The notes beneath the pieces were generated by a model that was not told the DNA's origin, did not search any database, and worked only from the letters and a program-made list of their open reading frames with translations. DNA of 64,000 nucleotides from Naumannella cuiyingiana. GTDB lineage: Bacteria; Actinomycetota; Actinomycetes; Propionibacteriales; Propionibacteriaceae. The stretch spans positions 1,488,001 through 1,552,000 of the forward strand of contig NZ_JACBZS010000001.1 of NCBI RefSeq assembly GCF_013408305.1, written 5' to 3'. Of the stretch, positions 1 through 64,000 are shown piece after piece. A program made the position numbers and the translations under genes. Within the stretch, counting starts at the first letter, position 1; the number at the start of each line of letters is the position of its first letter.

Positions 1-3000
1 CAGGCTGAGCGAGCGGGCCGGGTCGAAGGTGCTCAACGCGCTGTCGTCATCGCTGACGGGCTCGCCATCGGCGCCGCGCCCGGTGGCCGTCGCGTCGTTG
101 GCCACCCGCCGGTTGTTGATGTCGGCCTGGGTCAGCTCGTAGGAACCGGAGCACGTGGTCGATTCGCCCGGGCCGAGCCTGGTGGTCGGACACGTCACGC
201 CGGTGTCGCCGAGCAACGAGTCGTCCACGGCCAGGTCGGTCACGGACGTCGTGCCGGTGTTGGTGATCGTGAACGTGTAGTCGATCTTGTCGCCCGCGTC
301 GAGCCGATTGCTGTTGTTGGCATCGACCGGAGTGCCGGCCTGCTTGTCCAGAACGATCGTGGCCTCGCGCGGCACCGTCGTGGTCTCGGTGTCGGTGGCC
401 TTCACGGCGACACCGAGCGGCGGCGTACCCGAGGCGGTGGCGGTGTTCTCCACCTCACCGGAGTCCACATCCGCCTGGCTCAGCATGTAGCTCGCGGTGC
501 AGGTGACCTCCTGACCCGGGTCGAGGGTCGTGTTCGGGCAGGTCACAGCGCCGACCTTCGGGTCGTTCACGCCGACCTCGGTCAGCGTGACCGAGCCGGT
601 GTTGCGGACCACGAAGGTGTAGTCGATCCGCTCGCCGGACTCGATCCGCCCGTCGCCGTCGACATCGACCGGGTCACTGCTGCGCTTGTCCAGGGAGAGC
701 TGGGGCTTGGCGTCGATCGGCGTGGTCACCGAGTCGGTGGCGCTGGCGGGCTGATCGTTCGGCCCGACCGCGGACGCCGTGGCCGTGTTGCGCACCTGAC
801 CCGCGTTCGCCTCGGCGAGTGTGAGCGTGTGGCTGCCCGTGCAGGTGACCGACTTGCCCGGATCGAGCGGCCCGGTCGGGCAGGTCACGTTCGGCACCAG
901 CGGGTCGCTGATCGAGATCTGGTCCACCGTGCTCGGGCCCGTGTTGGTGACCTCGAAGGTGTAGTCGATCCGGTCTCCCGCGTCGGGACCGTTGTCGTCC
1001 AGGTCGACGACGCCGCCGCCGCTCTTGACCAGCCCGATCTCGGGCTTGTTCGCCAGCCGCGCCTGCGCGTCGTCGGATCGCTCCAGCGTCGTGCCGTCCG
1101 GCGCCTGGATGCTCAGGGTCGCGGTGTTGTCGACGACGCCGGCGTCCACGTCGGCCTGCTTGAGCGTGTACTGGCCCTGGCAGGTCGCGCTGGTGCCTGG
1201 CGCGACGTTGTTGAACGTGCAGTCGGGCACGGTGCCGCCGAGCAGCGGGTCGTCGATCGTCCCGGAGTTGAGCGTGACGTTGCCCGTGTTGCGGACGCTG
1301 AAGGTGTAGTTGACCACGTCGCCCGCCGCGATCCGGCCGTCACCATTGGCGTCGGTGAAGGAGGCCACCTGCTTGCTGAACGTCGCGTTCGGTGCCCCGG
1401 GCATCGGCTGGATGTGATCCCCGGTGGCGCTGATCGGCGTACCGTCCGGGGTCTGCCCGATGCCGGTCGCCACATTGCGCAGCGAGCCCGCGTCGATGTC
1501 CGTCTGGCTGATCCGGTACTCGCCGGTGCAGGTCATCGTCGCGCTCGGGATCAGGTTGGGCCGAGGACAGCTCGTGCCGGCCGGGAGCAGGGAGTCCTCC
1601 ACCCGGATGAAGTCGATCGTCACATTGCCGGTGTTCGTGATCGCGAACGTGTAGCGCAGCAGGTCGCCCTCGCTGAGCCGTCCGTCGGAGTCGGCGTCGA
1701 CGACCTCGCCGACGTCCTTTGTCAGCGTCATCCCGGGCTCCGCGGGCAGCGCGACCCTGGCGGTGGCGTCATCGCTGACCGGATTGCCCGTCGGGGGTGT
1801 GCCCGACACGGACGCGTTGTTGGTCACCGAGCCGGCGTCGAGATCGCGCTGGGTGATCGTGTAGCGGGCCGTGCAGGTCATCTCCTCGTCCGGCGCGAGC
1901 GATGTCGTGGGGCAGGCCACCAGCGCGCCGAGGCGCGGGTCAGCGATCACGACGTCGGTCAGCGTGACGTTGCCGGTGTTGTGGACGACGAAGTCGTAGA
2001 CGGCCTGGTCGCCGCGGTCGACCCGACCCGGCTGCGAGTACGGCCCGAAGTTGACATCCACGACCTCGCGGACCGACTTGTCCAGCGAGATCGCCGGCCC
2101 GGGGGTGATCGGCACGTCGGTGGAGTCGGTGGAGCTGATGGTCTCCCCGCTCGGGTCCACCGCGACGGCGGTCGCCACGTTGGCGACGCTGCCGGCGTCG
2201 ATGTCGTCCTGGGTGATCACGTAGCTGGCGGTGCAGGTGACGGTACGCAGCGGCGCCACGTCGGTCACCGGACAGTCCACCGCGGCCTGCTCGTCGAGCA
2301 CCTCGAGCAGCCGCAGGGTGCGGTTGCCCTCGTTGGTGACCACGAAGGTGTAGTCGATCCGATCGCCCGCATCGATCCGGCCGTTGTTGCCGGCGTCCAC
2401 CAGCACGGCCTGCTTGTCCAGGGTCATCTTCTTGATCTCGGGCAGCGTCGAGGTGGTCCGGTCCACGCTCTCCACGCGCTCACCGCGCGGCGACGTGCCG
2501 CTCGCGGTCGCGACGTTGATCACCTCGCCGGCGTCCAGGTCGGGCTGGGTCAGCGTGTAGTCGAGGACGCAGGTGGCGCTCTGCCCCGGATCGAGATTCG
2601 CCGGCGGGCAACTGATCGGGCCGATCCGCGGATCGCTCACCGCGATCCCGGAGATCCGGGTGTTGCCGTTGTTGGTGATCACGAAGGTGTAGCGGATCGT
2701 GTCGCCCGCGTCGATCCGGTCGTTGTTGTTGGCATCGATCGGGGCGCTGGCCTGCTTGTCGAGCTGGATCGCCGGCCCCTGGGTGATCGGCACGCTGGTC
2801 TCGTCGGCCGCCCGAACCGACTGGTCCCCGGGCGCGTTGGCGCTCACCTGGGCACGGTTGTCCACCGAGCCCGAGTCGATGTCGTCCTGGCTGAGCGTGT
2901 AGGTGGCCGTGCACTCGATGCTGCCGCCCGGCGCGAGCGCACCTGTCGGGCAGTTCACCGCGCCGATCTTCGGGTCGCTGATGGTGACCGTGTCCAGCGT

Positions 3001-6000
3001 GACGTTGCCGCTGTTGGTCACCACGAACCGGTAGTCGATCGTGTCCCCGCGATCGGTGCGACCCGAGTTGTTCGCATCGACGATCGGGCCGGCCTGCTTG
3101 TCCAGCGCGATCCCGGGATCGCGCGTCAGCGTCACCGTCGCGTCATCGGCGGCGCTGGCAGTCGTCCCGGTCGGGGAGACCCCGGTCACGCTGGCGTTGT
3201 TGATCACTTCGCCGGCGTTGAGGTCCTCGATGGTCAGCGCGTGCGAGCCGGTGCAGGTGATCGACTCACCCGGCGCGATCGTCCGCGTCGGGCAGCTCAG
3301 CGTGCCCTGGACCAGCGGGTCGGTCAGGGTGACGTTGTTCAGCGTCGTCGCGCCCGTATTGGTGATCACGAACGTGTAGTCGACCGTGTCACCGGCGTCG
3401 TCTCGGCCGGACTCGTTGGTGTCCACGACCCCGCCCGCACGCTTGTCCAACGTCATCGTGGTGGTGACGTCGAGCTCGCGCTCGGCCGTCGCGCTGTCGG
3501 AGGCGGTGCCGGAGCCGTTCGCGCCCTGGCCGGTCGCGGTGGCCTCGTTGAGCACCGTGCCGGCGTCGATGTCGGCCTGGGTCAGCGTGTAGGTCGCGGT
3601 ACAGGTGCGCGTCTTGCCCGGATCGAGCGCGCCGGGCGGGCAGGTCACGTCGGTGATCTTCGGGTCGTTGATCGCCAACGCCTCAAGCGTCACATTGCCG
3701 GTGTTGGTGATCACGAACGTGTAGGCAATCGTGTCGCCGGCGTCGGTCCGTTGCGTGTTGTTCGCATCGGCCGGCGCGGCCGCGGACTTGGTCAGGTCCA
3801 GCGCGGGCGTCCGCGCGAGCGGGGTGCTCGTGTCGTCGGTCGCCGTCTCGGTGCCACCGAAGGACGAGGTCGCCGTGGCGGTGGCGGTGTTGTCGCGCAC
3901 CCCGGCGTCGATGTCGGCCTGGGTGAGCGTGTAGGTGAAGGAGCCACAGCGCATGGAGTCGCGCGGGCGCAGCGTACCGATGTCGCCCTGCGGGCAGGTC
4001 AGATCACCGCCGAGCAACGGGTCGCTCAGCACGACGTCGTCGAGCGTGGCGTTGCCGGGGTTGCTGACGAACAGGTCGTAGTCGATGGTGTCGCCGGCGT
4101 TCAGCACGCCGTCGCCGTTGGCATCGACCACATCGCCCGCGACCTTGTCGAGCTGGATCTGCGCCGCGTCCGCGACCGGCACCTCGGTGCTGTCGGTGCT
4201 GTCGACCGTGGCGCCGGTCGGCGACTCCGCCTCGACGGTCGCGGTGTTCTCGACGGTTCCGGCGTCAATGTCGGCCTGGGTCAGCGTGTAGGTGGCGGTG
4301 CACGAGGCCGACTCGCCGGGCGCCAGGGGCCGGATGGTGCAGTCGAGCTCCGGCAGCCGCGGGTCGGCGACGACGATGTTGCTCAGGGTCTGGTTACCCG
4401 AGTTGGTGACCACGAAGGTGTAGCTGATCGTGTCACCCTCGTCGTCGACCTCGGAGCCGTTGGCGTCGGCGATGGCGCTCGCCTGCTTGTCGAGCGAGAT
4501 CGCCGGCGCGACGTCCAGCTCGCGTTCGGCGCTCGCGGTATCGCTCGGCTGCTCGCCGTCCGGGGCACGGCCCGTTGCGGTCGCGGTGTTCTCGACGATC
4601 CCGGCGTCGATGTCGGCCTGGGTCAGCGTGTAGGTCGCGGTGCACGTGACGGGTACGCCCGGCTCCAGCGTCGCCGCCTGCGGGCAGGCCACCGCCCCAC
4701 CGAGCAGCGTGTCGGTCAGCGTGACGTTGCTCAGCGTGACGCTGCCGGTGTTGGTGACCACGAAGGTGTAGGTGATGGTGTCGCCGGGGCTCAGTTCGCC
4801 CGAGCCGTCGTCGACCACCGGTCCGGCCGTCTTCGTCAGGTCGATCGACTCGACCGGGGTGATCTCAGTGCTGGTCGTGTCGGTCGCCTCGACCGGTTCG
4901 CCGTCCGGGTCGGTGCCGGCGGCCGTGGCGGTGTTGTCCACGAGGCCGCTGTTCACGTCGGCCTGGGTGATCGTGTAGGTGACCGAGCCGCAGTCATGGG
5001 AATCGCCCGCCGCGAGGCTGGCCACGGAGCAGTTCAGGGCCGGCACACGCGGGTCGGTCACCGTGACGTTGTCGATCGTGCGGGCGCCGACATTGGAGAC
5101 GACGAAGCTGTAGCTGATCGTGTCGCCCGCATCGATCCGGCCGTTGCCGTTGGCGTCCACCGGGTCGGCCGCCGTCTTGTCCAGGCTGAGCTGGGACTCG
5201 GCATCCAGCGGTGTGGTGGTCGAATCGGTCCGCTCCAGCGGGTCGGAGCCGGGCGCGGTCGCCGTCGCGGTCGCGGTGTTGACCTTCTCACCGCTCGGGT
5301 CGTCCAGGTCGGCCGCGGTCAGGGTGTAGGTGGCCTGACAGGTCGCCCGCGCCCCCGGCGCGAGCGTGGTCGGGCAGCCCGTCGGGTCGACGAGCGAGTC
5401 GTCCAGCGCAATGTCGCTGAGGGTGACCGTGCCGGTGTTCTCGAACACGAAGGTGTAGGTGATCGTGTCACCGGCATCCACCACGCCGGAGTCGTTCGTG
5501 TCCTGCACCGAGCTGGCCTGCTTGTCGAAGCTCAGGTCGGCGCGCCGGGGGATGTCCAGCCGGTTGGCGTCGGTGGCGCTGACGGTCTCGCCGCCGGGCC
5601 GCGTGCCCCGCACGGTGGCGCTGTTGTTCACCACGCCCGCGTCGACATCGGTCTGGGTCAGGGTGTAGGTCGCCGTGCAGGTGACCGACTGGCCCGGCGC
5701 CAGCGGGTCGGTCGGGCAGCTCGCCCCACCGGTACGCGCGTCATCGATCGTCACGCCGCGCAGGGTCTCGTTGCCGGTATTGGTGACCAGGAAGCTGTAG
5801 GTGACGGTGTCGCCCGCGTCGGGCCCGTTGCCGTCGGCGTCGACGATGGGTCCCGCGGTCTTGTCCAGCGCGATGGAGGCGGTCGTCTCGAGCCTGGTCG
5901 TAGCCGTGGCGTTCGCGGTGACGTTCGGGCCGCTCGGCGGGGTGCCCTGGACGGTCGCGGCGTTGACCACCGACCGGTTGTCGATGTCGGTCTGGGTCAG

Positions 6001-9000
6001 GGTGTAGTTGCCGGTACAGGTGGTCTGGGCGCCGGGCTGCAGCGGCGCGGTCGGACAGGTCACGCCGGGAATCAGGTTGTCGGCGACCTGGATCGCGGTC
6101 AGGGTCTGGTTGCCCGTGTTGGTGACCGTGAACGTGTAGGGCAGCGTGTCGCCCTCGTCGGTCCCGTTGTTGTCGTTGTCGACCAGCGTGCCGGCGCGCT
6201 TGGTCAGCGCGATGCCCGCGCGTACCGGCAGGTCGAGCGTGTCCGTTCCGGTCGCGGTGACGGCCGCACCGCCGGAGGCCGGCGTACCGCTGACGGTCGC
6301 CTGGTTGACGACGCGTGCGGCATTGAAATCGGCCTGGGTCAGCACATACGTGCCGGTGCAGGTGACCTGCTGACCGGGCGCCAGGGTGGCCGGGCAGTTG
6401 GTCTGTGCCACCCGGTTGTCGGTCAACGTGACGCTGTTCAGCGTCACGTTGCCGGTGTTGGTCAGCGTGAACCGGTAGGTGACCGTGTCGCCGGCATTGA
6501 CGCTGTTGGAGTTGTTGGTATCGGCGATCGTCGGGGCGTGGGTCTTGACCAGCGTGATCCCGGCGACCACCGGCAGCGGTACGCGCGCCGTCGCGGGAGC
6601 GGTGACCGGATCACCCGTCGGCGGCTGGCCGGTGGCGGTCGCCTGGTTGTCCACCCGGCCCAGGTCGATGTCGGCCTGGGTCAGCCGGTAGGTGGCGGTG
6701 CAGGTGGTCGACGCGTTCGGCGCGAGCGTCGTGGTCGGGCAGTTGACCGGGGCCGCCTTCGGATCGTTCACGCCGACCGCGGTCAGGGTGACGTTGCCGG
6801 TGTTGGTGACCACGAAGGTGTAGCTGATCGTCTCGTTGACGTCGGCGCGCTGGTTGTTGTTCGCGTCGTTGAACGTGCCCGACTTCGTCATCGCCAGCCT
6901 CGCCTGCGGCGGCAGCGGGGTGGTCTGCGTGTCGTTCGAGCTGACCGGGACGTTGCCGGGCGCGGTGCCGCGGACGGTGGCCGTATTGGTCACGGCGCCG
7001 GCGTCGATGTCGGTCTGGGTGATGGTGTAGCTACCGGTGCAGGTGCCGGTCGCGCCCGGCGCCAGGGTGGCCGGACAGGTGAGCGGCCCTGGGACCCGGG
7101 TGTCGGTCACGGTCACACCGCTCAGGGTGACCGCTCCGGTGTTGGTCACCAGGAAGCGGTAGTTGATCACATCGCCCGGGCGCACGATGTTGGGATCGGC
7201 CTGGGTGATCCCGACGAGCTGCTTGTCGATCGTCACCGAGGGCGAACTCGCCACGGTCTTCGTCGCGCTCGCCGTGCGCGAGAGCTGCTGGCCGTTGGTG
7301 GCGGTGCCGCGCGCGGTGGCGGTGTTGTCGACCTTGCCGGCATCGACCTCGGCCTGGGTGATCGTGTGCGAGCCCGTACAGGTCGCCGTGCCGCCGGGGG
7401 CGAGGCTGGTCGCCGTGCAGGTGACCGGCCCGTTCAACTGCGAGTCGCTGATCGTCAGGTTGTTGATCGTCGCCGAGCCCGTGTTCACGATGGTGAACAC
7501 GTAGTCGATCCGGTCACCCGCGTCCTGGCGGCGGTTGTTGTTGGCGTCCACCACGTCGCCCGCCTGCTTGGCGAAGGTCATCGCGGCGGTCGACGTCAGC
7601 GTCCGCTGGTCGCCGTCGCTGCCCGTGACCGTTTCGCCGGTGGGCGTACGCGAGGTCACGCTGGCGGTGTTCTGCACGCCGCCCGCGTCCATGTCGGCCT
7701 GGGTGATCCGATAGGTGGCGGTGCAGGTGATCTTGGCGCCCGGGTCGATCGAGGTCGCCGGACAGGTGACCGGGACCTTGGGGTCGTTGACCGCAACCTG
7801 GCTGAGCGTCACATTGCCGGTGTTGGTGATCACCACCGTGTACGCGATCGTGTCGCCGGCGTCCTGGCGGCCGTTGCCGTTGGCGTCGTTCACCGCAGCC
7901 GAGGACTTGTCCACCGAGAGCCCCGGGCGGGCAGGCAGGTCGACCCGCGCGGTGGCCGGACCGGCGGTCACCGTCTGGCCGGTCGGCGCGGTGCCACTCA
8001 CCGTGGCCGAGTTGTCCACCCCGCCGGCATTCGCGTTGGCCACGGTCACCGTGTAGGTGGCCGTACAGGTCGTCGACTGGCCCTGCCCGAGACTGGTCCT
8101 GTCGCAGCGGATCTGACCCATCCCGGGCAGCGGATCGTTGATCGCGATGTTGTTGATCGTCACGCTGCCGGTGTTACGCACCGTGAACGTGTAGGTGACG
8201 ATGTCATTCGGCCCCGGCACGCCGTCGCCGTTGTCCTTCGTGATGGCGGCGGTCTTGGTCAGCGAGAGGCTGCGCGTCGTGTCGAGCGGCTGGGAGGTGG
8301 GCGACACGGTCGAGGTGATCGGGGTGTGGCCCGACGGCGTACCCGTCGCGGTGGCAGAGTTGTCGGCCCGGCCGGCGTCCACATCGGCCTGCGTGATCGT
8401 GTAGGTGCCCGTGCAGGTCATACTCGCCCCGCCCGCCAGGGTCGTCTGCGGACAGTTGACGGTGGCGATCTTCGGGTCGTTCACCCCGACCGAGGTCATC
8501 ACGGCGGTGCCCGTGTTGCGCACCACGAACCGGTAGTTGATCGTGTCGCCGACATTGAGCCTGTTGTCGCTGCCGGGACTGGTGCTGGCGATCGACTTGG
8601 TCAACGAGATCCCGGCCGTCTGGGTCGAGGTCGACGTCGTCTGCGAGGTGGACGTCAGGACGGTCGAGCTGGGCGACCAGGTGTAGGTCGTCTGCGCCGT
8701 GTTGCCGACGTTGGTGCCGCTGGTCGTGCCGGAGTTGACCCTGACCCGGAAGGTCAGGGTGGCCGATTCGCCGGGTTCCAGATCTCCCCCCGCGCTGCTG
8801 GTCGCCCCGGCGCCCACGTTGGCGGTGACCGTGCCGCTCGCGAACTGGGCGGGGTCGTCGCCGCTCGCGTCGGTCCTGGCCGTGCCGTCGATCCGGATCG
8901 ACCCGGGCACGTAGGTGGTGTTCGCGGGGATCTGGTCGGTGATCTGGGTCAGCGAGGCCGGCGACCCACCGTTGTTGGTCGCCTTGACCGTGTACTCGAG

Positions 9001-9846
9001 CACGTCGCCCGGCAGCGTCACCGCCGTCGTGCTGGTCACATTGCGGACCTGCTTGTCGGTCACCACGCACGGCGAGTTGCCGAACTCGATGTCGTCCAGG
9101 AAGTTGCCGAGCGTCACGCCACCACTGCCGCTGATCGCCTCGAAACCGAACGCCGTCTGGGTCTGGCCCGCCGGGACGACATAGGTGCCCGTGTAGCGCA
9201 CCCACCCGGCATCGGACGTCGTGATACTGGTCGATGTCGAGCCGTTCGGGTAGGTCGCCGGCTGCGCCGGGTTACTGCGGACCGTACCGTCGGTGGTGTT
9301 GGCGCCGATCTTCACCTGCATGGTGTTCGTCTGATCGCCCGCAATGCTGTTCGTGCTGCGGGCCCGGTGGTAGAGCGACCAGCGCATGATCTGGCCGGGC
9401 ACCGTCGGCAGCACCTGGTAGAGCATCGACGCCTGGTTGGCGTTCAGCTCGGCCCACTGCGAGCCGGCCTGCGCCGAGATGGGCAGGTTGCCGTTGGCGG
9501 TCTGCACATTGCCGCCGTTGCGCCAGTACTCGACCTTGCCGTCGGTGGCGGTGGTCAACCACTGCAGGCCGGCGGCACCCTCGCTGATGTTGGCGCCCGC
9601 TCCGGCGGCGACCACCGGGCTCTCGAAGCTGCCGTTCTGCAGCACGATCGGGTCCGGGCACGAGGTCGGGTCCTGGTCCGCCCGCGCCACCGGCGGCGGC
9701 GGGACGAGCGGGTTGTCGCGCGGCGCGAGCGCCTGGCCGAGGTTGATGCCGATGCCCAGGGTGCCGACCAGCGCGAGGACGAGACACATCCGCACAGCGG
9801 TGCCCAGCACCCCCGCGCGTCGCGCCCAACGCCGCATCGCCCGCAT
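1..9846 (-). CDS. Giant secreted DUF11/DUF7507 repeat protein (3' end outside window)
   Basis: The reading frame stays open for 3282 codons and runs off the window, so the C-terminus and any cell-wall anchor are not visible. The N-terminus has a basic stretch (MRAMRRWARR) and a hydrophobic segment at about residues 14-34, which I read as a signal peptide or anchor. Residues about 60-240 form a globular domain beginning with an NGSFESP motif, typical of jelly-roll/carbohydrate-binding-like modules. A DUF11-like linker unit follows, then at least 25 tandem repeats of about 114 residues. Each repeat reads roughly K-x-A, a D-x-N/D-x-N/D-G acidic loop, AGDTI-x-Y-x-F-VVTNTGN, a CP...LxPGxxxTC cysteine pair, YTLTQADIDAG and NTATAxG. 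Such proteins are usually extracellular adhesins or surface stalks. The start is the ATG right after an in-frame TAG; a second ATG lies three codons on. The lipoprotein gene 68 bp upstream may be co-transcribed. Confidence 0.92.
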   Translation of the reverse strand, partial: MRAMRRWARRAGVLGTAVRMCLVLALVGTLGIGINLGQALAPRDNPLVPPPPVARADQDPTSCPDPIVLQNGSFESPVVAAGAGANISEGAAGLQWLTTATDGKVEYWRNGGNVQTANGNLPISAQAGSQWAELNANQASMLYQVLPTVPGQIMRWSLYHRARSTNSIAGDQTNTMQVKIGANTTDGTVRSNPAQPATYPNGSTSTSITTSDAGWVRYTGTYVVPAGQTQTAFGFEAISGSGGVTLGNFLDDIEFGNSPCVVTDKQVRNVTSTTAVTLPGDVLEYTVKATNNGGSPASLTQITDQIPANTTYVPGSIRIDGTARTDASGDDPAQFASGTVTANVGAGATSSAGGDLEPGESATLTFRVRVNSGTTSGTNVGNTAQTTYTWSPSSTVLTSTSQTTSTSTQTAGISLTKSIASTSPGSDNRLNVGDTINYRFVVRNTGTAVMTSVGVNDPKIATVNCPQTTLAGGASMTCTGTYTITQADVDAGRADNSATATGTPSGHTPITSTVSPTSQPLDTTRSLSLTKTAAITKDNGDGVPGPNDIVTYTFTVRNTGSVTINNIAINDPLPGMGQIRCDRTSLGQGQSTTCTATYTVTVANANAGGVDNSATVSGTAPTGQTVTAGPATARVDLPARPGLSVDKSSAAVNDANGNGRQDAGDTIAYTVVITNTGNVTLSQVAVNDPKVPVTCPATSIDPGAKITCTATYRITQADMDAGGVQNTASVTSRTPTGETVTGSDGDQRTLTSTAAMTFAKQAGDVVDANNNRRQDAGDRIDYVFTIVNTGSATINNLTISDSQLNGPVTCTATSLAPGGTATCTGSHTITQAEVDAGKVDNTATARGTATNGQQLSRTASATKTVASSPSVTIDKQLVGITQADPNIVRPGDVINYRFLVTNTGAVTLSGVTVTDTRVPGPLTCPATLAPGATGTCTGSYTITQTDIDAGAVTNTATVRGTAPGNVPVSSNDTQTTPLPPQARLAMTKSGTFNDANNNQRADVNETISYTFVVTNTGNVTLTAVGVNDPKAAPVNCPTTTLAPNASTTCTATYRLTQADIDLGRVDNQATATGQPPTGDPVTAPATARVPLPVVAGITLVKTHAPTIADTNNSNSVNAGDTVTYRFTLTNTGNVTLNSVTLTDNRVAQTNCPATLAPGQQVTCTGTYVLTQADFNAARVVNQATVSGTPASGGAAVTATGTDTLDLPVRAGIALTKRAGTLVDNDNNGTDEGDTLPYTFTVTNTGNQTLTAIQVADNLIPGVTCPTAPLQPGAQTTCTGNYTLTQTDIDNRSVVNAATVQGTPPSGPNVTANATATTRLETTASIALDKTAGPIVDADGNGPDAGDTVTYSFLVTNTGNETLRGVTIDDARTGGASCPTDPLAPGQSVTCTATYTLTQTDVDAGVVNNSATVRGTRPGGETVSATDANRLDIPRRADLSFDKQASSVQDTNDSGVVDAGDTITYTFVFENTGTVTLSDIALDDSLVDPTGCPTTLAPGARATCQATYTLTAADLDDPSGEKVNTATATATAPGSDPLERTDSTTTPLDAESQLSLDKTAADPVDANGNGRIDAGDTISYSFVVSNVGARTIDNVTVTDPRVPALNCSVASLAAGDSHDCGSVTYTITQADVNSGLVDNTATAAGTDPDGEPVEATDTTSTEITPVESIDLTKTAGPVVDDGSGELSPGDTITYTFVVTNTGSVTLSNVTLTDTLLGGAVACPQAATLEPGVPVTCTATYTLTQADIDAGIVENTATATGRAPDGEQPSDTASAERELDVAPAISLDKQASAIADANGSEVDDEGDTISYTFVVTNSGNQTLSNIVVADPRLPELDCTIRPLAPGESASCTATYTLTQADIDAGTVENTATVEAESPTGATVDSTDSTEVPVADAAQIQLDKVAGDVVDANGDGVLNAGDTIDYDLFVSNPGNATLDDVVLSDPLLGGDLTCPQGDIGTLRPRDSMRCGSFTYTLTQADIDAGVRDNTATATATSSFGGTETATDDTSTPLARTPALDLTKSAAAPADANNTQRTDAGDTIAYTFVITNTGNVTLEALAINDPKITDVTCPPGALDPGKTRTCTATYTLTQADIDAGTVLNEATATGQGANGSGTASDSATAERELDVTTTMTLDKRAGGVVDTNESGRDDAGDTVDYTFVITNTGATTLNNVTLTDPLVQGTLSCPTRTIAPGESITCTGSHALTIEDLNAGEVINNASVTGVSPTGTTASAADDATVTLTRDPGIALDKQAGPIVDANNSGRTDRGDTIDYRFVVTNSGNVTLDTVTISDPKIGAVNCPTGALAPGGSIECTATYTLSQDDIDSGSVDNRAQVSANAPGDQSVRAADETSVPITQGPAIQLDKQASAPIDANNNDRIDAGDTIRYTFVITNNGNTRISGIAVSDPRIGPISCPPANLDPGQSATCVLDYTLTQPDLDAGEVINVATASGTSPRGERVESVDRTTSTLPEIKKMTLDKQAVLVDAGNNGRIDAGDRIDYTFVVTNEGNRTLRLLEVLDEQAAVDCPVTDVAPLRTVTCTASYVITQDDIDAGSVANVATAVAVDPSGETISSTDSTDVPITPGPAISLDKSVREVVDVNFGPYSQPGRVDRGDQAVYDFVVHNTGNVTLTDVVIADPRLGALVACPTTSLAPDEEMTCTARYTITQRDLDAGSVTNNASVSGTPPTGNPVSDDATARVALPAEPGMTLTKDVGEVVDADSDGRLSEGDLLRYTFAITNTGNVTIDFIRVEDSLLPAGTSCPRPNLIPSATMTCTGEYRISQTDIDAGSLRNVATGIGQTPDGTPISATGDHIQPMPGAPNATFSKQVASFTDANGDGRIAAGDVVNYTFSVRNTGNVTLNSGTIDDPLLGGTVPDCTFNNVAPGTSATCQGQYTLKQADVDAGVVDNTATLSIQAPDGTTLERSDDAQARLANKPEIGLVKSGGGVVDLDDNGPDAGDRIDYTFEVTNTGPSTVDQISISDPLVPNVTCPTGPLDPGKSVTCTGSHTLTLAEANAGQVRNTATASAVGPNDQPASATDSVTTPIDAKPQLSLDKRSSDPVDVDGDGRIESGERIDYTFVVRNTGSVTLTEVGVNDPKVGAVTCPNTTLDPGQEVTCTASYMLSQADVDSGEVENTATASGTPPLGVAVKATDTETTTVPREATIVLDKQAGTPVDANNSNRLDAGDKIDYTFTITNTGTTSVTDLAVDDSLLGDTGVTCPTTRLGPGESTTCSGSYELTQADINNRRVANDATATGRGADGEPVSDDDSALSTFDPARSLSL

Positions 9847-9914
9847 CTACCCGATTCCCCTCATCCCCTGCCGTCCCCCACAAGTCCGCCGGCCGCGCCG
9901 CGCGACCGGCCGCG

Positions 9915-10361
9915 TCAACTCTTGACTTCGCCGCGCTTGACGTTGAGCGAGCACTGGGCTGCGTCGCGGTCCAGCTTCGCGCTGATCTTCCAGTCCTTCG
10001 ACGTGCCCGCCTTCAGGCCCTTCACGACCGCGATCCCGCGGCCGTACACATCGAACGTCGAGTTCACCCAGCTGATCGTGATCACGTAGTCGGTCGTCTT
10101 GTCGGTGTTGTTGGTCACCTTGCCCGTGACCGTCTGCTCGCCGGCGTTGGTGCGGCACTCGCCCATCTCGGCATCGGAGCGGGCTCCCGCTTCCTTCTCG
10201 ATCTTGGGCGGCTCCGGCAGATTCGAGGGGGCAACCCGGTCGGGGTCCACGCCGGTCGGCACCGGGGGCGGCTCGGGGGACTGCCCGCCCGACCCGCACG
10301 CCGCAGCCCCGAGGAGCACGGTCGCGGCGGCGGCCGCGGCCAGCATCCGGCGATCCGGCAT
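9915..10361 (-). CDS. Small FxLYD-like lipoprotein
   Basis: Predicted 148-residue exported lipoprotein. The chosen ATG follows an AGGGGAG Shine-Dalgarno sequence about eight bases upstream; the open frame extends further, but that region has no protein-like signal. The N-terminus (MPDRRMLAAAAAATVLLGAAAC) is a lipoprotein signal with Cys at about residue 22, followed by a Gly/Ser/Pro-rich linker. The C-terminal half, with VTGKVTNNTDKTTDYVITISW and paired cysteines, resembles the Ig-like FxLYD domain, which mediates extracellular protein contacts. It is encoded directly upstream of the giant repeat protein on the same strand, so a shared transcript and a partner role at the cell surface are plausible but inferred. 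Confidence 0.8.
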   Translation of the reverse strand: MPDRRMLAAAAAATVLLGAAACGSGGQSPEPPPVPTGVDPDRVAPSNLPEPPKIEKEAGARSDAEMGECRTNAGEQTVTGKVTNNTDKTTDYVITISWVNSTFDVYGRGIAVVKGLKAGTSKDWKISAKLDRDAAQCSLNVKRGEVKS

Positions 10362-10561
10362 GAACACTCTCCCCTGCTCGTAATCTGTCCAGCACCCCGA
10401 CCTACCGAACGTCCGCGAGCACGGACGACAGTTGTGGTCTATCACACTGGTAACAGACCCGACAACGCACGCCGGCCGTCACCCGGGCGGAACGCTATCC
10501 CAACTCAGCAGTAACTTCCATCCCGCGCGGCACACCGAGACCACAACGAGATACTGGTCTC

Positions 10562-11056
10562 GTGACCCCCGAGCAGCTCTTCGCCCCGCCCGATGTCGCC
10601 TGGCAACCGCTCGCGCCGGCGTGGCGTACCGTGCGCCGCATCAGCGCGGTGTTCAGCTATCTCGTGCTGTTCGGCGTACCGGCCGCGGTCGCCTGGCCGA
10701 CGCTCGGTCGACAGTGGGCGATCCCGATCATCGTGCTCGGGGTCGCGGTCCTGATCTGGCGGCTGATCCGGATCGGTGCGCTCTATCGGTCCTGGGGCTA
10801 CGCCGAACTCGCCGACGACCTCTACCTCACCCGCGGGGTGATGTTTCGCAACCTGACCGCCGTGCCGTACGCGCGGATGCAGGTCGTCGAGGTCGAATCC
10901 GGGCCGATCGAGCGCGCCTTCGGCCTCGCCACCGTGAAGCTGGTCACCGCCAGCGCCGCGACCGACGCCACGATCCCCGGACTGACCCCCGACCGGGCGG
11001 CCCAGCTCCGCGACCGGCTCACCCGGCGGGCCGAGACCGGGGACTCCGGGCTGTGA
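10562..11056 (+). CDS. Bacterial PH (bPH2/DUF304) membrane protein, YdbS-like
   Basis: A 164-residue protein with two hydrophobic segments near the N-terminus (about residues 35-52 and 58-75), followed by a bPH2 (DUF304) domain with the family feature LADDLYLTRGVMFRN...AVPYARMQVVEVESGPIERAFGLATVKLVTAS. It is the short partner of the YdbS/YdbT pair found widely in Gram-positive bacteria; the biochemical role is unknown, with envelope stress and bacteriocin resistance reported for Bacillus homologues. The start is GTG with no Shine-Dalgarno sequence, but GATACT ends six bases upstream, consistent with a leaderless transcript. Its TGA overlaps the GTG of the next gene (GTGA), so the two are translationally coupled. 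Confidence 0.85.
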   Translation: MTPEQLFAPPDVAWQPLAPAWRTVRRISAVFSYLVLFGVPAAVAWPTLGRQWAIPIIVLGVAVLIWRLIRIGALYRSWGYAELADDLYLTRGVMFRNLTAVPYARMQVVEVESGPIERAFGLATVKLVTASAATDATIPGLTPDRAAQLRDRLTRRAETGDSGL

Positions 11057-12474
11057 GCGAGCGGCCCGGCGACCTCACCCACCCGCCCGCGCTGGAGAAG
11101 CGCGCCGAACGCCCCCACCCGCTCTCCCCCCTGATCCGCGGCTGGGTGGTGCTGCTGGTCATCCTGATCGCCATCGCCCGCGACCTGGTGCCCGACCTGC
11201 AGCGCAACCAGTTCGACCTGATCGACCTGATCCTCGCCAACGTGCTGCTGGTGATCCTCGGCGTACTGGGCGTGGTGCTGCTCACCGCGCTCGCCTCGTT
11301 CCTGACCTGGTGGTTCACCCGGTACGTGATCGACGACGAGGAGCTGCGGATCGAGACCGGTCTGTTCACCAAGACGTCGAAGAGGATTCCGTTCCGACGG
11401 ATCCAGTCGATCGATGTCATGCAGCCGCTGGCCGCCCGGATCTTCGGGCTGGCCGAGCTGCGCATCGACGCCGGCAGCGACAAGACCGCGCTGCGCTATC
11501 TGTCGCGGCGCAAGGCGTACCGGATCCGCGACTACCTGCTCAGCCGCGCGCACGGGGAACAACTCAGCGTCGCCGACTCCGACGCCCGCACCCAGGCCGA
11601 CGCTTTCCGTGATCTGTCCGCCGATGATCAGGTACTGGTCACCATCCCGCCGCAGCGGCTGCTGCTGGGCTTCCTCACCTCGACCGACTTCTTGGTCTCC
11701 GCGGCGCTCTCGCTCGTCGCGGTGGTCGTGTTCTTCCGGCTCGGGCTGGGGGTGTTCTCCTTCGGAGCGCTGATCCCCATCGTGCTCGGCACCCTGCGGA
11801 TGATCGGTTCGCGGTTGCTGACCCAGTTCAACTACACCCTGGCGAGGACGGGCCGAGGGTTGCGGATCGCCCGCGGCCTGACCAACCTGACCAGCCAGTC
11901 CGTGCCGGTCGACCGGATCCAGGGGGTACGCATCACCCAACACCTGCTGTGGAAGCCGCTCGGCCTCTACCGGGTGGACATCGACGTGCTCGGCATCGCC
12001 GGCGGCGAGACCAGCCAGGTCAGCTCGATCCTGCTGCCCGTGGGCAATACCCGCGACCTGGCGATCGCGCTCGCCGCGGTGCTGCCCGGGGTGGACCTCG
12101 CCCGCGTCCCGCTGTGGCGCAGTCCCGGTCGGGCCCGGTGGCTGCATCCGATCGCGCTGCCGACCTACCGATTCGGCCACGACGCGCTGGTCGCCGTGGC
12201 GCGACGCGGCCTGATCGACACCGTGACCAGTGTGGTGCCGCACGGCAAGGTGCAGTCGGTGCGGATCGGGCAAGGGCCGCTGCAGCGGCTGGCGCGCGTC
12301 GCCAGCGTGCATCTCGACACGACCCCCGGACCGGTCACCTTCGTCGCGGCCGACATCGATCCCGGTGATGCGCGGGCCTTCGCGCTCAGCCAGCTCGGGC
12401 GCTCGGAGCGGGCGCGGGCGGCAGTGGGGCCCCTGGGTGCCGTGCCGGCCCCGGTGCGACGACCCGGCCGCTAG
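11053..12474 (+). CDS. Multi-domain bacterial PH membrane protein, YdbT-like
   Basis: A 473-residue integral membrane protein with several bPH2 (DUF304) domains. Two N-terminal membrane segments (about residues 32-50 and 66-95) lead into the first domain (YVIDDEELRIETGLFTKTSK...RIPFRRIQSIDVMQPLAARIFGLAELRIDAG). A second hydrophobic pair (about residues 200-250) precedes a second domain (LTNLTSQSVPVDRIQGVRITQ), and a third lies at the C-terminus (HGKVQSVRIGQGPLQRLARVASVHL). The architecture matches YdbT, which acts with YdbS at the membrane; molecular function is not established. The GTG start overlaps the stop of the upstream gene. The TAG stop lies inside the TAGGGT box that precedes ppgK. 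Confidence 0.86.
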   Translation: MSERPGDLTHPPALEKRAERPHPLSPLIRGWVVLLVILIAIARDLVPDLQRNQFDLIDLILANVLLVILGVLGVVLLTALASFLTWWFTRYVIDDEELRIETGLFTKTSKRIPFRRIQSIDVMQPLAARIFGLAELRIDAGSDKTALRYLSRRKAYRIRDYLLSRAHGEQLSVADSDARTQADAFRDLSADDQVLVTIPPQRLLLGFLTSTDFLVSAALSLVAVVVFFRLGLGVFSFGALIPIVLGTLRMIGSRLLTQFNYTLARTGRGLRIARGLTNLTSQSVPVDRIQGVRITQHLLWKPLGLYRVDIDVLGIAGGETSQVSSILLPVGNTRDLAIALAAVLPGVDLARVPLWRSPGRARWLHPIALPTYRFGHDALVAVARRGLIDTVTSVVPHGKVQSVRIGQGPLQRLARVASVHLDTTPGPVTFVAADIDPGDARAFALSQLGRSERARAAVGPLGAVPAPVRRPGR

Positions 12475-12477
12475 GGT
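12472..12477 (+). promoter_or_regulatory. Leaderless -10 box for ppgK
   Basis: TAGGGT ends six bases before the ppgK ATG, and no Shine-Dalgarno sequence is present, so transcription would start at or next to the A of the ATG. The first three bases are also the stop codon of the upstream PH-domain gene. Confidence 0.6.
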
Positions 12478-12483
12478 CGATCC

Positions 12484-13299
12484 ATGAGCAATCCAGCCCA
12501 ACGGCCGGTCCTCGGCATCGACATCGGCGGCTCCGGGATCAAGGGCGCTCCGGTGGATCTCGCGACCGGCGAATTCGCGGCCGACCGGCTGCGCATCGAC
12601 ACCCCGAAGAAGTCGACCCCGAAGCATGTCGCCAAGGTCGTGGTGGAGATCGTTCAGCATTTCGCCGACCAGATCGCCGACGGGCCCGTTGGCGTGACCG
12701 TCCCGGCGGTGGTGATCGACGGCGTCACCCGGAGCGCCGCGAACATCGACAAGTCCTGGATCGGTGCCCACGCCCGTGACATCTTCGCCGAGGCATTGGG
12801 CCGGGAGGTGGTGCTGGTCAACGACGCCGACGCCGCCGGCCTGGCCGAGGTGCAGTACGGGGCGGCGCGCGGCAATCCGGGCAAGGTGTTGTTGACCACG
12901 CTCGGCACCGGCATCGGCACCGCGCTGATCTACAAGGGCGTGCTGGTACCGAACACCGAGCTCGGCCACATCGAGGTCGACGGCCACGACGCGGAGACGA
13001 AGGCATCGTCGGGGGTCAAGGACAAGGAGGGCCTGAGCTACAAGGAATGGGTGCCACGGCTGCAGCGCTACTACGAGATGCTGGAGTTCCTGACCTGGCC
13101 CGATCTGTTCGTTGTCGGCGGCGGCGTGTCGAAGGACTCGGCCAAGTTCTTGCCCCTTCTCAAGATCAACGCCCCGATCATCCCGGCCAAGCTGCTGAAC
13201 AAGGCGGGGATCATCGGAGCGGCGTACCTCGCCGCCGACCCCGATCAGGCCGCGGCCCGCGCCGGCACCGATCCCGCCCACGCGGGCACCGCCGACTGA
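12484..13299 (+). CDS. ppgK: Polyphosphate glucokinase
   Basis: A 271-residue ROK-superfamily kinase that phosphorylates glucose to glucose 6-phosphate using inorganic polyphosphate (and usually ATP). Phosphate-binding motif 1 is [20 protein letters not shown] near the N-terminus, the sugar-binding region includes [13 protein letters not shown] at about residue 110, and phosphate motif 2 is [13 protein letters not shown] at about residue 138. The length matches actinobacterial PpgK. The product feeds glycolysis together with Pgi, also encoded in this window. A TAGGGT box six bases before the ATG suggests a leaderless transcript of its own, although the gene follows the PH genes by only nine bases. 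It converges with nadC across 154 bp of featureless GC-rich sequence. Confidence 0.95.
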
Positions 13300-13453
13300 T
13301 CGACCCGGCTGCACGGCGACCGGACCGACCAGCCGACCGAAACCGACCACTCGCGTCGATTCCGGTCGACATCCGTAGCGCGAAGGCAACCGAAACCGGC
13401 ACCAGCGGTCGGTATCGGCTCGAGGCGCGACCGCACCTACGAAATGCGGGTGG

Positions 13454-14341
13454 TCAGCGCAGGTCGAGGCCCACATCCAGAGCGGGCGCCGAGTGGGTGA
13501 GCTCGCCGACGGCCAGGTAGTCCACGCCGGTGCCGGCCAGCTCGCAGGCACCGCCCAGGTGCAGCCCGCCGGAGGCCTCGGTGCGGGCGCCGGCGGCGCG
13601 CGCCCGGCGTACCGCCTCCGCCACCTGCCGGCCGGTCATGTTGTCCAGCAGGACCATTCGCGCCCCGGCGGCCAGCGCCTCGTCGACCTGATCGAGGGTG
13701 TCGCACTCGACCTCGATCGGCAGCTCGGGCGCGGCCGCGCGGACGGCGTCCAGCGCCGCGGTCACCGAGCCCGCCGCGGCGATGTGGTTGTCCTTGATCA
13801 ACGCAGCATCGCCCAGGCCCATCCGGTGGTTCAGCCCGCCGCCACAGCGCACCGCGTACTTCTGCAGGGCGCGCAGACCGGGCACCGTCTTGCGGGTGTC
13901 GCGGACGCTCGCGCCGAGCGCGGCGGCCTCCTCCACCCAGCGCGCGGTCAGGCTGGCGACGCCGGAGAGCTGACCGAGCAGGTTCAGGGCGGTGCGCTCC
14001 GCGGTCAGGATGGTACGCAGTGAGCCGCTGACGACGAGCACGGTCTCCCCCGGCGCCACCGGATCGCCGTCGGATCGCAGCTCCTCGACCCGCACGGTCC
14101 CACCGCTCGCGCGGGCGCACGCGGCGAACGCGGCGGCCGCCACCCCCACTCCGGCGAGCACCCCGCACGAGCGGGCCACCACGTCGGCGACGCCCTCGGC
14201 GTCCTCGGCGATGGTGGCGGCGGTGGTCACGTCCGGCCCGAGCGCCAGGTCCTCGGCCAGGGCCAACTCCACGACGCGGGCGATCTCCTCGGCCGACGGC
14301 GGGGCCGGCGCGCCGAGCGGCCGATCGAGTTGTGCGGTCAT
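13454..14341 (-). CDS. nadC: Quinolinate phosphoribosyltransferase (carboxylating)
   Basis: A 295-residue type II phosphoribosyltransferase that converts quinolinate and PRPP to nicotinate mononucleotide, the third step of de novo NAD synthesis in the cytosol. Family motifs visible are ILTAERTALNLLGQLSGVASLT, DTRKTVPGLRALQKYAVRCGG (PRPP and quinolinate binding), LGDAALIKDNHI, and the barrel end ARMVLLDNMTGRQVAEAV. The start is the ATG that overlaps the nadB stop (ATGA), making it the last cistron of a tightly coupled nadABC operon. Regulation is expected through the NrtR operator upstream of nadA. Confidence 0.96.
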   Translation of the reverse strand: MTAQLDRPLGAPAPPSAEEIARVVELALAEDLALGPDVTTAATIAEDAEGVADVVARSCGVLAGVGVAAAAFAACARASGGTVRVEELRSDGDPVAPGETVLVVSGSLRTILTAERTALNLLGQLSGVASLTARWVEEAAALGASVRDTRKTVPGLRALQKYAVRCGGGLNHRMGLGDAALIKDNHIAAAGSVTAALDAVRAAAPELPIEVECDTLDQVDEALAAGARMVLLDNMTGRQVAEAVRRARAAGARTEASGGLHLGGACELAGTGVDYLAVGELTHSAPALDVGLDLR

Positions 14342-15903
14342 GCGGCAACCTCCCGGCTCGGGCCGGCGAAGGACCCGTCCGGGCCCAGCACCAGCGACTG
14401 GTGCCGCTGCCAGCGTTCCACCGGCGCCGGGTGATCGGCGCGGCGGTGACACCCCCGGGACTCGGTCCGGTTCGCCGCCGCCGTGGCGATCAGCCGGGCG
14501 ACCAGGTGCAGGTTCGCGGCCTCGGCTGCGGCGATGCTAACCCGCCCGGTGGCCCGGGCGCCGATCCGGGCGAGCTCGCCGCCCAGGCTGCGCAGCCCGT
14601 CGGCATCGCGCAGCAGCCCGGCGCCGCGCGACATCGCTGCGCCGATCGCGGTCCGCGCGCCCGGGTCGAGCAGCTCGGTCGGCGGCGGGTCCACCGGGTC
14701 GCCGGGCGCCGGGACGCCCGCGGCGAGCAACCGGCCGGCGGCGGCGCCGGCGACCAGCGCCTCGGTCAACGAGTTCGACGCCAGCCGGTTCGCGCCGTGT
14801 ACGCCGGTGCCGGCGACCTCGCCGACGGCGTACAGCCCGGGTATGCCGGTCCGGCCGCGAAGATCGGCCCGCACCCCGCCGCAGTGATAGTGCTCGACCG
14901 GCCGCACGGGGATCGGCTCGCTGACCGGGTCGATCCCGGCGGCACGGCACGCCGCGGCGATGCCGGGGAAGTGCTCGTCGAAATCGGCGATCATGGTCGC
15001 GTCCAGCAGCACGTGATCGGCACCGCTGTTGATCAACTCCCGATGGATCGCCGCCGCGACCACGTCCCGGGGGGCAAGATCACCGAGCGGATGGACGCCG
15101 GCCGTGATCGAACGGCCGTCCACACCGATCAGCCGCGCGCCCTCCCCGCGTACCGCCTCCGAGATCAGCGCCACCCGCTCGCCCGGCACGGCCAGGCCGG
15201 TCGGGTGGAACTGGACGAACTCGGCGTCGTTGATCACCGCGCCCACCCGGGCCGCCAGCGCGAGGCCGTCGCCGGTCGCGGTGTCGGGATTTGTCGAGGC
15301 AGCGTAGACCCGGCCGATCCCGCCCGTGGCCAGCACCACCGCCCGCGCGGCGAGGACCTCCCGGCGCCCGCGGCGGTCCAGCGTACGCACGCCCGCGACG
15401 GCACCCGCCCGGTCGCGCAACAGGTCGGTGACCATCGCGACGCGGACTTCCAGCGCCCCGCGATCGACGGCGCGCCGGGCGGCCGCGGCCAGGGTCGCGG
15501 CGACCTCGGCGCCGCTGGCATCGCCGCCCGCGTGCACGATCCGCCGCGCGCCGTGGCCGCCCTCCAGCCCGAGCGCGTAGCCGCGCGGCCCGGCGTCGAA
15601 GCGGGCGCCGAGCGCGGCCAGCCGGTCGATCGCGGCGGGCGCGGCGGCGACCAGTGCGGCGACCGCGTCCGGATCGCACAGGCCGGCCCCGGCGGCGATG
15701 GTGTCGGCGGCGTGCGCGGCCAGGCTGTCGGCCGGGTCGCTGACCGCGGCCAGGCCGCCTTGGGCCCACGCGGTCGAGCCGTCGCCGAGCGCGCCCTTGA
15801 CGACGATCATGGCCGGTACGCCGGCCTCGGCCAGCCGTAGCGCCGCCGCCAGCCCGCCCGCCCCGGCACCGATGATGATCACCGGGCGCCGATCGGCGCT
15901 CAT
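14338..15903 (-). CDS. nadB: L-aspartate oxidase
   Basis: A 521-residue FAD-dependent enzyme of the succinate dehydrogenase flavoprotein family that oxidises L-aspartate to iminoaspartate, the substrate of NadA. The N-terminal dinucleotide fold has [21 protein letters not shown], followed by the FAD motif [14 protein letters not shown], the catalytic segment [14 protein letters not shown]...[13 protein letters not shown], the [17 protein letters not shown] loop, and [20 protein letters not shown] near the C-terminal third. The length is normal. The ATG overlaps the nadA stop codon and the stop overlaps the nadC start, both as ATGA, indicating translational coupling across the whole operon. 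Confidence 0.96.
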
Positions 15904-16901
15904 TCCCCGCTCCCGGGGTTGCCGATGGCGATCATCTTGCGCACCGCATCGCGGGCACGCTCGGCGATGTCGGGCGCCACGCGTACCTCGTCGCGACCGG
16001 TACGCAGCGCGTTGATCAACTTCTCCGGAGTGATCATCTTCATGTAGCGGCAGCTCGCCTGGGGGTTCACCGGCTGGAAGTCGGTGCCAGCATTGGCCTT
16101 GCGCAACTGGTGCAGCATGCCGACCTCCGTCGCCACCAGCACCTTGCGCGCGGTGGAGGTGCGCGCCGCGTCCAGCATCCCGCCGGTCGACAGCACGTGG
16201 GTACGCTCCGGCGCGAGCTCGCCCGAGGAGGTCATCCACAGCGCGGAGGTCGAGCAGCCGCACTCGGGGTGGACGTACAGCTCGGCATCGGCGTCCGCGC
16301 GTACCGCCGCGACCAGGTCGTCCGGCGAGATGTCGGCGTGCACGTGGCACTCGCCGAGCCAGGTGTGCAGGTTCTCTCGACCCGTCAGCCGGCGCACGTG
16401 CGCGCCGAGGAACATGTCGGGCAGGAACAGCACCTCACGGTCGGCCGGGATCGAGCGCACCACCTCGACCGCATTGGACGAGGTACAGCAGATGTCGGAC
16501 TCCGCCTTCACCTCCGCGGTGGTGTTGACATAGGCGACGACCGCGGCGCCGGGGCGCTCCGCCTTCCAGGCCCGAAGCTGGTCGGCGTCGATCGTGTCCG
16601 CGAGCGAGCAGCCGGCGCGCGCGTCGGGAATGATCACCGTCTTGTCCAGGGACAGGATCTTCGCCGTCTCCGCCATGAAGTGCACGCCGGCGAAGACGAT
16701 CGTGCCCGCATCGGACTCGGCGGCCAGCCGGGACAGCGCGAGCGAGTCGCCGACGTGATCGGCGACGTCCTGGATCGCTGGCATCTGGTAGTTGTGCGCG
16801 AGGATCACCGCATCCCGCTCGGCGGCGAGCCGGCGTACCTGCGCGAACCAGTCGGGCCCCGGGTCGCCCGTCGCCGCGGGGTGCTGCACCGTCGTGGTCA
16901 T
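15900..16901 (-). CDS. nadA: Quinolinate synthase
   Basis: A 333-residue [4Fe-4S] enzyme that condenses iminoaspartate with dihydroxyacetone phosphate to form quinolinate. Conserved features are [20 protein letters not shown] near the N-terminus, and three candidate cluster cysteines in [21 protein letters not shown] and [13 protein letters not shown]. The ending [19 protein letters not shown] is typical of the family. The start is ATG behind a GAAGGAG Shine-Dalgarno sequence about eight bases away. It is the first gene of nadABC. A 23-bp palindrome lies 21 bp upstream, between nadA and the divergent nrtR gene, implying repression by NrtR when NAD precursors are sufficient. Confidence 0.97.
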
Positions 16902-16921
16902 CTCGTGCTCCTTCTCGCCAG

Positions 16922-16944
16922 GTTTTCGACTGTCAGTCGTAAAC
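16922..16944. promoter_or_regulatory. NrtR operator between nadA and nrtR
   Basis: Near-perfect 23-bp palindrome with left arm GTTTTCGACTG, central T and right arm CAGTCGTAAAC. Only one arm position fails to pair. It lies midway in the 66-bp gap between the divergent nadA and nrtR starts, where it can block both promoters. NrtR regulators of NAD metabolism are known to bind palindromes in front of nad genes; assignment to this site is from position and symmetry. Confidence 0.82.
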
Positions 16945-16955
16945 TGCGTCGAAGC

Positions 16956-16961
16956 TAGCAT
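16956..16961 (+). promoter_or_regulatory. Leaderless -10 box for nrtR
   Basis: TAGCAT ends six bases before the GTG start of nrtR, and no Shine-Dalgarno sequence is visible. The NrtR palindrome would cover the corresponding -35 zone, so the gene is probably autoregulated. Confidence 0.55.
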
Positions 16962-16967
16962 GCCGTC

Positions 16968-17693
16968 GTGCCGTCCTCCAGCCCACCCCCCGCCAGCGCC
17001 GGCCCCGAGCCCGCCGTGCCGCGGTTTCGGCACGAGGCGCTGGCCGCGGTGTTTCGGGTCAGCGAGACCGCGCGCGGGCCGGCGCTGACGGTGCTCGGCT
17101 GGCAGCGCTCGCGCGATCCGTACGCCGGCGCGTGGTCCGTGCCGAGCGGCCCGGTGGGCGCCGAGGAGACGATCGGCGCGGCGGTCGCCCGGCACCTCGC
17201 GGCGAAGGTCGAGCTGCGCGAGATCGCCCACCTGGAACAACTGGAGACCCGCAGCGAACCAGGGCGCGACCCGTTCGACCGGACGATCGCCACTGCCTAC
17301 CTCGGCCTGGTGCCGGTGACCGCCGACCCGGTACTGCCGCCCAACGCGGCCTGGCTCGATCTCGCCGAGCTGCCCGCGATGGCATTCGATCATGAATCGG
17401 TGATCACGTCGGCGCGCGACCGGCTGCGCTCGAAGCTGTCGTATGCCAACCTCGGCTTCGCCCTGGCGCCCGACGAGTTCACGATCAGCGGGCTGCGCGA
17501 GATCTATCGCGCCGCGCTCGGCCACGACGTGTCGGCGACCAACCTGCAGCGCGTGCTGGAGCGTCGCGGCCAGCTCGAGGCGACCGGGCGTACCGCCCCC
17601 GCGTCCGTGGCCGGCGGCCGGCCGGCCAGGCTGTTCCGGTTCACCCGCCGCGAGCTGCAGATCACCGACCCGTTCGCCGCCCTCCGACCCTGA
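16968..17693 (+). CDS. nrtR: NrtR-type Nudix-related transcriptional regulator of NAD synthesis
   Basis: A 241-residue protein with an N-terminal Nudix-like domain (about residues 20-140) and a C-terminal winged helix (about residues 150-240; [34 protein letters not shown]), the domain plan of NrtR repressors. The Nudix box is degenerate ([21 protein letters not shown]), lacking the usual REXXEE core, so it should sense rather than hydrolyse its ligand (ADP-ribose or related metabolites in characterised NrtRs). It is divergent from nadABC with a shared palindromic operator. The start is GTG; an ATG eight bases upstream is out of frame. It converges with the ABC ATPase gene at a distance of 15 bp. 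Confidence 0.9.
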
Positions 17694-17708
17694 CCGACCG
17701 GCGCAAAC

Positions 17709-18511
<803 letters not shown>

Positions 18512-18515
<4 letters not shown>

Positions 18516-19542
18516 CGCGCCTCCGCCCGCCGCTTGACGGCCAGATTGACGATCGTCGCGAGCAGCAGCATCGCGCCGAGGAAGGCACGGAACCAGTCGG
18601 GATTCCAGCCCGCATAGTTGATCCCGAGCTGCGTCATGCCGAAGATCAGCGCGCCGATCGATGCGCCGATCACCGACCCGTAGCCGCCGGTCAGCAGGCA
18701 ACCACCGATCACCGCCGCGATGATGAAGATGAACTCCTTGCCGATGCCCTCGCCCGATTGCACCGTGCCGTAGCCGAACAACAGATGCATTCCGGACAAC
18801 CACGCGCAGAACCCGACGAACAGGTAGAGACCGATCTTCGTTCGCTGCACGGGTACGCCAACCGCGCGCGCCGCGGCCGCATCCCCGCCGGAGGCGAAGA
18901 TCCAGTTGCCGGCGCGGGTACGCAACAGCACCCACGTCGCCACGATCGTCAGCAACAACCAGTAGAGCACCGTGATCTTGAGCGTGACCGGCCCGATGGC
19001 GATCTCGGAGCCGAAGATCGCCTGCGCCGAGGCGTACCCGTCCATGTCGCTGATCCGCGGCGACGCGACCGAACCGCCCACGGCGCGGGTGACGCCGAGG
19101 TTGACCCCCTGCAGGATGAAGAAGGTGCCGAGCGTGACCAGGAAGCTCGGCAGACCGGTTTTCAGCAGCAGCCAGGCGTTGAACGCCCCGACGGCCAACG
19201 ACAACACCAGGGCGAGCAGCACGCCGGCCCATACGTTCAACCCGAAGTACCAGGCGAACAGCGCCGCGGTCAGGCCCGAAGAGGTGATCGCGACCCCGGT
19301 CGACAGATCGAACTCCCCGCCGATCATCAGCAGTGCGACGGGCACCGCCATGATCCCGATCGTCGACGCCCCTACAAGATCGTTCCGACATTGGCAACGT
19401 TGCGGAACGGTGGCGCCACCAGCATGAACAGCGCAAAGATCACGCAGGCGCCGATCAGCGCGCCGATCTCGGGGCGGCCGAGCAGCACGACCAGCGGGCT
19501 GCGCCGCCGGACGCGATCCTCGACCAGGGCCGCGGCGGACAT
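18512..19542 (-). pseudogene. Sugar ABC transporter permease, broken by an apparent single-base frameshift
   Basis: Together the two frames encode a CUT2/RbsC-type permease of about 343 residues. From the ATG at 19542, which overlaps the binding-protein stop, the first frame reads MSAAALVEDRVRRR..., one membrane helix, then NVANVGTIL and a TAG at 19374-19372. The rest continues in another frame as GASTIGIMAVPVALLMIGGEFDLSTG and eight or so helices to the stop. Restoring one base in the run at 19369-19373 would give a continuous NVGTIL-Y-GAST junction, exactly as expected for this family. The remaining 280 codons are intact and show no decay, so the lesion is either very recent or a sequencing/assembly error. 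If real, uptake by this system is abolished. Domain content is certain; gene status is not. Confidence 0.85.
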
Positions 19543-20540
19543 CAGCGCTTGCCAGCCTTGGCGAACTCGGCGACCGCGTCCACATTGGTCTGGTCAACGA
19601 AGGCGGGCCCGGTGAAGGTCGCCTCGCCGCCGCCGATGGTGTTGCCATTGGTCTTGTACAGCCACAGCGCGTCGACGGCCAGGTAACCCTGCAGGTAGGG
19701 CTGCTGGTCGACCGCCCAGGCGACCTCGCCATTCTTGATCGCGTCCACCAGCTCGGCATTGGTGTCGAAAGTCGCCACCTTGGCCTCGCGGTTCGCCTCG
19801 CCGACCGACTGCACCGCGGTCAGCGCGAACGGCGCACCCAGGGTGAGCACCGTGTCGATCGACGCGTCCTGTTGCAGCTTGGAGGTGATCGCGGCCTGGA
19901 CGCCCGGCATGTCGGTGCCGGTGACGTAGAGCTTCTCCATCGGGCCGAAGGCCTTGGCGGCACCGTCGCAGCGCGACTCCAGGCCGACATTGCCCTGTTC
20001 GTGGATGACGCAGACGGCCTTCTTCGCGCCGTCGGCCTTCATCCGTTGCCCGGCGGCCTCGCCGGCGACGGTCTCGTCCTGGCCGAAGAAGCCGACCATC
20101 CCGAAGTCCTGCCAGGTGTCCATGCCGCTGTTCAGCCCGGTGACCGGGATGCCCGCCGCGGCTGCCGCCTTGACGTTGGCCTGCATCGCCTCCGGCTTGG
20201 CCAAGGTGACGGCGATCCCGTCGACCTTGCGGTCGATCGCGGTCTGCACGAGGTTGGCCTGGTTCGCCCCGTCGGGATCGGAGGAGTACTCGAGCTGGAT
20301 GTTGTCCTTGGCCGCGGCGTCCTCGGCGCCCTTGCGGACCAGGTCCCAGAAGGTATCGCCGGGAGCGCCGTGGGAGATGAAGGCCACCGTCATCGTCGGG
20401 GTGTTCGCCTGGCCGCCCCCACCTCCGGGAGCGGGCTCCTCGCGCCCTCCGCCGGAACTGCATGCCGCCATGCCCAGCCCCACACCGGCGGCAACCACCG
20501 CCACCGCGAGACGCCGCACCACATTGTGCTTTGTTCCCAT
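19542..20540 (-). CDS. Periplasmic-type sugar-binding lipoprotein (inositol operon)
   Basis: A 332-residue substrate-binding protein of the ribose/galactose (type I periplasmic-binding) family. The signal peptide ends in the lipobox GMAAC, followed by a Gly/Pro-rich linker. The mature part shows TVAFISHGAPGDTFWDLVRKGAEDAA, SSDPDGANQANLVQTAIDRKVDGIAVTLAKPEAM and WAVDQQPYLQGYLAVDAL, typical of inositol/ribose-type binders. The ATG follows a GAAGGAC Shine-Dalgarno sequence, and the stop overlaps the permease start by one base (TGATG). It lies 14 bp after iolD, so it is co-transcribed with the catabolic genes; myo-inositol or an isomer is the inferred ligand. Confidence 0.92.
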   Translation of the reverse strand: MGTKHNVVRRLAVAVVAAGVGLGMAACSSGGGREEPAPGGGGGQANTPTMTVAFISHGAPGDTFWDLVRKGAEDAAAKDNIQLEYSSDPDGANQANLVQTAIDRKVDGIAVTLAKPEAMQANVKAAAAAGIPVTGLNSGMDTWQDFGMVGFFGQDETVAGEAAGQRMKADGAKKAVCVIHEQGNVGLESRCDGAAKAFGPMEKLYVTGTDMPGVQAAITSKLQQDASIDTVLTLGAPFALTAVQSVGEANREAKVATFDTNAELVDAIKNGEVAWAVDQQPYLQGYLAVDALWLYKTNGNTIGGGEATFTGPAFVDQTNVDAVAEFAKAGKR

Positions 20541-20554
20541 CAGCCTGTCCTTCC

Positions 20555-22488
<1,934 letters not shown>

Positions 22489-22489
<1 letters not shown>

Positions 22490-23370
22490 CAGGACCGCCC
22501 GCCGGTGAGCCGCGGATCGGGGGCCTGGCCGGCCCAGTCGTCCCGGACCCAGGCGTGCGCCGGGTCGTCGCAGATCAGCCACGCCCGCTCAGCTCCGGGG
22601 CCGGCCATCACGTTCAGGTAGTACATGTCGTAGCCCGTGGGCGCCATCGCCGGACCGTGCCAGCCGTGCGGCACCAGCACCACGTCGCCGCCGCGGACCT
22701 CGGCCAGCACGTCGATCGGGCGCTCGTCGGTCCCGTAGACGCGCTGGTAGCCGATCGGCTCGGTGCCCGCGGGCCCGGTCAGCTCGAAGTAGTAGATCTC
22801 CTCCAGCTGGGTCTCGACGCCCGGTCGCTCGGTGTCGTGCTTGTGCGGGGGCCAGGACGACCAGTTGCCGGCCGGGGTGATCACCTCGCAGGCGATGATC
22901 GAATCGGCGTCGAGCACGCCCGGCGTACCGAAATTGCGGACCAGCCGGGTCGCCCGGCCCGCGCCGCGGACCTCGATCGGCACCGCGTCCGCGGCGATTC
23001 GCGCGAGCCGGTCCGGCGCGCCGTCGCCGGTCACCTCCGCGGACGCCACCGCGATCCGCACCGGCCGCTCGCCCTCGTTGATCACCGACCATTCGGTGTC
23101 CGGCGGGAGGTACGCCACATCGGTCGGCCCGGCGAAGACCGACTCCCGCCCGGCGAGCACCACGCGCTCGCCGCCCGCCTCGACCGCGGCACCGCCGCGC
23201 AGCGGCACGACGATGCCCTCGCGGTCGGCGAACCGTTCCGTGAGCCGCGCGCCGGGCGCGACCTCGCGGACCAGCAGCCCGGTATGGCGCCAGCCGGGGA
23301 TCGTCTCGTCGACGGTCACCTCGCCGGCGCCCCGGTCGGCGCGCAGGACCCAGGGGCTCTGCCCGGTCAT
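22489..23370 (-). CDS. iolB: 5-deoxy-glucuronate isomerase
   Basis: A 293-residue bicupin that isomerises 5-deoxy-D-glucuronate to 2-deoxy-5-keto-D-gluconate. The metal site is visible as SWPPHKHDTER...ETQLEEIYYFEL (two His and a Glu), with a further His in VLVPHGWHGPAMAPTGYDMYYLNVMAGP near the C-terminus. The length matches the family. An AGGAGAT Shine-Dalgarno sequence lies in front of the ATG, which also overlaps the upstream aldolase stop (ATGA). It sits between the aldolase and iolD in the inositol operon. Confidence 0.95.
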
Positions 23371-24311
23371 CGAAGATCTCCTTGTGTCGGTTCGTTCGTC
23401 GGTTCGTTCGTCGGTTCGTGGACCAGGGCGGCGGCACGAGACACCGCGCCGGCCACATCGCCATCGGGCGGATAGAGCAGCGACCGACCGATCACCAGCC
23501 CTCGCACCTGCGGCGGCCGGAGCGCGCGTGCCCACCGCCGATAGGTCTCGGCGGGCGCCCCGGTCGGGTCGCCGCCGAGCAGCAACACGGGCAGCGTGGT
23601 CGCCGCCATCACCTGCTCGCATTCGTCCACCACGGGCAGTTTCAGCCAGGTACGCTCGCTCGCCGATCCCAGGCCGGCGGCAACATGGATCGATCTGATC
23701 ACCGACTCCGGGTCGAGCTGGTTGGCCAGTCGGCCGCCGCTCCGGGCCGCCCAGAACGGCTCCAGCATGGCGAGCAGGCCCCGATCGGCGAGCCCGTCGA
23801 TCATGGTCGCGCAGGTCTCCAGGGTGGCGACCGTCGCGGGATCGCCGGGATCGATCCGCAGCAGCATCTTGCCGCCCTGCATCCCACGCTCGGCCAGCCG
23901 TTCCGGCCGGTAGCCGGTGATCCGGTCGTCCAGCTCGAAGACCGATCCCGCCAGGCCGCCGCGATTCATCGAGCCGAAGACGTGCTTGTCCTCCAGCGCA
24001 CCGAGCAGGACCAGATCGTCCAGCACATCGGCGGTGCCGAGGACGCCGTCCACCCCCGGGCGATCCAGGGCGACCAGCAGCCGGGCCAGCATCTCGCCGC
24101 GGTCGGCCATCGCGTCGGCGCGATCGCGTACCCCGAGCGCACCGCGCGCCGGGTGGTCGGCCGCGATGATCATCAGCCGCCCGTCGGCCGGCAGTCCGTC
24201 GGGCCGGCGCCGGTCCCGCCACGCCGCCGCCACCCGGCCCGGGTCCAGCGCCCGCAGCTCGCTCAGCTCGGCCACCCGGCCCGCTGCCCGGCTGGACTGG
24301 CCGGCGCTCAT
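23367..24311 (-). CDS. Cgl0158-family class I aldolase, probable 2-deoxy-5-keto-gluconate-6-phosphate aldolase
   Basis: A 314-residue (beta/alpha)8-barrel protein of the kind found in actinobacterial inositol clusters (Cgl0158 family). Recognisable parts are RLMIIAADHPARGALGV near the N-terminus, HVFGSMNRGGLAGSVFELDDRITGY, GGKMLLRIDPGDPATVATLE, and TLPVLLLGGDPTGAPAETYRRWARAL near the C-terminus. By position between iolC and iolB, and by absence of another aldolase in the operon, it should split 2-deoxy-5-keto-D-gluconate 6-phosphate into dihydroxyacetone phosphate and malonate semialdehyde; this is inferred. The C-terminal tail is an unusual EPTN tandem repeat encoded by a 12-bp DNA repeat. 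Its ATG overlaps the iolC stop. Confidence 0.86.
   Translation of the reverse strand: MSAGQSSRAAGRVAELSELRALDPGRVAAAWRDRRRPDGLPADGRLMIIAADHPARGALGVRDRADAMADRGEMLARLLVALDRPGVDGVLGTADVLDDLVLLGALEDKHVFGSMNRGGLAGSVFELDDRITGYRPERLAERGMQGGKMLLRIDPGDPATVATLETCATMIDGLADRGLLAMLEPFWAARSGGRLANQLDPESVIRSIHVAAGLGSASERTWLKLPVVDECEQVMAATTLPVLLLGGDPTGAPAETYRRWARALRPPQVRGLVIGRSLLYPPDGDVAGAVSRAAALVHEPTNEPTNEPTQGDLR
23387..23419. repeat. 12-bp tandem repeat in the aldolase C-terminus
   Basis: The unit TCGGTTCGTTCG occurs twice perfectly, with a third partial copy. On the coding strand it encodes EPTN-EPTN-EPT at the end of the aldolase gene, just upstream of the iolB Shine-Dalgarno sequence. Copy-number change would alter the tail length without shifting the frame. 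Confidence 0.85.
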
Positions 24312-25258
24312 GCCCGCCCCCGCTCGATCGCCGCGTCGACCTCGGCACTGTCCGGCATGGCGGTGGAGCATTCCAACCGCGAAGCCACGATCGCGCCCGC
24401 AGCATTGGCGAAGGCGATGCTGCGGCTCAGCGACCAGCCGGCCAGCAGCCCGTGCACCAGGGCGCCGCCGAACCCGTCGCCGGCGCCGAGTCCGTTGACG
24501 ACCGTGGTGGGCAGCGGCGGAACCTCGATCCGTTCGTCGGCGGTGGCTGCCAGCACCCCCGCCGGGCCCTGCTTGACCACGGCGAGCCGCACCCCCCGGT
24601 CGAGCAGCGCATCGGCGGCCCGATCCGGATCGGTCTCGCCGACCGCGACCTCGCACTCCTCGCGATTGCCGACCGCGACGCTGACCAGCGGGAGTGCCTC
24701 GGCGATCACCGCCGACGCCTGCGCGGGGTCGGTCCAGAACATCGGCCGCCAGTCGAGATCGAGCACGGTGTGCCGGTCCCCCGACACCGGCCCACGGTGC
24801 CGCCACGCGGCGAAGTGGGCGTCGCGGCTCGGCTGTTGGGACAGGCCGGTGACCGTGGACCAGAACACGGTGGCGTCGGCGATCGCGGGCAGCGGCAGAT
24901 CCTCCGGCCGGACCAGCAGATCCGGGGCCGTCGGATACCGATAGAAGTAGAGCGGGAAGTCGTCGGGCGGGAACACCTCACAGAAGGTGACCGGCGTGGG
25001 CGGGCCGCCCGCGATGTCGATCACGTAGGAGTCGTCCACTCCCAGGCGGCGCAGCTCGTGGTGCAGATAGGCGCCGAACGGATCGTCGGCGACGGCGGTG
25101 ATCACCGCGGCGCTGTGGCCGTGCCGGGCCGCGGCCACCGCGACATTGCTGGCGGTGCCGCCGAGGTACTTGCCGAAGGTCTGCACGTCGGCCAGGCCGA
25201 CGCCGTGCTGGAGAGGATAGATGTCGACGCCGATTCGGCCGAAGGTGAGCAGATCCAT
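24308..25258 (-). CDS. iolC: 5-dehydro-2-deoxygluconokinase
   Basis: A 316-residue PfkB/ribokinase-family kinase that phosphorylates 2-deoxy-5-keto-D-gluconate at C6. The first PfkB signature region is FGKYLGGTASNVAVAAARHG, and the second, with the catalytic Asp, is VVNGLGAGDGFGGALVHGLLAG. The internal segment VFWSTVTGLSQQPSRDAHFAAW is typical of IolC. The length is slightly shorter than Bacillus IolC, and there is no fused C-terminal aldolase-like domain; that function is encoded by the separate downstream gene overlapping it. The ATG lies two bases after the stop of the iolE-like gene. Confidence 0.94.
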   Translation of the reverse strand: MDLLTFGRIGVDIYPLQHGVGLADVQTFGKYLGGTASNVAVAAARHGHSAAVITAVADDPFGAYLHHELRRLGVDDSYVIDIAGGPPTPVTFCEVFPPDDFPLYFYRYPTAPDLLVRPEDLPLPAIADATVFWSTVTGLSQQPSRDAHFAAWRHRGPVSGDRHTVLDLDWRPMFWTDPAQASAVIAEALPLVSVAVGNREECEVAVGETDPDRAADALLDRGVRLAVVKQGPAGVLAATADERIEVPPLPTTVVNGLGAGDGFGGALVHGLLAGWSLSRSIAFANAAGAIVASRLECSTAMPDSAEVDAAIERGRA

Positions 25259-25260
25259 GA

Positions 25261-26142
25261 TCAGTTTCCCATCCCGATCAGGAAGCGCAGGCTCGCGGCG
25301 ACATCGCGCACGGGTCCGTCGCCGGTGGGTTCGGCCTGCAGCACGGTGTCCTGCTCCAGCACGTACCAGCCCGCATAGCCCGCGGCCTCGAGCGACCTGA
25401 CGATGGTCACAAGATCGACATCCCCCTGACCCAGTGGCGCGTAGATGCCGCGGCGTACCGCCTCGGTGTAGGTCAGCTCGCCCGACCGGACCCGGTCGAC
25501 CAGCTCGGCCCGGACATCCTTGAGGTGCACGTGTTCGATTCGCTCCGGGTCAGCCGTCGCGATCGCGACGGGATCGGCGCCCCCGATCATCAGGTGACCG
25601 GTGTCCAGGCACAGCCCGATGGTCGAGCCGGCCAGCACGCGCTCGGTCTCCGCCGCGTTCTCGATCATGGTGCCCACATGTGGATGCAGGGCGGCGACCA
25701 GCCCGGCCGCGCGTACCTCGCGATCGATGGCGTCGAGATGTTGCAGCAGTACCGTCCACTGCGCATCGTCCAGCTCGGGGCGCGCATCGTAGCCGTCGGC
25801 GCCGGTGGCGGCCGCGATCACCACCACGGACGCACCCGCGGCGGCGAGCGGAGCCAGCGCCTCGCGTACCTGCGGCAGCGGGTCGTGGTGCGGATCGTGC
25901 AGGACCACCGGGACGAACTGGCCGACGGCGGCGAGCCCGTAGGAGGCAAGCAGCTCGATCTTGTCGGCCATCGCCTCGGGCAGGAAGCCATCCGGGCCGA
26001 ACTCGGTCGCCGCCAGGCCAAGATCACGCATCTGCTCGAGCACCGGCTCCGGCCGGTACTGCCAGCCCCAGCCGGGCACCTCGCAGACGCCCCAACTGAT
26101 CGGCGCTCCCGCAATGCGCCCGCTGATCGTGCCCGCGCTCAT
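25261..26142 (-). CDS. Inosose dehydratase/isomerase-type TIM-barrel protein (IolE-like)
   Basis: A 293-residue sugar phosphate isomerase/epimerase-fold protein (AP endonuclease family 2 TIM barrel). The N-terminus APISWGVCEVPGWGWQYRPEPVL and the metal-site segments VAALHPHVGTMIEN, GLCLDTGHLMIGG and IEHVHLKDV are as in actinobacterial IolE/IolH/IolI-like proteins. In this operon it is the only candidate for the 2-keto-myo-inositol dehydratase step between IolG and IolD, so IolE function is favoured; an IolI-type isomerase cannot be excluded from sequence alone. The ATG overlaps the iolG stop (ATGA). Confidence 0.86.
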   Translation of the reverse strand: MSAGTISGRIAGAPISWGVCEVPGWGWQYRPEPVLEQMRDLGLAATEFGPDGFLPEAMADKIELLASYGLAAVGQFVPVVLHDPHHDPLPQVREALAPLAAAGASVVVIAAATGADGYDARPELDDAQWTVLLQHLDAIDREVRAAGLVAALHPHVGTMIENAAETERVLAGSTIGLCLDTGHLMIGGADPVAIATADPERIEHVHLKDVRAELVDRVRSGELTYTEAVRRGIYAPLGQGDVDLVTIVRSLEAAGYAGWYVLEQDTVLQAEPTGDGPVRDVAASLRFLIGMGN

Positions 26143-27140
26143 CCGGTCACCTCCGCCAACGCCACCGGACGGCCCTCGGCAAGCGACCGGGCGCACGCCT
26201 CGGCGACCCGGAAGGCCTGCAACGCATCGGCCAGGGTGCACGGCGACGGCGCGTTGCCGCGGGCAACCTCGGCGAACTCGGTCAGCTCGGCGACATACGC
26301 CGGGGCGAACCGCTCCATGAAGCTGTGCACCACGCCCCGGGCTGGGCCGCCCGATCGCCCGGGCTCCGCGCTGCGCAGCGCGAGCGTGTCGTCCAGCCCG
26401 ACGGCGAGGCTGTCCCGCTCGCCGAGCAGCTCCAGCCGGACATCGTGCCCGGCACCGTTGTAGCGGCCGGCAGAGGCCAGCACCAGCGGCCCGTTCTCCA
26501 ACGTCAGCACAGCCGCACCGGTGTCCACATCGCCGGCCTCGGCGAAGAACGGCTCGCCCTGGTTCGCGCCGACGGCGTAGGCCGAGACGAATTCCTGCCC
26601 CGTGACGAACCGGATGATGTCGAAGTCGTGGATCGAGCAGTCCCGGAAGATGCCGCCCGACCCGGGCAGATACGACCGGTCCGGCGGCCGCTCGTCGAGG
26701 GTGTTGGCGCGCAGGGTGTGCACGAAGCCGAGCTCGCCGGCGGCGACCGCCGCCCGCGCGGCGCGGTAGCCGGCATCGAAGCGGCGTTGGAAACCGACCT
26801 GGATCGGTGCCGTCGCCGTCTCCGCGAGCCGGGCCAGTTCGCTCGTCTCGGCCAGCGTGCCCGCCACCGGCTTCTCGCAGAAGGTCGGGATGCCGGCGGC
26901 GATACCGGCGCGCAGCAGCTCGGCGTGGACCGGGGTCGCCGCGGCGATCACGAAGGCATCCACCCGGTCCAACAGCTCGTCCACCGAGGCCGCGGTCGTC
27001 GCGTCGACCCGGTCGGCGAGCGCGCTCGCGGCATCCGCGCGCGGATCGGTGATCACCAGCGCATCCACGAAGTCCAGGCCGGCCAGGGTCTCGGCGTGGA
27101 ACGCCCCGATCCGCCCCACTCCGGCGAGCCCGATCCGCAT
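26139..27140 (-). CDS. iolG: Inositol 2-dehydrogenase (Gfo/Idh/MocA family)
   Basis: A 333-residue NAD-dependent oxidoreductase that starts the pathway by oxidising myo-inositol to scyllo-inosose. The Rossmann motif GLAGVGRIGAFHAETLAG is at the N-terminus, the family EKP motif is in IPTFCEKPVAGT (about residue 92), and the catalytic region GGIFRDCSIHDFDIIRFVTG supplies the conserved Asp and His. The ATG follows a GAGGAGGAC Shine-Dalgarno sequence. It is the first gene of a nine-gene operon (catabolism, then transport) and is divergent from a GntR regulator with a shared 125-bp control region. Confidence 0.92.
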   Translation of the reverse strand: MRIGLAGVGRIGAFHAETLAGLDFVDALVITDPRADAASALADRVDATTAASVDELLDRVDAFVIAAATPVHAELLRAGIAAGIPTFCEKPVAGTLAETSELARLAETATAPIQVGFQRRFDAGYRAARAAVAAGELGFVHTLRANTLDERPPDRSYLPGSGGIFRDCSIHDFDIIRFVTGQEFVSAYAVGANQGEPFFAEAGDVDTGAAVLTLENGPLVLASAGRYNGAGHDVRLELLGERDSLAVGLDDTLALRSAEPGRSGGPARGVVHSFMERFAPAYVAELTEFAEVARGNAPSPCTLADALQAFRVAEACARSLAEGRPVALAEVTG

Positions 27141-27203
27141 GCCTTGTCCTCCTCGACGTCGCCGCTGGTTCGCTCCCAGCGTGCTCGATCGGCCCCGGCC
27201 CGT

Positions 27204-27228
27204 CAAGCTTTGTCCGGACATTTGCTTG
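27204..27228. promoter_or_regulatory. Candidate GntR operator between iolG and gntR
   Basis: The 10-bp perfect palindrome TGTCCGGACA is flanked by CAAGC on the left and GCTTG on the right, forming a 25-bp dyad whose outer arms are offset by half a base pair. It lies 64 bp upstream of iolG and 38 bp upstream of the divergent GntR gene, the expected site for an autoregulating repressor. Binding is inferred. Confidence 0.5.
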
Positions 27229-27253
27229 TTCGCACGATCGGCGTGCGCTGTCC

Positions 27254-27259
27254 TAGGCT
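27254..27259 (+). promoter_or_regulatory. Leaderless -10 box for the GntR regulator
   Basis: TAGGCT ends six bases before the ATG of the regulator, with no Shine-Dalgarno sequence between, consistent with a transcript starting at the ATG. Confidence 0.55.
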
Positions 27260-27265
27260 GGTGCC

Positions 27266-28009
27266 ATGGCACCCCAACCGCTGCCGCTGGTGCTCGATCG
27301 CGGCTCCCCGGTGCCGCTGTACCACCAGCTTGCCGAGCAGCTGGCGGCCGCGGTGCGCACCGGCGTACTGCTGCCCGGCGACGGCCTGGAGAACGAGTTG
27401 GCCATGATGGACCGGCTCGACGTCTCCCGCGCGACCGTGCGCCGCGCGATCCAGCAGTTGGTGGCCCAGGGCCTGTTGGTACGCCGTCGCGGGCGCGGCA
27501 CCACCGTCGCCGATCGCCTGGTGCACCGCAAGGTCGAGCTGACCAGTCTCTACGACGATCTCGTCGGCGCGGGCCGCGAGCCCAGGACCGAGGTGCTGCA
27601 GCACCGCCGCGGCGCCGACACCGAAGGCGCGGCGGGGCTCGGGCTGGTCGATGACGACGAGGCGCTGCTCTACCTCGAGCGGGTGCGCTATGCCGACGAC
27701 GAGCCGATCGCGCTGCTGCGCAACTGGCTGCCGCCGGCGCTCGCCGACATCGACGCGACGGCGCTCGAGGGTGACGGGCTGTATGCCGTGTTGCGCGCCC
27801 GCGGCGTACGACCGCAGGTGGCCCACCAGACGATCAGCGCCCGGCCACCGAGCGCACGCGAGCGCCGGCTGCTCGGAATCGGCCGCGGGCAACCCGTGCT
27901 GACCATGACCCGGCTCGCACTGGCCGCCGACGGCACTCCGATCGAGTACGGAAGCCACTGCTACCCCGCCGCGGCGTACAACATCACCGTGATGATCGAC
28001 GAGCGCTGA
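27266..28009 (+). CDS. GntR/UTRA (HutC-type) transcriptional regulator of the inositol operon
   Basis: A 247-residue regulator with an N-terminal GntR winged helix (PLYHQLAEQLAAAVRTGVL...ELAMMDRLDVSRATVRRAIQQL, about residues 15-75) and a C-terminal UTRA ligand-binding domain (about residues 90-240; LYLERVRYADDEPIALLRNWLP, VLTMTRLALAADGTPIEYG). HutC-type proteins sense sugars or sugar phosphates and release DNA. It is divergent from iolG over a short region with a dyad, so control of inositol catabolism and transport is the natural inference; the ligand is probably a pathway intermediate. The ATG appears leaderless. Confidence 0.9.
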   Translation: MAPQPLPLVLDRGSPVPLYHQLAEQLAAAVRTGVLLPGDGLENELAMMDRLDVSRATVRRAIQQLVAQGLLVRRRGRGTTVADRLVHRKVELTSLYDDLVGAGREPRTEVLQHRRGADTEGAAGLGLVDDDEALLYLERVRYADDEPIALLRNWLPPALADIDATALEGDGLYAVLRARGVRPQVAHQTISARPPSARERRLLGIGRGQPVLTMTRLALAADGTPIEYGSHCYPAAAYNITVMIDER

Positions 28010-28017
28010 CGCCCAAT

Positions 28018-28122
28018 CCGGCACCCGCGAACCGAACCGGCACCCGCGAGCGATACTCAGCCCGCACCTGCCGGTTCAGCCCGCACCTGCCGATTCAGCC
28101 CGCGGGTGCCGGTACACCCCGC
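28018..28122. repeat. Intergenic 19-bp-unit repeat patch (copy 1)
   Basis: Between the gntR and MFS gene ends. It has two copies of CCGGCACCCGCGA 19 bp apart, then three consecutive 19-bp units, the first being ACCTGCCGGTTCAGCCCGC (28066, 28085, 28104). The same unit family fills 43.64-43.98 kb. There are no spacers, so it is not a CRISPR array. Confidence 0.85.
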
Positions 28123-28158
28123 GGATAGCGCGGCACGCCAGCCAGGGGCCTCGGTTGA

Positions 28159-29451
28159 TCAGCGCGTGGCGCGTACGACGCGGTAACGGACGAAGGCCGG
28201 TACGGCGAGGGCGGCGAGCACGGTACCGATCACGACCAGCAGGCCGCCGCCGGCCGAGGCGACCACCGTGCCGACCGCGGCCGCCGCGGCTCCGTGGGCG
28301 ACATCGGCGATCCGCGGACCGCCGGCCACCACCACGGTGAACACGCCCTGCAGCCGACCGCGTACCTCGTCGGTCGCCGCCTGCTGCAGCATCGACATCC
28401 GGAAGGCCGCGGACGACATGTCGGCGGCGCCGCCGATCACCAGCATCAGTACGGCAACCACGAGCGCCCAACCGGCGACCCCGCCGCCGAAGCCGATCGC
28501 CACCCCGAAGCCGGCCATCGCCAGCCCCCAGACGATGATCGCGATGACGACCGCGCGGCCCTGCCGCTCGACCCGCGACACCCAGCCGGAGAAAACGCCG
28601 CCGATCACCGCCCCCAGCGGGATCGCCGCGAACAACGCCGCGAACGCCAGCCCGCCATCGATCGGCCCGCCGAAGCTCTCGTGGGCGATCTGCGGGAACA
28701 GCGCCCGCGGCATGCCGAAAACCATCGCGATGATGTCCACCACGAAGGACATCAACAAGATCTTGTGCCCGGCCAGGTAGGCGAAGCCGTCGATCACCGA
28801 CCGCAGACCGGGTACGCCGCTCACGCCCGTCGGCGGCAATGGAGGCAGCGCGATCACGGCGAGCAGGGTGGCACCGAGGGAGAGGGTGTCGATCAGGTAG
28901 AGCAGCGGCAGCCCGACGAACGGGATCAGCGCCCCGGCGATCAGCGGACCGGCGATCCCGCCGGCCTGCATCACGGTCATGTTCAGCGCGTTCGCCGCGG
29001 GAAGTTGATCATGAGGCAGGAGCCGCGGCAGGATCGCGCTGCGTACCGGCTGGTTGATCGCGAAGAACGACTGCTGCACCGCGAACAGCACCAACACCAG
29101 CCAGACATTGTCGAACCCGAGCTGCGCCTGCACCCAGAACAGCGCGCTGGTCCCGATCAACCCCAGTGTCGTCACGATCAGCAGCACCCGGCGGTCCACC
29201 GCATCGGCCAGCGCGCCGCCCCACAATCCGAAGACGATCAGCGGCACCAGCCCGAAGATGCCGGTCAGGCCGACCATCGCCGAGCTCTGGGTCAGCGAGT
29301 AGATCTGGGCCGGGACGGCGACGACGGTGAGCTGGGCGCCGATCACCGTGACGATGTTGGCCAGCCACAGCCACCGGAAGTGCCGGTTGGTCATCGGCCG
29401 GGTGTCGGCGAACATGCCGCGCAACCGGCTGCGCACGTCTGGCCGGGTCAC
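28159..29451 (-). CDS. MFS transporter (EntS/MFS_3-like)
   Basis: A 430-residue major facilitator with about twelve hydrophobic helices. The N-terminal half has NRHFRWLWLANIVTVIGAQLTVVAVPAQIY and the loop 2-3 motif GLWGGALADAVDRRVLL; the second half has RGRLQGVFTVVVAGGPRIADV. These resemble the MFS_3 group that includes the enterobactin exporter EntS and macrolide efflux proteins. The substrate cannot be told from sequence and no neighbouring biosynthetic genes point to one. The start is GTG (29451). The downstream gap to gntR holds the 19-bp repeat patch. Confidence 0.85.
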   Translation of the reverse strand: MTRPDVRSRLRGMFADTRPMTNRHFRWLWLANIVTVIGAQLTVVAVPAQIYSLTQSSAMVGLTGIFGLVPLIVFGLWGGALADAVDRRVLLIVTTLGLIGTSALFWVQAQLGFDNVWLVLVLFAVQQSFFAINQPVRSAILPRLLPHDQLPAANALNMTVMQAGGIAGPLIAGALIPFVGLPLLYLIDTLSLGATLLAVIALPPLPPTGVSGVPGLRSVIDGFAYLAGHKILLMSFVVDIIAMVFGMPRALFPQIAHESFGGPIDGGLAFAALFAAIPLGAVIGGVFSGWVSRVERQGRAVVIAIIVWGLAMAGFGVAIGFGGGVAGWALVVAVLMLVIGGAADMSSAAFRMSMLQQAATDEVRGRLQGVFTVVVAGGPRIADVAHGAAAAAVGTVVASAGGGLLVVIGTVLAALAVPAFVRYRVVRATR

Positions 29452-29491
29452 CGGCGGTCAGTTGGGCTGCCAGTGCTCACGTCGCCGGTGA

Positions 29492-29878
29492 TCACGTTTC
29501 GTGGGTGGTCCGGGGCGCGGACCGACGGCGGAAGATCGCGATGATCACGGTCAGCACCAGGAACGGGATCGGCCCGGCAATCCCCTCGGGCTGCAGCACG
29601 GCGTGGCTGATCAGCGCGCCGACCATCAGCGCGGCCAGGCACACCGCGGCCAGCCGGACGAACCGTGGGATCAACAGCCCGATCGCGCCGGCAATCTCCA
29701 GCACGGCGATCACGATCGGCAGCCAGGCGTCGGTGCCCATCCGCTCGAAGACGACCATCGTCGCCGGCTGTCTGGTCAGCTTGCCGAATGCGGCGAACAG
29801 GAAGCCGAGCGCGGCGAGCACCTGCAGGATCCACAGCACAACATTTCCGACCCGCCCGCCGCTGGTTCGCTCGCTCAT
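29492..29878 (-). CDS. DoxX-like membrane protein
   Basis: A 128-residue protein with four hydrophobic segments (about residues 10-30, 50-70, 74-92 and 102-116). The first includes LQVLAALGFLFAAFGKLTRQP, the typical DoxX-family opening with its FAxxGKL segment. DoxX-like proteins are small four-helix quinone-associated or redox membrane proteins of uncertain role. A TAGGGT box sits exactly six bases before the ATG (29885-29890), so the transcript is probably leaderless. It precedes the MFS gene on the same strand with a 40-bp gap. Confidence 0.82.
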   Translation of the reverse strand: MSERTSGGRVGNVVLWILQVLAALGFLFAAFGKLTRQPATMVVFERMGTDAWLPIVIAVLEIAGAIGLLIPRFVRLAAVCLAALMVGALISHAVLQPEGIAGPIPFLVLTVIIAIFRRRSAPRTTHET

Positions 29879-29884
29879 GCCGCC

Positions 29885-29890
29885 ACCCTA
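29885..29890 (-). promoter_or_regulatory. Leaderless -10 box for the DoxX-like gene
   Basis: On the minus strand TAGGGT is followed by six bases (GGCGGC) and then the ATG; no Shine-Dalgarno sequence is present. Confidence 0.55.
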
Positions 29891-29894
29891 GACC

Positions 29895-31529
29895 TCACAT
29901 CCGCTCCGGCGCGGTGATCCCCAACATGTCCAGGCCGGCCGCCAGCACGTCCTTGGTCGCCTGGGTCAGCCCGAGCCGCGATGCCCGGACCGGGTCGGTG
30001 GACTTCAGCACCGGGCACTGCTCGTAGAAGGTGGAGAACAACTCGGCCAGCTCGTAGAGATAGGTCGTCAGCTTGTGCGGCTGCAGGCCGGCGGCCACCT
30101 CCTGCACGGCATCGTCGAAGCGCGTGAGCTGCAGGGCAAGCTGCTGTTCGGCCGGCTCGCCGAGCACGCTGACCGGGCCCGTCGCATATCCCTCGGCCTC
30201 GGCGCGACGCAGCACCTGGTTGCAGCGGGCGTGCGCGTACTGCAGATAGGGGCCGGTGTCGCCGGTGGTCCGCACCATCCGGTCCAGGTCGAAGACATAG
30301 TCCTTGATCAGCGAGTTGGACAGGTCGGCGTACTTGATCGCGGCCAGCGCGATCTCCGGCGTCGCCTCGGTCTCGGCGGCATCGAGCAGCGACTCCAGCG
30401 TCGCGGTGGACCCGTCGCGGGTCTTCAGCGGCTTGCCGTCGGTGCCGAGCACCATGCCGAACGGCGTGTGCCGCGCCTCGACCCGGTCGGGCAGCCAGCC
30501 CGCGGTACGCGCCACCGAGAACACCTGCCCGAAGTGGTCGGACTGCCGCGCATCGACCACATACAGGACCCGGTCCGCGCCCAACTCGTCGACCCGCAGC
30601 CGGATCGCGGCCAGGTCGGTCGCGGAGTAGCCGAAGCCGCCGTCGCGGTTGCGGACGATCATCGGCGCGGCGTACCCGTCGACGAAGACGCACAGCGCAC
30701 CCTGGTCGATCACCGCGATCCCGCGGCTCTCCAGCTCGTCGACCACCCCGGGCAGCGCGTCGTTGTAGCGCGACTCGCCGTCGAAGTCGTCCAGCTCGAC
30801 CAGGATCCCGAGCCGGCGGTAGGACTCCATCAGCCCCCGCCGCGACGCGTCGACCAGTGCCCGCCAGATCTCCAGCGTCGCCGGGTCACCCGACTGCAGC
30901 GCCACGACCCGCTTGCGGGCCCGGTCCGCGAAGGCTGGGTCGTCGTTGAAGCGGGCCTGGGCGCGCTTGTAGAGGGCCTCGGACTCGGCGAGCCCGAGCG
31001 CCGAGGCGTCGGCGCCCTCGTCCAGCACCTGCTCGACGAGCATCCCGAACTGTCGGCCCCAGTCGCCCATGTGGTCCTGCGGGATCACGGTGTGCCCGAG
31101 CGCGGTCAGCACCCGATTGAAGCAGTCGCCGATGATCGAGGTACGCAGGTGGCCGACATGCATCTGCTTGGCGACGTTCGCGCTCGGGTAGTCGATCACC
31201 ACCGTCTGCGGCGAGTCGGTGATCACCAGCCCGTTGGCCGGATCGGTACGCACCCGCTCGGCCTCGGCGGCCAGCACGTCGGCCCGCAGCCGGATGTTGA
31301 TGAAGCCGGGGCCGGCGATCTCCAGCGGCTCGGCGATGTCGGCGACGTCGATCTGGTCGACCAGCCGTTGCGCGATCTCGCGGGGGTTGGCGCCCTCCGC
31401 CTTCGCCAGGCGAAGCGCCACATTGGACTGGAAGTGGCCGAACTGCGGCTTGGTGGCGGGGCGCAGCTCCGGATCGAGCTCGGCCGCGGCGCGGAACCGC
31501 GCGCCGAGCAGGGCAGGCAGGGACGACAT
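29895..31529 (-). CDS. argS: Arginyl-tRNA synthetase
   Basis: A 544-residue class Ia synthetase that charges tRNA-Arg. The N-terminal Add-1-type domain is followed by the HIGH-equivalent in YPSANVAKQMHVGHLRTSIIGD (HVGH, about residue 120), the tyrosine/arginine pocket VLYVVDARQSDHFGQVF, the KMSKS-equivalent region MVLGTDGKPLKTRDGST (no canonical KMSKS, as in many ArgRS), and a DALR anticodon-binding domain ending LDMLGITAPERM. An ATG three codons upstream (31538) is an alternative start; CACAAT ends seven bases before the chosen one. Essential single-copy gene; the neighbours are unrelated in function. Confidence 0.95.
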   Translation of the reverse strand: MSSLPALLGARFRAAAELDPELRPATKPQFGHFQSNVALRLAKAEGANPREIAQRLVDQIDVADIAEPLEIAGPGFINIRLRADVLAAEAERVRTDPANGLVITDSPQTVVIDYPSANVAKQMHVGHLRTSIIGDCFNRVLTALGHTVIPQDHMGDWGRQFGMLVEQVLDEGADASALGLAESEALYKRAQARFNDDPAFADRARKRVVALQSGDPATLEIWRALVDASRRGLMESYRRLGILVELDDFDGESRYNDALPGVVDELESRGIAVIDQGALCVFVDGYAAPMIVRNRDGGFGYSATDLAAIRLRVDELGADRVLYVVDARQSDHFGQVFSVARTAGWLPDRVEARHTPFGMVLGTDGKPLKTRDGSTATLESLLDAAETEATPEIALAAIKYADLSNSLIKDYVFDLDRMVRTTGDTGPYLQYAHARCNQVLRRAEAEGYATGPVSVLGEPAEQQLALQLTRFDDAVQEVAAGLQPHKLTTYLYELAELFSTFYEQCPVLKSTDPVRASRLGLTQATKDVLAAGLDMLGITAPERM

Positions 31530-31588
31530 GGGTCCCATTGTGCTCGGTGGGGCGAGCGGTGCCGAATCGGTCCACCGCGCCCCGGGCG

Positions 31589-32824
31589 TCACTGGCGGTC
31601 GACCTGGTGATCGACCCGCAGGTGCCAGACCCAGAACAGCGCGCCGAGGATCGTGAAGCCGAGCACGGCAATCGCCATCGCCAGCAGCGATGACGTGATC
31701 ACGGGCGCGAGCAGGCCGGCGGTCAGCGCGTTCAGCGCCAGGGTGAGGAAGGCCGCGATCGAGGTCGCCGCGCCGCGGGCCTTCGGGAACATGTCGACGA
31801 CCGCGAGCTGGATCGGCGGGAAGGCGAGCGATACGCCGAAGCCGAGAATGGCCGGAGCGATCACGGCCCACGGGAGGGTACGCAGGGCCGGGGCGAGCAT
31901 CAGGACCACGCCCAGCGCAGCGGCGCCGAGCTGGATGGCGATGCCGATTGCCACCCCCCGGTTCCGCGACAGCCGGCCGGCCGTCCGGCCGCTGACGAAG
32001 GCGCCGGCCATGAAGCCCGCGATCATCGGCAAGAAGAGCTTCCAGAAGTCCGTCTCGCCCTGGCCGAGCAGATCGACCACGACGATGGCCGCCGAGCCGA
32101 TGTAGAGGAAGTAGGCGCCGAACAAGAACGCGCCGGCCCAGGTCACCCGGTGGAACCGGGCGGTGCGAACGACGCCGGCCATCGACCCGAGCAGCGCGCG
32201 GATGGACAGCGGGGTACGCCGCTCCACAGGATGCGATTCCGGCAGCGCGACGATCACCACGCCGACCAGCAGCAGGCCGAGACCACCGAGGAAGCCGAAG
32301 ATCAGCCGCCAGGAACCGACGGTGGCGAGCCAGCCGCCGATGATCGGCGCAAGCGCGGGCGCCAGACCGAAGATCATCATCACCCGGCTCATCAGGCGCT
32401 GGGCATCGGCACCGTGATAGAGATCGCGGATCATGGTCCGGGAGATGATCACGCCGCCGCCGGCGGACAACCCTTGCAGGACTCGGCAGAAGATCAGGAC
32501 ACCGATCGAGGGCGCGAAGATCGCCGCGATCGAGGCGACGCTGTAGGCGAGCAGGCTGACCAGCATCACCGGCCGCCGGCCGACGGCGTCGGAGATCGGG
32601 CCGTGGAAGATGCTCATCGCGGCGAAGGCGAGCAGGTAGCTGGAGACGAGCTGTTGGGTCACGGTCGCGTCGACCGCGAACTCGGTCTGCAGATGCGCGA
32701 AGGACGGGTAGGGGGTGTCGATCGAGAACGGCCCGAGCATGCCCAGCATCGCGATCGCGATCGGGGCGACCGTGGCCTGCCAAGGCTGCAATCCGGCGGG
32801 GGTACGGTCGTCCGGATCGGTCAC
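31589..32824 (-). CDS. Bcr/CflA-type MFS drug-resistance transporter
   Basis: A 411-residue twelve-helix MFS protein. The Bcr/CflA signs are IAMLGMLGPFSIDTPYPSFAHLQTEFAV at the N-terminus, motif A GPISDAVGRRPVML, the motif C-like segment FGLAPALAPIIGGWLATVGSWRLIF, and FLPMIAGFMAGAFVSGRTAGRLSRNRG. The family exports bicyclomycin, chloramphenicol, sulfonamides or cysteine by proton antiport; the substrate here is unknown. The start is GTG at 32824, six bases after a CAGCAT box and without a Shine-Dalgarno sequence; the nearby ATG at 32832 is in another frame and stops after three codons. It is divergent from the aldo/keto reductase gene. Confidence 0.87.
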   Translation of the reverse strand: MTDPDDRTPAGLQPWQATVAPIAIAMLGMLGPFSIDTPYPSFAHLQTEFAVDATVTQQLVSSYLLAFAAMSIFHGPISDAVGRRPVMLVSLLAYSVASIAAIFAPSIGVLIFCRVLQGLSAGGGVIISRTMIRDLYHGADAQRLMSRVMMIFGLAPALAPIIGGWLATVGSWRLIFGFLGGLGLLLVGVVIVALPESHPVERRTPLSIRALLGSMAGVVRTARFHRVTWAGAFLFGAYFLYIGSAAIVVVDLLGQGETDFWKLFLPMIAGFMAGAFVSGRTAGRLSRNRGVAIGIAIQLGAAALGVVLMLAPALRTLPWAVIAPAILGFGVSLAFPPIQLAVVDMFPKARGAATSIAAFLTLALNALTAGLLAPVITSSLLAMAIAVLGFTILGALFWVWHLRVDHQVDRQ

Positions 32825-33014
32825 CCGGTCATGCTGCCAGCCCGGCGCCGGCCAGCCACACCGGTCCCACCCTGCAAGCGGGCGGCGGCCGGCGAGCCGT
32901 TGCGCAACACCGGAACAGGCCGACGGCGACGATGTTGTAGACAAGAGATGGCGCCACGCCACCGATCCGGTCCGGGCACACCGGTCCGGCCCGCAGAACC
33001 GAGGAGTTGACCCG

Positions 33015-33839
33015 ATGACACAGGTTCCGAACATCACGCTGAACGACGGCCGCGAGATCCCGCAGCTCGGCTACGGCGTGTGGCAGGTCTCCGGCGACGA
33101 GATCGTCGACGCCGTCGGCAAGGCTTTGGAGATCGGCTACCGCCACATCGACACCGCCGCGGCCTATCAGAACGAGGAGGGTGTCGGACAGGCGATCCGC
33201 GAGTCCGGCGTACCCCGCGAAGAGCTGTGGGTGACCACCAAGCTGTGGAACTCCCGGCACGACGACGCGCGCGCGGCGCTCGAGGAGAGCCTCGGCAAGC
33301 TGGGCCTGGACGCGGTCGACCTCTACCTGATCCACTGGCCGGTCGCCGGGCAGGGCCAGCACGTGCAGGCCTGGGAGTCCCTGGTGCAGGCCCAGCGCGA
33401 CGGCCTGGCGAAGTCGATCGGCGTGTCGAACTTCAATGATCACCATCTGCGCGAGGTGATCGACGCGACCGGCGTCACGCCCGCGGTGAACCAGATCGAG
33501 GTCCACCCGACCTTCACCCAGCCCGAACTGATCCGGCTGAACGATGAGCTGGGCATCCGCACCGAGGCGTGGAGCCCGCTCGGCCAGGCGGCCGATCTCG
33601 ACAACCCGGTGATCACCGAGCTGGCCGAGAAGCTGGGCCGCACCCCGGCGCAGATCGTGCTGCGCTGGCACCTGCAGAAGGGGCACGTCGTGTTCCCCAA
33701 GTCGGTCACCCCGAGCCGGATCGAGGAGAACTTCGCCGTCTTCGACTTCCAGCTCACCGAAGCCGACCTGGCCGCGATCGATGCGCTGAACGCGGACAAC
33801 CGGATCGGTCCGGATCCGGAAACCTTCGACCTGGCGTGA
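33015..33839 (+). CDS. Aldo/keto reductase
   Basis: A 274-residue NADPH-dependent (beta/alpha)8 reductase of the AKR5-like 2,5-diketo-gluconate reductase type. The catalytic tetrad is visible: Asp and Tyr in YRHIDTAAAYQNEEGVG, Lys in VTTKLWNSRH and His in YLIHWPVAG. The cofactor end has VFPKSVTPSRIEENFAVFDF. The ATG has a GAGGAG Shine-Dalgarno sequence at a good distance. The physiological substrate is unknown; members reduce small aldehydes and ketones, including methylglyoxal. Its stop is immediately adjacent to the stop of the convergent SanA/YdcF gene. Confidence 0.93.
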   Translation: MTQVPNITLNDGREIPQLGYGVWQVSGDEIVDAVGKALEIGYRHIDTAAAYQNEEGVGQAIRESGVPREELWVTTKLWNSRHDDARAALEESLGKLGLDAVDLYLIHWPVAGQGQHVQAWESLVQAQRDGLAKSIGVSNFNDHHLREVIDATGVTPAVNQIEVHPTFTQPELIRLNDELGIRTEAWSPLGQAADLDNPVITELAEKLGRTPAQIVLRWHLQKGHVVFPKSVTPSRIEENFAVFDFQLTEADLAAIDALNADNRIGPDPETFDLA

Positions 33840-34505
33840 TCAGCCGCGGCGCAGGATGCGCGCGACGGAATCGTCGGGCGCATCCTGCCGCGGCTGCCGG
33901 GCCGTCACCACGTCGGCCAACATCTTCCACGCGGCCCCGAACTCGCGCGCCTCGCCGTACCACCAGGTGATCGAACCCTGCCGCACGGAGTCGTCGCCGA
34001 CCCCGATCGCATCCACCCCGACGAGCTTGCAGGTGGTCACCGCGCGCGGCAGGTGGAAGGTCTGGCTGATCAGGGTCAGCTTGTCGACGCCGTACACGTC
34101 GCGGGCCCGCACACACGAGTCATAGGTGTCGAAGCCGGCCGGATCGTCGATGATCACGTCGGCGGGTACGCCGGCCGCGACCAGGCCGGCGCGCATGGCC
34201 CGCGGCTCGTCGTAGAACGGTTCCCGGTTGCCGGAGACGATGATCGCGCGGAGCCTGCCGGCGTGCCAGAGCCGGGCGGCGACATCGATCCGCGCCTGCA
34301 GGAAGGCGGACGGCACGCCGCCGGGCTGCACGGCCGCCCCGAGCAGCAGGCCGACCGGGCGCTGCGGGGCCCCCGCCTCGGCGGGCAACCGGCCCGCCGC
34401 CCAGACCCGGGTCGCCACCCCAGGAGCGAGCGCCAGCACTGCGGCGAGCGCGGCGACACCGAGCGCGGTACGCACCGCTCGGCGGCGGCGGGCGGGGCGG
34501 AGCAT
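33840..34505 (-). CDS. SanA/YdcF-family (DUF218) membrane-anchored protein
   Basis: A 221-residue protein with one N-terminal transmembrane anchor (about residues 12-35) and an extracellular DUF218 domain: PVGLLLGAAVQPGGVPSAFLQARIDVAARLW, AIIVSGNREPFYDEPRAM, DPAGFDTYDSCVRARDVYGV and LTLISQTFHLPRAVTTCKLVG. SanA in enterobacteria contributes to envelope barrier function and vancomycin resistance; the biochemical activity is unknown. TATCCT ends seven bases before the ATG and no Shine-Dalgarno sequence is seen, so it is likely leaderless. The stop abuts the aldo/keto reductase stop with no gap. Confidence 0.85.
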   Translation of the reverse strand: MLRPARRRRAVRTALGVAALAAVLALAPGVATRVWAAGRLPAEAGAPQRPVGLLLGAAVQPGGVPSAFLQARIDVAARLWHAGRLRAIIVSGNREPFYDEPRAMRAGLVAAGVPADVIIDDPAGFDTYDSCVRARDVYGVDKLTLISQTFHLPRAVTTCKLVGVDAIGVGDDSVRQGSITWWYGEAREFGAAWKMLADVVTARQPRQDAPDDSVARILRRG

Positions 34506-34512
34506 GCGGCCA

Positions 34513-34518
34513 AGGATA
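34513..34518 (-). promoter_or_regulatory. Leaderless -10 box for the SanA/YdcF gene
   Basis: Minus-strand TATCCT, then seven bases, then ATG; no ribosome-binding site between. Confidence 0.5.
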
Positions 34519-34569
34519 GGTCGCGGCTCCGACCCGGGCGGCCCACGCGCGCCGAAACCGACGCCGCGC

Positions 34570-35529
34570 TCAGCCGCGGTCGGAGTCCAGGAGCTGTTGG
34601 CCCAGCGGCGAGCGGCGATAGACCACGTGGCGGCCGTCCCGGGCCGAGTCCAACAGCCCCGCCCGGTGCAGCGCCCGCAGGTGCTGGTTCACCGCCGAGG
34701 CGCTCACGCCCAGCTCGTCGGCCAACCCCCGGCTGGTCTGCGGCTCCCCCGACAAGATCAATACGGTCGCCTTGGCGCGCCCGAGCAGGCTGTGCAGGTG
34801 ATCGGCGGCCCCCACCCCGTCGCGGATGGTGATCAACTCCGAGGCGCGGACGGGATACATCAACATCGGCGGCGCCTGCGGCCCGAGCGGATGCGACACC
34901 CCGAAGGTGAACATCGACGGCACCAGGACCAGGCCCGCCCCGTCGGTCGCCCGCGTCCAGCCGTCGGTCGAGTACGGGTTCTCCACGACGATCGTCGTCT
35001 GGTCCAGCCGGACCTGATCGGACAGGCCCTCCAGCATCGTCGCGATCCCGTGCTCGGCCGCGGTCTGGCCGCGATCGGCGATGTCGGCGCGCAGCAGTGC
35101 CCGGAAGCCGAACCAGTGCGGCGCCAGGCACGCATCCCAGTAGGCGCGCAGGGCATCGACGATCTGCCGGCGAGGATCGGCACTGAGCACGGCCGGCCAG
35201 CCCTGCGGCCAGATCAGATCGAGGTCGCGCCGCACGCGATCGAGATCGGCATCCTCGACGGCCGCGAGCTCGTCGGCCAGATCGGTCAGGGCCTTCTCCG
35301 GACGTGGATTGCAGAAATCCGGGGTGAGGAAGTCATCGGTGATCAGGGCCGAGATCACCGAGCTGTCGAGCTGCCGACGCGCCGCCCGGGTCGCGCGCAA
35401 CCAGCGGCGAGCCAGCGGATAGGCCGCCGGTGAACGCAGCGCTCGCAACGACATGACAAGTTCGTTGAGCGGTGACACCCCGAACCGGATGCCCACGAGA
35501 TCTCGATCGTGAAGCCGGTAGGCGATCAC
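34570..35529 (-). CDS. ArsR-like regulator with DUF5937 domain
   Basis: A 319-residue protein with a long N-terminal region (IRFGVSPLNELVMSLRALRSP..., DUF5937-like, about residues 1-240) and a C-terminal ArsR-type winged helix (LLGRAKATVLILSGEPQTSRGLADELGVSASAVNQHLRALHRAGLLDSARDGRHVVYRRS). This arrangement is common in actinobacteria, and the N-terminal part is thought to bind an unknown effector. The start is GTG, six bases after a TAATCT box, with no Shine-Dalgarno sequence (leaderless). The promoter lies inside a coding-like remnant on the opposite strand. No obvious target operon is adjacent except itself. Confidence 0.85.
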   Translation of the reverse strand: MIAYRLHDRDLVGIRFGVSPLNELVMSLRALRSPAAYPLARRWLRATRAARRQLDSSVISALITDDFLTPDFCNPRPEKALTDLADELAAVEDADLDRVRRDLDLIWPQGWPAVLSADPRRQIVDALRAYWDACLAPHWFGFRALLRADIADRGQTAAEHGIATMLEGLSDQVRLDQTTIVVENPYSTDGWTRATDGAGLVLVPSMFTFGVSHPLGPQAPPMLMYPVRASELITIRDGVGAADHLHSLLGRAKATVLILSGEPQTSRGLADELGVSASAVNQHLRALHRAGLLDSARDGRHVVYRRSPLGQQLLDSDRG

Positions 35530-35535
35530 GCGGGG

Positions 35536-35541
35536 AGATTA
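35536..35541 (-). promoter_or_regulatory. Leaderless -10 box for the ArsR-like gene
   Basis: Minus-strand TAATCT followed by six bases and the GTG start; no Shine-Dalgarno sequence. Confidence 0.5.
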
Positions 35542-35551
35542 TCAGGATCAA

Positions 35552-35704
35552 GCCGACGGCTACATCGGTGGCGGCCCACAATCCGCGCGGCGGAACGTCG
35601 TCGACTGCACGACCTGGAAGTCGCTGGAGACGCCGAACACGGTCGAGTACGGGACGGAGTTCTACGCCGACCAGCAGATCACCTCGCAGAACGAGCGGAG
35701 CTGA
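35552..35704 (+). pseudogene. Orphan 3' gene remnant, unknown family
   Basis: The frame ending at the TGA at 35702-35704 reads ADGYIGGGPQSARRNVVDC, then TTWKSLETPNTVEYGTEFY and ADQQITSQNERS. Almost every codon ends in G or C and the composition is clearly protein-like, as in real genes here. The frame is closed by a TAG at 35519-35521 and has no ATG, GTG or TTG start, so only the C-terminal 50-60 codons of a former gene seem to survive. I do not recognise the family. It sits between the ArsR-like and SsuD-like genes, possibly the scar of a deletion. Confidence 0.5.
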
Positions 35705-35721
35705 TCACGGGTCGCGGGGCC

Positions 35722-36864
35722 TCAGGCGACGCCGGCCAGCGGGTCCTCGGCATCGGCGAGCAGTCCACGCCGGGCCAGCGCCGGGCGTACCCCCTCCCCG
35801 ACGTGGTACGCCTCCTCCAGGTGCGGGTAACCGGAAAGGATGAACTCGTCGATGCCGAGCCGGTGGTACTCGCCGATCCGGTCCGCGACCTCGTCGTAGG
35901 AGCCCACCAGCGCGGTCCCGGCGCCGCCGCGGACCAGGCCGATCCCGGTCCAGAGATTCGGCGCGATCTCCAGCGCGGAGACATCGCCGCCGTGCAGGGC
36001 GGTCATCCGCCGTTGGCCCTCCGACTGCGCGGTCGCCTGGGCTGCCTGGGCCCGGGCGATCTGATCGGGCGACAGTCCCGCGATCAACCGCTCCGCCTGC
36101 TGCCAGGCATCCGCGGCATCGGGCCTGGCGATCACGTGCAGCCGGATGCCGAACCGCGGTGCGCGCCCGTGGCGGGCGGCCGACGCGCGTACCCGATCAA
36201 GCTTCTCGGTCACCTGGGCGGGCGGTTCGCCCCAGGTCAGGTACACCTCGGCGTGCCGGGCCGCGACCTCGATCGCGGCGGGCGAGGACCCGCCGAAGTA
36301 GATGGTCGGCCAGGCCGGCGGATCGGCCAGCACGGCGTCGTCGACCCACAGCCGCTCCCCGGCGAAGCTCACCGGCTCGCCGCGCCACAGCTCGGAGAAG
36401 ATGTGCAGGAACTCGCCCGTCCTGGCGTACCGCTCGTCCTTGGACAGGCCGTCGCCATAGCGGCGCTGCTCGGCATCCTCGCCGCCGGTGACGATGTTCA
36501 GCAACAGGCGGCCGCCGGAGAAGCGCTGGAAGGCGGCGGCCTGCTCGGCGGCGAGCGTCGGGCTGATCAGCCCGGGCCGGAAGGCGACGAGGAACTTCAG
36601 CCGTTCGGTGTGCTGGGCGAGCGCGGCACCGAGGATCCAGGCGTCGTGGCATTCGGAGGAGGTCGGGGTGAGCGCGCCGACGAATCCGAGTTGTTCTGCC
36701 GCGCGGGCGATCTGGCCCAGATAGTCGGGGTCGGCGACGCGGATCCCGTCCCGATCCCGCCGTTGATCGGCGGTCCCGCTCAGGGCGCTGACCGCATCGG
36801 CCAGGCGCGGGTCGGCCCGGGTGTCTCCCGAGGACGGCAGGAACCAGTGCAGGGTGACGGGCAT
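35722..36864 (-). CDS. FMNH2-dependent alkanesulfonate monooxygenase-like LLM protein
   Basis: A 380-residue luciferase-like flavin monooxygenase that closely follows SsuD: HWFLPSSGDTR at the N-terminus, DYLGQIARAAEQLGFVGALTPTSSECHDAW, LKFLVAFRPGLISPTLAAEQAAAF, GGRLLLNIVTGGEDAEQRRYGD and FILSGYPHLEEAYHVGEGVRP. SsuD releases sulfite from alkanesulfonates during sulfur limitation. No SsuE reductase or SsuABC transporter lies beside it, so the flavin reductase partner must be elsewhere. It has a GGAGG Shine-Dalgarno sequence, and an AT-rich stretch (about 36928-36965) upstream is the probable promoter. Confidence 0.88.
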   Translation of the reverse strand: MPVTLHWFLPSSGDTRADPRLADAVSALSGTADQRRDRDGIRVADPDYLGQIARAAEQLGFVGALTPTSSECHDAWILGAALAQHTERLKFLVAFRPGLISPTLAAEQAAAFQRFSGGRLLLNIVTGGEDAEQRRYGDGLSKDERYARTGEFLHIFSELWRGEPVSFAGERLWVDDAVLADPPAWPTIYFGGSSPAAIEVAARHAEVYLTWGEPPAQVTEKLDRVRASAARHGRAPRFGIRLHVIARPDAADAWQQAERLIAGLSPDQIARAQAAQATAQSEGQRRMTALHGGDVSALEIAPNLWTGIGLVRGGAGTALVGSYDEVADRIGEYHRLGIDEFILSGYPHLEEAYHVGEGVRPALARRGLLADAEDPLAGVA

Positions 36865-36978
36865 GTCGCGGCCTCCTGATCTTGGCTGCGCCGACCGGCC
36901 GGCGCCGGTCGCGACCCTCAGCCTCCCGCGTACTCATCTCATTCACTAGACATACTGCTATTTGAGACAGGTCGCGGA

Positions 36979-37947
36979 TCAGGCTTCCGGATCGGCGGCG
37001 CGGGCCGCGCGTCTGCGGCGCCGCCCCTCGTGCATCGCGGCGACGCGCGGGCTGGCGATGGCCCGGCCCCGCTCGATCAGCTCCGGCGGCACCGGCACCG
37101 GATGCGCCAGCGCTGCCGCCCAGGGATCGGCCCGGCCGAGCAGGCCGGCCGCGGTCCGGACGGTGAAGTCGCCCGGCTCGGCCGAATCGAGGTCGTCCCA
37201 GCCCAACGGGAACGAGACGGGCAGCCCCGGGCGGGCCCGCGGGCTGTACGCCGCCGCGACGCTGGCCCCGCCCGCCCGCGTGCTGTCGACGAACACCCGG
37301 CCGCCGCGGTCGGCGCGGATGAACTCGACGGTCGCGACATCCGGGGCCAGTGCGGCGGCGCGGGCCGCGAGCTCGGCCGTCGCGGCCGCCGCGTCGGCAA
37401 TGTCGACGCCGGTCACCGGCACGGCGATGTGTACGCCCTTCGCGCCGCTGGTCTTCACCGCGGCCGGCAGCCGCCACTCCTCCAGCACCGCGCGGACGGC
37501 CGCGGCGGCCCGGCGTACCGCCCGGAAATCGCCGTGCTCGGGCGGGTCGAGATCGATCAGCAGGGCCGTCACCTCGTCCGGCCAGCGGATCAGGGTCGGG
37601 TGGAACTCGATGCTGCGCTGATTGCCGAACCAGAGCAGCGTCCGCCGCTCCTCGCACAACGGATAGCGGACGGTACGCTGCCCCGCCTGCGACCAGATCT
37701 CCACCGTCGGGATCCACGGCGGCGCATGTTTCGGCAGGTTCTTCTGCATGAACGGCGGCTGCCCGGACCGGGCGCGCAACACCGTCAGCGGGCGTCCCGA
37801 GAGCGCCGCGACCAGTTGATCACCGACGGCGTCCAGGTGATCGATCAGCTCGCGCTTGGTGGCGCCGGCGCCATCGAAGAGCTCGGTGTCCAGACTGGTC
37901 AGCGCCACCCCGTCGCGCACCTCGTCCGGCTCCGAGCGCCGGGTCAT
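36979..37947 (-). CDS. LigD-type primase-polymerase (PolDom) protein
   Basis: A 322-residue stand-alone polymerase domain of the archaeo-eukaryotic primase family, as in the polymerase module of LigD used in Ku-dependent end joining. The catalytic acidic pair is in ALLIDLDPPEHGDFRAV (about residue 130), preceded by TLLWFGNQRSIEFHPTLIRWPDEV and followed by AVKTSGAKGVHIAVPVTG (nucleotide-binding His) and SVAAAYSPRARPGLPVSFPLGWDDL. No ligase or nuclease domain is attached and no ku gene is in the window, so partners would be elsewhere. The ATG overlaps the mshB-like stop (ATGA). Confidence 0.9.
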   Translation of the reverse strand: MTRRSEPDEVRDGVALTSLDTELFDGAGATKRELIDHLDAVGDQLVAALSGRPLTVLRARSGQPPFMQKNLPKHAPPWIPTVEIWSQAGQRTVRYPLCEERRTLLWFGNQRSIEFHPTLIRWPDEVTALLIDLDPPEHGDFRAVRRAAAAVRAVLEEWRLPAAVKTSGAKGVHIAVPVTGVDIADAAAATAELAARAAALAPDVATVEFIRADRGGRVFVDSTRAGGASVAAAYSPRARPGLPVSFPLGWDDLDSAEPGDFTVRTAAGLLGRADPWAAALAHPVPVPPELIERGRAIASPRVAAMHEGRRRRRAARAADPEA

Positions 37948-38711
37948 GATCGTTTCCGGTCGATCACGCGCAGCAGCGTCGTCGTGCGGATCGGCTCGCG
38001 CTGGCCGCCGACATGCACGATGTCGGTGCCGTCGACCGTGAGCTGACTGGCGTGTCGCGACAGCGCCCGAACCAGCGCCTCGCGCTGTGCCGGCGCCGCG
38101 AACGACTCGGCATCGGGGGCCTCGGCCGGCACGATCTCGGCCACGGGTACGCCGGCGCGCCGGCCCGCGGCGATGGTGGCGTGGTGCAGCAGGACGTGAT
38201 CGGGATGACCGTAGCCGCCACCCGCGTCGTAGCTGATCAACAGGTCCGGGGCGAAGGTGGTGATCATGGCGCCGATGTCGGCGACCACCTCCGCGGTGTC
38301 GGCCGCGGTCAGGGCGAGCGGGCCACCGTCCGGCGCCGGGCCGGCCAGCCCCTCGCGCAGCCAGCTCATTCCCGAGTCGTGATACCTGCGCGGCTGTGCA
38401 TCCGCGCGGGCGGGCGGCGTGCCGAGGAAGGCGTGGGTGATCGCGCCCAGCTCGGTCAGGGCGGCGGCCAGCTCGTTCTCCCGGGCGGCGCTCAGGCGTT
38501 GTTGATCAAGGCCGGCGGGCAGCGACCCGGGCACGACCTCGCCGCGCTCGCCGCGGGTGGCCGTGAGCACCGCGACGGCGACGCCGCGCTCGGCCAGCGC
38601 GGCGATCAGGGCGCCGGTGGCGATGGTCTCGTCGTCGGGGTGCGCGTGCACGAACAGGACGCGCCCGACGCCGTCGAGCACCGATCCGTCGATGATCATC
38701 TCCTCGACCAT
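37944..38711 (-). CDS. PIG-L family deacetylase, MshB-like
   Basis: A zinc-dependent N-acetylglucosaminyl deacetylase-like protein of about 255 residues. The metal motif HAHPDDETIATGALIAALAERG is near the N-terminus, LISYDAGGGYGHPDHVLLHHATI supplies the third zinc His, and TATRGERGEVVPG is a family loop. Directly downstream of mshA, it most likely acts in mycothiol synthesis (MshB: deacetylation of GlcNAc-Ins) or as a related mycothiol-S-conjugate amidase; the two cannot be separated confidently here. Three in-frame ATGs compete; I chose 38711 because GGAAGG lies nine bases upstream, but 38720 (overlapping mshA) and 38699 are possible. Confidence 0.84.
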   Translation of the reverse strand: MVEEMIIDGSVLDGVGRVLFVHAHPDDETIATGALIAALAERGVAVAVLTATRGERGEVVPGSLPAGLDQQRLSAARENELAAALTELGAITHAFLGTPPARADAQPRRYHDSGMSWLREGLAGPAPDGGPLALTAADTAEVVADIGAMITTFAPDLLISYDAGGGYGHPDHVLLHHATIAAGRRAGVPVAEIVPAEAPDAESFAAPAQREALVRALSRHASQLTVDGTDIVHVGGQREPIRTTTLLRVIDRKRS

Positions 38712-38712
38712 C

Positions 38713-39963
38713 TCAACCATCCTTCCGCTCGTCGGCCAGCAGATGCCGATAGGCGTTGACCAGCCGCTGCGCGGCGCGGGGCCAGCCGAGCCTCCGGGCC
38801 CGGCGGACAGCCGCCTCGGACAGCTCGCGCTGCCGGTCCGGATCACGCAACAGCGCCGCGATCTCCGCGCCCCAGTGATCGGGATCGCGGTCGGCCATCA
38901 CCAACCCGGTCTCGTCGGAGACCACCTCGTTCAGGCCGCCGGCGCCGCCCCAGATCGCCGCCGGGGTGCCGCTCGCGAGCGCCTCCAGCGCGATCAGTCC
39001 GAAGGTCTCCGAGTACGACGGCACCAGCACCAGCTCCGCACCCCGGAGCATCCGGGCAAGATCGGCACGCTCCTGCGGCCCGGTGAAGGTCGTCTCGCCA
39101 CCGATCCCCTCCGCCTCGGCCAGCTCGCGCAGCCGGTCGGCATAGCCCGCATGGTCGGCCGAGGCATCTCCGGCCAGCACCAGCGTCGGGCGTACCTCGT
39201 CCGGCACGCGGGCGATCGCCCGGATCGCCAGCGCCACCCCCTTCAGCGGTTGCAGCCGCGCGGCGAACAACGCGACGCCACGCCGATCGACCCTGGCGCC
39301 GATCCGGGCCCAGTCGAAGCCTTCGCCGTCGGGGGTGAAGACCGACTCGTCGACGCCCGGGCGGACCACGACCACCCGGTCGGGCGCGGCGCCGCAGCGG
39401 GTGATGATCGTCGCCGCCTCGTGTCCGCTGACCGCGATCACCAGATCGGACTCGCGCGCGATCAAGGCCTCGCCCGCGACGCGGTCGGCCGATTCCGGCG
39501 GCTCGCCCTCGTCCAGCGTGGCGCCCGGCGGGGCGGCCACCGAGTGATAGCTCTGCACGTGGGGTACGCCGAGCGCCCGCGCGACCGGCAGCGCCGCGAC
39601 GCCCGACATCCAGTGCTGGGAATGGATCAGGTCCCAGTCGGCGTCGAGCTCGGCCAGTTGGGCGGAGAACTCGCCGATCAACAGGTTCTGCCGTGACTTG
39701 GCCACCGGCTCCGCCGGGCCGGCGGTGAGCCGGCGCAGGGTCACGCCCGGCCGCAGCTCGGCCAGCTCCGGCTGGTCGGGCGAACTGCGCCGGGTGATCA
39801 ACTCGACGCTGTGCCCGAGCTCGGCCAGCGCGAAGGCCTGGTGCGACTCGACCACATTCATGCCCCCGGCGTCGCCCGAACCCGGCTTGTCGTCGGGCGA
39901 GGTGTGCATCGAGACGAAGGCCAGCCGCAAGGGCCCGGCCGGCTCCCGCTCAGCGGCTGCCAT
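38713..39963 (-). CDS. mshA: D-inositol-3-phosphate glycosyltransferase-like GT4 enzyme
   Basis: A 416-residue GT-B glycosyltransferase. The MshA-like N-terminus FVSMHTSPDDKPGSGDAGGMNVVESHQAFALAELGHSVELITRR, LIHSQHWMSGVAALPVARALGVPHVQSYHS, and the GT4 EX7E region PSYSETFGLIALEALASGTPAAIWGGAGGLNEVV are clear. MshA joins UDP-GlcNAc to 1L-myo-inositol 1-phosphate, the first committed step of mycothiol synthesis; the adjacent mshB-like gene supports this. TAGGCT ends six bases before the ATG and overlaps the pgi stop codon, suggesting a leaderless internal promoter nine bases after pgi. Confidence 0.87.
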   Translation of the reverse strand: MAAAEREPAGPLRLAFVSMHTSPDDKPGSGDAGGMNVVESHQAFALAELGHSVELITRRSSPDQPELAELRPGVTLRRLTAGPAEPVAKSRQNLLIGEFSAQLAELDADWDLIHSQHWMSGVAALPVARALGVPHVQSYHSVAAPPGATLDEGEPPESADRVAGEALIARESDLVIAVSGHEAATIITRCGAAPDRVVVVRPGVDESVFTPDGEGFDWARIGARVDRRGVALFAARLQPLKGVALAIRAIARVPDEVRPTLVLAGDASADHAGYADRLRELAEAEGIGGETTFTGPQERADLARMLRGAELVLVPSYSETFGLIALEALASGTPAAIWGGAGGLNEVVSDETGLVMADRDPDHWGAEIAALLRDPDRQRELSEAAVRRARRLGWPRAAQRLVNAYRHLLADERKDG

Positions 39964-39969
39964 CGCGCC

Positions 39970-39975
39970 AGCCTA
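39970..39975 (-). promoter_or_regulatory. Leaderless -10 box for mshA within the pgi stop
   Basis: Minus-strand TAGGCT begins with the TAG stop of pgi and ends six bases before the mshA ATG; no Shine-Dalgarno sequence precedes the ATG. Confidence 0.5.
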
Positions 39976-41643
39976 GCGGCGGTGCCGGCGGTACCACTCG
40001 ATCTGCGCGCGGGTGCTCGGGTCGGCGCGGTCGAGCGCGGCGGCGTCGCCGGCGACGGCCGGGGCAAGCTCCTTGGCCAGGCTCTTGCCCAGCTCGACGC
40101 CCCACTGGTCGAAGGAGTCGATGCCCCAGACCGCGCCCTCGGTGAACGTGATGTGCTCGTACAGCGCGATCAGCTCGCCGACCACGCGCGGCGACAGCTC
40201 GGCCGCCATGATCGCCGCGGTCGGCCGATTGCCGGGGAAGATCCGCGCGCCGATGATCGACTCGTCCGTGCCCTCCGCACGTACCTCCTGCTCGGTCTTG
40301 CCCCAGGCCAGCGCCGCGGTCTGGGCGAAGAAGTTACCCATCAGCAGGTCGTGGGCGTCCGTCTCGCCGTCGGTCAGCGCGTGGGCCGGATTGGCGATGC
40401 CGATGAAATCGGCCGGAATCAGCTTGGTGCCCTGGTGCAGCAACTGGAAGAACGCGTGCTGACCGTTGGTGCCCGGCTCACCCCAGAAGACCTCACCGGT
40501 CTGGGTGGTCACCGCGGTCGCGTCCCAGCGCACCGACTTGCCGTTGGACTCCATGGTCAACTGCTGCAGGTACGCCGGGAAGCGGTGCAGGTACTGCTGA
40601 TAAGGCAGGACGGCATGGCTCTGCGCGCCGAGGAAGTTGTTGTACCAGACATTCAGCAGGCCCATGATCATCGGCACATTGCTGGCCACCGGCTCGTTCA
40701 GGAAGTGCTCGTCGATGGCCCGGAAGCCGCCGAGGAACTCGGCGAAGCGCTCCGGCCCGATCGCGATGCAGACGCTGGTGCCGATCACCGAGTCGACCGA
40801 GTAGCGGCCCCCGACCCAGTCCCAGAAGCCGAAGGCGTTGTCGGGATCGATACCGAACTCGGCGACCTTGTCCAAGGCGGTGGAGACCGCGACGAAATGC
40901 TTCGCGATCGCCTCGGCGGATTGATCATCGCCGGTGATCGCGCCGGCCGCGCGCAGCCCGTCGAGCAGCCAGGCCCGCGCCATCCGGGCATTGGTCATCG
41001 TCTCCAGCGTGGTGAAGGTCTTGGAGGCGACGATGAACAGGGTGGTCTCGGGGTCGAGGCCCTGGGTGGTCTCGGCCAGGTCGGCCGGGTCGATGTTGGA
41101 GACGAACCGGCATTCCAGCCCCTCCTGGCGGTAGGGCGCCAGCGCCTCGTAGACCATCACCGGCCCGAGATCGGAGCCGCCGATGCCAATGTTGATCACC
41201 GTCTCGATGCGCTTGCCGGTGCTGCCCGTCCACTCCCCGGAGCGCACGCGGTCGGCAAAGGCGTACATCTTGTCCAATTCGGCGTGCACATGCTCGACAA
41301 CGTTCTCTCCGTCGACCTCCAGCCGGGCATCGCGAGGCAGCCGCAGCGCGGTGTGCAGCACCGCGCGGTCCTCGGTGGTGTTGATCTTCTCGCCGGCGAA
41401 CATCGCGTCGCGGCGCTCGGCCACCCGGGTCTGCTCGGCGAGCCTGATCAGCGCGGCGATCACGTCGGGCGTCAGGTAGGACTTGGACAGGTCGACATGC
41501 AGATCGGCGGCATCGTGGGTGAGGTCGACGACCCGGCTCGGCTCGGCGTCGAACCAGGCCCGCAGATCGGGAGTGAACTCGCCCCGCAACCGGTCCAGCT
41601 CGGCCCAGGCGGTGGTGGTGGTGGGATCAACCGGAGCGCTCAT
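39973..41643 (-). CDS. pgi: Glucose-6-phosphate isomerase
   Basis: A 556-residue glycolytic enzyme interconverting glucose 6-phosphate and fructose 6-phosphate. Signatures are [20 protein letters not shown] (about residue 145), [47 protein letters not shown], and the C-terminal [20 protein letters not shown]. The length matches the long bacterial form. The ATG is seven bases downstream of a TAGCGT box and lacks a Shine-Dalgarno sequence; a GTG three codons upstream (41652) is an alternative. Divergent from dgt with a 61-bp gap that holds a -10 box for each gene. Confidence 0.96.
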
Positions 41644-41650
41644 GTGCCCC

Positions 41651-41656
41651 ACGCTA
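41651..41656 (-). promoter_or_regulatory. Leaderless -10 box for pgi
   Basis: Minus-strand TAGCGT, seven bases, then the ATG; no ribosome-binding site between. Confidence 0.5.
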
Positions 41657-41692
41657 GTCCGGCCGTTCGGCGTCCGATCAGCGATCCCGGAC

Positions 41693-41698
41693 TACGCT
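41693..41698 (+). promoter_or_regulatory. Leaderless -10 box for dgt
   Basis: TACGCT followed by six bases and the ATG of dgt; no Shine-Dalgarno sequence. Confidence 0.55.
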
Positions 41699-41704
41699 CG
41701 GCCC

Positions 41705-43243
41705 ATGGCCGTCCCAACCCACGTCCGAATGCGCCGGGCCCGGCCGGAATCGAGCGACTGGAAACCGCTGACCCCGGGCTCGGAGTCGGAGTTCCGGGTC
41801 GATCTGGAACGCCTGCGCTTCGCGCCCAGCTTCGCCCGGCTGGCGGAGGTGACCCAGGTGGTCACGCCGGGCGCCACCGACCGGGTGGTGCACAACCGGC
41901 TGACCCATTCGATCAAGGTCACCGCGGTGGCCCGCGCCGTCGCCGTCGGCCTGCTCCGGACCGCGGACCCCGAGCTGATCGGTACGCTCGGCGGTCTTGA
42001 TCATGTGGTCGCCCAGGCGGGCGCGGTCGCCCACGACCTGGGTCACCCGCCGTTCGGGCATCTGGGGGAGCAGATCCTGGACCGGATCGGGCGCGAGGAG
42101 TTCGGGCTCGCCGACGGCTTCGAGGGCAATGCCCAGACCTGGCGGATCCTCACCGAGCTCGAGGTGCACGGGCCCGGCAGCGACGGCCTGAACCTGACCG
42201 CGGCGACCCGCGCGGCCGTGCTGAAGTACCCGTGGGGGCGTACCCACCTGCCCGATCCGCACCCGACGGGCTGGCCGGTCCCGCCGCGCGGGGCGGCGCC
42301 GGGGCCCGATGGTCACGGGGCGGCGAAGTTCGGCGCGTACCTGCCCGATCTTGCCGAGATGACCGAGGTGATCGCCACGATGGGTCTCGCCCCGGGGCGC
42401 CAAAGCCTGGAATGCGCGGTGATGGATCTCGCCGACGACATCGCCTACTCGATCCATGATCTGGAGGACTTCCACCGCTCGGGGGTGTTGCAGTACTCGC
42501 CGATCTCCGGGGAGTTCCACAACTGGCTGTCGCGCGGTGGCGAGCTCGGTCGGCTGCCCGATGCCGAGCTGGCGCCCGGCCGGGTCCCCGGCGCGGGGTT
42601 GGAGCTGTTGCGCCGGCGGCTGGCCGGTCGCGACGGGTGGATCTTCGATGCCGATGCCTTCCGCGAGGCCGTGCTGGCCGTCAGCGAGGGCTTCATCGAC
42701 ACCGTGCTGATCCTCCCCTACGACGGCTCGATGGCCGCCGATCGCGCGCTGTCCGGATTCACCGCGACCTGGATCGACGATCTGATCTCGGAGGTACGCC
42801 TGTTGCCCGACCCGCCGGTGCGTACCTCCTACGCCACCTTGGGCACCGGGGCCTGGCACCGGGTGCAGGTGCTCAAGTTCCTGCATCAGCGGTTCGTGCT
42901 GCACCGGCCCGACCTGGCGATGCAGCAGCGCGGCCAGGCCCGGCTGCTGCAGACCTTGGCGAGCGCCTTCGATGACTGGTTGTCCGAGCGGCGGGAGGCG
43001 CCGCGCGCGCCGCGCCGGCTGCTCGATCTGGTGGCGACGGCCGAGGAGGGCTATCGGCGGGTGGCTCGCGAACAGCCCGAGCTGCTGGCCGGGCACACCG
43101 GTGACGCGGAACTGGCCCGGATGTCGCGCGGGCGCGGGGTGATCGACTTCATCGCGGGGCTGACGGACGCCCAGGCGACGGCCTATGCGGCCCGGTTGTC
43201 GGGCGGCGGCAGCGGTTTGTTGTGGGCCAGCGGGGCGCTCTGA
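41705..43243 (+). CDS. dgt: Deoxyguanosinetriphosphate triphosphohydrolase-like HD protein
   Basis: A 512-residue HD-superfamily phosphohydrolase that cleaves dNTPs to nucleosides and tripolyphosphate. The metal site is built from RLTHSIKVTAVARAVA (first His), AVAHDLGHPPFGHLGEQIL (HD motif), GFEGNAQTWRILTELE, and the fourth ligand in AVMDLADDIAYSIHDLEDF. This matches bacterial Dgt/dGTPase-like proteins. The length is somewhat above the usual 420-500 residues of Gram-positive homologues. In bacteria it controls dNTP pools and limits phage replication. The ATG is leaderless by position of the TACGCT box. Confidence 0.92.
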   Translation: MAVPTHVRMRRARPESSDWKPLTPGSESEFRVDLERLRFAPSFARLAEVTQVVTPGATDRVVHNRLTHSIKVTAVARAVAVGLLRTADPELIGTLGGLDHVVAQAGAVAHDLGHPPFGHLGEQILDRIGREEFGLADGFEGNAQTWRILTELEVHGPGSDGLNLTAATRAAVLKYPWGRTHLPDPHPTGWPVPPRGAAPGPDGHGAAKFGAYLPDLAEMTEVIATMGLAPGRQSLECAVMDLADDIAYSIHDLEDFHRSGVLQYSPISGEFHNWLSRGGELGRLPDAELAPGRVPGAGLELLRRRLAGRDGWIFDADAFREAVLAVSEGFIDTVLILPYDGSMAADRALSGFTATWIDDLISEVRLLPDPPVRTSYATLGTGAWHRVQVLKFLHQRFVLHRPDLAMQQRGQARLLQTLASAFDDWLSERREAPRAPRRLLDLVATAEEGYRRVAREQPELLAGHTGDAELARMSRGRGVIDFIAGLTDAQATAYAARLSGGGSGLLWASGAL

Positions 43244-43416
43244 GCGGAGCGGCCGCATCATGTGAGGGAACTCATACGAATCTGCCCGTGATTTGGTGCT
43301 TCTGGGTTAGATCTTCCGGGGAATAACGACGTATCATGAAGATGTTCCCGTATCAGAGTCGATCCTCCGGGAAATCCTCATCCTGACACCCACGACCCTG
43401 GAAGGGACTGATCACC

Positions 43417-43563
43417 ATGTCGTCGATCGCCACCAACCTCCGGGCCCGCCGCGAGGCGGCCCGCTCCCGCCGCGCCATCAACCGCGCGATCAACAACGCC
43501 GCGACCCCCTCGATGCGCGACGAGCTGATCCTGGTCGCGCAGCGTCGCGGCCACATGGGCTGA
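43417..43563 (+). CDS. 48-residue Arg-rich conserved-type small protein
   Basis: Small ORF encoding MSSIATNLRARREAARSR then RAINRAINNAATPSMRDELI and LVAQRRGHMG. It has a GGAAGGGA Shine-Dalgarno sequence upstream of the ATG, a 170-bp upstream region that is AT-rich for this genome, and a perfect 10-bp-stem terminator 24 bp after the stop. The N-terminal half is a basic amphipathic helix (nine Arg in the first 30 residues); the second half (TPSMRDELILVAQR) looks like a short folded helix. No domain is recognised. Short proteins of this style occur in other actinomycetes (recollection, not checked). It could bind nucleic acid or a protein partner. Confidence 0.75.
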   Translation: MSSIATNLRARREAARSRRAINRAINNAATPSMRDELILVAQRRGHMG

Positions 43564-43587
43564 CGCCAGCGTCAACCCCACCAAGCC

Positions 43588-43610
43588 GGCCCCCGTCCTC
43601 GACGGGGGCC
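43588..43610 (+). terminator. Rho-independent-type hairpin after the 48-residue gene
   Basis: Perfect 10-bp stem GGCCCCCGTC / GACGGGGGCC with a CTC loop, 24 bp after the stop codon. The T-tract is weak (GTTCTCGT), as is common in high-GC actinobacteria. Confidence 0.85.
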
Positions 43611-43640
43611 GTTCTCGTGCCCGGATTCCGGGCCCGGCGA

Positions 43641-43980
43641 CTCATCCCGCGCCTGCCGGTTCGGCCCGCGCCTGCAGCGGCGTACCCACGCCCGCGAACC
43701 CAACCGGCACCCGCGAACGTCGCAACCCTCGCGCCTGCCGACCCAGCCCGCGGCTGCCAGCACAGCCCGCGCATGCCGGTTCCGCCCGCGCCTGCCGGTT
43801 CTGCCCGCGCCTGCCGACTCGGCCTGCGCATGCCGGTTCGGCCCGTGGCTGCCGACTGAGACTGCGCCTGCCAGTACAGCCCGCGCCTGCAGCGGCGTAC
43901 CCCTCCCGCGAACCCAACCGGCACCCGCGAACGTCGCAACCCTCGCGCCTGCCGACCCAGCCCGCGGCTGCCGGTTCAAC
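43641..43980. repeat. Intergenic 19-bp-unit repeat patch (copy 2) with a 94-bp duplication
   Basis: The 516-bp gap between the 48-residue gene and the SH3/M15 gene holds no convincing ORF. It is filled with variants of the 19-bp unit GCCTGCCGGTTCGGCCCGC in tandem, interrupted by blocks containing CAACCGGCACCCGCGAA. A block of about 94 bp (43665-43758) is repeated almost exactly at 43880-43972, differing only by a 1-2 base change. The same unit family is at 28.02-28.12 kb. Terminators flank the patch on both sides. Confidence 0.88.
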
Positions 43981-44015
43981 CCGCGTCTGGGGCGGCAGAC
44001 GGCCCGAACGACAGC

Positions 44016-44048
44016 GAGCCGGCCGCACCCGAGGGGTGCGGCCGGCTC
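44016..44048 (-). terminator. Strong terminator of the SH3/M15 gene
   Basis: Perfect 15-bp inverted repeat, GAGCCGGCCGCACCC and its complement with a 3-base loop, 31 bp downstream of the stop codon of the minus-strand gene. No T-tract follows. Confidence 0.88.
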
Positions 44049-44079
44049 GTGGCTGGCGGCGGGACGAAGCCCGCGCGGC

Positions 44080-45168
44080 TCACTTGGTCGAGATGTGCAC
44101 GTGGTCCATGTGGTTGGCCGTGGTGCCTCCGCGATCCGACATCGAACGCCAGCCCTCGCTGGAGCGCTGCGTGGTCCAGATCCGCTTGGCGTGGATGACC
44201 TCGGTGATGCCGAGCTCGGAGGCATTCGCCCGGGCCCAGTCGGCGATCTCGTAGCCGGCGTCGAGGCTGACCATCACGTCGATCGCCTGGCCGGTGTTGT
44301 GGTAGCTGCCGCTGCCGCCCCGGGTGCCACCGATGCTCTTCACCGCCGCGAACTGCGCGCAGACCGCGTTCCAGGTCCGACGGGCCGAACTCGACAGGCC
44401 CGACTGGGAGCCGAGGTCGCGGTTGCAGCTACCCCCGGTACCGCCCGAGGAGCCCGAGTCGGAGTCCGACTTCGAACCCGACGAGGACCCGGACGAGCCC
44501 GAGGAACCCGACGAACCGGAACCCGAGCCCGACGAGAGCTGCGGCTTCTTCTTGCTCAGGAACTCGGCCTTCACCCAGCGCGGCTTGTCCTTGTACAGAA
44601 CCTGCTGCCAGCCGTCGGAGTCATTGGCCGTGATGCTGACCTCGTCGCCAGCCTCCAGCGAGCCGACCGAACCCGAACCGGCATCGGCCTCGGACCGCAC
44701 GTTCACCGACTCGGTGGCGTAGCGCGTTCCGACCGCCTTGGTCGACTCTTCCTTCTTCTCCTTGAGGGTCGCCGTCGGCTTCGGCTTCTTCTTCGGATCC
44801 GGGGTCGGGGACTTGCTCGGCTCCTGCGACGGCGAGGCCGACGGGCTCAGCTCCGGGCGCGCCTCGTCGCGAGTGGCGCGCTCGTCGAGGGCGCGGGCCG
44901 GCAGGGTCGCCACGGCCGGTGCCGGCTCGGCCGCCTGCGGCGTGCGCAGCGCCGTCGCGGCCGCCACGGTGCCGGTCAGGGCCAGCGCGGCGACGGCGGG
45001 AATGGCGATCCGGACGACCCGGTTGCCCATCTTCGGGCTCAGCCGCGCCAGCCGACCGAACGGACCGGCGGCGGCGGCCGCCGCACGGCGGCCGCGGGCC
45101 GAGGTCGCCGGCGCGTCGTCGATCGGTGCCTGGTCCTGGGGAAGGCCGCGTCGAGGTGCGTTGCTCAA
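44080..45168 (-). CDS. Secreted SH3 protein with M15-type (ARB-07466-like) C-terminal hydrolase domain
   Basis: About 362 residues. Order: cytoplasmic basic N-terminus; transmembrane segment (VVRIAIPAVAALALTGTVAAATAL); Pro/Lys-rich spacer; an SH3b-like domain (ATESVNVRSEADAGSGSVGSLEAGDEVSI...WVKAEFLSKKK); a low-complexity Ser/Gly linker of about 35 residues; and a C-terminal domain with SYHNTGQAIDVMVS and NHMDHVHIS, the zinc-ligand pattern of the D-Ala-D-Ala carboxypeptidase-like M15/ARB-07466 fold. It is probably a cell-wall-bound peptidoglycan hydrolase or binding protein. I chose the TTG at 45168 because AGCAGGAG lies seven bases upstream and protein-like sequence begins there; the frame is open to a GTG at 45273. 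Confidence 0.8.
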   Translation of the reverse strand: MSNAPRRGLPQDQAPIDDAPATSARGRRAAAAAAGPFGRLARLSPKMGNRVVRIAIPAVAALALTGTVAAATALRTPQAAEPAPAVATLPARALDERATRDEARPELSPSASPSQEPSKSPTPDPKKKPKPTATLKEKKEESTKAVGTRYATESVNVRSEADAGSGSVGSLEAGDEVSITANDSDGWQQVLYKDKPRWVKAEFLSKKKPQLSSGSGSGSSGSSGSSGSSSGSKSDSDSGSSGGTGGSCNRDLGSQSGLSSSARRTWNAVCAQFAAVKSIGGTRGGSGSYHNTGQAIDVMVSLDAGYEIADWARANASELGITEVIHAKRIWTTQRSSEGWRSMSDRGGTTANHMDHVHISTK

Positions 45169-45322
45169 GATCAAACTCCTGCTTCGGGAAGACTCTGTCC
45201 GATTCGCTGGGGAGTCTAGGCGACTTTCGGCGGATTCTGAAATCTTCCTGAGGAAATCTTCTATGGCTGTCACCTGGTCGCCGCGCGGAGGACCGCCGAG
45301 AGCCCGTCCCGGCGCCGATCGG

Positions 45323-45354
45323 GACCGTTCCTGAGGAGTCGTTCAGGAACGGTC
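45323..45354 (-). terminator. Hairpin overlapping the end of the Rieske gene
   Basis: Perfect 12-bp inverted repeat GACCGTTCCTGA / TCAGGAACGGTC with an 8-base loop. The stop codon of the Rieske gene lies in one arm, so the terminator is built from the last codons. Confidence 0.75.
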
Positions 45355-45699
45355 GGGCGTGATCCAGACCTCGCCGTTGCGGGTCTGCACAGCGTGGGTA
45401 CGCACCGGCCGGGTCGCGGGCAGGCACTGCGGGCGCCCCGTCGCCAGATCGAAGGTCGACGCATGCAGGGGGCACTCGATCGCGCCGCCCTCCACCCAGC
45501 CGTCGGCCAGCGAGGCCTCCTCGTGGCTGCAGGTGTCGTCGAGCGCGTAGTAGGTGCCGTCGTCGTCGCGGATCAGCGCGACATCGTCGTCGGTGCCGAG
45601 CAGGTCGGCGCTGACCAGAAGCGTCTCCCCGGGCGGCACGTCGTCCACCGCCGCCACCCGGACGGCGCCGTTCGACTCGGTCTGGCTGGCCTCGCTCAT
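45343..45699 (-). CDS. Rieske [2Fe-2S] ferredoxin-like protein
   Basis: A 118-residue soluble Rieske protein. Cluster ligands are Cys and His in DTCSHEEASLADG and Cys and His in IECPLHASTFDLATG, the CxH...CxxH pattern of non-haem oxygenase ferredoxins and NirD-like proteins. It lies 25 bp after the sulfite-oxidase-family gene on the same strand, so it may accept or donate electrons for that enzyme; this is inferred. A TACCCT box ends seven bases before the ATG, so it may also have its own leaderless transcript. A 12-bp-stem hairpin overlaps its stop. Confidence 0.9.
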   Translation of the reverse strand: MSEASQTESNGAVRVAAVDDVPPGETLLVSADLLGTDDDVALIRDDDGTYYALDDTCSHEEASLADGWVEGGAIECPLHASTFDLATGRPQCLPATRPVRTHAVQTRNGEVWITPDRS

Positions 45700-45706
45700 G
45701 ATCAGG

Positions 45707-45712
45707 AGGGTA
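45707..45712 (-). promoter_or_regulatory. Leaderless -10 box for the Rieske gene
   Basis: Minus-strand TACCCT, seven bases, then the ATG. Confidence 0.45.
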
Positions 45713-45724
45713 CGCGAGGGCGAC

Positions 45725-47272
45725 TCAGGCCACCCGATAGGTACGCGAGGGCCAGCCGGTGGCGCCGTCGGGAAGCACCCCGCGCACCTCCGAGGTCTGT
45801 GTCGCCCCCGTCCGGTCGGTCGCCCGCGCGGTCACCCGGTACTCGCCGGGCACCGCGTCCCAGGCGAGCCGCCACTGCCGCCAGGTGTCGATCGTGTCCT
45901 CGTCGGCCAGCTCGGCGGCCTGCCACGGGCCGTCGCCGATCTGGACCTCGACCCGGTCGATGCCCGTGTGCTGGGCCCAGGCCACCCCGGCCAACCAGAC
46001 CCGACCGGCCGGCACTTGCGACTCGCGCGGCACGTCGATCCGGCACGACGTCTTCACCGGACCCTGCTCGGACCACCCGCGCACCGTCCAGTACGCGGCG
46101 AAGTCGGCGAATCGCGTCACCTCCAACTCGGCCAACCATTTCGTCGCCGAGACATAGCCGTACAGACCGGGCACCACCATCCGCACCGGGAATCCGTGTT
46201 CGGCCGGCAGTGGTTCGCCGTTCATCCCGACGGCCAGCAGCGCGTCGCGGCCGTCGGTCAGCGCGGCGAGCGGCGTACCGCACGTCCAGCCATCGGCGCT
46301 GGTCGACTTCACCGCATCGGCCCCCGCCTGCACACCCGCCTCGGCCAGGATCTCCGCGATGGGTACGCCGAGCCAGGTCGCGTTGCCGATCAGGTCCCCG
46401 CCGACCGGATTGCTGACGCAGGCCAGGGTCACCCGCCGCTCGACCAGCGGGCGGGCCAGCAGGTCGGCGAAGCTCAGGGTGAGCGGACGGTCGACGAGGC
46501 CGGTGACCCGCAGCGTCCAGTCGGCGGGGTCGACATCGGGGACCACGAGCGCGGTGTCGATCCGGTAGAAGGAGTCGCTGGGCACGATGTGCGGCCCGAG
46601 CTCGGGGACCGGCAGCGCGGGAGGTGGCGCGGCGGCGGGCCGGGTGGGGGCCGGCAGCCGCAGCGCGCGGCGAACTCGGGTGGCGGCCGGTTCGGGCAGT
46701 ACGCCGAGCAGCAGCCCGCCGACGGCCGTGGCGGCGGCGACCCCGCCGGCGCGGACCAGGAAGCGCCGTCGGCCGTCCGGTCCGCTTGCGGGCTCGGCGG
46801 CGGCGGTGACCAGCAGGCGCAGCGCACCCAGCCCCACGATGACCAGGGCGGCGAGGGGCAACAGCGCGGCGGCGCTGCCGCCCGGCTCGAAGACGACAGC
46901 GAGCAGCGCGAGCGCCGCGAGGCCGACACCGATCAACATGCCGGCGGTGAACCGGCGTACCGCGACCGCGCCGGCGAGCGCCGCGAGCGCCAGCACGACG
47001 ATCAGGGCCCCGCCGAGCAGCACCGCCTTGTCGGCGGTGTCGAAGGTGGCGATCGCCCATTCCTTGACCGGGGTCGGGCTGAGATCGACCGCGCGGTTGC
47101 CGACCGCGACGAACGGCGAGACCGTGCCGCTCAGTCGGGCGACGAGCTCGCTGGCGATCAGGCCGGCCGCGGCTGCGAGGATGCCGGCGAGCCAGCCGGC
47201 GGCACCCGGCGCGCCTGTCGCACGGTCCCGCCGGCCCGGTCGGGCCGGGCCCTGGGTGGCGACGCGCTGCAC
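45725..47272 (-). CDS. Membrane-anchored molybdopterin oxidoreductase (sulfite oxidase family)
   Basis: A 515-residue protein. The N-terminal third has about five hydrophobic segments (for example LAGILAAAAGLIASELVARL, AVLLGGALIVVLALAALAGA and LLPLAALVIVGLGALRLLV). The C-terminal two-thirds is a sulfite-oxidase-type Moco domain with the molybdenum-ligand Cys in RRVTLACVSNPVGGDLIGNATW, the pterin region HGFPVRMVVPGLYGYVSATKWLAELEV, and a Mo-co dimerisation domain (GRVWLAGVAWAQHTGIDRVEVQI). No haem domain is fused. Substrates of this actinobacterial group are not known; sulfite or protein methionine sulfoxide are candidates. The GTG start is six bases after a TAGACT box. It is followed by the Rieske gene. 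Confidence 0.9.
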   Translation of the reverse strand: MQRVATQGPARPGRRDRATGAPGAAGWLAGILAAAAGLIASELVARLSGTVSPFVAVGNRAVDLSPTPVKEWAIATFDTADKAVLLGGALIVVLALAALAGAVAVRRFTAGMLIGVGLAALALLAVVFEPGGSAAALLPLAALVIVGLGALRLLVTAAAEPASGPDGRRRFLVRAGGVAAATAVGGLLLGVLPEPAATRVRRALRLPAPTRPAAAPPPALPVPELGPHIVPSDSFYRIDTALVVPDVDPADWTLRVTGLVDRPLTLSFADLLARPLVERRVTLACVSNPVGGDLIGNATWLGVPIAEILAEAGVQAGADAVKSTSADGWTCGTPLAALTDGRDALLAVGMNGEPLPAEHGFPVRMVVPGLYGYVSATKWLAELEVTRFADFAAYWTVRGWSEQGPVKTSCRIDVPRESQVPAGRVWLAGVAWAQHTGIDRVEVQIGDGPWQAAELADEDTIDTWRQWRLAWDAVPGEYRVTARATDRTGATQTSEVRGVLPDGATGWPSRTYRVA

Positions 47273-47278
47273 ACGCTC

Positions 47279-47284
47279 AGTCTA
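47279..47284 (-). promoter_or_regulatory. Leaderless -10 box for the molybdopterin oxidoreductase gene
   Basis: Minus-strand TAGACT, six bases, then the GTG start; no Shine-Dalgarno sequence. Confidence 0.55.
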
Positions 47285-47377
47285 GGTCGCGCCGGCGCCC
47301 CCAGATCCCCCTCAAGCCAGCTCCCCTCAAGCCGGATCCCCCCTAGCCGGATCGGCGTCGTGCCGGATCGAGGCCGG

Positions 47378-48883
47378 TCAGCCGAAGGCGGTGCTGCCGC
47401 CCGCGGTCCGCGTGCCCTGCGGGAGCGGATGGACCCGCGAGTCCAGCGCGTCGGCCGACAGGCCCTGGGTGGAGAGGTCGTCGACGATCACGCCGTCGCG
47501 CATCACGACGACCCGATCACACCAGGCGACGATGTCCTCCAGGTCGGAGGAGACGATGATCGCCGATCGGCCGGCCTCGGTGTGTTCGCCGAGGATCTGC
47601 AACACGTCCTCGCGGGCACCGATGTCGAGGCCGCGGGTGGGCTCGTTCAGGATCAACACGTCGCGGTCCTCGGTCATCCACCGGGTCAGCGCGATCTTCT
47701 GCCGGTCGCCTCCGGAGAGGTCGCCGACGCCGCGCTGGATGCTCACCGCCCGCACGTTGAGCCGTTGGATGGTCTCGATCACGTCGCGCAGGGCGGCGAC
47801 CTCGGTCTCGAAGTCGACGCCCTCGTCCCAGCCGCCGATCATCAGGTTGCGGGCGATCGATTCGCTGTTGGACAGCCCGAGCTCGTCGTCATCGTCGGAG
47901 AAATAGCCGATCCGCAGCGCCGTCGCGTCGGCCGGGGAATTGATCACCCGGGGCTCGCCCTGCACCAGCACGGTGCCCGCGGTCATCGGGAACTGGCCGA
48001 CGAGTGCCCCGACCAGCTCGTACATGCCGCCGCGACGCGCGCCGACGAGGCCGACCACCTCGCCCCGGCGTACCTTCAGGTCCACCCCGTGCACGGCATC
48101 GGCGACCCGAAGGCCGCTGACCTCGAGCACCGGCTCGTCGACGACGTGGCTGACCCGGACCAGCTCACCCGGACGCCGGTCGATCATGGCCTCGGCGATG
48201 TCGTCGGTGGACACCCGATAGGGGTCGAGCTCGGCGCTGACCCGGCCCTCGCGGAGCACGACGACCCGGTCGGAGACCGCCTTCACCTCGGTCAGCCGGT
48301 GCGAGATGTAGATCACCGCCCGCCCCTGGCTGGTCAACCGGCTGGTGATGAAGTGCAGGTCGTCGATCTCGCGCACGTTGAAGGTCGAGCCCACCTCGTC
48401 CATGATCACGACCTGGGCGTCCTCGGCCAACATCCGGACCGATTCGATGATCGCGTGCTCGGCGCGGCGAAGATCTCCGAGCAGGGTGTCGGCGGAGATC
48501 TCGGTGCCGACATCGCGCAACAACTGGGCGGCCGGGCGACGCAGCTCCTCGTGCGGCCGGCCGGCGTGGAAGCTCTCCCGAAAGATCGCCTGGGCAACGG
48601 TCTGACCCGGGTCGAGGCGGAACTGCTGACGGATGATGCCGACGCCGTGCCGGCGAGCCTCGTCGTTGTCGTGCGGGGCATAGGGCTCGCCCGACAGTCG
48701 CATCTGGCCGGTGTCCGGACGCAGGTCACCGGCGAGGATCGCCATCAGGGTGGACTTGCCGACGCCATTGGCGCCGACCAGGCCGAGCACCTCCCCCTCG
48801 GCCAGGGAGAGATTCACCCCCCGCAACACCGGAACATGTTCGCGGGACTTGGCGATGTCACGAATTTCGAGCAGCTCTGCCAT
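47378..48883 (-). CDS. Orphan double-NBD ABC ATPase (RbsA/MglA-like) with asymmetric ATP sites
   Basis: A 501-residue protein with two fused nucleotide-binding domains. NBD1 has an intact Walker A (GLVGANGVGKSTLMAILAG) and H-loop (YISHRLTE), but the signature is replaced by LGDLRRAEHAIIE and Walker B reads VVIMDEVGSTF. NBD2 has a degenerate Walker A (GLVGARRGGMYELVG) but a good signature (GDLSGGDRQKIAL) and Walker B (VLILNEPTRGLD). In a closed dimer this leaves one canonical composite site and one dead site. No permease or binding protein is adjacent, unlike true sugar importers; the upstream neighbour is a Roadblock/LC7 gene. The ATG follows AAAGGG. The function is probably transport of an unknown substrate with distant partners, or a non-transport role. 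Confidence 0.85.
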   Translation of the reverse strand: MAELLEIRDIAKSREHVPVLRGVNLSLAEGEVLGLVGANGVGKSTLMAILAGDLRPDTGQMRLSGEPYAPHDNDEARRHGVGIIRQQFRLDPGQTVAQAIFRESFHAGRPHEELRRPAAQLLRDVGTEISADTLLGDLRRAEHAIIESVRMLAEDAQVVIMDEVGSTFNVREIDDLHFITSRLTSQGRAVIYISHRLTEVKAVSDRVVVLREGRVSAELDPYRVSTDDIAEAMIDRRPGELVRVSHVVDEPVLEVSGLRVADAVHGVDLKVRRGEVVGLVGARRGGMYELVGALVGQFPMTAGTVLVQGEPRVINSPADATALRIGYFSDDDDELGLSNSESIARNLMIGGWDEGVDFETEVAALRDVIETIQRLNVRAVSIQRGVGDLSGGDRQKIALTRWMTEDRDVLILNEPTRGLDIGAREDVLQILGEHTEAGRSAIIVSSDLEDIVAWCDRVVVMRDGVIVDDLSTQGLSADALDSRVHPLPQGTRTAGGSTAFG

Positions 48884-48928
48884 CGGCAGGACCCTTTCGG
48901 TGAGCAAGTGAGCGGGGGGATCCCGCGA

Positions 48929-48946
48929 CGCCCCGGCGACGGGGCG
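48929..48946 (-). terminator. Possible terminator after the Roadblock gene
   Basis: 6-bp GC stem CGCCCC / GGGGCG with a six-base loop, 13 bp after the Roadblock stop codon and before the ABC gene. Short, without T-tract. Confidence 0.4.
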
Positions 48947-48958
48947 CCGCGGGGCAGG

Positions 48959-49582
48959 TCAGACGCTGACCTTCTTGGCCACGTTGGACAGGCGGTGCCG
49001 GGCCAGCGCGAGATTCGCGGTGTTCTTGTTCAGCACGAGGTAGATGAACAGCCCCTGGGTCGACTCCTCGGACAAGACATTGATCAGGTGGTACTGATCT
49101 TCGAGGGTGATCAGGATGTCGTCGATGGCGCCGGTCAGCCCGAGCTCGCGCATGGTGTTCAACTTGGCCCGGACCACATTCGAATTGCCGGCGGCGGCGA
49201 CATCGAGATTGAAGCCGGGGTTGCCGCTGGCGGCGAGAGCCATCCCGCTGCCGATGTCGACGATGGCCGCGGCCGTCGCTCCCTCGATGGCGGTGAGTTC
49301 GGCGACGGACTGGTCGAGTTGGGACATCAGGAACTGCCTTTCGGATGGTGGTGGTGACGGCGTACCCACGCGTTCGGGTACGCCGGTTGGGGGCGACTGC
49401 GGGTCGGGTTGATGCCCGGCCTGATCAGGCGCGGCCGACTGCTTGGCGCGGTCGAGCCACTCATAGAAGTCGTCCTCGGCATCGGACGGGGAGGGAGAAT
49501 CGCCGGCAGAACGGCGGGGAGCAGGTTGATCGTTCGAGCGGTTACGCCGCCCCGACAATCGTGTCCACCACTGAGGTGACAT
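48959..49582 (-). CDS. Roadblock/LC7-domain protein
   Basis: A 207-residue protein. The C-terminal 120 residues are a Roadblock/LC7 domain (LDQSVAELTAIEGATAAAIVDIGSGMALAASG, NVVRAKLNTMRELGLTGAIDDILITLEDQYHLINVL, GLFIYLVLNKNTANLALARHRL), the fold of MglB and of GTPase regulators. The N-terminal 80 residues are a Pro-rich, charged extension with a DDFYEWLDRAKQ helix. I chose the ATG at 49582 with a GGAGG Shine-Dalgarno sequence close to it; a second ATG at 49329 with AAAGG upstream would give the bare domain, and both forms may be made. Actinobacterial Roadblock proteins often pair with small GTPases, but none is in the window. The orphan ABC ATPase lies downstream. Confidence 0.82.
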   Translation of the reverse strand: MSPQWWTRLSGRRNRSNDQPAPRRSAGDSPSPSDAEDDFYEWLDRAKQSAAPDQAGHQPDPQSPPTGVPERVGTPSPPPSERQFLMSQLDQSVAELTAIEGATAAAIVDIGSGMALAASGNPGFNLDVAAAGNSNVVRAKLNTMRELGLTGAIDDILITLEDQYHLINVLSEESTQGLFIYLVLNKNTANLALARHRLSNVAKKVSV

Positions 49583-49747
49583 TTTCCTCCACCGGTCTGC
49601 GCCATCGGAACTGGCAGACCGATGATTCCCCCGAACCAATCACCTGCCGGTTGCAGACCCTACCGGGTCCCACCGTCGCTGCGGAAGCGGTCCCGGGTCG
49701 GTCTTCTGCACAGTGCGATGCCGGCCCCGACACACGGGATCGCGGCG

Positions 49748-49800
49748 TTGCCCGACCGAGGGAATCGTGTCTACACTCGAACTGGTTACCGGTCAGTAAC
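49748..49800 (+). promoter_or_regulatory. Probable promoter and operator of the acyl-CoA dehydrogenase gene
   Basis: TTGCCC (49748) and TACACT (49772) are spaced 18 bp apart as a housekeeping-type -35/-10 pair. Immediately after, at 49785-49800, lies a partial dyad GTTACCGGTCAGTAAC (12 of 16 positions symmetrical), similar in style to TetR-family fatty-acid regulator sites. Regulator identity is unknown. Confidence 0.5.
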
Positions 49801-49829
49801 ACGTGACTCCGAGGGGCAAGGCAGCAACC

Positions 49830-51680
49830 ATGAGCCATTACAAGTCGAACGTCCGTGACATCGAGTTCAACCTGTTCGAGGTGCTCGGACGAGATGCGGT
49901 GCTGGGCACCGGCCCGGCCGAGGAACTGGACGTCGAGACCGCCCGGGCGATGCTCGCCGAGGTGGACGTGCTGGCGCGTACCAAGCTGGCCGAGCCGTTC
50001 GCCGACAGCGACCGGAACCCGCCGCACTACGACGCGGAGACGCGTACCGTCGCGATGCCGGAGTCGTTCAAGATGGCCTTCAAGTCCTACATGGACTCGG
50101 ACTGGTGGCGAGTCGAGCTGTCCGCCGATCTCGACGGTCAGCCGACCCCGCCGTCGCTGCGTTGGAGCCTGATGGAGATGGTGCTCGGCGCGAATCCGGC
50201 CGTCTACATCTACTCCGCGGGCCCGAAGTTCTCCGAGGTCGTCTACACCGGTGGCGGCAACGGCGGGACGGAGCGCGACCGCTCGATCGCCAGGCACATG
50301 GTCGATCGGCAGTGGGGCGCGACCATGGTGCTGACCGAGCCCGACGCGGGCAGCGACGTGGGCGCCGGGCGTACCCGCGCGATCCCGCAGGACGACGGTT
50401 CCTGGCACATCGAGGGCGTGAAGCGCTTCATCACCTCCGGCGAGCACGACATGACCGAGAACATCATCCACCTGGTGCTGGCGCGGCCGGTCGGCGTCGA
50501 GGGCGTCGGCGGCCCGGGCACCAAGGGACTGAGCCTGTTCGTGGTCCCCAAGTACCATTTCGATCATGAGACCGGCGAGCTGACCGGCGAGCGCAACGGC
50601 GTGTACGCGACCAACGTCGAGAAGAAGATGGGGATCAAGGTCTCCACCACCTGCGAACTGACCTTCGGCGACGGTGAGCCGGCCAAGGGCTGGCTGCTGG
50701 GCGAGGTGCACGACGGTATCGCGCAGATGTTCAAGGTCATCGAGCATGCGCGGATGATGGTGGGCACCAAGGCGATCGCGACCCTGTCGACGGGCTATCT
50801 GAATGCGCTGGAGTACGCCAAGGAGCGCAAGCAGGGCGCCGATCTGCTCAATCCCGGCAAGGACGCGCCGCGGGTGACGATCACCCACCACCCGGATGTG
50901 CGACGCTCGCTGATGACGCAGAAGTCGTTCGCCGAGGGGATGCGGCTGCTGGTCGCCTACACCGCGGGCTTCCAGGACCGGGTCTGGATGGCCGAGGCCG
51001 CGGGCGAGCGCGACGAGGACGCCGAGCGGATCAACGACCTGCTGTTGCCGATCGTCAAGGGCTACGGCTCGGAGCGCTCCTGGGTGCTGCTCGGCACCGA
51101 GTCGCTGCAGACCTTCGGCGGCTCAGGCTTCCTCGCCGACTACCCGATCGAGCAGTATGTGCGCGACGCCAAGATCGACACCCTCTACGAGGGCACCACC
51201 GCGATCCAGGGCCAGGACCTGTTCTTCCGCAAGATCATCAAGGACGGCGGTCACGCCATCGGCCTGCTCACCGCCGAACTGTCCGCCTTCATCGAGTCCG
51301 AGGGCCCGCTGACCGAGGAGCGCGCCACGCTGAAGCGGGCGATGGACGACGTGGCCGGCGTGGTCGGGCTGATGATCAACGACATCACCGCCGCCGCCCA
51401 GGAGCCGCGCAACACCTACAAGGTGGCGCTGAACACCACCCGCCTGCTGATGATGCTCGGCGACCTCGTCGTGGCGTACCTGCTGGTCCGCGCGGGAGAC
51501 GTGGCGGCGACGAAGCTCGAGCAGGGCGGGCTGTCGGCGGCCGACGAGGCGTTCTACACCGGCAAGGTTGCCTCGGCGCGGTTCTTCGTCGCCCAGGTCC
51601 TGCCGAAGCTGACCGCCGAGCGCAAGATCGCCGAGCGGACCGATCTGGCGATCATGGACCTGCCGGAGGCCGCCTTCTGA
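49830..51680 (+). CDS. Acyl-CoA dehydrogenase (long form)
   Basis: A 616-residue FAD-dependent flavoprotein that introduces the alpha-beta double bond in acyl-CoAs. Visible are the FAD/substrate motif [23 protein letters not shown], the middle domain [23 protein letters not shown], the segment [15 protein letters not shown], and the C-terminal catalytic zone [38 protein letters not shown], with the catalytic Glu in YEGTT. The extra C-terminal 120-residue helical extension fits the long actinobacterial class (FadE-like), probably acting on long or branched chains. No electron-transfer flavoprotein genes are adjacent. The ATG follows GAGGGGCAAGG. Confidence 0.94.
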
Positions 51681-51726
51681 GGCAGCCCCTGGCCGCCCGG
51701 GGACCGCTCACGGCCCCTCCCTCCGG

Positions 51727-51787
51727 ATTGTTTCCGTAGTTATGCCCGCTCTGGGAGACGAATGAGGGTCATAACTACGGAAACAAT
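51727..51787. repeat. Intergenic 18-bp perfect inverted repeat, AT-rich
   Basis: ATTGTTTCCGTAGTTATG (51727-51744) is exactly complementary to CATAACTACGGAAACAAT (51770-51787), separated by 25 bases. Pyrimidine- and purine-rich flanks extend partial pairing. Its AT content contrasts with the surrounding sequence. It could be a terminator for the acyl-CoA dehydrogenase gene, a protein-binding dyad, or a palindromic mobile element. Confidence 0.9.
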
Positions 51788-51843
51788 TGAGGGGGAGGGG
51801 GATCGTCGCCGCGCGATCCGGCTTGCCCGAGAGGCGTCGCTGT

Positions 51844-51861
51844 GGCCTACTCGGGTAGGCC
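51844..51861 (+). promoter_or_regulatory. Leader hairpin just upstream of the uvrA-like gene
   Basis: Perfect 7-bp stem GGCCTAC / GTAGGCC with a TCGG tetraloop, ending ten bases before the GGAGGT ribosome-binding site. Such a stable UNCG-type-like hairpin in a leader may modulate translation or act as an attenuator remnant. Confidence 0.6.
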
Positions 51862-51880
51862 GAGGACGCAGGAGGTGATC

Positions 51881-54412
51881 ATGTCCGAGCGACCCGAAGC
51901 GGTGCCGGGGCAGATCGCGGTACGCGGGGCAGCCGAGCACAATCTGCGCGAGCTCGACATCGACATCCCCCGCGACACCGTCGTCGCGTTCACCGGGATC
52001 TCGGGCTCCGGGAAGTCCTCGCTGGCCTTCGACACCATCTATGCCCAGTCCCGCCAGCGCTACCTGGAATCGGTCGCCCCCTACGCCCGGCGGCTGATCG
52101 ACCAGGGCTCGGCGCCGCGGGTACGCCGGATCACCGGCCTGCCGCCGGCCGTCGCGCTGCGCCAGCAGCACGGCGGGAGCACCCGCTCCACGGTCGGCAC
52201 CGTCTCCCGGGTCTCCAACGTGTTGCGGATGCTCTATTCGCGCTCGGGCACCTACCCCGAGGGCTACCGACCCGCCGATCTGGCCGGCACGTTCCCGCGC
52301 GACGCCGCACCGCTGGACTCCGACAGCTTCTCGCCCAATACGGCCGTCGGTGCCTGCCGCACCTGCTCCGGCCTCGGCCGGCTGCTCCAGGTCGATGAGG
52401 ACCTGCTGGTCGGCGACCCCGACCTGAGCATCGAGGACGGGGCGATCGCGGCCTGGCCCGGCGCCTTCGGCGGCAAGAACTACCGGCGCATCCTGCGGAT
52501 CCTCGGCATCGATGTCGACGCACCGTTCAGGACGCTGCCGGCGAAGACCCGGCGCTGGGTGCTGACCACCGACGAGCAGCCGACCGTGCGCGTGGAGAAC
52601 CGCTATCAGGGCACCTACATGAGCCCGAAGCGCTGGGTGCAGCACACCTTCGCCGACTCCCCGTCGGCAAAAATGCGGGCCAGGGCGGCGTCGTTCATGA
52701 GCGAACGGCTGTGCCCGACATGCCACGGCAAGCGGCTCAACCCCGAGGCGCTCGCGGTGACGATCGCGGGCTCCGACATCGCCGACGCGGCCCGACTGCC
52801 GCTCACCGAGCTGGCCGCGTTCCTGACGGCCGCGCGTACCCATCCCGAAACCGAGGCCCTGCCGGCCGAGCGGCGCCAGGCCGCGCACGCGCTGATCGAC
52901 GTGCTCGATGATCATCTGGGTACGCTGATCGACCTCGGCCTGGGCTATCTGGCCACCGCCCGACCGACCTCGACCCTGTCGGGCGGTGAGTTGCAGCGGT
53001 TGCATCTGGCGACCGAACTGCGCAGCGGGCTGTTCGGGGTGTTGTACGTGCTGGACGAGCCGTCGGCCGGGCTGCATCCCTCCGACACCGAGCTGCTGCT
53101 CGGCGCGCTGCACCGCCTGCGCGACGAGGGCAACACGGTGTTCGTGGTGGAGCACAACTCCCGGGTGCTCGAGGCGGCCGAGTGGATCGTCGACCTCGGG
53201 CCGGGCGCCGGCCGCTACGGGGGCCGGGTGCTCTACAACGGGCCGCGCGACGGCATCGCCGGCGTCGACGGCTCCGCGACCGCGCGCTATCTCGGCCCGG
53301 ACGCCCCGCCCGCGCCAGGCCCGGCCTCGCGTCGGCCGATCGCGAACTGGATCACCCTGCGCCAGATCACCGGCCACAACCTGCGCGGCACGGATGTGCG
53401 GTTGCCGCTGGCGGCATTCGGAGCCCTCACCGGGGTGTCCGGATCGGGCAAGACCAGCGTGCTGACCGCGCTGGCGAACGAGGTGCGCGCGCACCTCGAC
53501 GCCCCCGAGACAGCAGCCGACGAGGCGCGCGAGCCCGACTCGGTCGAGGTGGCCGACGAACTGGCCGAGGGCGTACCCCTGTGGGACCTCGGCGAGGACC
53601 GGCTGAGCGTCGCCGCGGCCGAGGGGCTGGGCGCGATCGATCGGCTGGTGGTGGTCGACCAGCGGCCGATCGGGCGTACCTCCAGGTCGAACCTGGCCAC
53701 CTACACCGGATTGTTCGACGGGGTACGCCGCCTCTTCGCCGCCCAACCGGAGGCCGCTCGCCGGGGCTTCGGGGCGGGCCGGTTCTCGTTCAACCAGCCG
53801 GCGGGACGGTGTCCGCACTGTCTCGGCGACGGGGTGGTAAGCATCGAGCTGCTGTTCATGCCGACCGAGACCACGCCCTGCCCGGTCTGCCACGGCAGGC
53901 GCTACAACCCGGAGACGCTGGAGGTGACCTACCGCGGACGGAGCATCGCCGACGTGTTGGCGATGAGCGTCGACGAGGCGGCCGACTTCCTGGGCGATGT
54001 GCCGGTCGCCGCGCGGATCCTGCGACTGCTCACCGACATCGGGCTCGGCTACCTGGCGCTGGGGCAGAGCGCGCCCACCCTGTCCGGCGGCGAGGCGCAG
54101 CGGATCAAGCTGGTTTCGGAGCTGCATCGCGCGCCGCGCGGGCACAGCCTCTACCTGCTGGACGAGCCGACGACCGGCCTGCACGCCGCGGACACCGATC
54201 TGCTGGTCGGCCAGTTGCAGCGGCTGGTGGACGCCGGCAATACCGTGCTGATCGCCACCCACGACCCGCGCACGCTGGCGGTCACCGACTGGATCGTCGA
54301 CCTCGGCCCGGGCCCGGGCGACGACGGCGGCCGCGTGGTCGCCGCGGGCGTACCCGAAGACATCGCCGGGGTCGCCGCGAGCCGGACCGGCCGCTATCTC
54401 GAACTACCCTGA
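51881..54412 (+). CDS. UvrA-like class-2 ABC protein (UvrA2/DrrC type)
   Basis: An 843-residue protein with two UvrA-type ATPase halves. Half 1 has Walker A GISGSGKSSLAFDTIYAQSR, zinc-finger cysteines CRTCSGLG and CPTCHGKR, signature STLSGGELQRLHLA and Walker B VLYVLDEPSAGLHPSD. Half 2 has Walker A GVSGSGKTSVL, CPHCLGDG and CPVCHGRR, signature PTLSGGEAQRIKLV and Walker B LYLLDEPTTGLHAAD. It is shorter than canonical UvrA (about 940-1000 residues) and reduced in the UvrB-binding region, matching UvrA2/DrrC-like paralogues linked to DNA-intercalator resistance. The ATG has a strong GGAGGT site; the preceding leader contains a stable hairpin. Confidence 0.9.
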   Translation: MSERPEAVPGQIAVRGAAEHNLRELDIDIPRDTVVAFTGISGSGKSSLAFDTIYAQSRQRYLESVAPYARRLIDQGSAPRVRRITGLPPAVALRQQHGGSTRSTVGTVSRVSNVLRMLYSRSGTYPEGYRPADLAGTFPRDAAPLDSDSFSPNTAVGACRTCSGLGRLLQVDEDLLVGDPDLSIEDGAIAAWPGAFGGKNYRRILRILGIDVDAPFRTLPAKTRRWVLTTDEQPTVRVENRYQGTYMSPKRWVQHTFADSPSAKMRARAASFMSERLCPTCHGKRLNPEALAVTIAGSDIADAARLPLTELAAFLTAARTHPETEALPAERRQAAHALIDVLDDHLGTLIDLGLGYLATARPTSTLSGGELQRLHLATELRSGLFGVLYVLDEPSAGLHPSDTELLLGALHRLRDEGNTVFVVEHNSRVLEAAEWIVDLGPGAGRYGGRVLYNGPRDGIAGVDGSATARYLGPDAPPAPGPASRRPIANWITLRQITGHNLRGTDVRLPLAAFGALTGVSGSGKTSVLTALANEVRAHLDAPETAADEAREPDSVEVADELAEGVPLWDLGEDRLSVAAAEGLGAIDRLVVVDQRPIGRTSRSNLATYTGLFDGVRRLFAAQPEAARRGFGAGRFSFNQPAGRCPHCLGDGVVSIELLFMPTETTPCPVCHGRRYNPETLEVTYRGRSIADVLAMSVDEAADFLGDVPVAARILRLLTDIGLGYLALGQSAPTLSGGEAQRIKLVSELHRAPRGHSLYLLDEPTTGLHAADTDLLVGQLQRLVDAGNTVLIATHDPRTLAVTDWIVDLGPGPGDDGGRVVAAGVPEDIAGVAASRTGRYLELP
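54405..54410 (+). promoter_or_regulatory. Leaderless -10 box for the DUF4186 gene
   Basis: TACCCT lies in the last codons of the uvrA-like gene, six bases before the GTG start; no Shine-Dalgarno sequence. Confidence 0.45.
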
Positions 54413-54416
54413 TCGG

Positions 54417-54776
54417 GTGGGCCATGATCTTGATGCGGTGATCGACAAGATCACCGCGATCCCGTTCCGCTCCCGGTTCCACCTGCGCGCCGCCGAGCGG
54501 GAGTTCGTGGCGCTGCGGGGTCTGCCGACGGTACGCGAGCACGCCGCCGAGCTGATCGACAAGCGACTCGCGCCGGCGCGCCCGGACAACGACGGCCGGC
54601 AGACGCCGTGGGGCGGGCATCCGGTGTTCCGCGCCCAGCACGCCACCGCGACCTGCTGCCGGCGCTGCCTGCGGATCAACCACAAGATCGACTCCGGCGT
54701 CGAGCTGAGCCAGGCCCAGCGGGACTACGTCGTCGACGTGATCTGCCGGTGGGTGGAACGGGAGGCCCGCGGTTGA
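54417..54776 (+). CDS. DUF4186 protein
   Basis: A 119-residue protein matching DUF4186: ITAIPFRSRFHLRAAEREFVALRGL, HAAELIDKRLAPARPDNDGRQTPWGGHPVFRAQHATATCCRRCL and ICRWVEREA. A CCxxC-type cysteine cluster and several His could bind metal; the function is unknown. The GTG start is four bases after the uvrA-like stop; there is no other start in frame. It either shares the uvrA-like transcript or begins leaderless from the TACCCT box. Confidence 0.82.
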   Translation: MGHDLDAVIDKITAIPFRSRFHLRAAEREFVALRGLPTVREHAAELIDKRLAPARPDNDGRQTPWGGHPVFRAQHATATCCRRCLRINHKIDSGVELSQAQRDYVVDVICRWVEREARG

Positions 54777-54786
54777 TCGGGGTGGG

Positions 54787-55155
54787 TCACCGATCGGCGG
54801 CGCGGCGGATCGCCAGCCGCCTGCCCGGCCGGACCCCCCACCGGTCGAGCTGCCCGGCGGCGGCCTCCAGGGTCGCGCTCGCCGCCAGCCGGGGCCGAGT
54901 CAGCCCGACCCACGGCCGGAGCGTGGTCACGTGCAGCACGACGCCGTCGCGGTCGAGTACGGCCGCGTCGATCGGATAGCGCATCCCGATCATGTGTACC
55001 GACGGGCAGCGGGTGATCCACAGGGCACCGTCGACCGCATCGGTCCCGAGCAGGCCCCGCCGCCGGTCGCGATAGTTCTCGGCGACCGCCAGCGGCGCGA
55101 TCGGTTCACCGTCGAGCAGCAGCGTGTGCGGGCCGGGCCCGAAGGTTGCGGTCAT
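54787..55155 (-). CDS. DUF192 protein
   Basis: A 122-residue single-domain protein: AENYRDRRRGLLGTDAVDGALWITRCPSVHMIGMRYPIDAAVLDRDGVVLHVTTLRPW is characteristic of DUF192, including the HMIGMRYPID core. There is no signal peptide here, whereas many homologues are exported. The function is unknown. Convergent with DUF4186 (10-bp gap) and divergent from the secreted three-gene operon. Confidence 0.85.
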   Translation of the reverse strand: MTATFGPGPHTLLLDGEPIAPLAVAENYRDRRRGLLGTDAVDGALWITRCPSVHMIGMRYPIDAAVLDRDGVVLHVTTLRPWVGLTRPRLAASATLEAAAGQLDRWGVRPGRRLAIRRAADR

Positions 55156-55272
55156 CGGCGTACCCCGATCGGCGGTGCCGGCACCTGGTTTCGGGGCGCC
55201 GGCCGGTGACCGGTCGGCGTTCTACACTGACCGGGCCGTACGAGGGGACATCGAAGCACCACGAGGGGAAGA

Positions 55273-56517
55273 ATGGCACGTCGTCGCTCCGTGGAACAGG
55301 CCAACCGGCGCCGCGGCGTGCTGGATCGAGTGGTGGTGGCGCTGCTGATCGTGCTGGCGCTGTCGGGGGCCATGAGCCTGCTTCCCGGCACCGGCCAGGC
55401 CACTGTCGCGCGCACGGCCTGTCAGGTCACATCGCTCGGCCTCAGCTCCTGCAGCAGCCTCTTTCCCGAGACCGTGCCGAGCCAGCTCGGGCCCCCGCGG
55501 TGCCGGCTGCTGGCGGAGTTCGACCAGGTCATCCCGGAGGTACGCGACACTTCGGTGACGTCGGCGGCCGGGGTGCCGGTGGTGATCAGCACCGCCCGCG
55601 ACGGCGATGCGACCCTGCGCCTGCCCGGCTCCGATGCTCCCCCGCCCGACATGCTGGCCGGCCAGCCGCGGGAGTCGTGGGAGCCGACGCCCGGCGTGAT
55701 CGTGCCGACCGCCGCCGGGTGGGCGCTGCCGGGCGGGCAGGGTGGCGAGGCGGTGATCGCCGCCATCGATGCGGGGCATCGGCGCTGGTTGCAGGACCGT
55801 TCGGCGCTCGCGCTGCTGTCCGCGCTGCTGGACGGCGGCGGCTACCGGGTGCCGCCGCCCACGCTGTACACGAGCCGGATCGACCTCACACAATCGCCCT
55901 TCCTCAGCCCCGCGGAGCCGGCGCCGCCCGCGGGCGTGGGCGGGTTGACGCTGGCCATCCAGCCGGGCACGCCCGCCGTCATGCAGTTCAACACCGCCAC
56001 CGGCACCAGCCGCGTGACGGCGCGGCTGCGCGGCGGAACCGACGAACAGCCGCTGGCCGGCGCCGTCCAGGTCACCCGTGACCCCGCCGGCCAGGTCACC
56101 CGGATCGTGATCGCCACCGGCTCGGCCGATCGCCTGCTGCCGGGCAAGCCGGTCGGGCAGGCCGATGCGTGGGCGACCGTCGTCTCGGTGCCCGTGAAGA
56201 CCGCGGCCGAGCGCGACCTGGCCAACGCCTGGCTGGGGGCCCCGTCCGGATTCGCGGTCGATCTCGCGCCCCTGCTCGGTCATCGGCCGGCCGCCGATGC
56301 CAACCGGCGCGAGCAATGGCTGGTGCGCGGCGCGGCGGCGTTCTCCCTCGGGCTGGCCGGTCCGGGGGCGGCACCGACGACCGAGCGTCTGGTCCGGGAG
56401 CTGAGCGGCAACGAGCGTCGCGAGGATCCGGCGGTTCGCCTGCTGCAGGCCGAGCAGATCCGACCCGATCCGACGAGCGGTCGCCGGCAGGCGACGGCGG
56501 ACACGAGCTGCCTGTGA
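55273..56517 (+). CDS. Secreted or membrane-anchored protein of unknown function
   Basis: A 414-residue protein with a basic N-terminus (MARRRSVEQANRRRG) and one hydrophobic segment at about residues 18-38 (VVVALLIVLALSGAMSLLPG), then an extracytoplasmic region with four cysteines within residues 49-71. Pro-rich surface loops (DAPPPDMLAGQPRESWEPTPG) and an STARDGDATLRLPG-type beta-rich part follow. I do not recognise a family. The ATG has a GAGGGGAAG ribosome-binding site; TACACT at 55223 is a possible -10. It is the first of three overlapping genes (the stop overlaps the next GTG) facing the Tad locus. Confidence 0.75.
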   Translation: MARRRSVEQANRRRGVLDRVVVALLIVLALSGAMSLLPGTGQATVARTACQVTSLGLSSCSSLFPETVPSQLGPPRCRLLAEFDQVIPEVRDTSVTSAAGVPVVISTARDGDATLRLPGSDAPPPDMLAGQPRESWEPTPGVIVPTAAGWALPGGQGGEAVIAAIDAGHRRWLQDRSALALLSALLDGGGYRVPPPTLYTSRIDLTQSPFLSPAEPAPPAGVGGLTLAIQPGTPAVMQFNTATGTSRVTARLRGGTDEQPLAGAVQVTRDPAGQVTRIVIATGSADRLLPGKPVGQADAWATVVSVPVKTAAERDLANAWLGAPSGFAVDLAPLLGHRPAADANRREQWLVRGAAAFSLGLAGPGAAPTTERLVRELSGNERREDPAVRLLQAEQIRPDPTSGRRQATADTSCL

Positions 56518-57050
56518 CCAGCCCCGAAGATCAACAGCGCACGTCGTTGCGGGTGTGGAGCCGGCGCGCCGTCCTGGCCGTCGGGCTGGCCGCGCTCGTC
56601 CCCGGCCGCGCATCTGCGGCGACGGGCGTACGCGTCGGCGATCTGTCCATGATCATTCCGCCATCGGTGAGCCAGGTGGACGATCCGGCACTGGGCGCCG
56701 GCTGGCAGTGGCAGGGCGTGGCCGGGCGACCCGAGCAGCCGTCGATGATCATCCTGGCGCGGGCGGACCTGCCGTCGATCGATGCCCGCGAGGTCCTGGC
56801 CGCCCTGCTCTCCACCGGAATCGCGGGCGGCGTACCCGTTGCGCACACGCCCCCGGAACCGCGCTCGATGCCGGGCGGCAAGCAGGTCCGCACCGTGCTC
56901 ACCCTCGCCGGCCGCCGCCCCTATCGGGGGGCGATGTTGATCACCACGCGGGATGAGCCGCCGGCGGGAGTCGTCGTCGTGCTCGGCGACGACTCGCTGA
57001 CCGCCCAGTCGATCGACGCAGTCCTCGAGTCGGTGCAATGGGTCGGCTGA
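56514..57050 (+). CDS. Exported protein of unknown function, Tat-like signal
   Basis: A 178-residue protein with the signal WSRRAVLAVGLAALVPGRASA, a twin-arginine-like motif followed by a weakly hydrophobic stretch and an ASA cleavage site. The mature part (SMIIPPSVSQVDDPALGAGWQWQGV...LLITTRDEPPAGVVVVLGDDSLT) looks like a small alpha/beta domain. No family recognised. The GTG overlaps the previous stop (GTGA), and the 3' end overlaps the next ATG by 13 bp. Confidence 0.75.
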   Translation: MTSPEDQQRTSLRVWSRRAVLAVGLAALVPGRASAATGVRVGDLSMIIPPSVSQVDDPALGAGWQWQGVAGRPEQPSMIILARADLPSIDAREVLAALLSTGIAGGVPVAHTPPEPRSMPGGKQVRTVLTLAGRRPYRGAMLITTRDEPPAGVVVVLGDDSLTAQSIDAVLESVQWVG

Positions 57051-57541
57051 AGCGGTCCACGGTCCTGCTCGCCTGGCTGGGCGGATTCGTGGCGCTGGGC
57101 GCGGCCGCGGCCGGGCTGTTCGCGATCGCTTCGGGAATCACCACCTATTCGGTGCCGCGGATGGCGGTGGCGGCCGCGGTGCTGAGCGCCTACACCGCCG
57201 TTGTCTCGGTGGTCCTGACCCCGCGCGAGGACCGGACACCGCTGGGCTGTCTGCTCTGCGGGGCGCCGGTCCCGGTTCTGGTCGGGCTCGCCACCGGCGC
57301 GTTGGCGTACACGGAGTCGGGGGATCCGGCCGTTGCGTTCTGGGCGTTCCTGCCGTGGTGCAGCGCGATCTGGGCCGCCGTGCTGCTCGGTCCGCTGCTG
57401 CCCGGGATAGCCCGGCTGTGGCCGGGCCGTCGCGGTGGTACCGCGCGGGTCAGACGCGGTGGTACCGCGCGGGTCAAACGCGGTGGTACCGCGCGGGTCA
57501 GTCGATCAGCCGGGAATCGAGGCCGACCAGGTCGGCATTGA
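57038..57541 (+). CDS. Small membrane protein with repeated basic tail
   Basis: A 167-residue protein with four hydrophobic helices (about residues 10-30, 40-62, 75-90 and 98-122), then a basic tail in which GGTARV(R/K/S)R occurs three times, encoded by three 24-bp DNA repeats. No family recognised. Its last 44 bp overlap the 3' end of the convergent TadE/G-like gene. The tail may be a by-product of repeat expansion in a terminator region rather than a functional domain. Confidence 0.72.
   Translation: MGRLKRSTVLLAWLGGFVALGAAAAGLFAIASGITTYSVPRMAVAAAVLSAYTAVVSVVLTPREDRTPLGCLLCGAPVPVLVGLATGALAYTESGDPAVAFWAFLPWCSAIWAAVLLGPLLPGIARLWPGRRGGTARVRRGGTARVKRGGTARVSRSAGNRGRPGRH
57431..57502. repeat. 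Three 24-bp tandem hairpin repeats at convergent gene ends
   Basis: The unit CGCGGTGGTACCGCGCGGG followed by five bases (TCAGA, TCAAA, TCAGT) starts at 57431, 57455 and 57479. Within each copy, CGCGGT and ACCGCG can pair around a GGT loop, giving three consecutive hairpins that are symmetrical on both strands. Confidence 0.9.
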
Positions 57542-58151
57542 TGTCGACGAACCGGAACCGGCCCTCGGCGAACCGCAGGGCGAACTCGACCGGGCCGCAT
57601 TTCATCGTGGTACGCAGCGGTGGCGGTGGCGGGTCCGGGGTCGGCGGGACCGACGGCGGCGGTGGGGTCGGCGTGGGCGTGGGTCGTTCGAAGGACGGAT
57701 CGATCGCGCAACTGTCGAGGTCGAGCCCGGTCTCGGCGACGGCGCGGGAGCGGGCCGGCGGGCCGTCGGCGCTGTCGTTCGCCACCACGCTCACCTCGAC
57801 CCGATCGCGGTAGGGGTTGTAGCAGTAGCTGGTGATGCTCGCGCCGTTCTCGGTCGCGAGCCGCTGGGCATTCGCGCGGCCGAGCTGCGCGCAACCGCTG
57901 AGGCCGAGCTGGTCGAGCAGGTCGCCCGGTCGGGCGAAGCCGGCGCCGAGCAGGCCGGGGATGTCCGTCAGCGCGGCCTCGGCGCCGGCCAGGGCCGCGG
58001 CGTCGGCGGCATGCTGGGCCCGATTGCCCTCACGCGCGGCCACCGCGGTCAGCGTGGTGAGGATGACCGCGACCACGAGCGCGAGGGAACCGAGGGCGAG
58101 CAGTGCCGTGATCGGCCCCGATCCGCGCTCGACGCCGGATCCTGGACGCAT
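57498..58151 (-). CDS. TadE/TadG-like pilus-locus protein with Pro-rich segment
   Basis: A 217-residue protein. The N-terminus MRPGSGVERGSGPITALLALGSLALVVAVILTTLTAVAAREGNRAQHAADAAALAGAEAA is the typical Tad (TadE/G-like) pseudopilin start: a short basic leader, one helix, then an AAD-rich amphipathic helix. A Pro/Thr stretch (about residues 140-165) precedes a C-terminal MKCGPVEFALRFAEGRFRFVDI segment. Four cysteines are in the extracytoplasmic part. The chosen ATG has GGGGAG upstream; an ATG at 58184 is also open. It is the last gene of the Tad cluster and overlaps the convergent membrane-protein gene. Confidence 0.82.
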   Translation of the reverse strand: MRPGSGVERGSGPITALLALGSLALVVAVILTTLTAVAAREGNRAQHAADAAALAGAEAALTDIPGLLGAGFARPGDLLDQLGLSGCAQLGRANAQRLATENGASITSYCYNPYRDRVEVSVVANDSADGPPARSRAVAETGLDLDSCAIDPSFERPTPTPTPPPPSVPPTPDPPPPPLRTTMKCGPVEFALRFAEGRFRFVDINADLVGLDSRLID

Positions 58152-58239
58152 CGCTCCCCGCCTCCCGATGATCATGAGCAGCAACGACCCCGGGGGCGGG
58201 CACTGGGCCCTACCCCCGGGGTGTTGATCCGGCTCTGGC

Positions 58240-58488
58240 TCACTTGGCTTCCCAGCCGGTGGCTTCCTTGACCTTGGCGATCGCGGTCGAGATCAGGCCG
58301 CCGATGTCGAACTGGCCAACCATGCCGATGATCGCGATCACGATCAGGGCCGCCACGGCCACCATGCCCACATACTCCAGCGCGCCCTGGCCGGCCTCCC
58401 GGCGCTGCCGCAGCCGGTGCGCGGCCGACTGCACGGCGGAGGCGTTCCACGCGTAGAGGGTGATCATCAGGTTGGTGATGTTGCTCAT
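58240..58488 (-). CDS. Flp-family type IVb pilin
   Basis: An 82-residue prepilin. A positively charged leader (HRLRQRREAGQG) is followed by the class IVb processing site G/ALEYVGM, with Glu at +3 and Tyr at +4 of the mature pilin, and a hydrophobic helix VAVAALIVIAIIGMVGQF. The mature pilin would be about 47 residues, the usual Flp size. The leader is longer than usual. AGGGAA precedes the ATG. It lies 164 bp after the response regulator gene, with two hairpins between them, so it probably has its own strong promoter or a processed transcript. A prepilin peptidase is not in the window. Confidence 0.9.
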   Translation of the reverse strand: MSNITNLMITLYAWNASAVQSAAHRLRQRREAGQGALEYVGMVAVAALIVIAIIGMVGQFDIGGLISTAIAKVKEATGWEAK

Positions 58489-58529
58489 CTTCGGTTCCCT
58501 TCGTCTGGGTCGTGCTGCCCCGGTTGTGA

Positions 58530-58573
58530 TTCTTGGTGTCCTCTGGCCCGGTTTCCCGTGCCGACACCAAGAA
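58530..58573. repeat. 11-bp inverted repeat upstream of the Flp pilin gene
   Basis: TTCTTGGTGTC (58530-58540) and GACACCAAGAA (58563-58573) are perfectly complementary with a 22-base loop, 42 bp upstream of the pilin ATG. It could be an operator for the response regulator or another factor, or a leader hairpin of the pilin mRNA. Confidence 0.75.
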
Positions 58574-58599
58574 AGTTACCGAGCGTCGGCTCTCCCGGC

Positions 58600-58629
58600 A
58601 TGGGCCCGAAGACCCAATCCCGGGCCCAT
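58600..58629 (-). terminator. 9-bp hairpin after the response regulator gene
   Basis: ATGGGCCCG / CGGGCCCAT pair perfectly around a 12-base loop, 23 bp downstream of the response-regulator stop. It probably ends or attenuates the tad-kinase transcript before the pilin gene. Confidence 0.6.
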
Positions 58630-58652
58630 TCCACTCCTCGCCGACCCGCCCG

Positions 58653-59333
58653 TCATCGGGACCCGTCCAGCCACAGCGCGATCGCTTCGCCGCGCCGCGT
58701 GACGCCGAGCTTGGCGAAGATCCGGTTGACGTGGTTCTTCACCGTCTTCTGCGAGATGAACAGCGCGCCGGCGATATCGGCATTGGGCGCGCCCTTGGCG
58801 ATCAGCTCCATCACTTCGACCTCGCGCTCGGACAGTCCGTGGCGTTCGATCAGTTCGCCGTGCGCCGGCCTGCCCACGCTCGCCAGTTGGGCCACGGCCT
58901 GGGGCGAGAAGGTGCCCATGCCTCGGCGTGCCATCCGCACCGCGCCGATCAGCTCGTCGGCGGAGAACTGGCCGTGCACCAGATAGCTCCGGGCGCCGCC
59001 GCGCACGGCCGCGTTGATCACCTCCGGCGCATCGGAGTAGGTGAGCATGATCACCGCGGTGTCGGCGGCCACCTCGTTGACCGTGGACACCCCGTCCTGG
59101 CGTGGCATCCGGACGTCGAGCAACAACACATCGGGATGGTGGAGCCGGACCTGCTCGATGGCCGCGCGCCCGTCGCCCGCCTCGCCGACCACCTCGATGT
59201 CGTCCGCCCCGGCCAACAGGCTGCGCACGCCCATCCGGATCACCGCATTGTCGTCGGCGATCACGACGCGGCAAGGCCCGTCGACGTTGATGCTCAGCCC
59301 GGCGTCGGTGCCGGGTCGCGCAGTGCCGTCCAT
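58653..59333 (-). CDS. NarL/LuxR-family response regulator in the Tad locus
   Basis: A 226-residue regulator. The receiver domain (about residues 22-140) has the acidic pocket VVIADDN, the phospho-acceptor Asp at about residue 73 in VLLLDVRMP, and the conserved Thr in MLTYSD. The C-terminal LuxR helix-turn-helix (about residues 163-226) reads HGLSEREVEVMELIAKGAPNADIAGALFISQKTVKNHVNRIFAKLGV. The conserved receiver Lys appears replaced by His (SYLVHGQFSADEL), which may weaken phospho-signalling. Its 5' end overlaps the kinase gene by 40 bp; the start is ATG with GAGGA upstream. Confidence 0.92.
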   Translation of the reverse strand: MDGTARPGTDAGLSINVDGPCRVVIADDNAVIRMGVRSLLAGADDIEVVGEAGDGRAAIEQVRLHHPDVLLLDVRMPRQDGVSTVNEVAADTAVIMLTYSDAPEVINAAVRGGARSYLVHGQFSADELIGAVRMARRGMGTFSPQAVAQLASVGRPAHGELIERHGLSEREVEVMELIAKGAPNADIAGALFISQKTVKNHVNRIFAKLGVTRRGEAIALWLDGSR

Positions 59334-60481
59334 CTGATCCTCGTTCCTTCTCCCGGACTCGAGTCGATCTCGAGCTCCCCCGCGACGCGGTCCGCCCGCT
59401 CGGCCAGCCCGCGCAGCCCGAAGTGTCCGGCCTTCCGGGCCGCCCGGTCGAGCGCGAACCCGACCCCGTCGTCAATCACGATCAGCGCAACCCGCTCGCC
59501 CTCGTCGGCGAGCCGCACGGTGACCCGGGATGCCTCGGCATGTTTGGCGATGTTGTGCAACATCTCGCCGAGGGCGGCGGCCATCTCCTCGGCGACCGGT
59601 GCGGAGACGTCGACAGCGGTGACGCCGTCGATCTCGACGGCGATCCCGGTGGCCTCGCCCCAGGCCTGCGTCAGTTCCGAGACCACCTCGATCGTCGGGC
59701 GATCGATCTCGCTGCGCCGCAACGAGACCAGCAGCTCGCGGGCCTGCCGGGCCGCGTGCTCCGCGGCCTCGGACAGGCCCTGGGCGGTGCTCGCGGCCAG
59801 CTCGGGGTCGCGCTCGACCGCGCCCGGCAACGACTGCGCCGCCAGCGAGATCCCGTACAGGGATTTGCCGACCGAGTCGTGCATGTCTCGCGCCAGCCGG
59901 GCCCGCTCCTCGGCGGCGCTGCGCGCCGCGATGGCCTCGGCGGTCTGGTCGCGCGCCTCGACCAGGCGGCCCACGATCTGCCGGATGACCACGCCGATCA
60001 TGGCCAGGCCGAGCATCAGGATCGGCAGCGCCAGCGCACCGCCGAGCCACAGCCGCGGGTCGAGCTGGCGCGCGGCGCCCTGCAGCGCCGCGGTCGCCCC
60101 GGCCAGCATCAGCGGCACGATCAGCAGCACGAGGATCCGCGGCGGAAACAACAACCCGGCCAACAGTGCGGAACAGACGGCGGCCAGGCTCGCCGGGTCG
60201 CCCGCCGGCACCGCGAGCAGCACCACCACGGTGAGCGCCAGGTCGAGCGAGCCGAGCAGTGGGTGGCGTACCATCCGGCCGAGCAGGCGATCGCTGCGCC
60301 CGAGCACCAGGCTGAACAGCCCGAGCACCGCGACGGCGACGGCGCCGACGAGCCCAGATTCTCCCCAGAAGGCGAATGGTGCCGCGAGCACCAGGCAGAT
60401 CAGCCGCGCCGTGACGACCCAGCGAACGAGGTGCGTGAACTGCGCATCCTCGATCAGTGCCTGCCCCCCGGCGTCGCTCAC
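59294..60481 (-). CDS. NarL-type sensor histidine kinase in the Tad locus
   Basis: A 395-residue kinase with about five or six N-terminal membrane helices (residues 20-170) and little extracytoplasmic sequence, so it may sense within the membrane. The HisKA_3 domain has the phospho-acceptor His at about residue 201 in RARLARDMHDSVGKSLYGISLAAQ. The HATPase_c domain shows LGEMLHNIAKHAEASRV (N box), VIDDGVGF and GHFGLRGLAERADRVAGEL. The start is GTG overlapping the TadC stop (GTGA), so it is made from the pilus operon. The cognate regulator is encoded next, overlapping. Confidence 0.93.
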   Translation of the reverse strand: MSDAGGQALIEDAQFTHLVRWVVTARLICLVLAAPFAFWGESGLVGAVAVAVLGLFSLVLGRSDRLLGRMVRHPLLGSLDLALTVVVLLAVPAGDPASLAAVCSALLAGLLFPPRILVLLIVPLMLAGATAALQGAARQLDPRLWLGGALALPILMLGLAMIGVVIRQIVGRLVEARDQTAEAIAARSAAEERARLARDMHDSVGKSLYGISLAAQSLPGAVERDPELAASTAQGLSEAAEHAARQARELLVSLRRSEIDRPTIEVVSELTQAWGEATGIAVEIDGVTAVDVSAPVAEEMAAALGEMLHNIAKHAEASRVTVRLADEGERVALIVIDDGVGFALDRAARKAGHFGLRGLAERADRVAGELEIDSSPGEGTRIRWTALRDPAPTPG

Positions 60482-61392
60482 CGCAAGGCCCCGAGCAGCT
60501 CGCTGAGGTTAAGATCGGCACCGATCACCAGCCCGACGACGGTGAAGATCAGCGCGGCCGGCACCAGGAAGAGCGTCGTCACCAGGGTGATCCGCGGCGC
60601 CGTCTCGCCGGCGAGTCGGCGCATCGCCTGGGCGCTGTCGCGGCGCATGTCGACGGCAATCTGGTTCAGGGTCTCCGCCAGCGGCGCGCCGAGCTCCTCT
60701 GCCTGCAGGAATGCCGTGACGAAGCTGCGCATCGGGACCGAGCCGGTACGCTCCTGCAGGCCCAGAAATGCCGACCGCAGGCTCGCGCCGTGGGTCAACT
60801 GGTCCAGAGTGATCCGCACCTCCTCGGCCAGGGGGCCGTCGAAGCGGTCGGACACCCGGGCGAGGGCCGCCCGGAAGGCGATGCCCGCGCTCACCGTGAC
60901 CGCCAGGATGTCGAGGAAGTCCGGCAGGTCACGGTCGATCCGGGCGCGCCGGGTGCGCGCGCGCCGCAGGATTCCCGCCAGCGGCAGCCAGAGCGCGCAG
61001 ATCAGCAGCAGCGGCAGCGCGAACGGCTGGCCCTGGACGATGAAGAGCAGGCCGACCGGCGCCAGCAGGATCAACCAGAACGCGATCCGGCGCAGCACCG
61101 TGTCCACCGACACCCCGTCGGGGCGGCCCGCCCGATTGATCGTGCGCTGCAGGTACAAGCTGCCCGCCGGCCCGATCAGCCGCCTGATCGACGGCACCAG
61201 CCGCCCGGCCAGCCGGCTCAGCGGCGAGTTGCGCCGCGCCTCCTCGCGCCGCCGCTCGTCCTTGAGCAGGATCAGGTCCTCGGCGTCCAGATAGCTCCCG
61301 ACATCGGAGCGCAACATTCGGTAGCCGAGCAGGAAGAGCACGAGCGCGCCGGTGGCGGCGAGCGCGGGCCAGAACGCCGAGAAGCCGCCCAC
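60478..61392 (-). CDS. tadC: Type II secretion F-domain protein TadC
   Basis: A 304-residue inner-membrane platform protein of the Tad pilus. There is one N-terminal helix, a cytoplasmic region, further helices (AFWLILLAPVGLLFIVQG, ALPLLLICALWLPLAGILRR) and the T2SS-F domain RDLPDFLDILAVTVSAGIAFRAALARVS...ITLDQLTHGASLRSAFLGLQERTG, ending in a C-terminal helix. GTG start. The stop of TadB lies two bases before it, and its own stop overlaps the kinase start. It pairs with TadB to form the platform on which TadA acts. Confidence 0.9.
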   Translation of the reverse strand: MGGFSAFWPALAATGALVLFLLGYRMLRSDVGSYLDAEDLILLKDERRREEARRNSPLSRLAGRLVPSIRRLIGPAGSLYLQRTINRAGRPDGVSVDTVLRRIAFWLILLAPVGLLFIVQGQPFALPLLLICALWLPLAGILRRARTRRARIDRDLPDFLDILAVTVSAGIAFRAALARVSDRFDGPLAEEVRITLDQLTHGASLRSAFLGLQERTGSVPMRSFVTAFLQAEELGAPLAETLNQIAVDMRRDSAQAMRRLAGETAPRITLVTTLFLVPAALIFTVVGLVIGADLNLSELLGALR

Positions 61393-61393
61393 C

Positions 61394-62317
61394 TCAGACG
61401 TCGATCCTGGTCAGCCGTCGGACGATCAGCAGGCCCACCGCGATCAGGCCGAAGCCGACCACGAGCGCGATCTGACCGATCAGGTTGCCGGTCATCTTCT
61501 CGACGGTGCCCGGCTGCACGGCGTTCAACATCACCAGCATCCCGACGGCCATCGCGGCGACGAGCCAACTGGTGACGCGCGCCTGCGCGAGGGTGGTGCG
61601 GATCTCCCGCCGTACCTCCTTGCGGTCGTCGAGGGTACGCGAGATGTCGCGCAGCGCCTTGACCAGCGAGCCGCCCGACCGCGCGCTCACCACCAGGGTC
61701 GACATCAGCACCCGGATCTCCCGCGCCGGATGCCGCTCGTACAGCTCGAGCATCGCGGTCTCCAGCGAGGAGCCGAACCGGACGGAGTCGTTCAGGCGAC
61801 GGATCTCCGACTTGGCCGGCTCGTACATCTCGCGCTCGGCGACCGTCCACGCGGTGGCGATGCTCAGCCCGGCGTTGGTGCCGTTCGACAGCACGCGCGC
61901 CAGCTCGGGGATCTGCTGCACCAGCCGCTCCAGCCGGCGTTCGCGCTGTCGACTGAGCCACAGCCGCAGGATCAGGAAGACCACCAGCACCCCGAACACG
62001 GCGAAGACCGGCGCAAACAGCACCGACAGCAGGTAGGGCAACACGATGCCGACCACCAGCATGACCGCCGCGACGCCGAGCGGGGGATAGTTCAGACCGG
62101 CGGTGCTCAGCTCGCGCTGCAGGTAGCGGCCGACGCGGGTCCGCGTGAAGCGGCGATCGGCGCGGGTGAACGGGCTGCCGGGCGCGACCTCGCGTTCCAT
62201 CCCCTCCACCACGCCCCGGGCCAGCCGGCGCCGGTCGCGGATCGAGGCCCCGAGCTGGCCCATGCCGACGAAGAACAGCACCGTCGCGACGACCAGCCCG
62301 AGGTAGATCAGCGTCAT
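61394..62317 (-). CDS. tadB: Type II secretion F-domain protein TadB
   Basis: A 307-residue platform protein: an N-terminal helix (LIYLGLVVATVLFFVGMGQL), a cytoplasmic loop, two central helices (VVGIVLPYLLSVLFAPVFAVFGVLVVFLIL), then the F domain with RVLSNGTNAGLSIATAWTVAEREM and VRFGSSLETAMLELYERHPAREIRVLMSTLVVSARSGGSLVKALRDI, and a C-terminal helix pair. The ATG overlaps the TadA stop (ATGA). Confidence 0.91.
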   Translation of the reverse strand: MTLIYLGLVVATVLFFVGMGQLGASIRDRRRLARGVVEGMEREVAPGSPFTRADRRFTRTRVGRYLQRELSTAGLNYPPLGVAAVMLVVGIVLPYLLSVLFAPVFAVFGVLVVFLILRLWLSRQRERRLERLVQQIPELARVLSNGTNAGLSIATAWTVAEREMYEPAKSEIRRLNDSVRFGSSLETAMLELYERHPAREIRVLMSTLVVSARSGGSLVKALRDISRTLDDRKEVRREIRTTLAQARVTSWLVAAMAVGMLVMLNAVQPGTVEKMTGNLIGQIALVVGFGLIAVGLLIVRRLTRIDV

Positions 62318-63627
62318 CGCAGGGTCTCCCAGCGCTCCGGCAGTGTCTCACCGCCGAGTTCCAGCAACTGCCGCAGGCGCGGCGGCATCGAGAATCGCTC
62401 GAACTCGCGCGATGCGCCGTTCCAGCGCAACATCGTCTCGATCTCGTAGTCGCTGCGGCGCTCGGAGACGACGGCGCCGATCTCGGTCACCCGCCTCGTC
62501 CCGTCGGCGTGCCTGGTCAACTGGACCACCAGGTGCATGGCGTTGTTCACCTGATCGCGGATGGCGGCGAACGGCACCTCGATGTCGCTCATCGTGGACA
62601 GCGTCTCGATCCTCGACAGCGCGTCGAACGGGCTGTTCGCGTGCACCGTGGACAGCGATCCGTCGTGGCCGGTGTTCATCGCCTGCAACATGTCGAGCGC
62701 CTCGCCGCCGCGTACCTCGCCGACGATGATCCGGTCCGGGCGCATGCGCAACGCATTGCGAACCAGCTCGCGGATGGTGATCCCGCCGCGGCCGTCGACA
62801 TTCGGCGGCCGGGTCTCCAGCCGGATCACGTGCTCCTGGTAGAGCGACAGCTCCGCCGCATCCTCGACGGTGACGATCCGCTCGTGCTCGGGCACGAACT
62901 GCGACAGCGCATTCAGCAACGTGGTCTTGCCCGAAGCGGTGCCGCCCGAGACGACCACATTCAGCCGCGCCCGGACGCAGGCCCGCAGCAGTTCCGCGCT
63001 CGCCTCGTCGATCGTGCCGCGGCGGATCAGCTCGTCCAGCCCGTAGGCCTTGGGGAACAGCCGGATGGTGACCGCAGGCCCGTTCAGCGACAGCGGCGGC
63101 AGCACCACGTTGACGCGGGCGCCACGCGGCAGCCGGGCGTCGGCCGGCAGGCGCGCGTCGACCATCGGGCTGGCCTCGTCGACGCGCCGGTTCACGGCCG
63201 AGACGATCCGGTCGATGGTCTGCAGCAACTGGGCCTCGGAGGTGAAACCCGACGGGATCCGTTCCAACCGGCCGTAGCGTTCGACATAGACGGTGTCATG
63301 ACCGTTGATCATGATCTCGGAGATCGAGTCGTCGGCCAGTAGCGGTTCCAGGACCCCGAGCCCAACCGCCTCGTCGACGACCCGGCGGACCAGGATGGCC
63401 CGCTCCCGGGTCGACAAGATCACGCCCTCCCGCGAGATCAGGTGCGCCAGCACCCGCTCCAGTCGGATCCGGCGCTCGTCGCTCGGCATCCGGGAGAGCT
63501 CCTGCAGGTCGACCTCGTCCAACAGAAGTTGCTTGAACCTGGCGACCTGCGCGTCGTCGGCGGCCGAGGTCGAATCGGCCGCCGGCAGGTCCCGGCGCGC
63601 GAAGCCGGTGCTGAACGAGGTCCTCAC
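62314..63627 (-). CDS. tadA: Tad pilus assembly ATPase TadA (CpaF family)
   Basis: A 437-residue secretion ATPase that drives pilin polymerisation at the inner membrane. The N-terminal domain contains [28 protein letters not shown]. The ATPase core has Walker [21 protein letters not shown], the Asp box [22 protein letters not shown], Walker [37 protein letters not shown] with its His box, and the C-terminal [11 protein letters not shown] region. GTG start overlapping the TadE-like stop (GTGA); the length is normal for CpaF. Confidence 0.95.
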
Positions 63628-63953
63628 GGCATCACCACCTCCCGGACGACCCGGCCGTCCACCGCGGGCAGGAAGTGCGGGCCCTCGACCTCGACGCGGA
63701 CACCGGAGTCGGGCCCGAAGGTCTGGACGGCGATCAGCGACACCCCCTGCGGCAGGCTCCGCCGGGCCGCGTCGTGCGGCGAACGGCCGAGCGAATAGGC
63801 ACGCGCGGCATCGCGTGCCGCCTGGTCTGCCGCAAAGCTGGTGTTGACCACGAAGAAGAGCTGCAACAGCATCATCGCGAAGATCATCAACAGCGGCAGC
63901 AGCGCCACGAACTCGACGGATGCGGCGCCCGTCTCCCCCCGCCGTGCCCTCAT
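63624..63953 (-). CDS. TadE-like pseudopilin
   Basis: A 109-residue protein with a TadE-type N-terminus: RRGETGAASVEFVALLPLLMIFAMMLLQLFFVV, that is, a short basic leader, a Gly/Ala junction followed by SVEF with the conserved Glu, and one helix, then AADQAARDAARAYSLG. The rest is a small beta-rich domain. The start is ATG with an AGGAGG ribosome-binding site. It is encoded directly before TadA, to which it is coupled by a GTGA overlap, and overlaps the preceding gene's stop (ATGA). Confidence 0.88.
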   Translation of the reverse strand: MRARRGETGAASVEFVALLPLLMIFAMMLLQLFFVVNTSFAADQAARDAARAYSLGRSPHDAARRSLPQGVSLIAVQTFGPDSGVRVEVEGPHFLPAVDGRVVREVVMP

Positions 63954-64000
63954 CGCGGTTCCTCCTGGACGGTGTGTCTTGTCTCGATGCCGATCTCGCG
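63950..64000 (-). CDS. 3' end of an upstream Tad-operon gene (partial)
   Basis: The minus-strand frame entering the window reads REIGIETRHTVQEEPR and ends in a TGA that overlaps the TadE-like ATG as ATGA, the same coupling used throughout this operon. Only 16 codons are visible, so the product cannot be named. Confidence 0.55.
   Translation of the reverse strand, partial: REIGIETRHTVQEEPR

Follow-up and report, generated by a model that had tools for sequence, protein, structure and literature searches.

The window analysed here is a stretch of 64,000 nucleotides from Naumannella cuiyingiana (G000:C1:1488001-1552000), taken from a genome of 3.53 Mb that is 99.99% complete in two contigs. A minus-strand frame starts with an ATG at position 9846 and remains open for 3282 codons to the window edge (window 9846..1), in agreement with the open frame of more than 3280 codons reported in a preliminary description of this DNA. 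The protein is, however, larger: reading on past the window the stop was reached, and the whole gene, G000:C1:1479277-1497846 on the minus strand, is embedded in a 3.49 Mb contig and encodes a product of 6189 aa with a predicted mass of ~629 kDa. The DNA has 71% G+C, which, like the class E sortase and the closest named head homolog described below, points to an actinobacterium. From sequence, this product consists of a signal peptide, a CBM-like head, one DUF11 domain, 50 DUF7507 repeats, an LARTG motif, a membrane helix and an Arg-rich tail, in that order. The features that lie in the window are as follows.

Window 1..9846, minus strand: 5' 53% of the putative giant adhesin gene, aa 1-3282 of 6189, extending outside the window to G000:C1:1479277.
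Window 9724..9846, minus strand: signal peptide, aa 1-41, with a basic start, hydrophobic core and ALA end, read by eye.
Window 9061..9669, minus strand: head domain, aa 60-262, a predicted CBM-like jelly roll with Cys 63 and Cys 260 near its two ends (model, fold match and homologs).
Window 8683..9036, minus strand: single DUF11 domain, aa 271-388 (Pfam DUF11, 30.2 bits, cut-off 24.6).
Window 10..8610, minus strand: first 25 of the 50 DUF7507 repeats, aa 413-3279, all having two Cys and a Lys/Asp/Asn triad.
Window 2428..3111, minus strand: repeats 17-18, the modelled pair (pLDDT 93.7, pTM 0.79).
Window 1..10089, plus strand: antisense open frame, equally open (3362 codons), not regarded as a gene.

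That the 10-kb plus-strand frame is a real gene has, in our judgment, a negligible likelihood. It is indeed likewise open for 3362 codons, but this openness is explained by the sense gene, which uses the codons TTA, CTA and TCA zero times, and it is the sense frame that matches DUF7507 at 1928.7 bits and carries a signal peptide and an anchor. With its continuation outside the window (L009:11727-20000, plus strand), the antisense frame spans nearly the whole giant gene, or ~6100 codons.

The 1928.7-bit match of the window frame to Pfam DUF7507 (PF24346, cut-off 27) is made up of 25 stretches, and a single repeat by itself scores 94.4 bits. A profile built from the repeats finds 50 copies, mostly 113-116 residues apart, which form a stalk without spacers from aa 413 to 6131 that accounts for 92% of the protein; 25 of the repeats, and the single DUF11 domain, lie in the window, where at least 25 units of DUF11/DUF7507 type had been described previously. 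The DUF11 domain also passes the NCBIfam model of the isopeptide-forming RrgB_K2N domain (34.1 bits, cut-off 30). Several further Pfam families (HYDIN-like Ig, DUF1573, DUF7619, TraK_C and others) exceeded their whole-protein cut-offs with no single stretch passing; these were taken as Ig-fold cross-talk summed over many repeats. A long tandem array could in principle have been falsely multiplied or collapsed during assembly, an explanation we regard as very improbable because the longest exact repeat within the gene is 41 bp, pairwise identity between repeats averages 44% and exceeds 68% for no pair, and the gene lies within a 3.49 Mb contig; against it stand also the single open frame of 6189 codons and the completeness of the two-contig genome.

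Alignment of the 50 repeats gave eight invariant columns (K, N, G, D, C, C, N, A). The Lys/Asp/Asn triad of isopeptide-forming DUF7507 domains, which the preliminary description had missed, is kept in all 50 repeats, with a K-D spacing of 40-42 in 49 of them and a K-N spacing of 79-81 in 44 (range 78-86). This order and spacing are close to those of the DUF7507 example given in the accessible part of a recent survey (Lys 72, Asp 112, Asn 152; K-N = 80), where DUF11 and DUF7507 are renamed CLIPPER and CLIPPER_2 (PMC12617251). The isopeptide triad is probably the main lock of the repeats.

Cysteines are conserved as well. Every one of the 50 repeats contains exactly two, whereas random placement of 100 Cys over 50 repeats yielded at most 29 repeats with exactly two in 20,000 trials; the three remaining Cys of the 103 in the whole protein are at positions 21 (signal peptide), 63 and 260 (head). 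The two are 13 residues apart in 43 repeats, 12 apart in three, 14 in three and 16 in one, so that the earlier observation of a Cys pair about 13 residues apart in nearly every unit extends to the complete stalk. A search for DsbA- or VKOR-like oxidases had been proposed as a check, and both were found side by side: a thioredoxin gene of DsbA type, which exceeds the cut-offs of both Thioredoxin_4 and DSBA, adjoins a VKOR gene at C1:2342472-2343403, and the genome has another VKOR gene and two further Thioredoxin_4 genes elsewhere. Invariant Cys columns together with adjacent DsbA/VKOR-like genes make disulfide stapling of the repeats plausible. That so many Cys would be unusual for an actinobacterial surface protein, as had also been proposed, was not supported. 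According to the accessible text of PMC9974433, DsbA/VKOR is the usual oxidation route of actinobacteria, which makes many Cys in a surface protein ordinary, and the number of Cys is even in roughly 60% of the proteins exported by Actinobacteria, A. oris and C. diphtheriae being examples; in the portion of PMC12617251 available to us, 34.9% of CLIPPER_2 domains and 41.3% of Actinomycetota isopeptide domains are likewise said to contain disulfides.

The model of repeats 17-18 shows two tandem Ig-like domains. Sequence searches of the repeats against solved structures returned nothing or chance-level matches, and by fold the repeat pair matched common Ig-like pairs at Z ~10, among them integrin alpha legs and transglutaminase barrels; the CLIPPER structure named in PMC12617251 was not among the best 50 fold matches listed, and the matches to this modelled pair indicate the fold class only. 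In the same model an acidic loop sits between the strands at 2-11 and 24-32, that is, in the A-B loop. It follows a 12-residue EF-hand-like pattern, D-x-N-x-N/S/D-G-x-x-D-x-G-D, with Asp at position 1 in 41 repeats, N or D at position 3 in 43, N, S or D at position 5 in 45, Asp at position 9 in 40 and D or E at position 12 in all 50. The strict motif, which takes positions 1, 3, 5, 9 and 12 together, is present in 39 of the 50 repeats, while a looser pattern gives 41 of 50 and another gives 36 of 51 domains with DUF11 included. The acidic, calcium-type loop of the earlier account is therefore real and placed in the A-B loop, but it is not universal, since the other 11 repeats lack the strict motif, some of them with a loop one residue shorter. 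In SdrD B domains an EF-hand-like Ca2+ site likewise lies in the A-B loop (accessible part of the preprint PMC13174682), and removal of Ca2+ is reported to cut the unfolding force of SdrD/SdrG-type B domains fourfold (PMC6232131, excerpt). From the pattern and position of the loop, we infer that Ca2+ is bound in the A-B loop of most repeats.

DUF7507 domains are widespread among related genomes. At E <= 0.001 they were found in 30 of 57 relatives (26 over cut-off), 72 of 135 family genomes (63 over cut-off) and 139 of 398 phylum genomes (112 over cut-off). Other long frames include those of genome G020 (6549 aa, 50 repeats) and genome G076 (6440 aa, 51 repeats), both with two Cys in every repeat counted; the looser Ca-loop pattern occurs in 1 of 50 repeats in G020 and 35 of 51 in G076, compared with 41 of 50 in the main giant. 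A DUF7507 match in another genome (G539:C1:2196391-2211273) lies in a frame of 7986 aa, longer than the published Mobiluncus adhesin. In four genomes (G212, G570, G572 and G531) a loose first look gave 184, 163, 110 and 106 DUF7507 candidates, respectively, which suggests that they have many or very long stalk proteins. Although the number of stalk domains is near 50 in several proteins (50 DUF7507 plus DUF11 here, 51 in G076, 50 in G020, 51 in Mobiluncus), the same surveys also gave frames of 7986, 5329, 3548 and 2678 aa, which argue that this likeness is coincidence.

To compare the residues themselves, 427 domains were aligned from the fetched loci, which are mostly best matches and a sample of the genomes with a match; of 479 hits, 17 had been dropped beforehand as too short, and 35 domains because their loci were duplicates. 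Outside the giant (n = 376), 352 domains carry the triad, counted with E allowed for D and D for N, 283 carry both Cys, 274 carry the triad and both Cys, 50 carry the Ca motif and 48 carry all three; by the same pattern the Ca motif is present in 36 of the giant's 51 domains, DUF11 included. In a first column count the triad had seemed to be lost in 185 of 485 domains; we attribute this to local alignment, which would have truncated or displaced the domain start, as realigned extended domains gave 352 of 376. The residues predicted to form the isopeptide and the disulfide are thus general in the sampled DUF7507 domains, and the predicted Ca2+ loop marks a subtype of them.

The same alignment bears on whether the Cys pair instead binds metal, remains reduced, or links separate repeats or chains. 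In favour of this, fifty of the 376 domains hold only one of the two aligned Cys, but 38 of these come from a single genome, G014, where 38 of 40 domains do have two Cys with the second in another column, and otherwise the two columns mostly occur together (283 domains) or are missing together (43). With the DsbA/VKOR genes present and with the published share of CLIPPER_2 disulfides quoted above, we consider such alternatives improbable and prefer a local disulfide in each repeat.

The genome itself encodes a second DUF7507 giant (L011:7152-17777, minus strand; G000:C1:99-110 kb), a frame of 3548 aa that ends in LGRTG and has 27 repeats, all 27 with two Cys. The looser pattern finds the Ca-type loop in 1 of these 27 and the pattern applied to the aligned domains in 0 of 27, which argues that Ca2+ is not needed for the fold. 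This second protein also carries a SpaA_3 domain at about residues 328-422 and, unlike the main giant, has two pairs of adjacent repeats that are nearly identical by eye.

The head was modelled with middling confidence (pLDDT 71.8). Against CBM4-2 of a xylanase the model reaches Z 15.9 (152 residues aligned, rmsd 2.5), with Z values of 13.8-15.6 against CBM16, CBM61 and arabinanase modules and of 14.4-14.8 against cyclases that share the fold. In Pfam nothing exceeded the cut-off for the window head (DUF642 12.5 bits, cut-off 27), and its profile gave chance-level matches only against solved structures. Among the 11 head sequences, 8 match DUF642, 4 HpiC1-like and 4 CBM_4_9 (E up to 1, best 1.5e-6), and alignment of the window head with 10 of its 11 homologs (L021 left out) gave 43 invariant columns. 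The head is present in 3 of 96 relatives searched, own genome counted. Its closest named homolog comes from Haematomicrobium, and Haematomicrobium sanguinis (L018) combines head and DUF7507 repeats in a homolog whose frame breaks once in the draft assembly. Further head-bearing frames, with 0 or 1 Cys, end in LPXTG in four Listeria loci and in YPQTG in Enterococcus villorum; a fifth Listeria locus with the head is incomplete (cut). Given the CBM fold match of the model, a glycan-binding tip is likely.

An alternative is that the giant is mainly a structural component of a coat or matrix, such as a spacer or biofilm scaffold, whose head is no working adhesin. The stalk's 92% share of the protein would suit such a role, and because the CBM fold also holds cyclases the fold by itself does not demonstrate binding. 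We nonetheless hold this alternative to be unlikely: the head is kept in wall-anchored proteins of four Listeria loci and one Enterococcus locus, and 43 invariant columns across 11 aligned sequences are what would be expected of a functional site.

Recovery of the complete C-terminus, which the preliminary description had suggested as a check for an anchor, revealed GELARTG (LARTG at 6152), followed by a hydrophobic helix and an Arg-rich tail, RLRRRDED. This is an LAXTG-type sorting signal, with the anchor helix, like the signal peptide, judged by eye. A search with PF04203 found one sortase in the genome, which scores 216.4 bits with the class E model NF033747 (cut-off 160) and lies below the models of classes C, D and F (class C, 42 vs 160 bits). 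As LAXTG proteins are displayed by class E sortases (PMC5148588, available in part), the sole sortase found fits the LARTG signal, and the giant has the marks of a class E substrate: an LAXTG motif with a hydrophobic helix and a basic tail behind it, in a genome that encodes a sortase of this class. The curated LAxTG anchor model NF058582 (LAVTG) scores 15.4 on the giant, under its cut-off of 27. A sortase-polymerised pilin was rejected, since the only sortase from the PF04203 genome search is of class E and far under the class C cut-off; a pilin motif and E-box gave no match in the giant by the patterns used.

Export signal, repeat stalk and wall anchor are joined in one long chain, as in fibrillar (FA-like) adhesins. 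We therefore think it likely that the giant is a sortase-anchored giant fibrillar adhesin, the stalk modules of which are locked by a predicted isopeptide and disulfide and mostly by Ca2+. The long surface fibre envisaged from the first reading is supported by the signal peptide, the LARTG-helix-Arg tail, the class E sortase and the CBM-fold head, on sequence and models together, and the fact that none of the 50 repeats has lost K, D, N or either Cys despite 44% mean identity counts for the adhesin reading as well. In the mechanism we propose, the chain would be exported unfolded, after which each repeat would fold as an Ig-like sandwich; the conserved Lys would attack the conserved Asn, with the Asp assisting, to form the isopeptide bond, the DsbA/VKOR pair would oxidise the two Cys to a local disulfide in each repeat, and Ca2+ would fill the A-B loop in most repeats. 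The class E sortase would couple LARTG to the wall, so that the CBM-like head is displayed at the stalk tip, perhaps ~200 nm out (an Ig domain measures ~4 nm), where it may bind a glycan on a neighbour cell, host, plant or matrix. The locks would protect so long a stalk from unfolding or digestion.

Mobiluncus is an actinobacterium, and the adhesin of Mobiluncus mulieris is the closest published case that we found. In the accessible part of PMC10619420 it is described as a protein of 7651 residues with 51 Ig-like domains and an LPxTG motif, in which isopeptide, ester, thioester and disulfide bonds all occur. It shares with the giant a single chain of ~50 Ig-like domains, a sortase motif, an adhesive head (predicted here) and isopeptide bonds (predicted here), and the Mobiluncus isopeptide domain that was studied contains a disulfide. 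The Mobiluncus protein, as far as that text describes it, combines 18 domains of the ester-bond type and 33 of the isopeptide type, these having been identified by means of a Spy0128 domain, with a thioester-type head and LPxTG, whereas the giant has 50 uniform DUF7507 repeats, a CBM-like head, LARTG and Ca-type loops. A thioester-isopeptide-ester (TIE) protein of the Mobiluncus type was rejected, as both its ester and its thioester motif are absent: the ester-bond motif HxDxxDxxQ has no match in the 6189 aa, and the thioester motif TQxx-aromatic-W is absent from the giant, the head of which matches CBMs.

Other known systems share parts of this design. SdrD/SdrG B domains are Ig-like stalk domains in which the A-B loop, immediately following strand A, holds a Ca2+ site of EF-hand-like type; they have three Ca2+ sites as against the one predicted per repeat here (PMC6232131, PMC13174682; both in part), and the SdrD_B profile is absent among the 14 Pfam families that match the window frame at E <= 0.001. 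Isopeptide, disulfide and Ca2+ loop are already found in one pilin, FimP of Actinomyces oris, in the part of PMC3485203 available to us. FimP, however, has three domains and is assembled into polymers by a pilus sortase, whereas the giant is one chain and the class E sortase is the only one found. SiiE of Salmonella is exported by type 1 secretion in a Gram-negative bacterium, and we know of no sortase anchoring for it. Like the putative adhesin described here it is of giant size, and it has 53 Ig domains together with Ca2+ sites (PMC5466336, in part).

The giant adds no new principle, as giant cross-linked adhesins are known and DUF7507 frames reach 6440, 6549 and 7986 aa. With the CLIPPER/CLIPPER_2 proteins of PMC12617251, as described in its accessible part, it has in common the Pfam families, the triad and its spacing, tandem stalks and frequent disulfides. 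That survey used AlphaFold DB with an upper length limit of 1280 aa, which placed proteins of the giant's size outside it; in the accessible text no Ca site of DUF7507 is described ("calcium" appears once, in the reference list), nor is the triple combination of isopeptide, disulfide and Ca2+ for DUF7507. We tentatively propose, at somewhat less than an even chance, a class of DUF7507 giants beyond the survey length, in which most modules would be triple-locked by isopeptide, disulfide and EF-hand-type Ca2+. If this is true, one 6189-aa chain would hold up to 50 isopeptide bonds, 50 disulfides and ~40 Ca2+, and Ca2+ and redox state could tune the stiffness of the stalk. The giant shows that a DUF7507 stalk can comprise 50 modules, far more than the 1280 residues to which the survey's database is limited would allow, with the predicted cross-linking residues retained in every module, and one domain type repeated 50 times offers a clean test system for the strength added by each lock.

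Two further genes of interest stand within 7 kb of the giant gene's 3' end, with other frames intervening.

L009:5082-6329, plus strand: secreted sialidase-like BNR protein.
L009:4336-5067, plus strand: M15 peptidase with a peptidoglycan-binding domain.

The M15 gene gave only weak partial matches in G001, G020 and G014. In the sister species G001 the genes that flank the giant are conserved (67% and 70% identity), but they are 1.8 kb apart, with other frames between them, vs 19.5 kb here. The site that we take to be syntenic (L085, G001:C2:549001-569000) has what look like an HTH-type gene and a DUF1707-like gene where the giant stands in this genome; tblastn of the giant against this 20-kb piece gave no match, and elsewhere G001 has a single DUF7507 match. 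As the giant is missing at the syntenic site of the one other species compared, the gene is not fixed in the genus and has been gained or lost.
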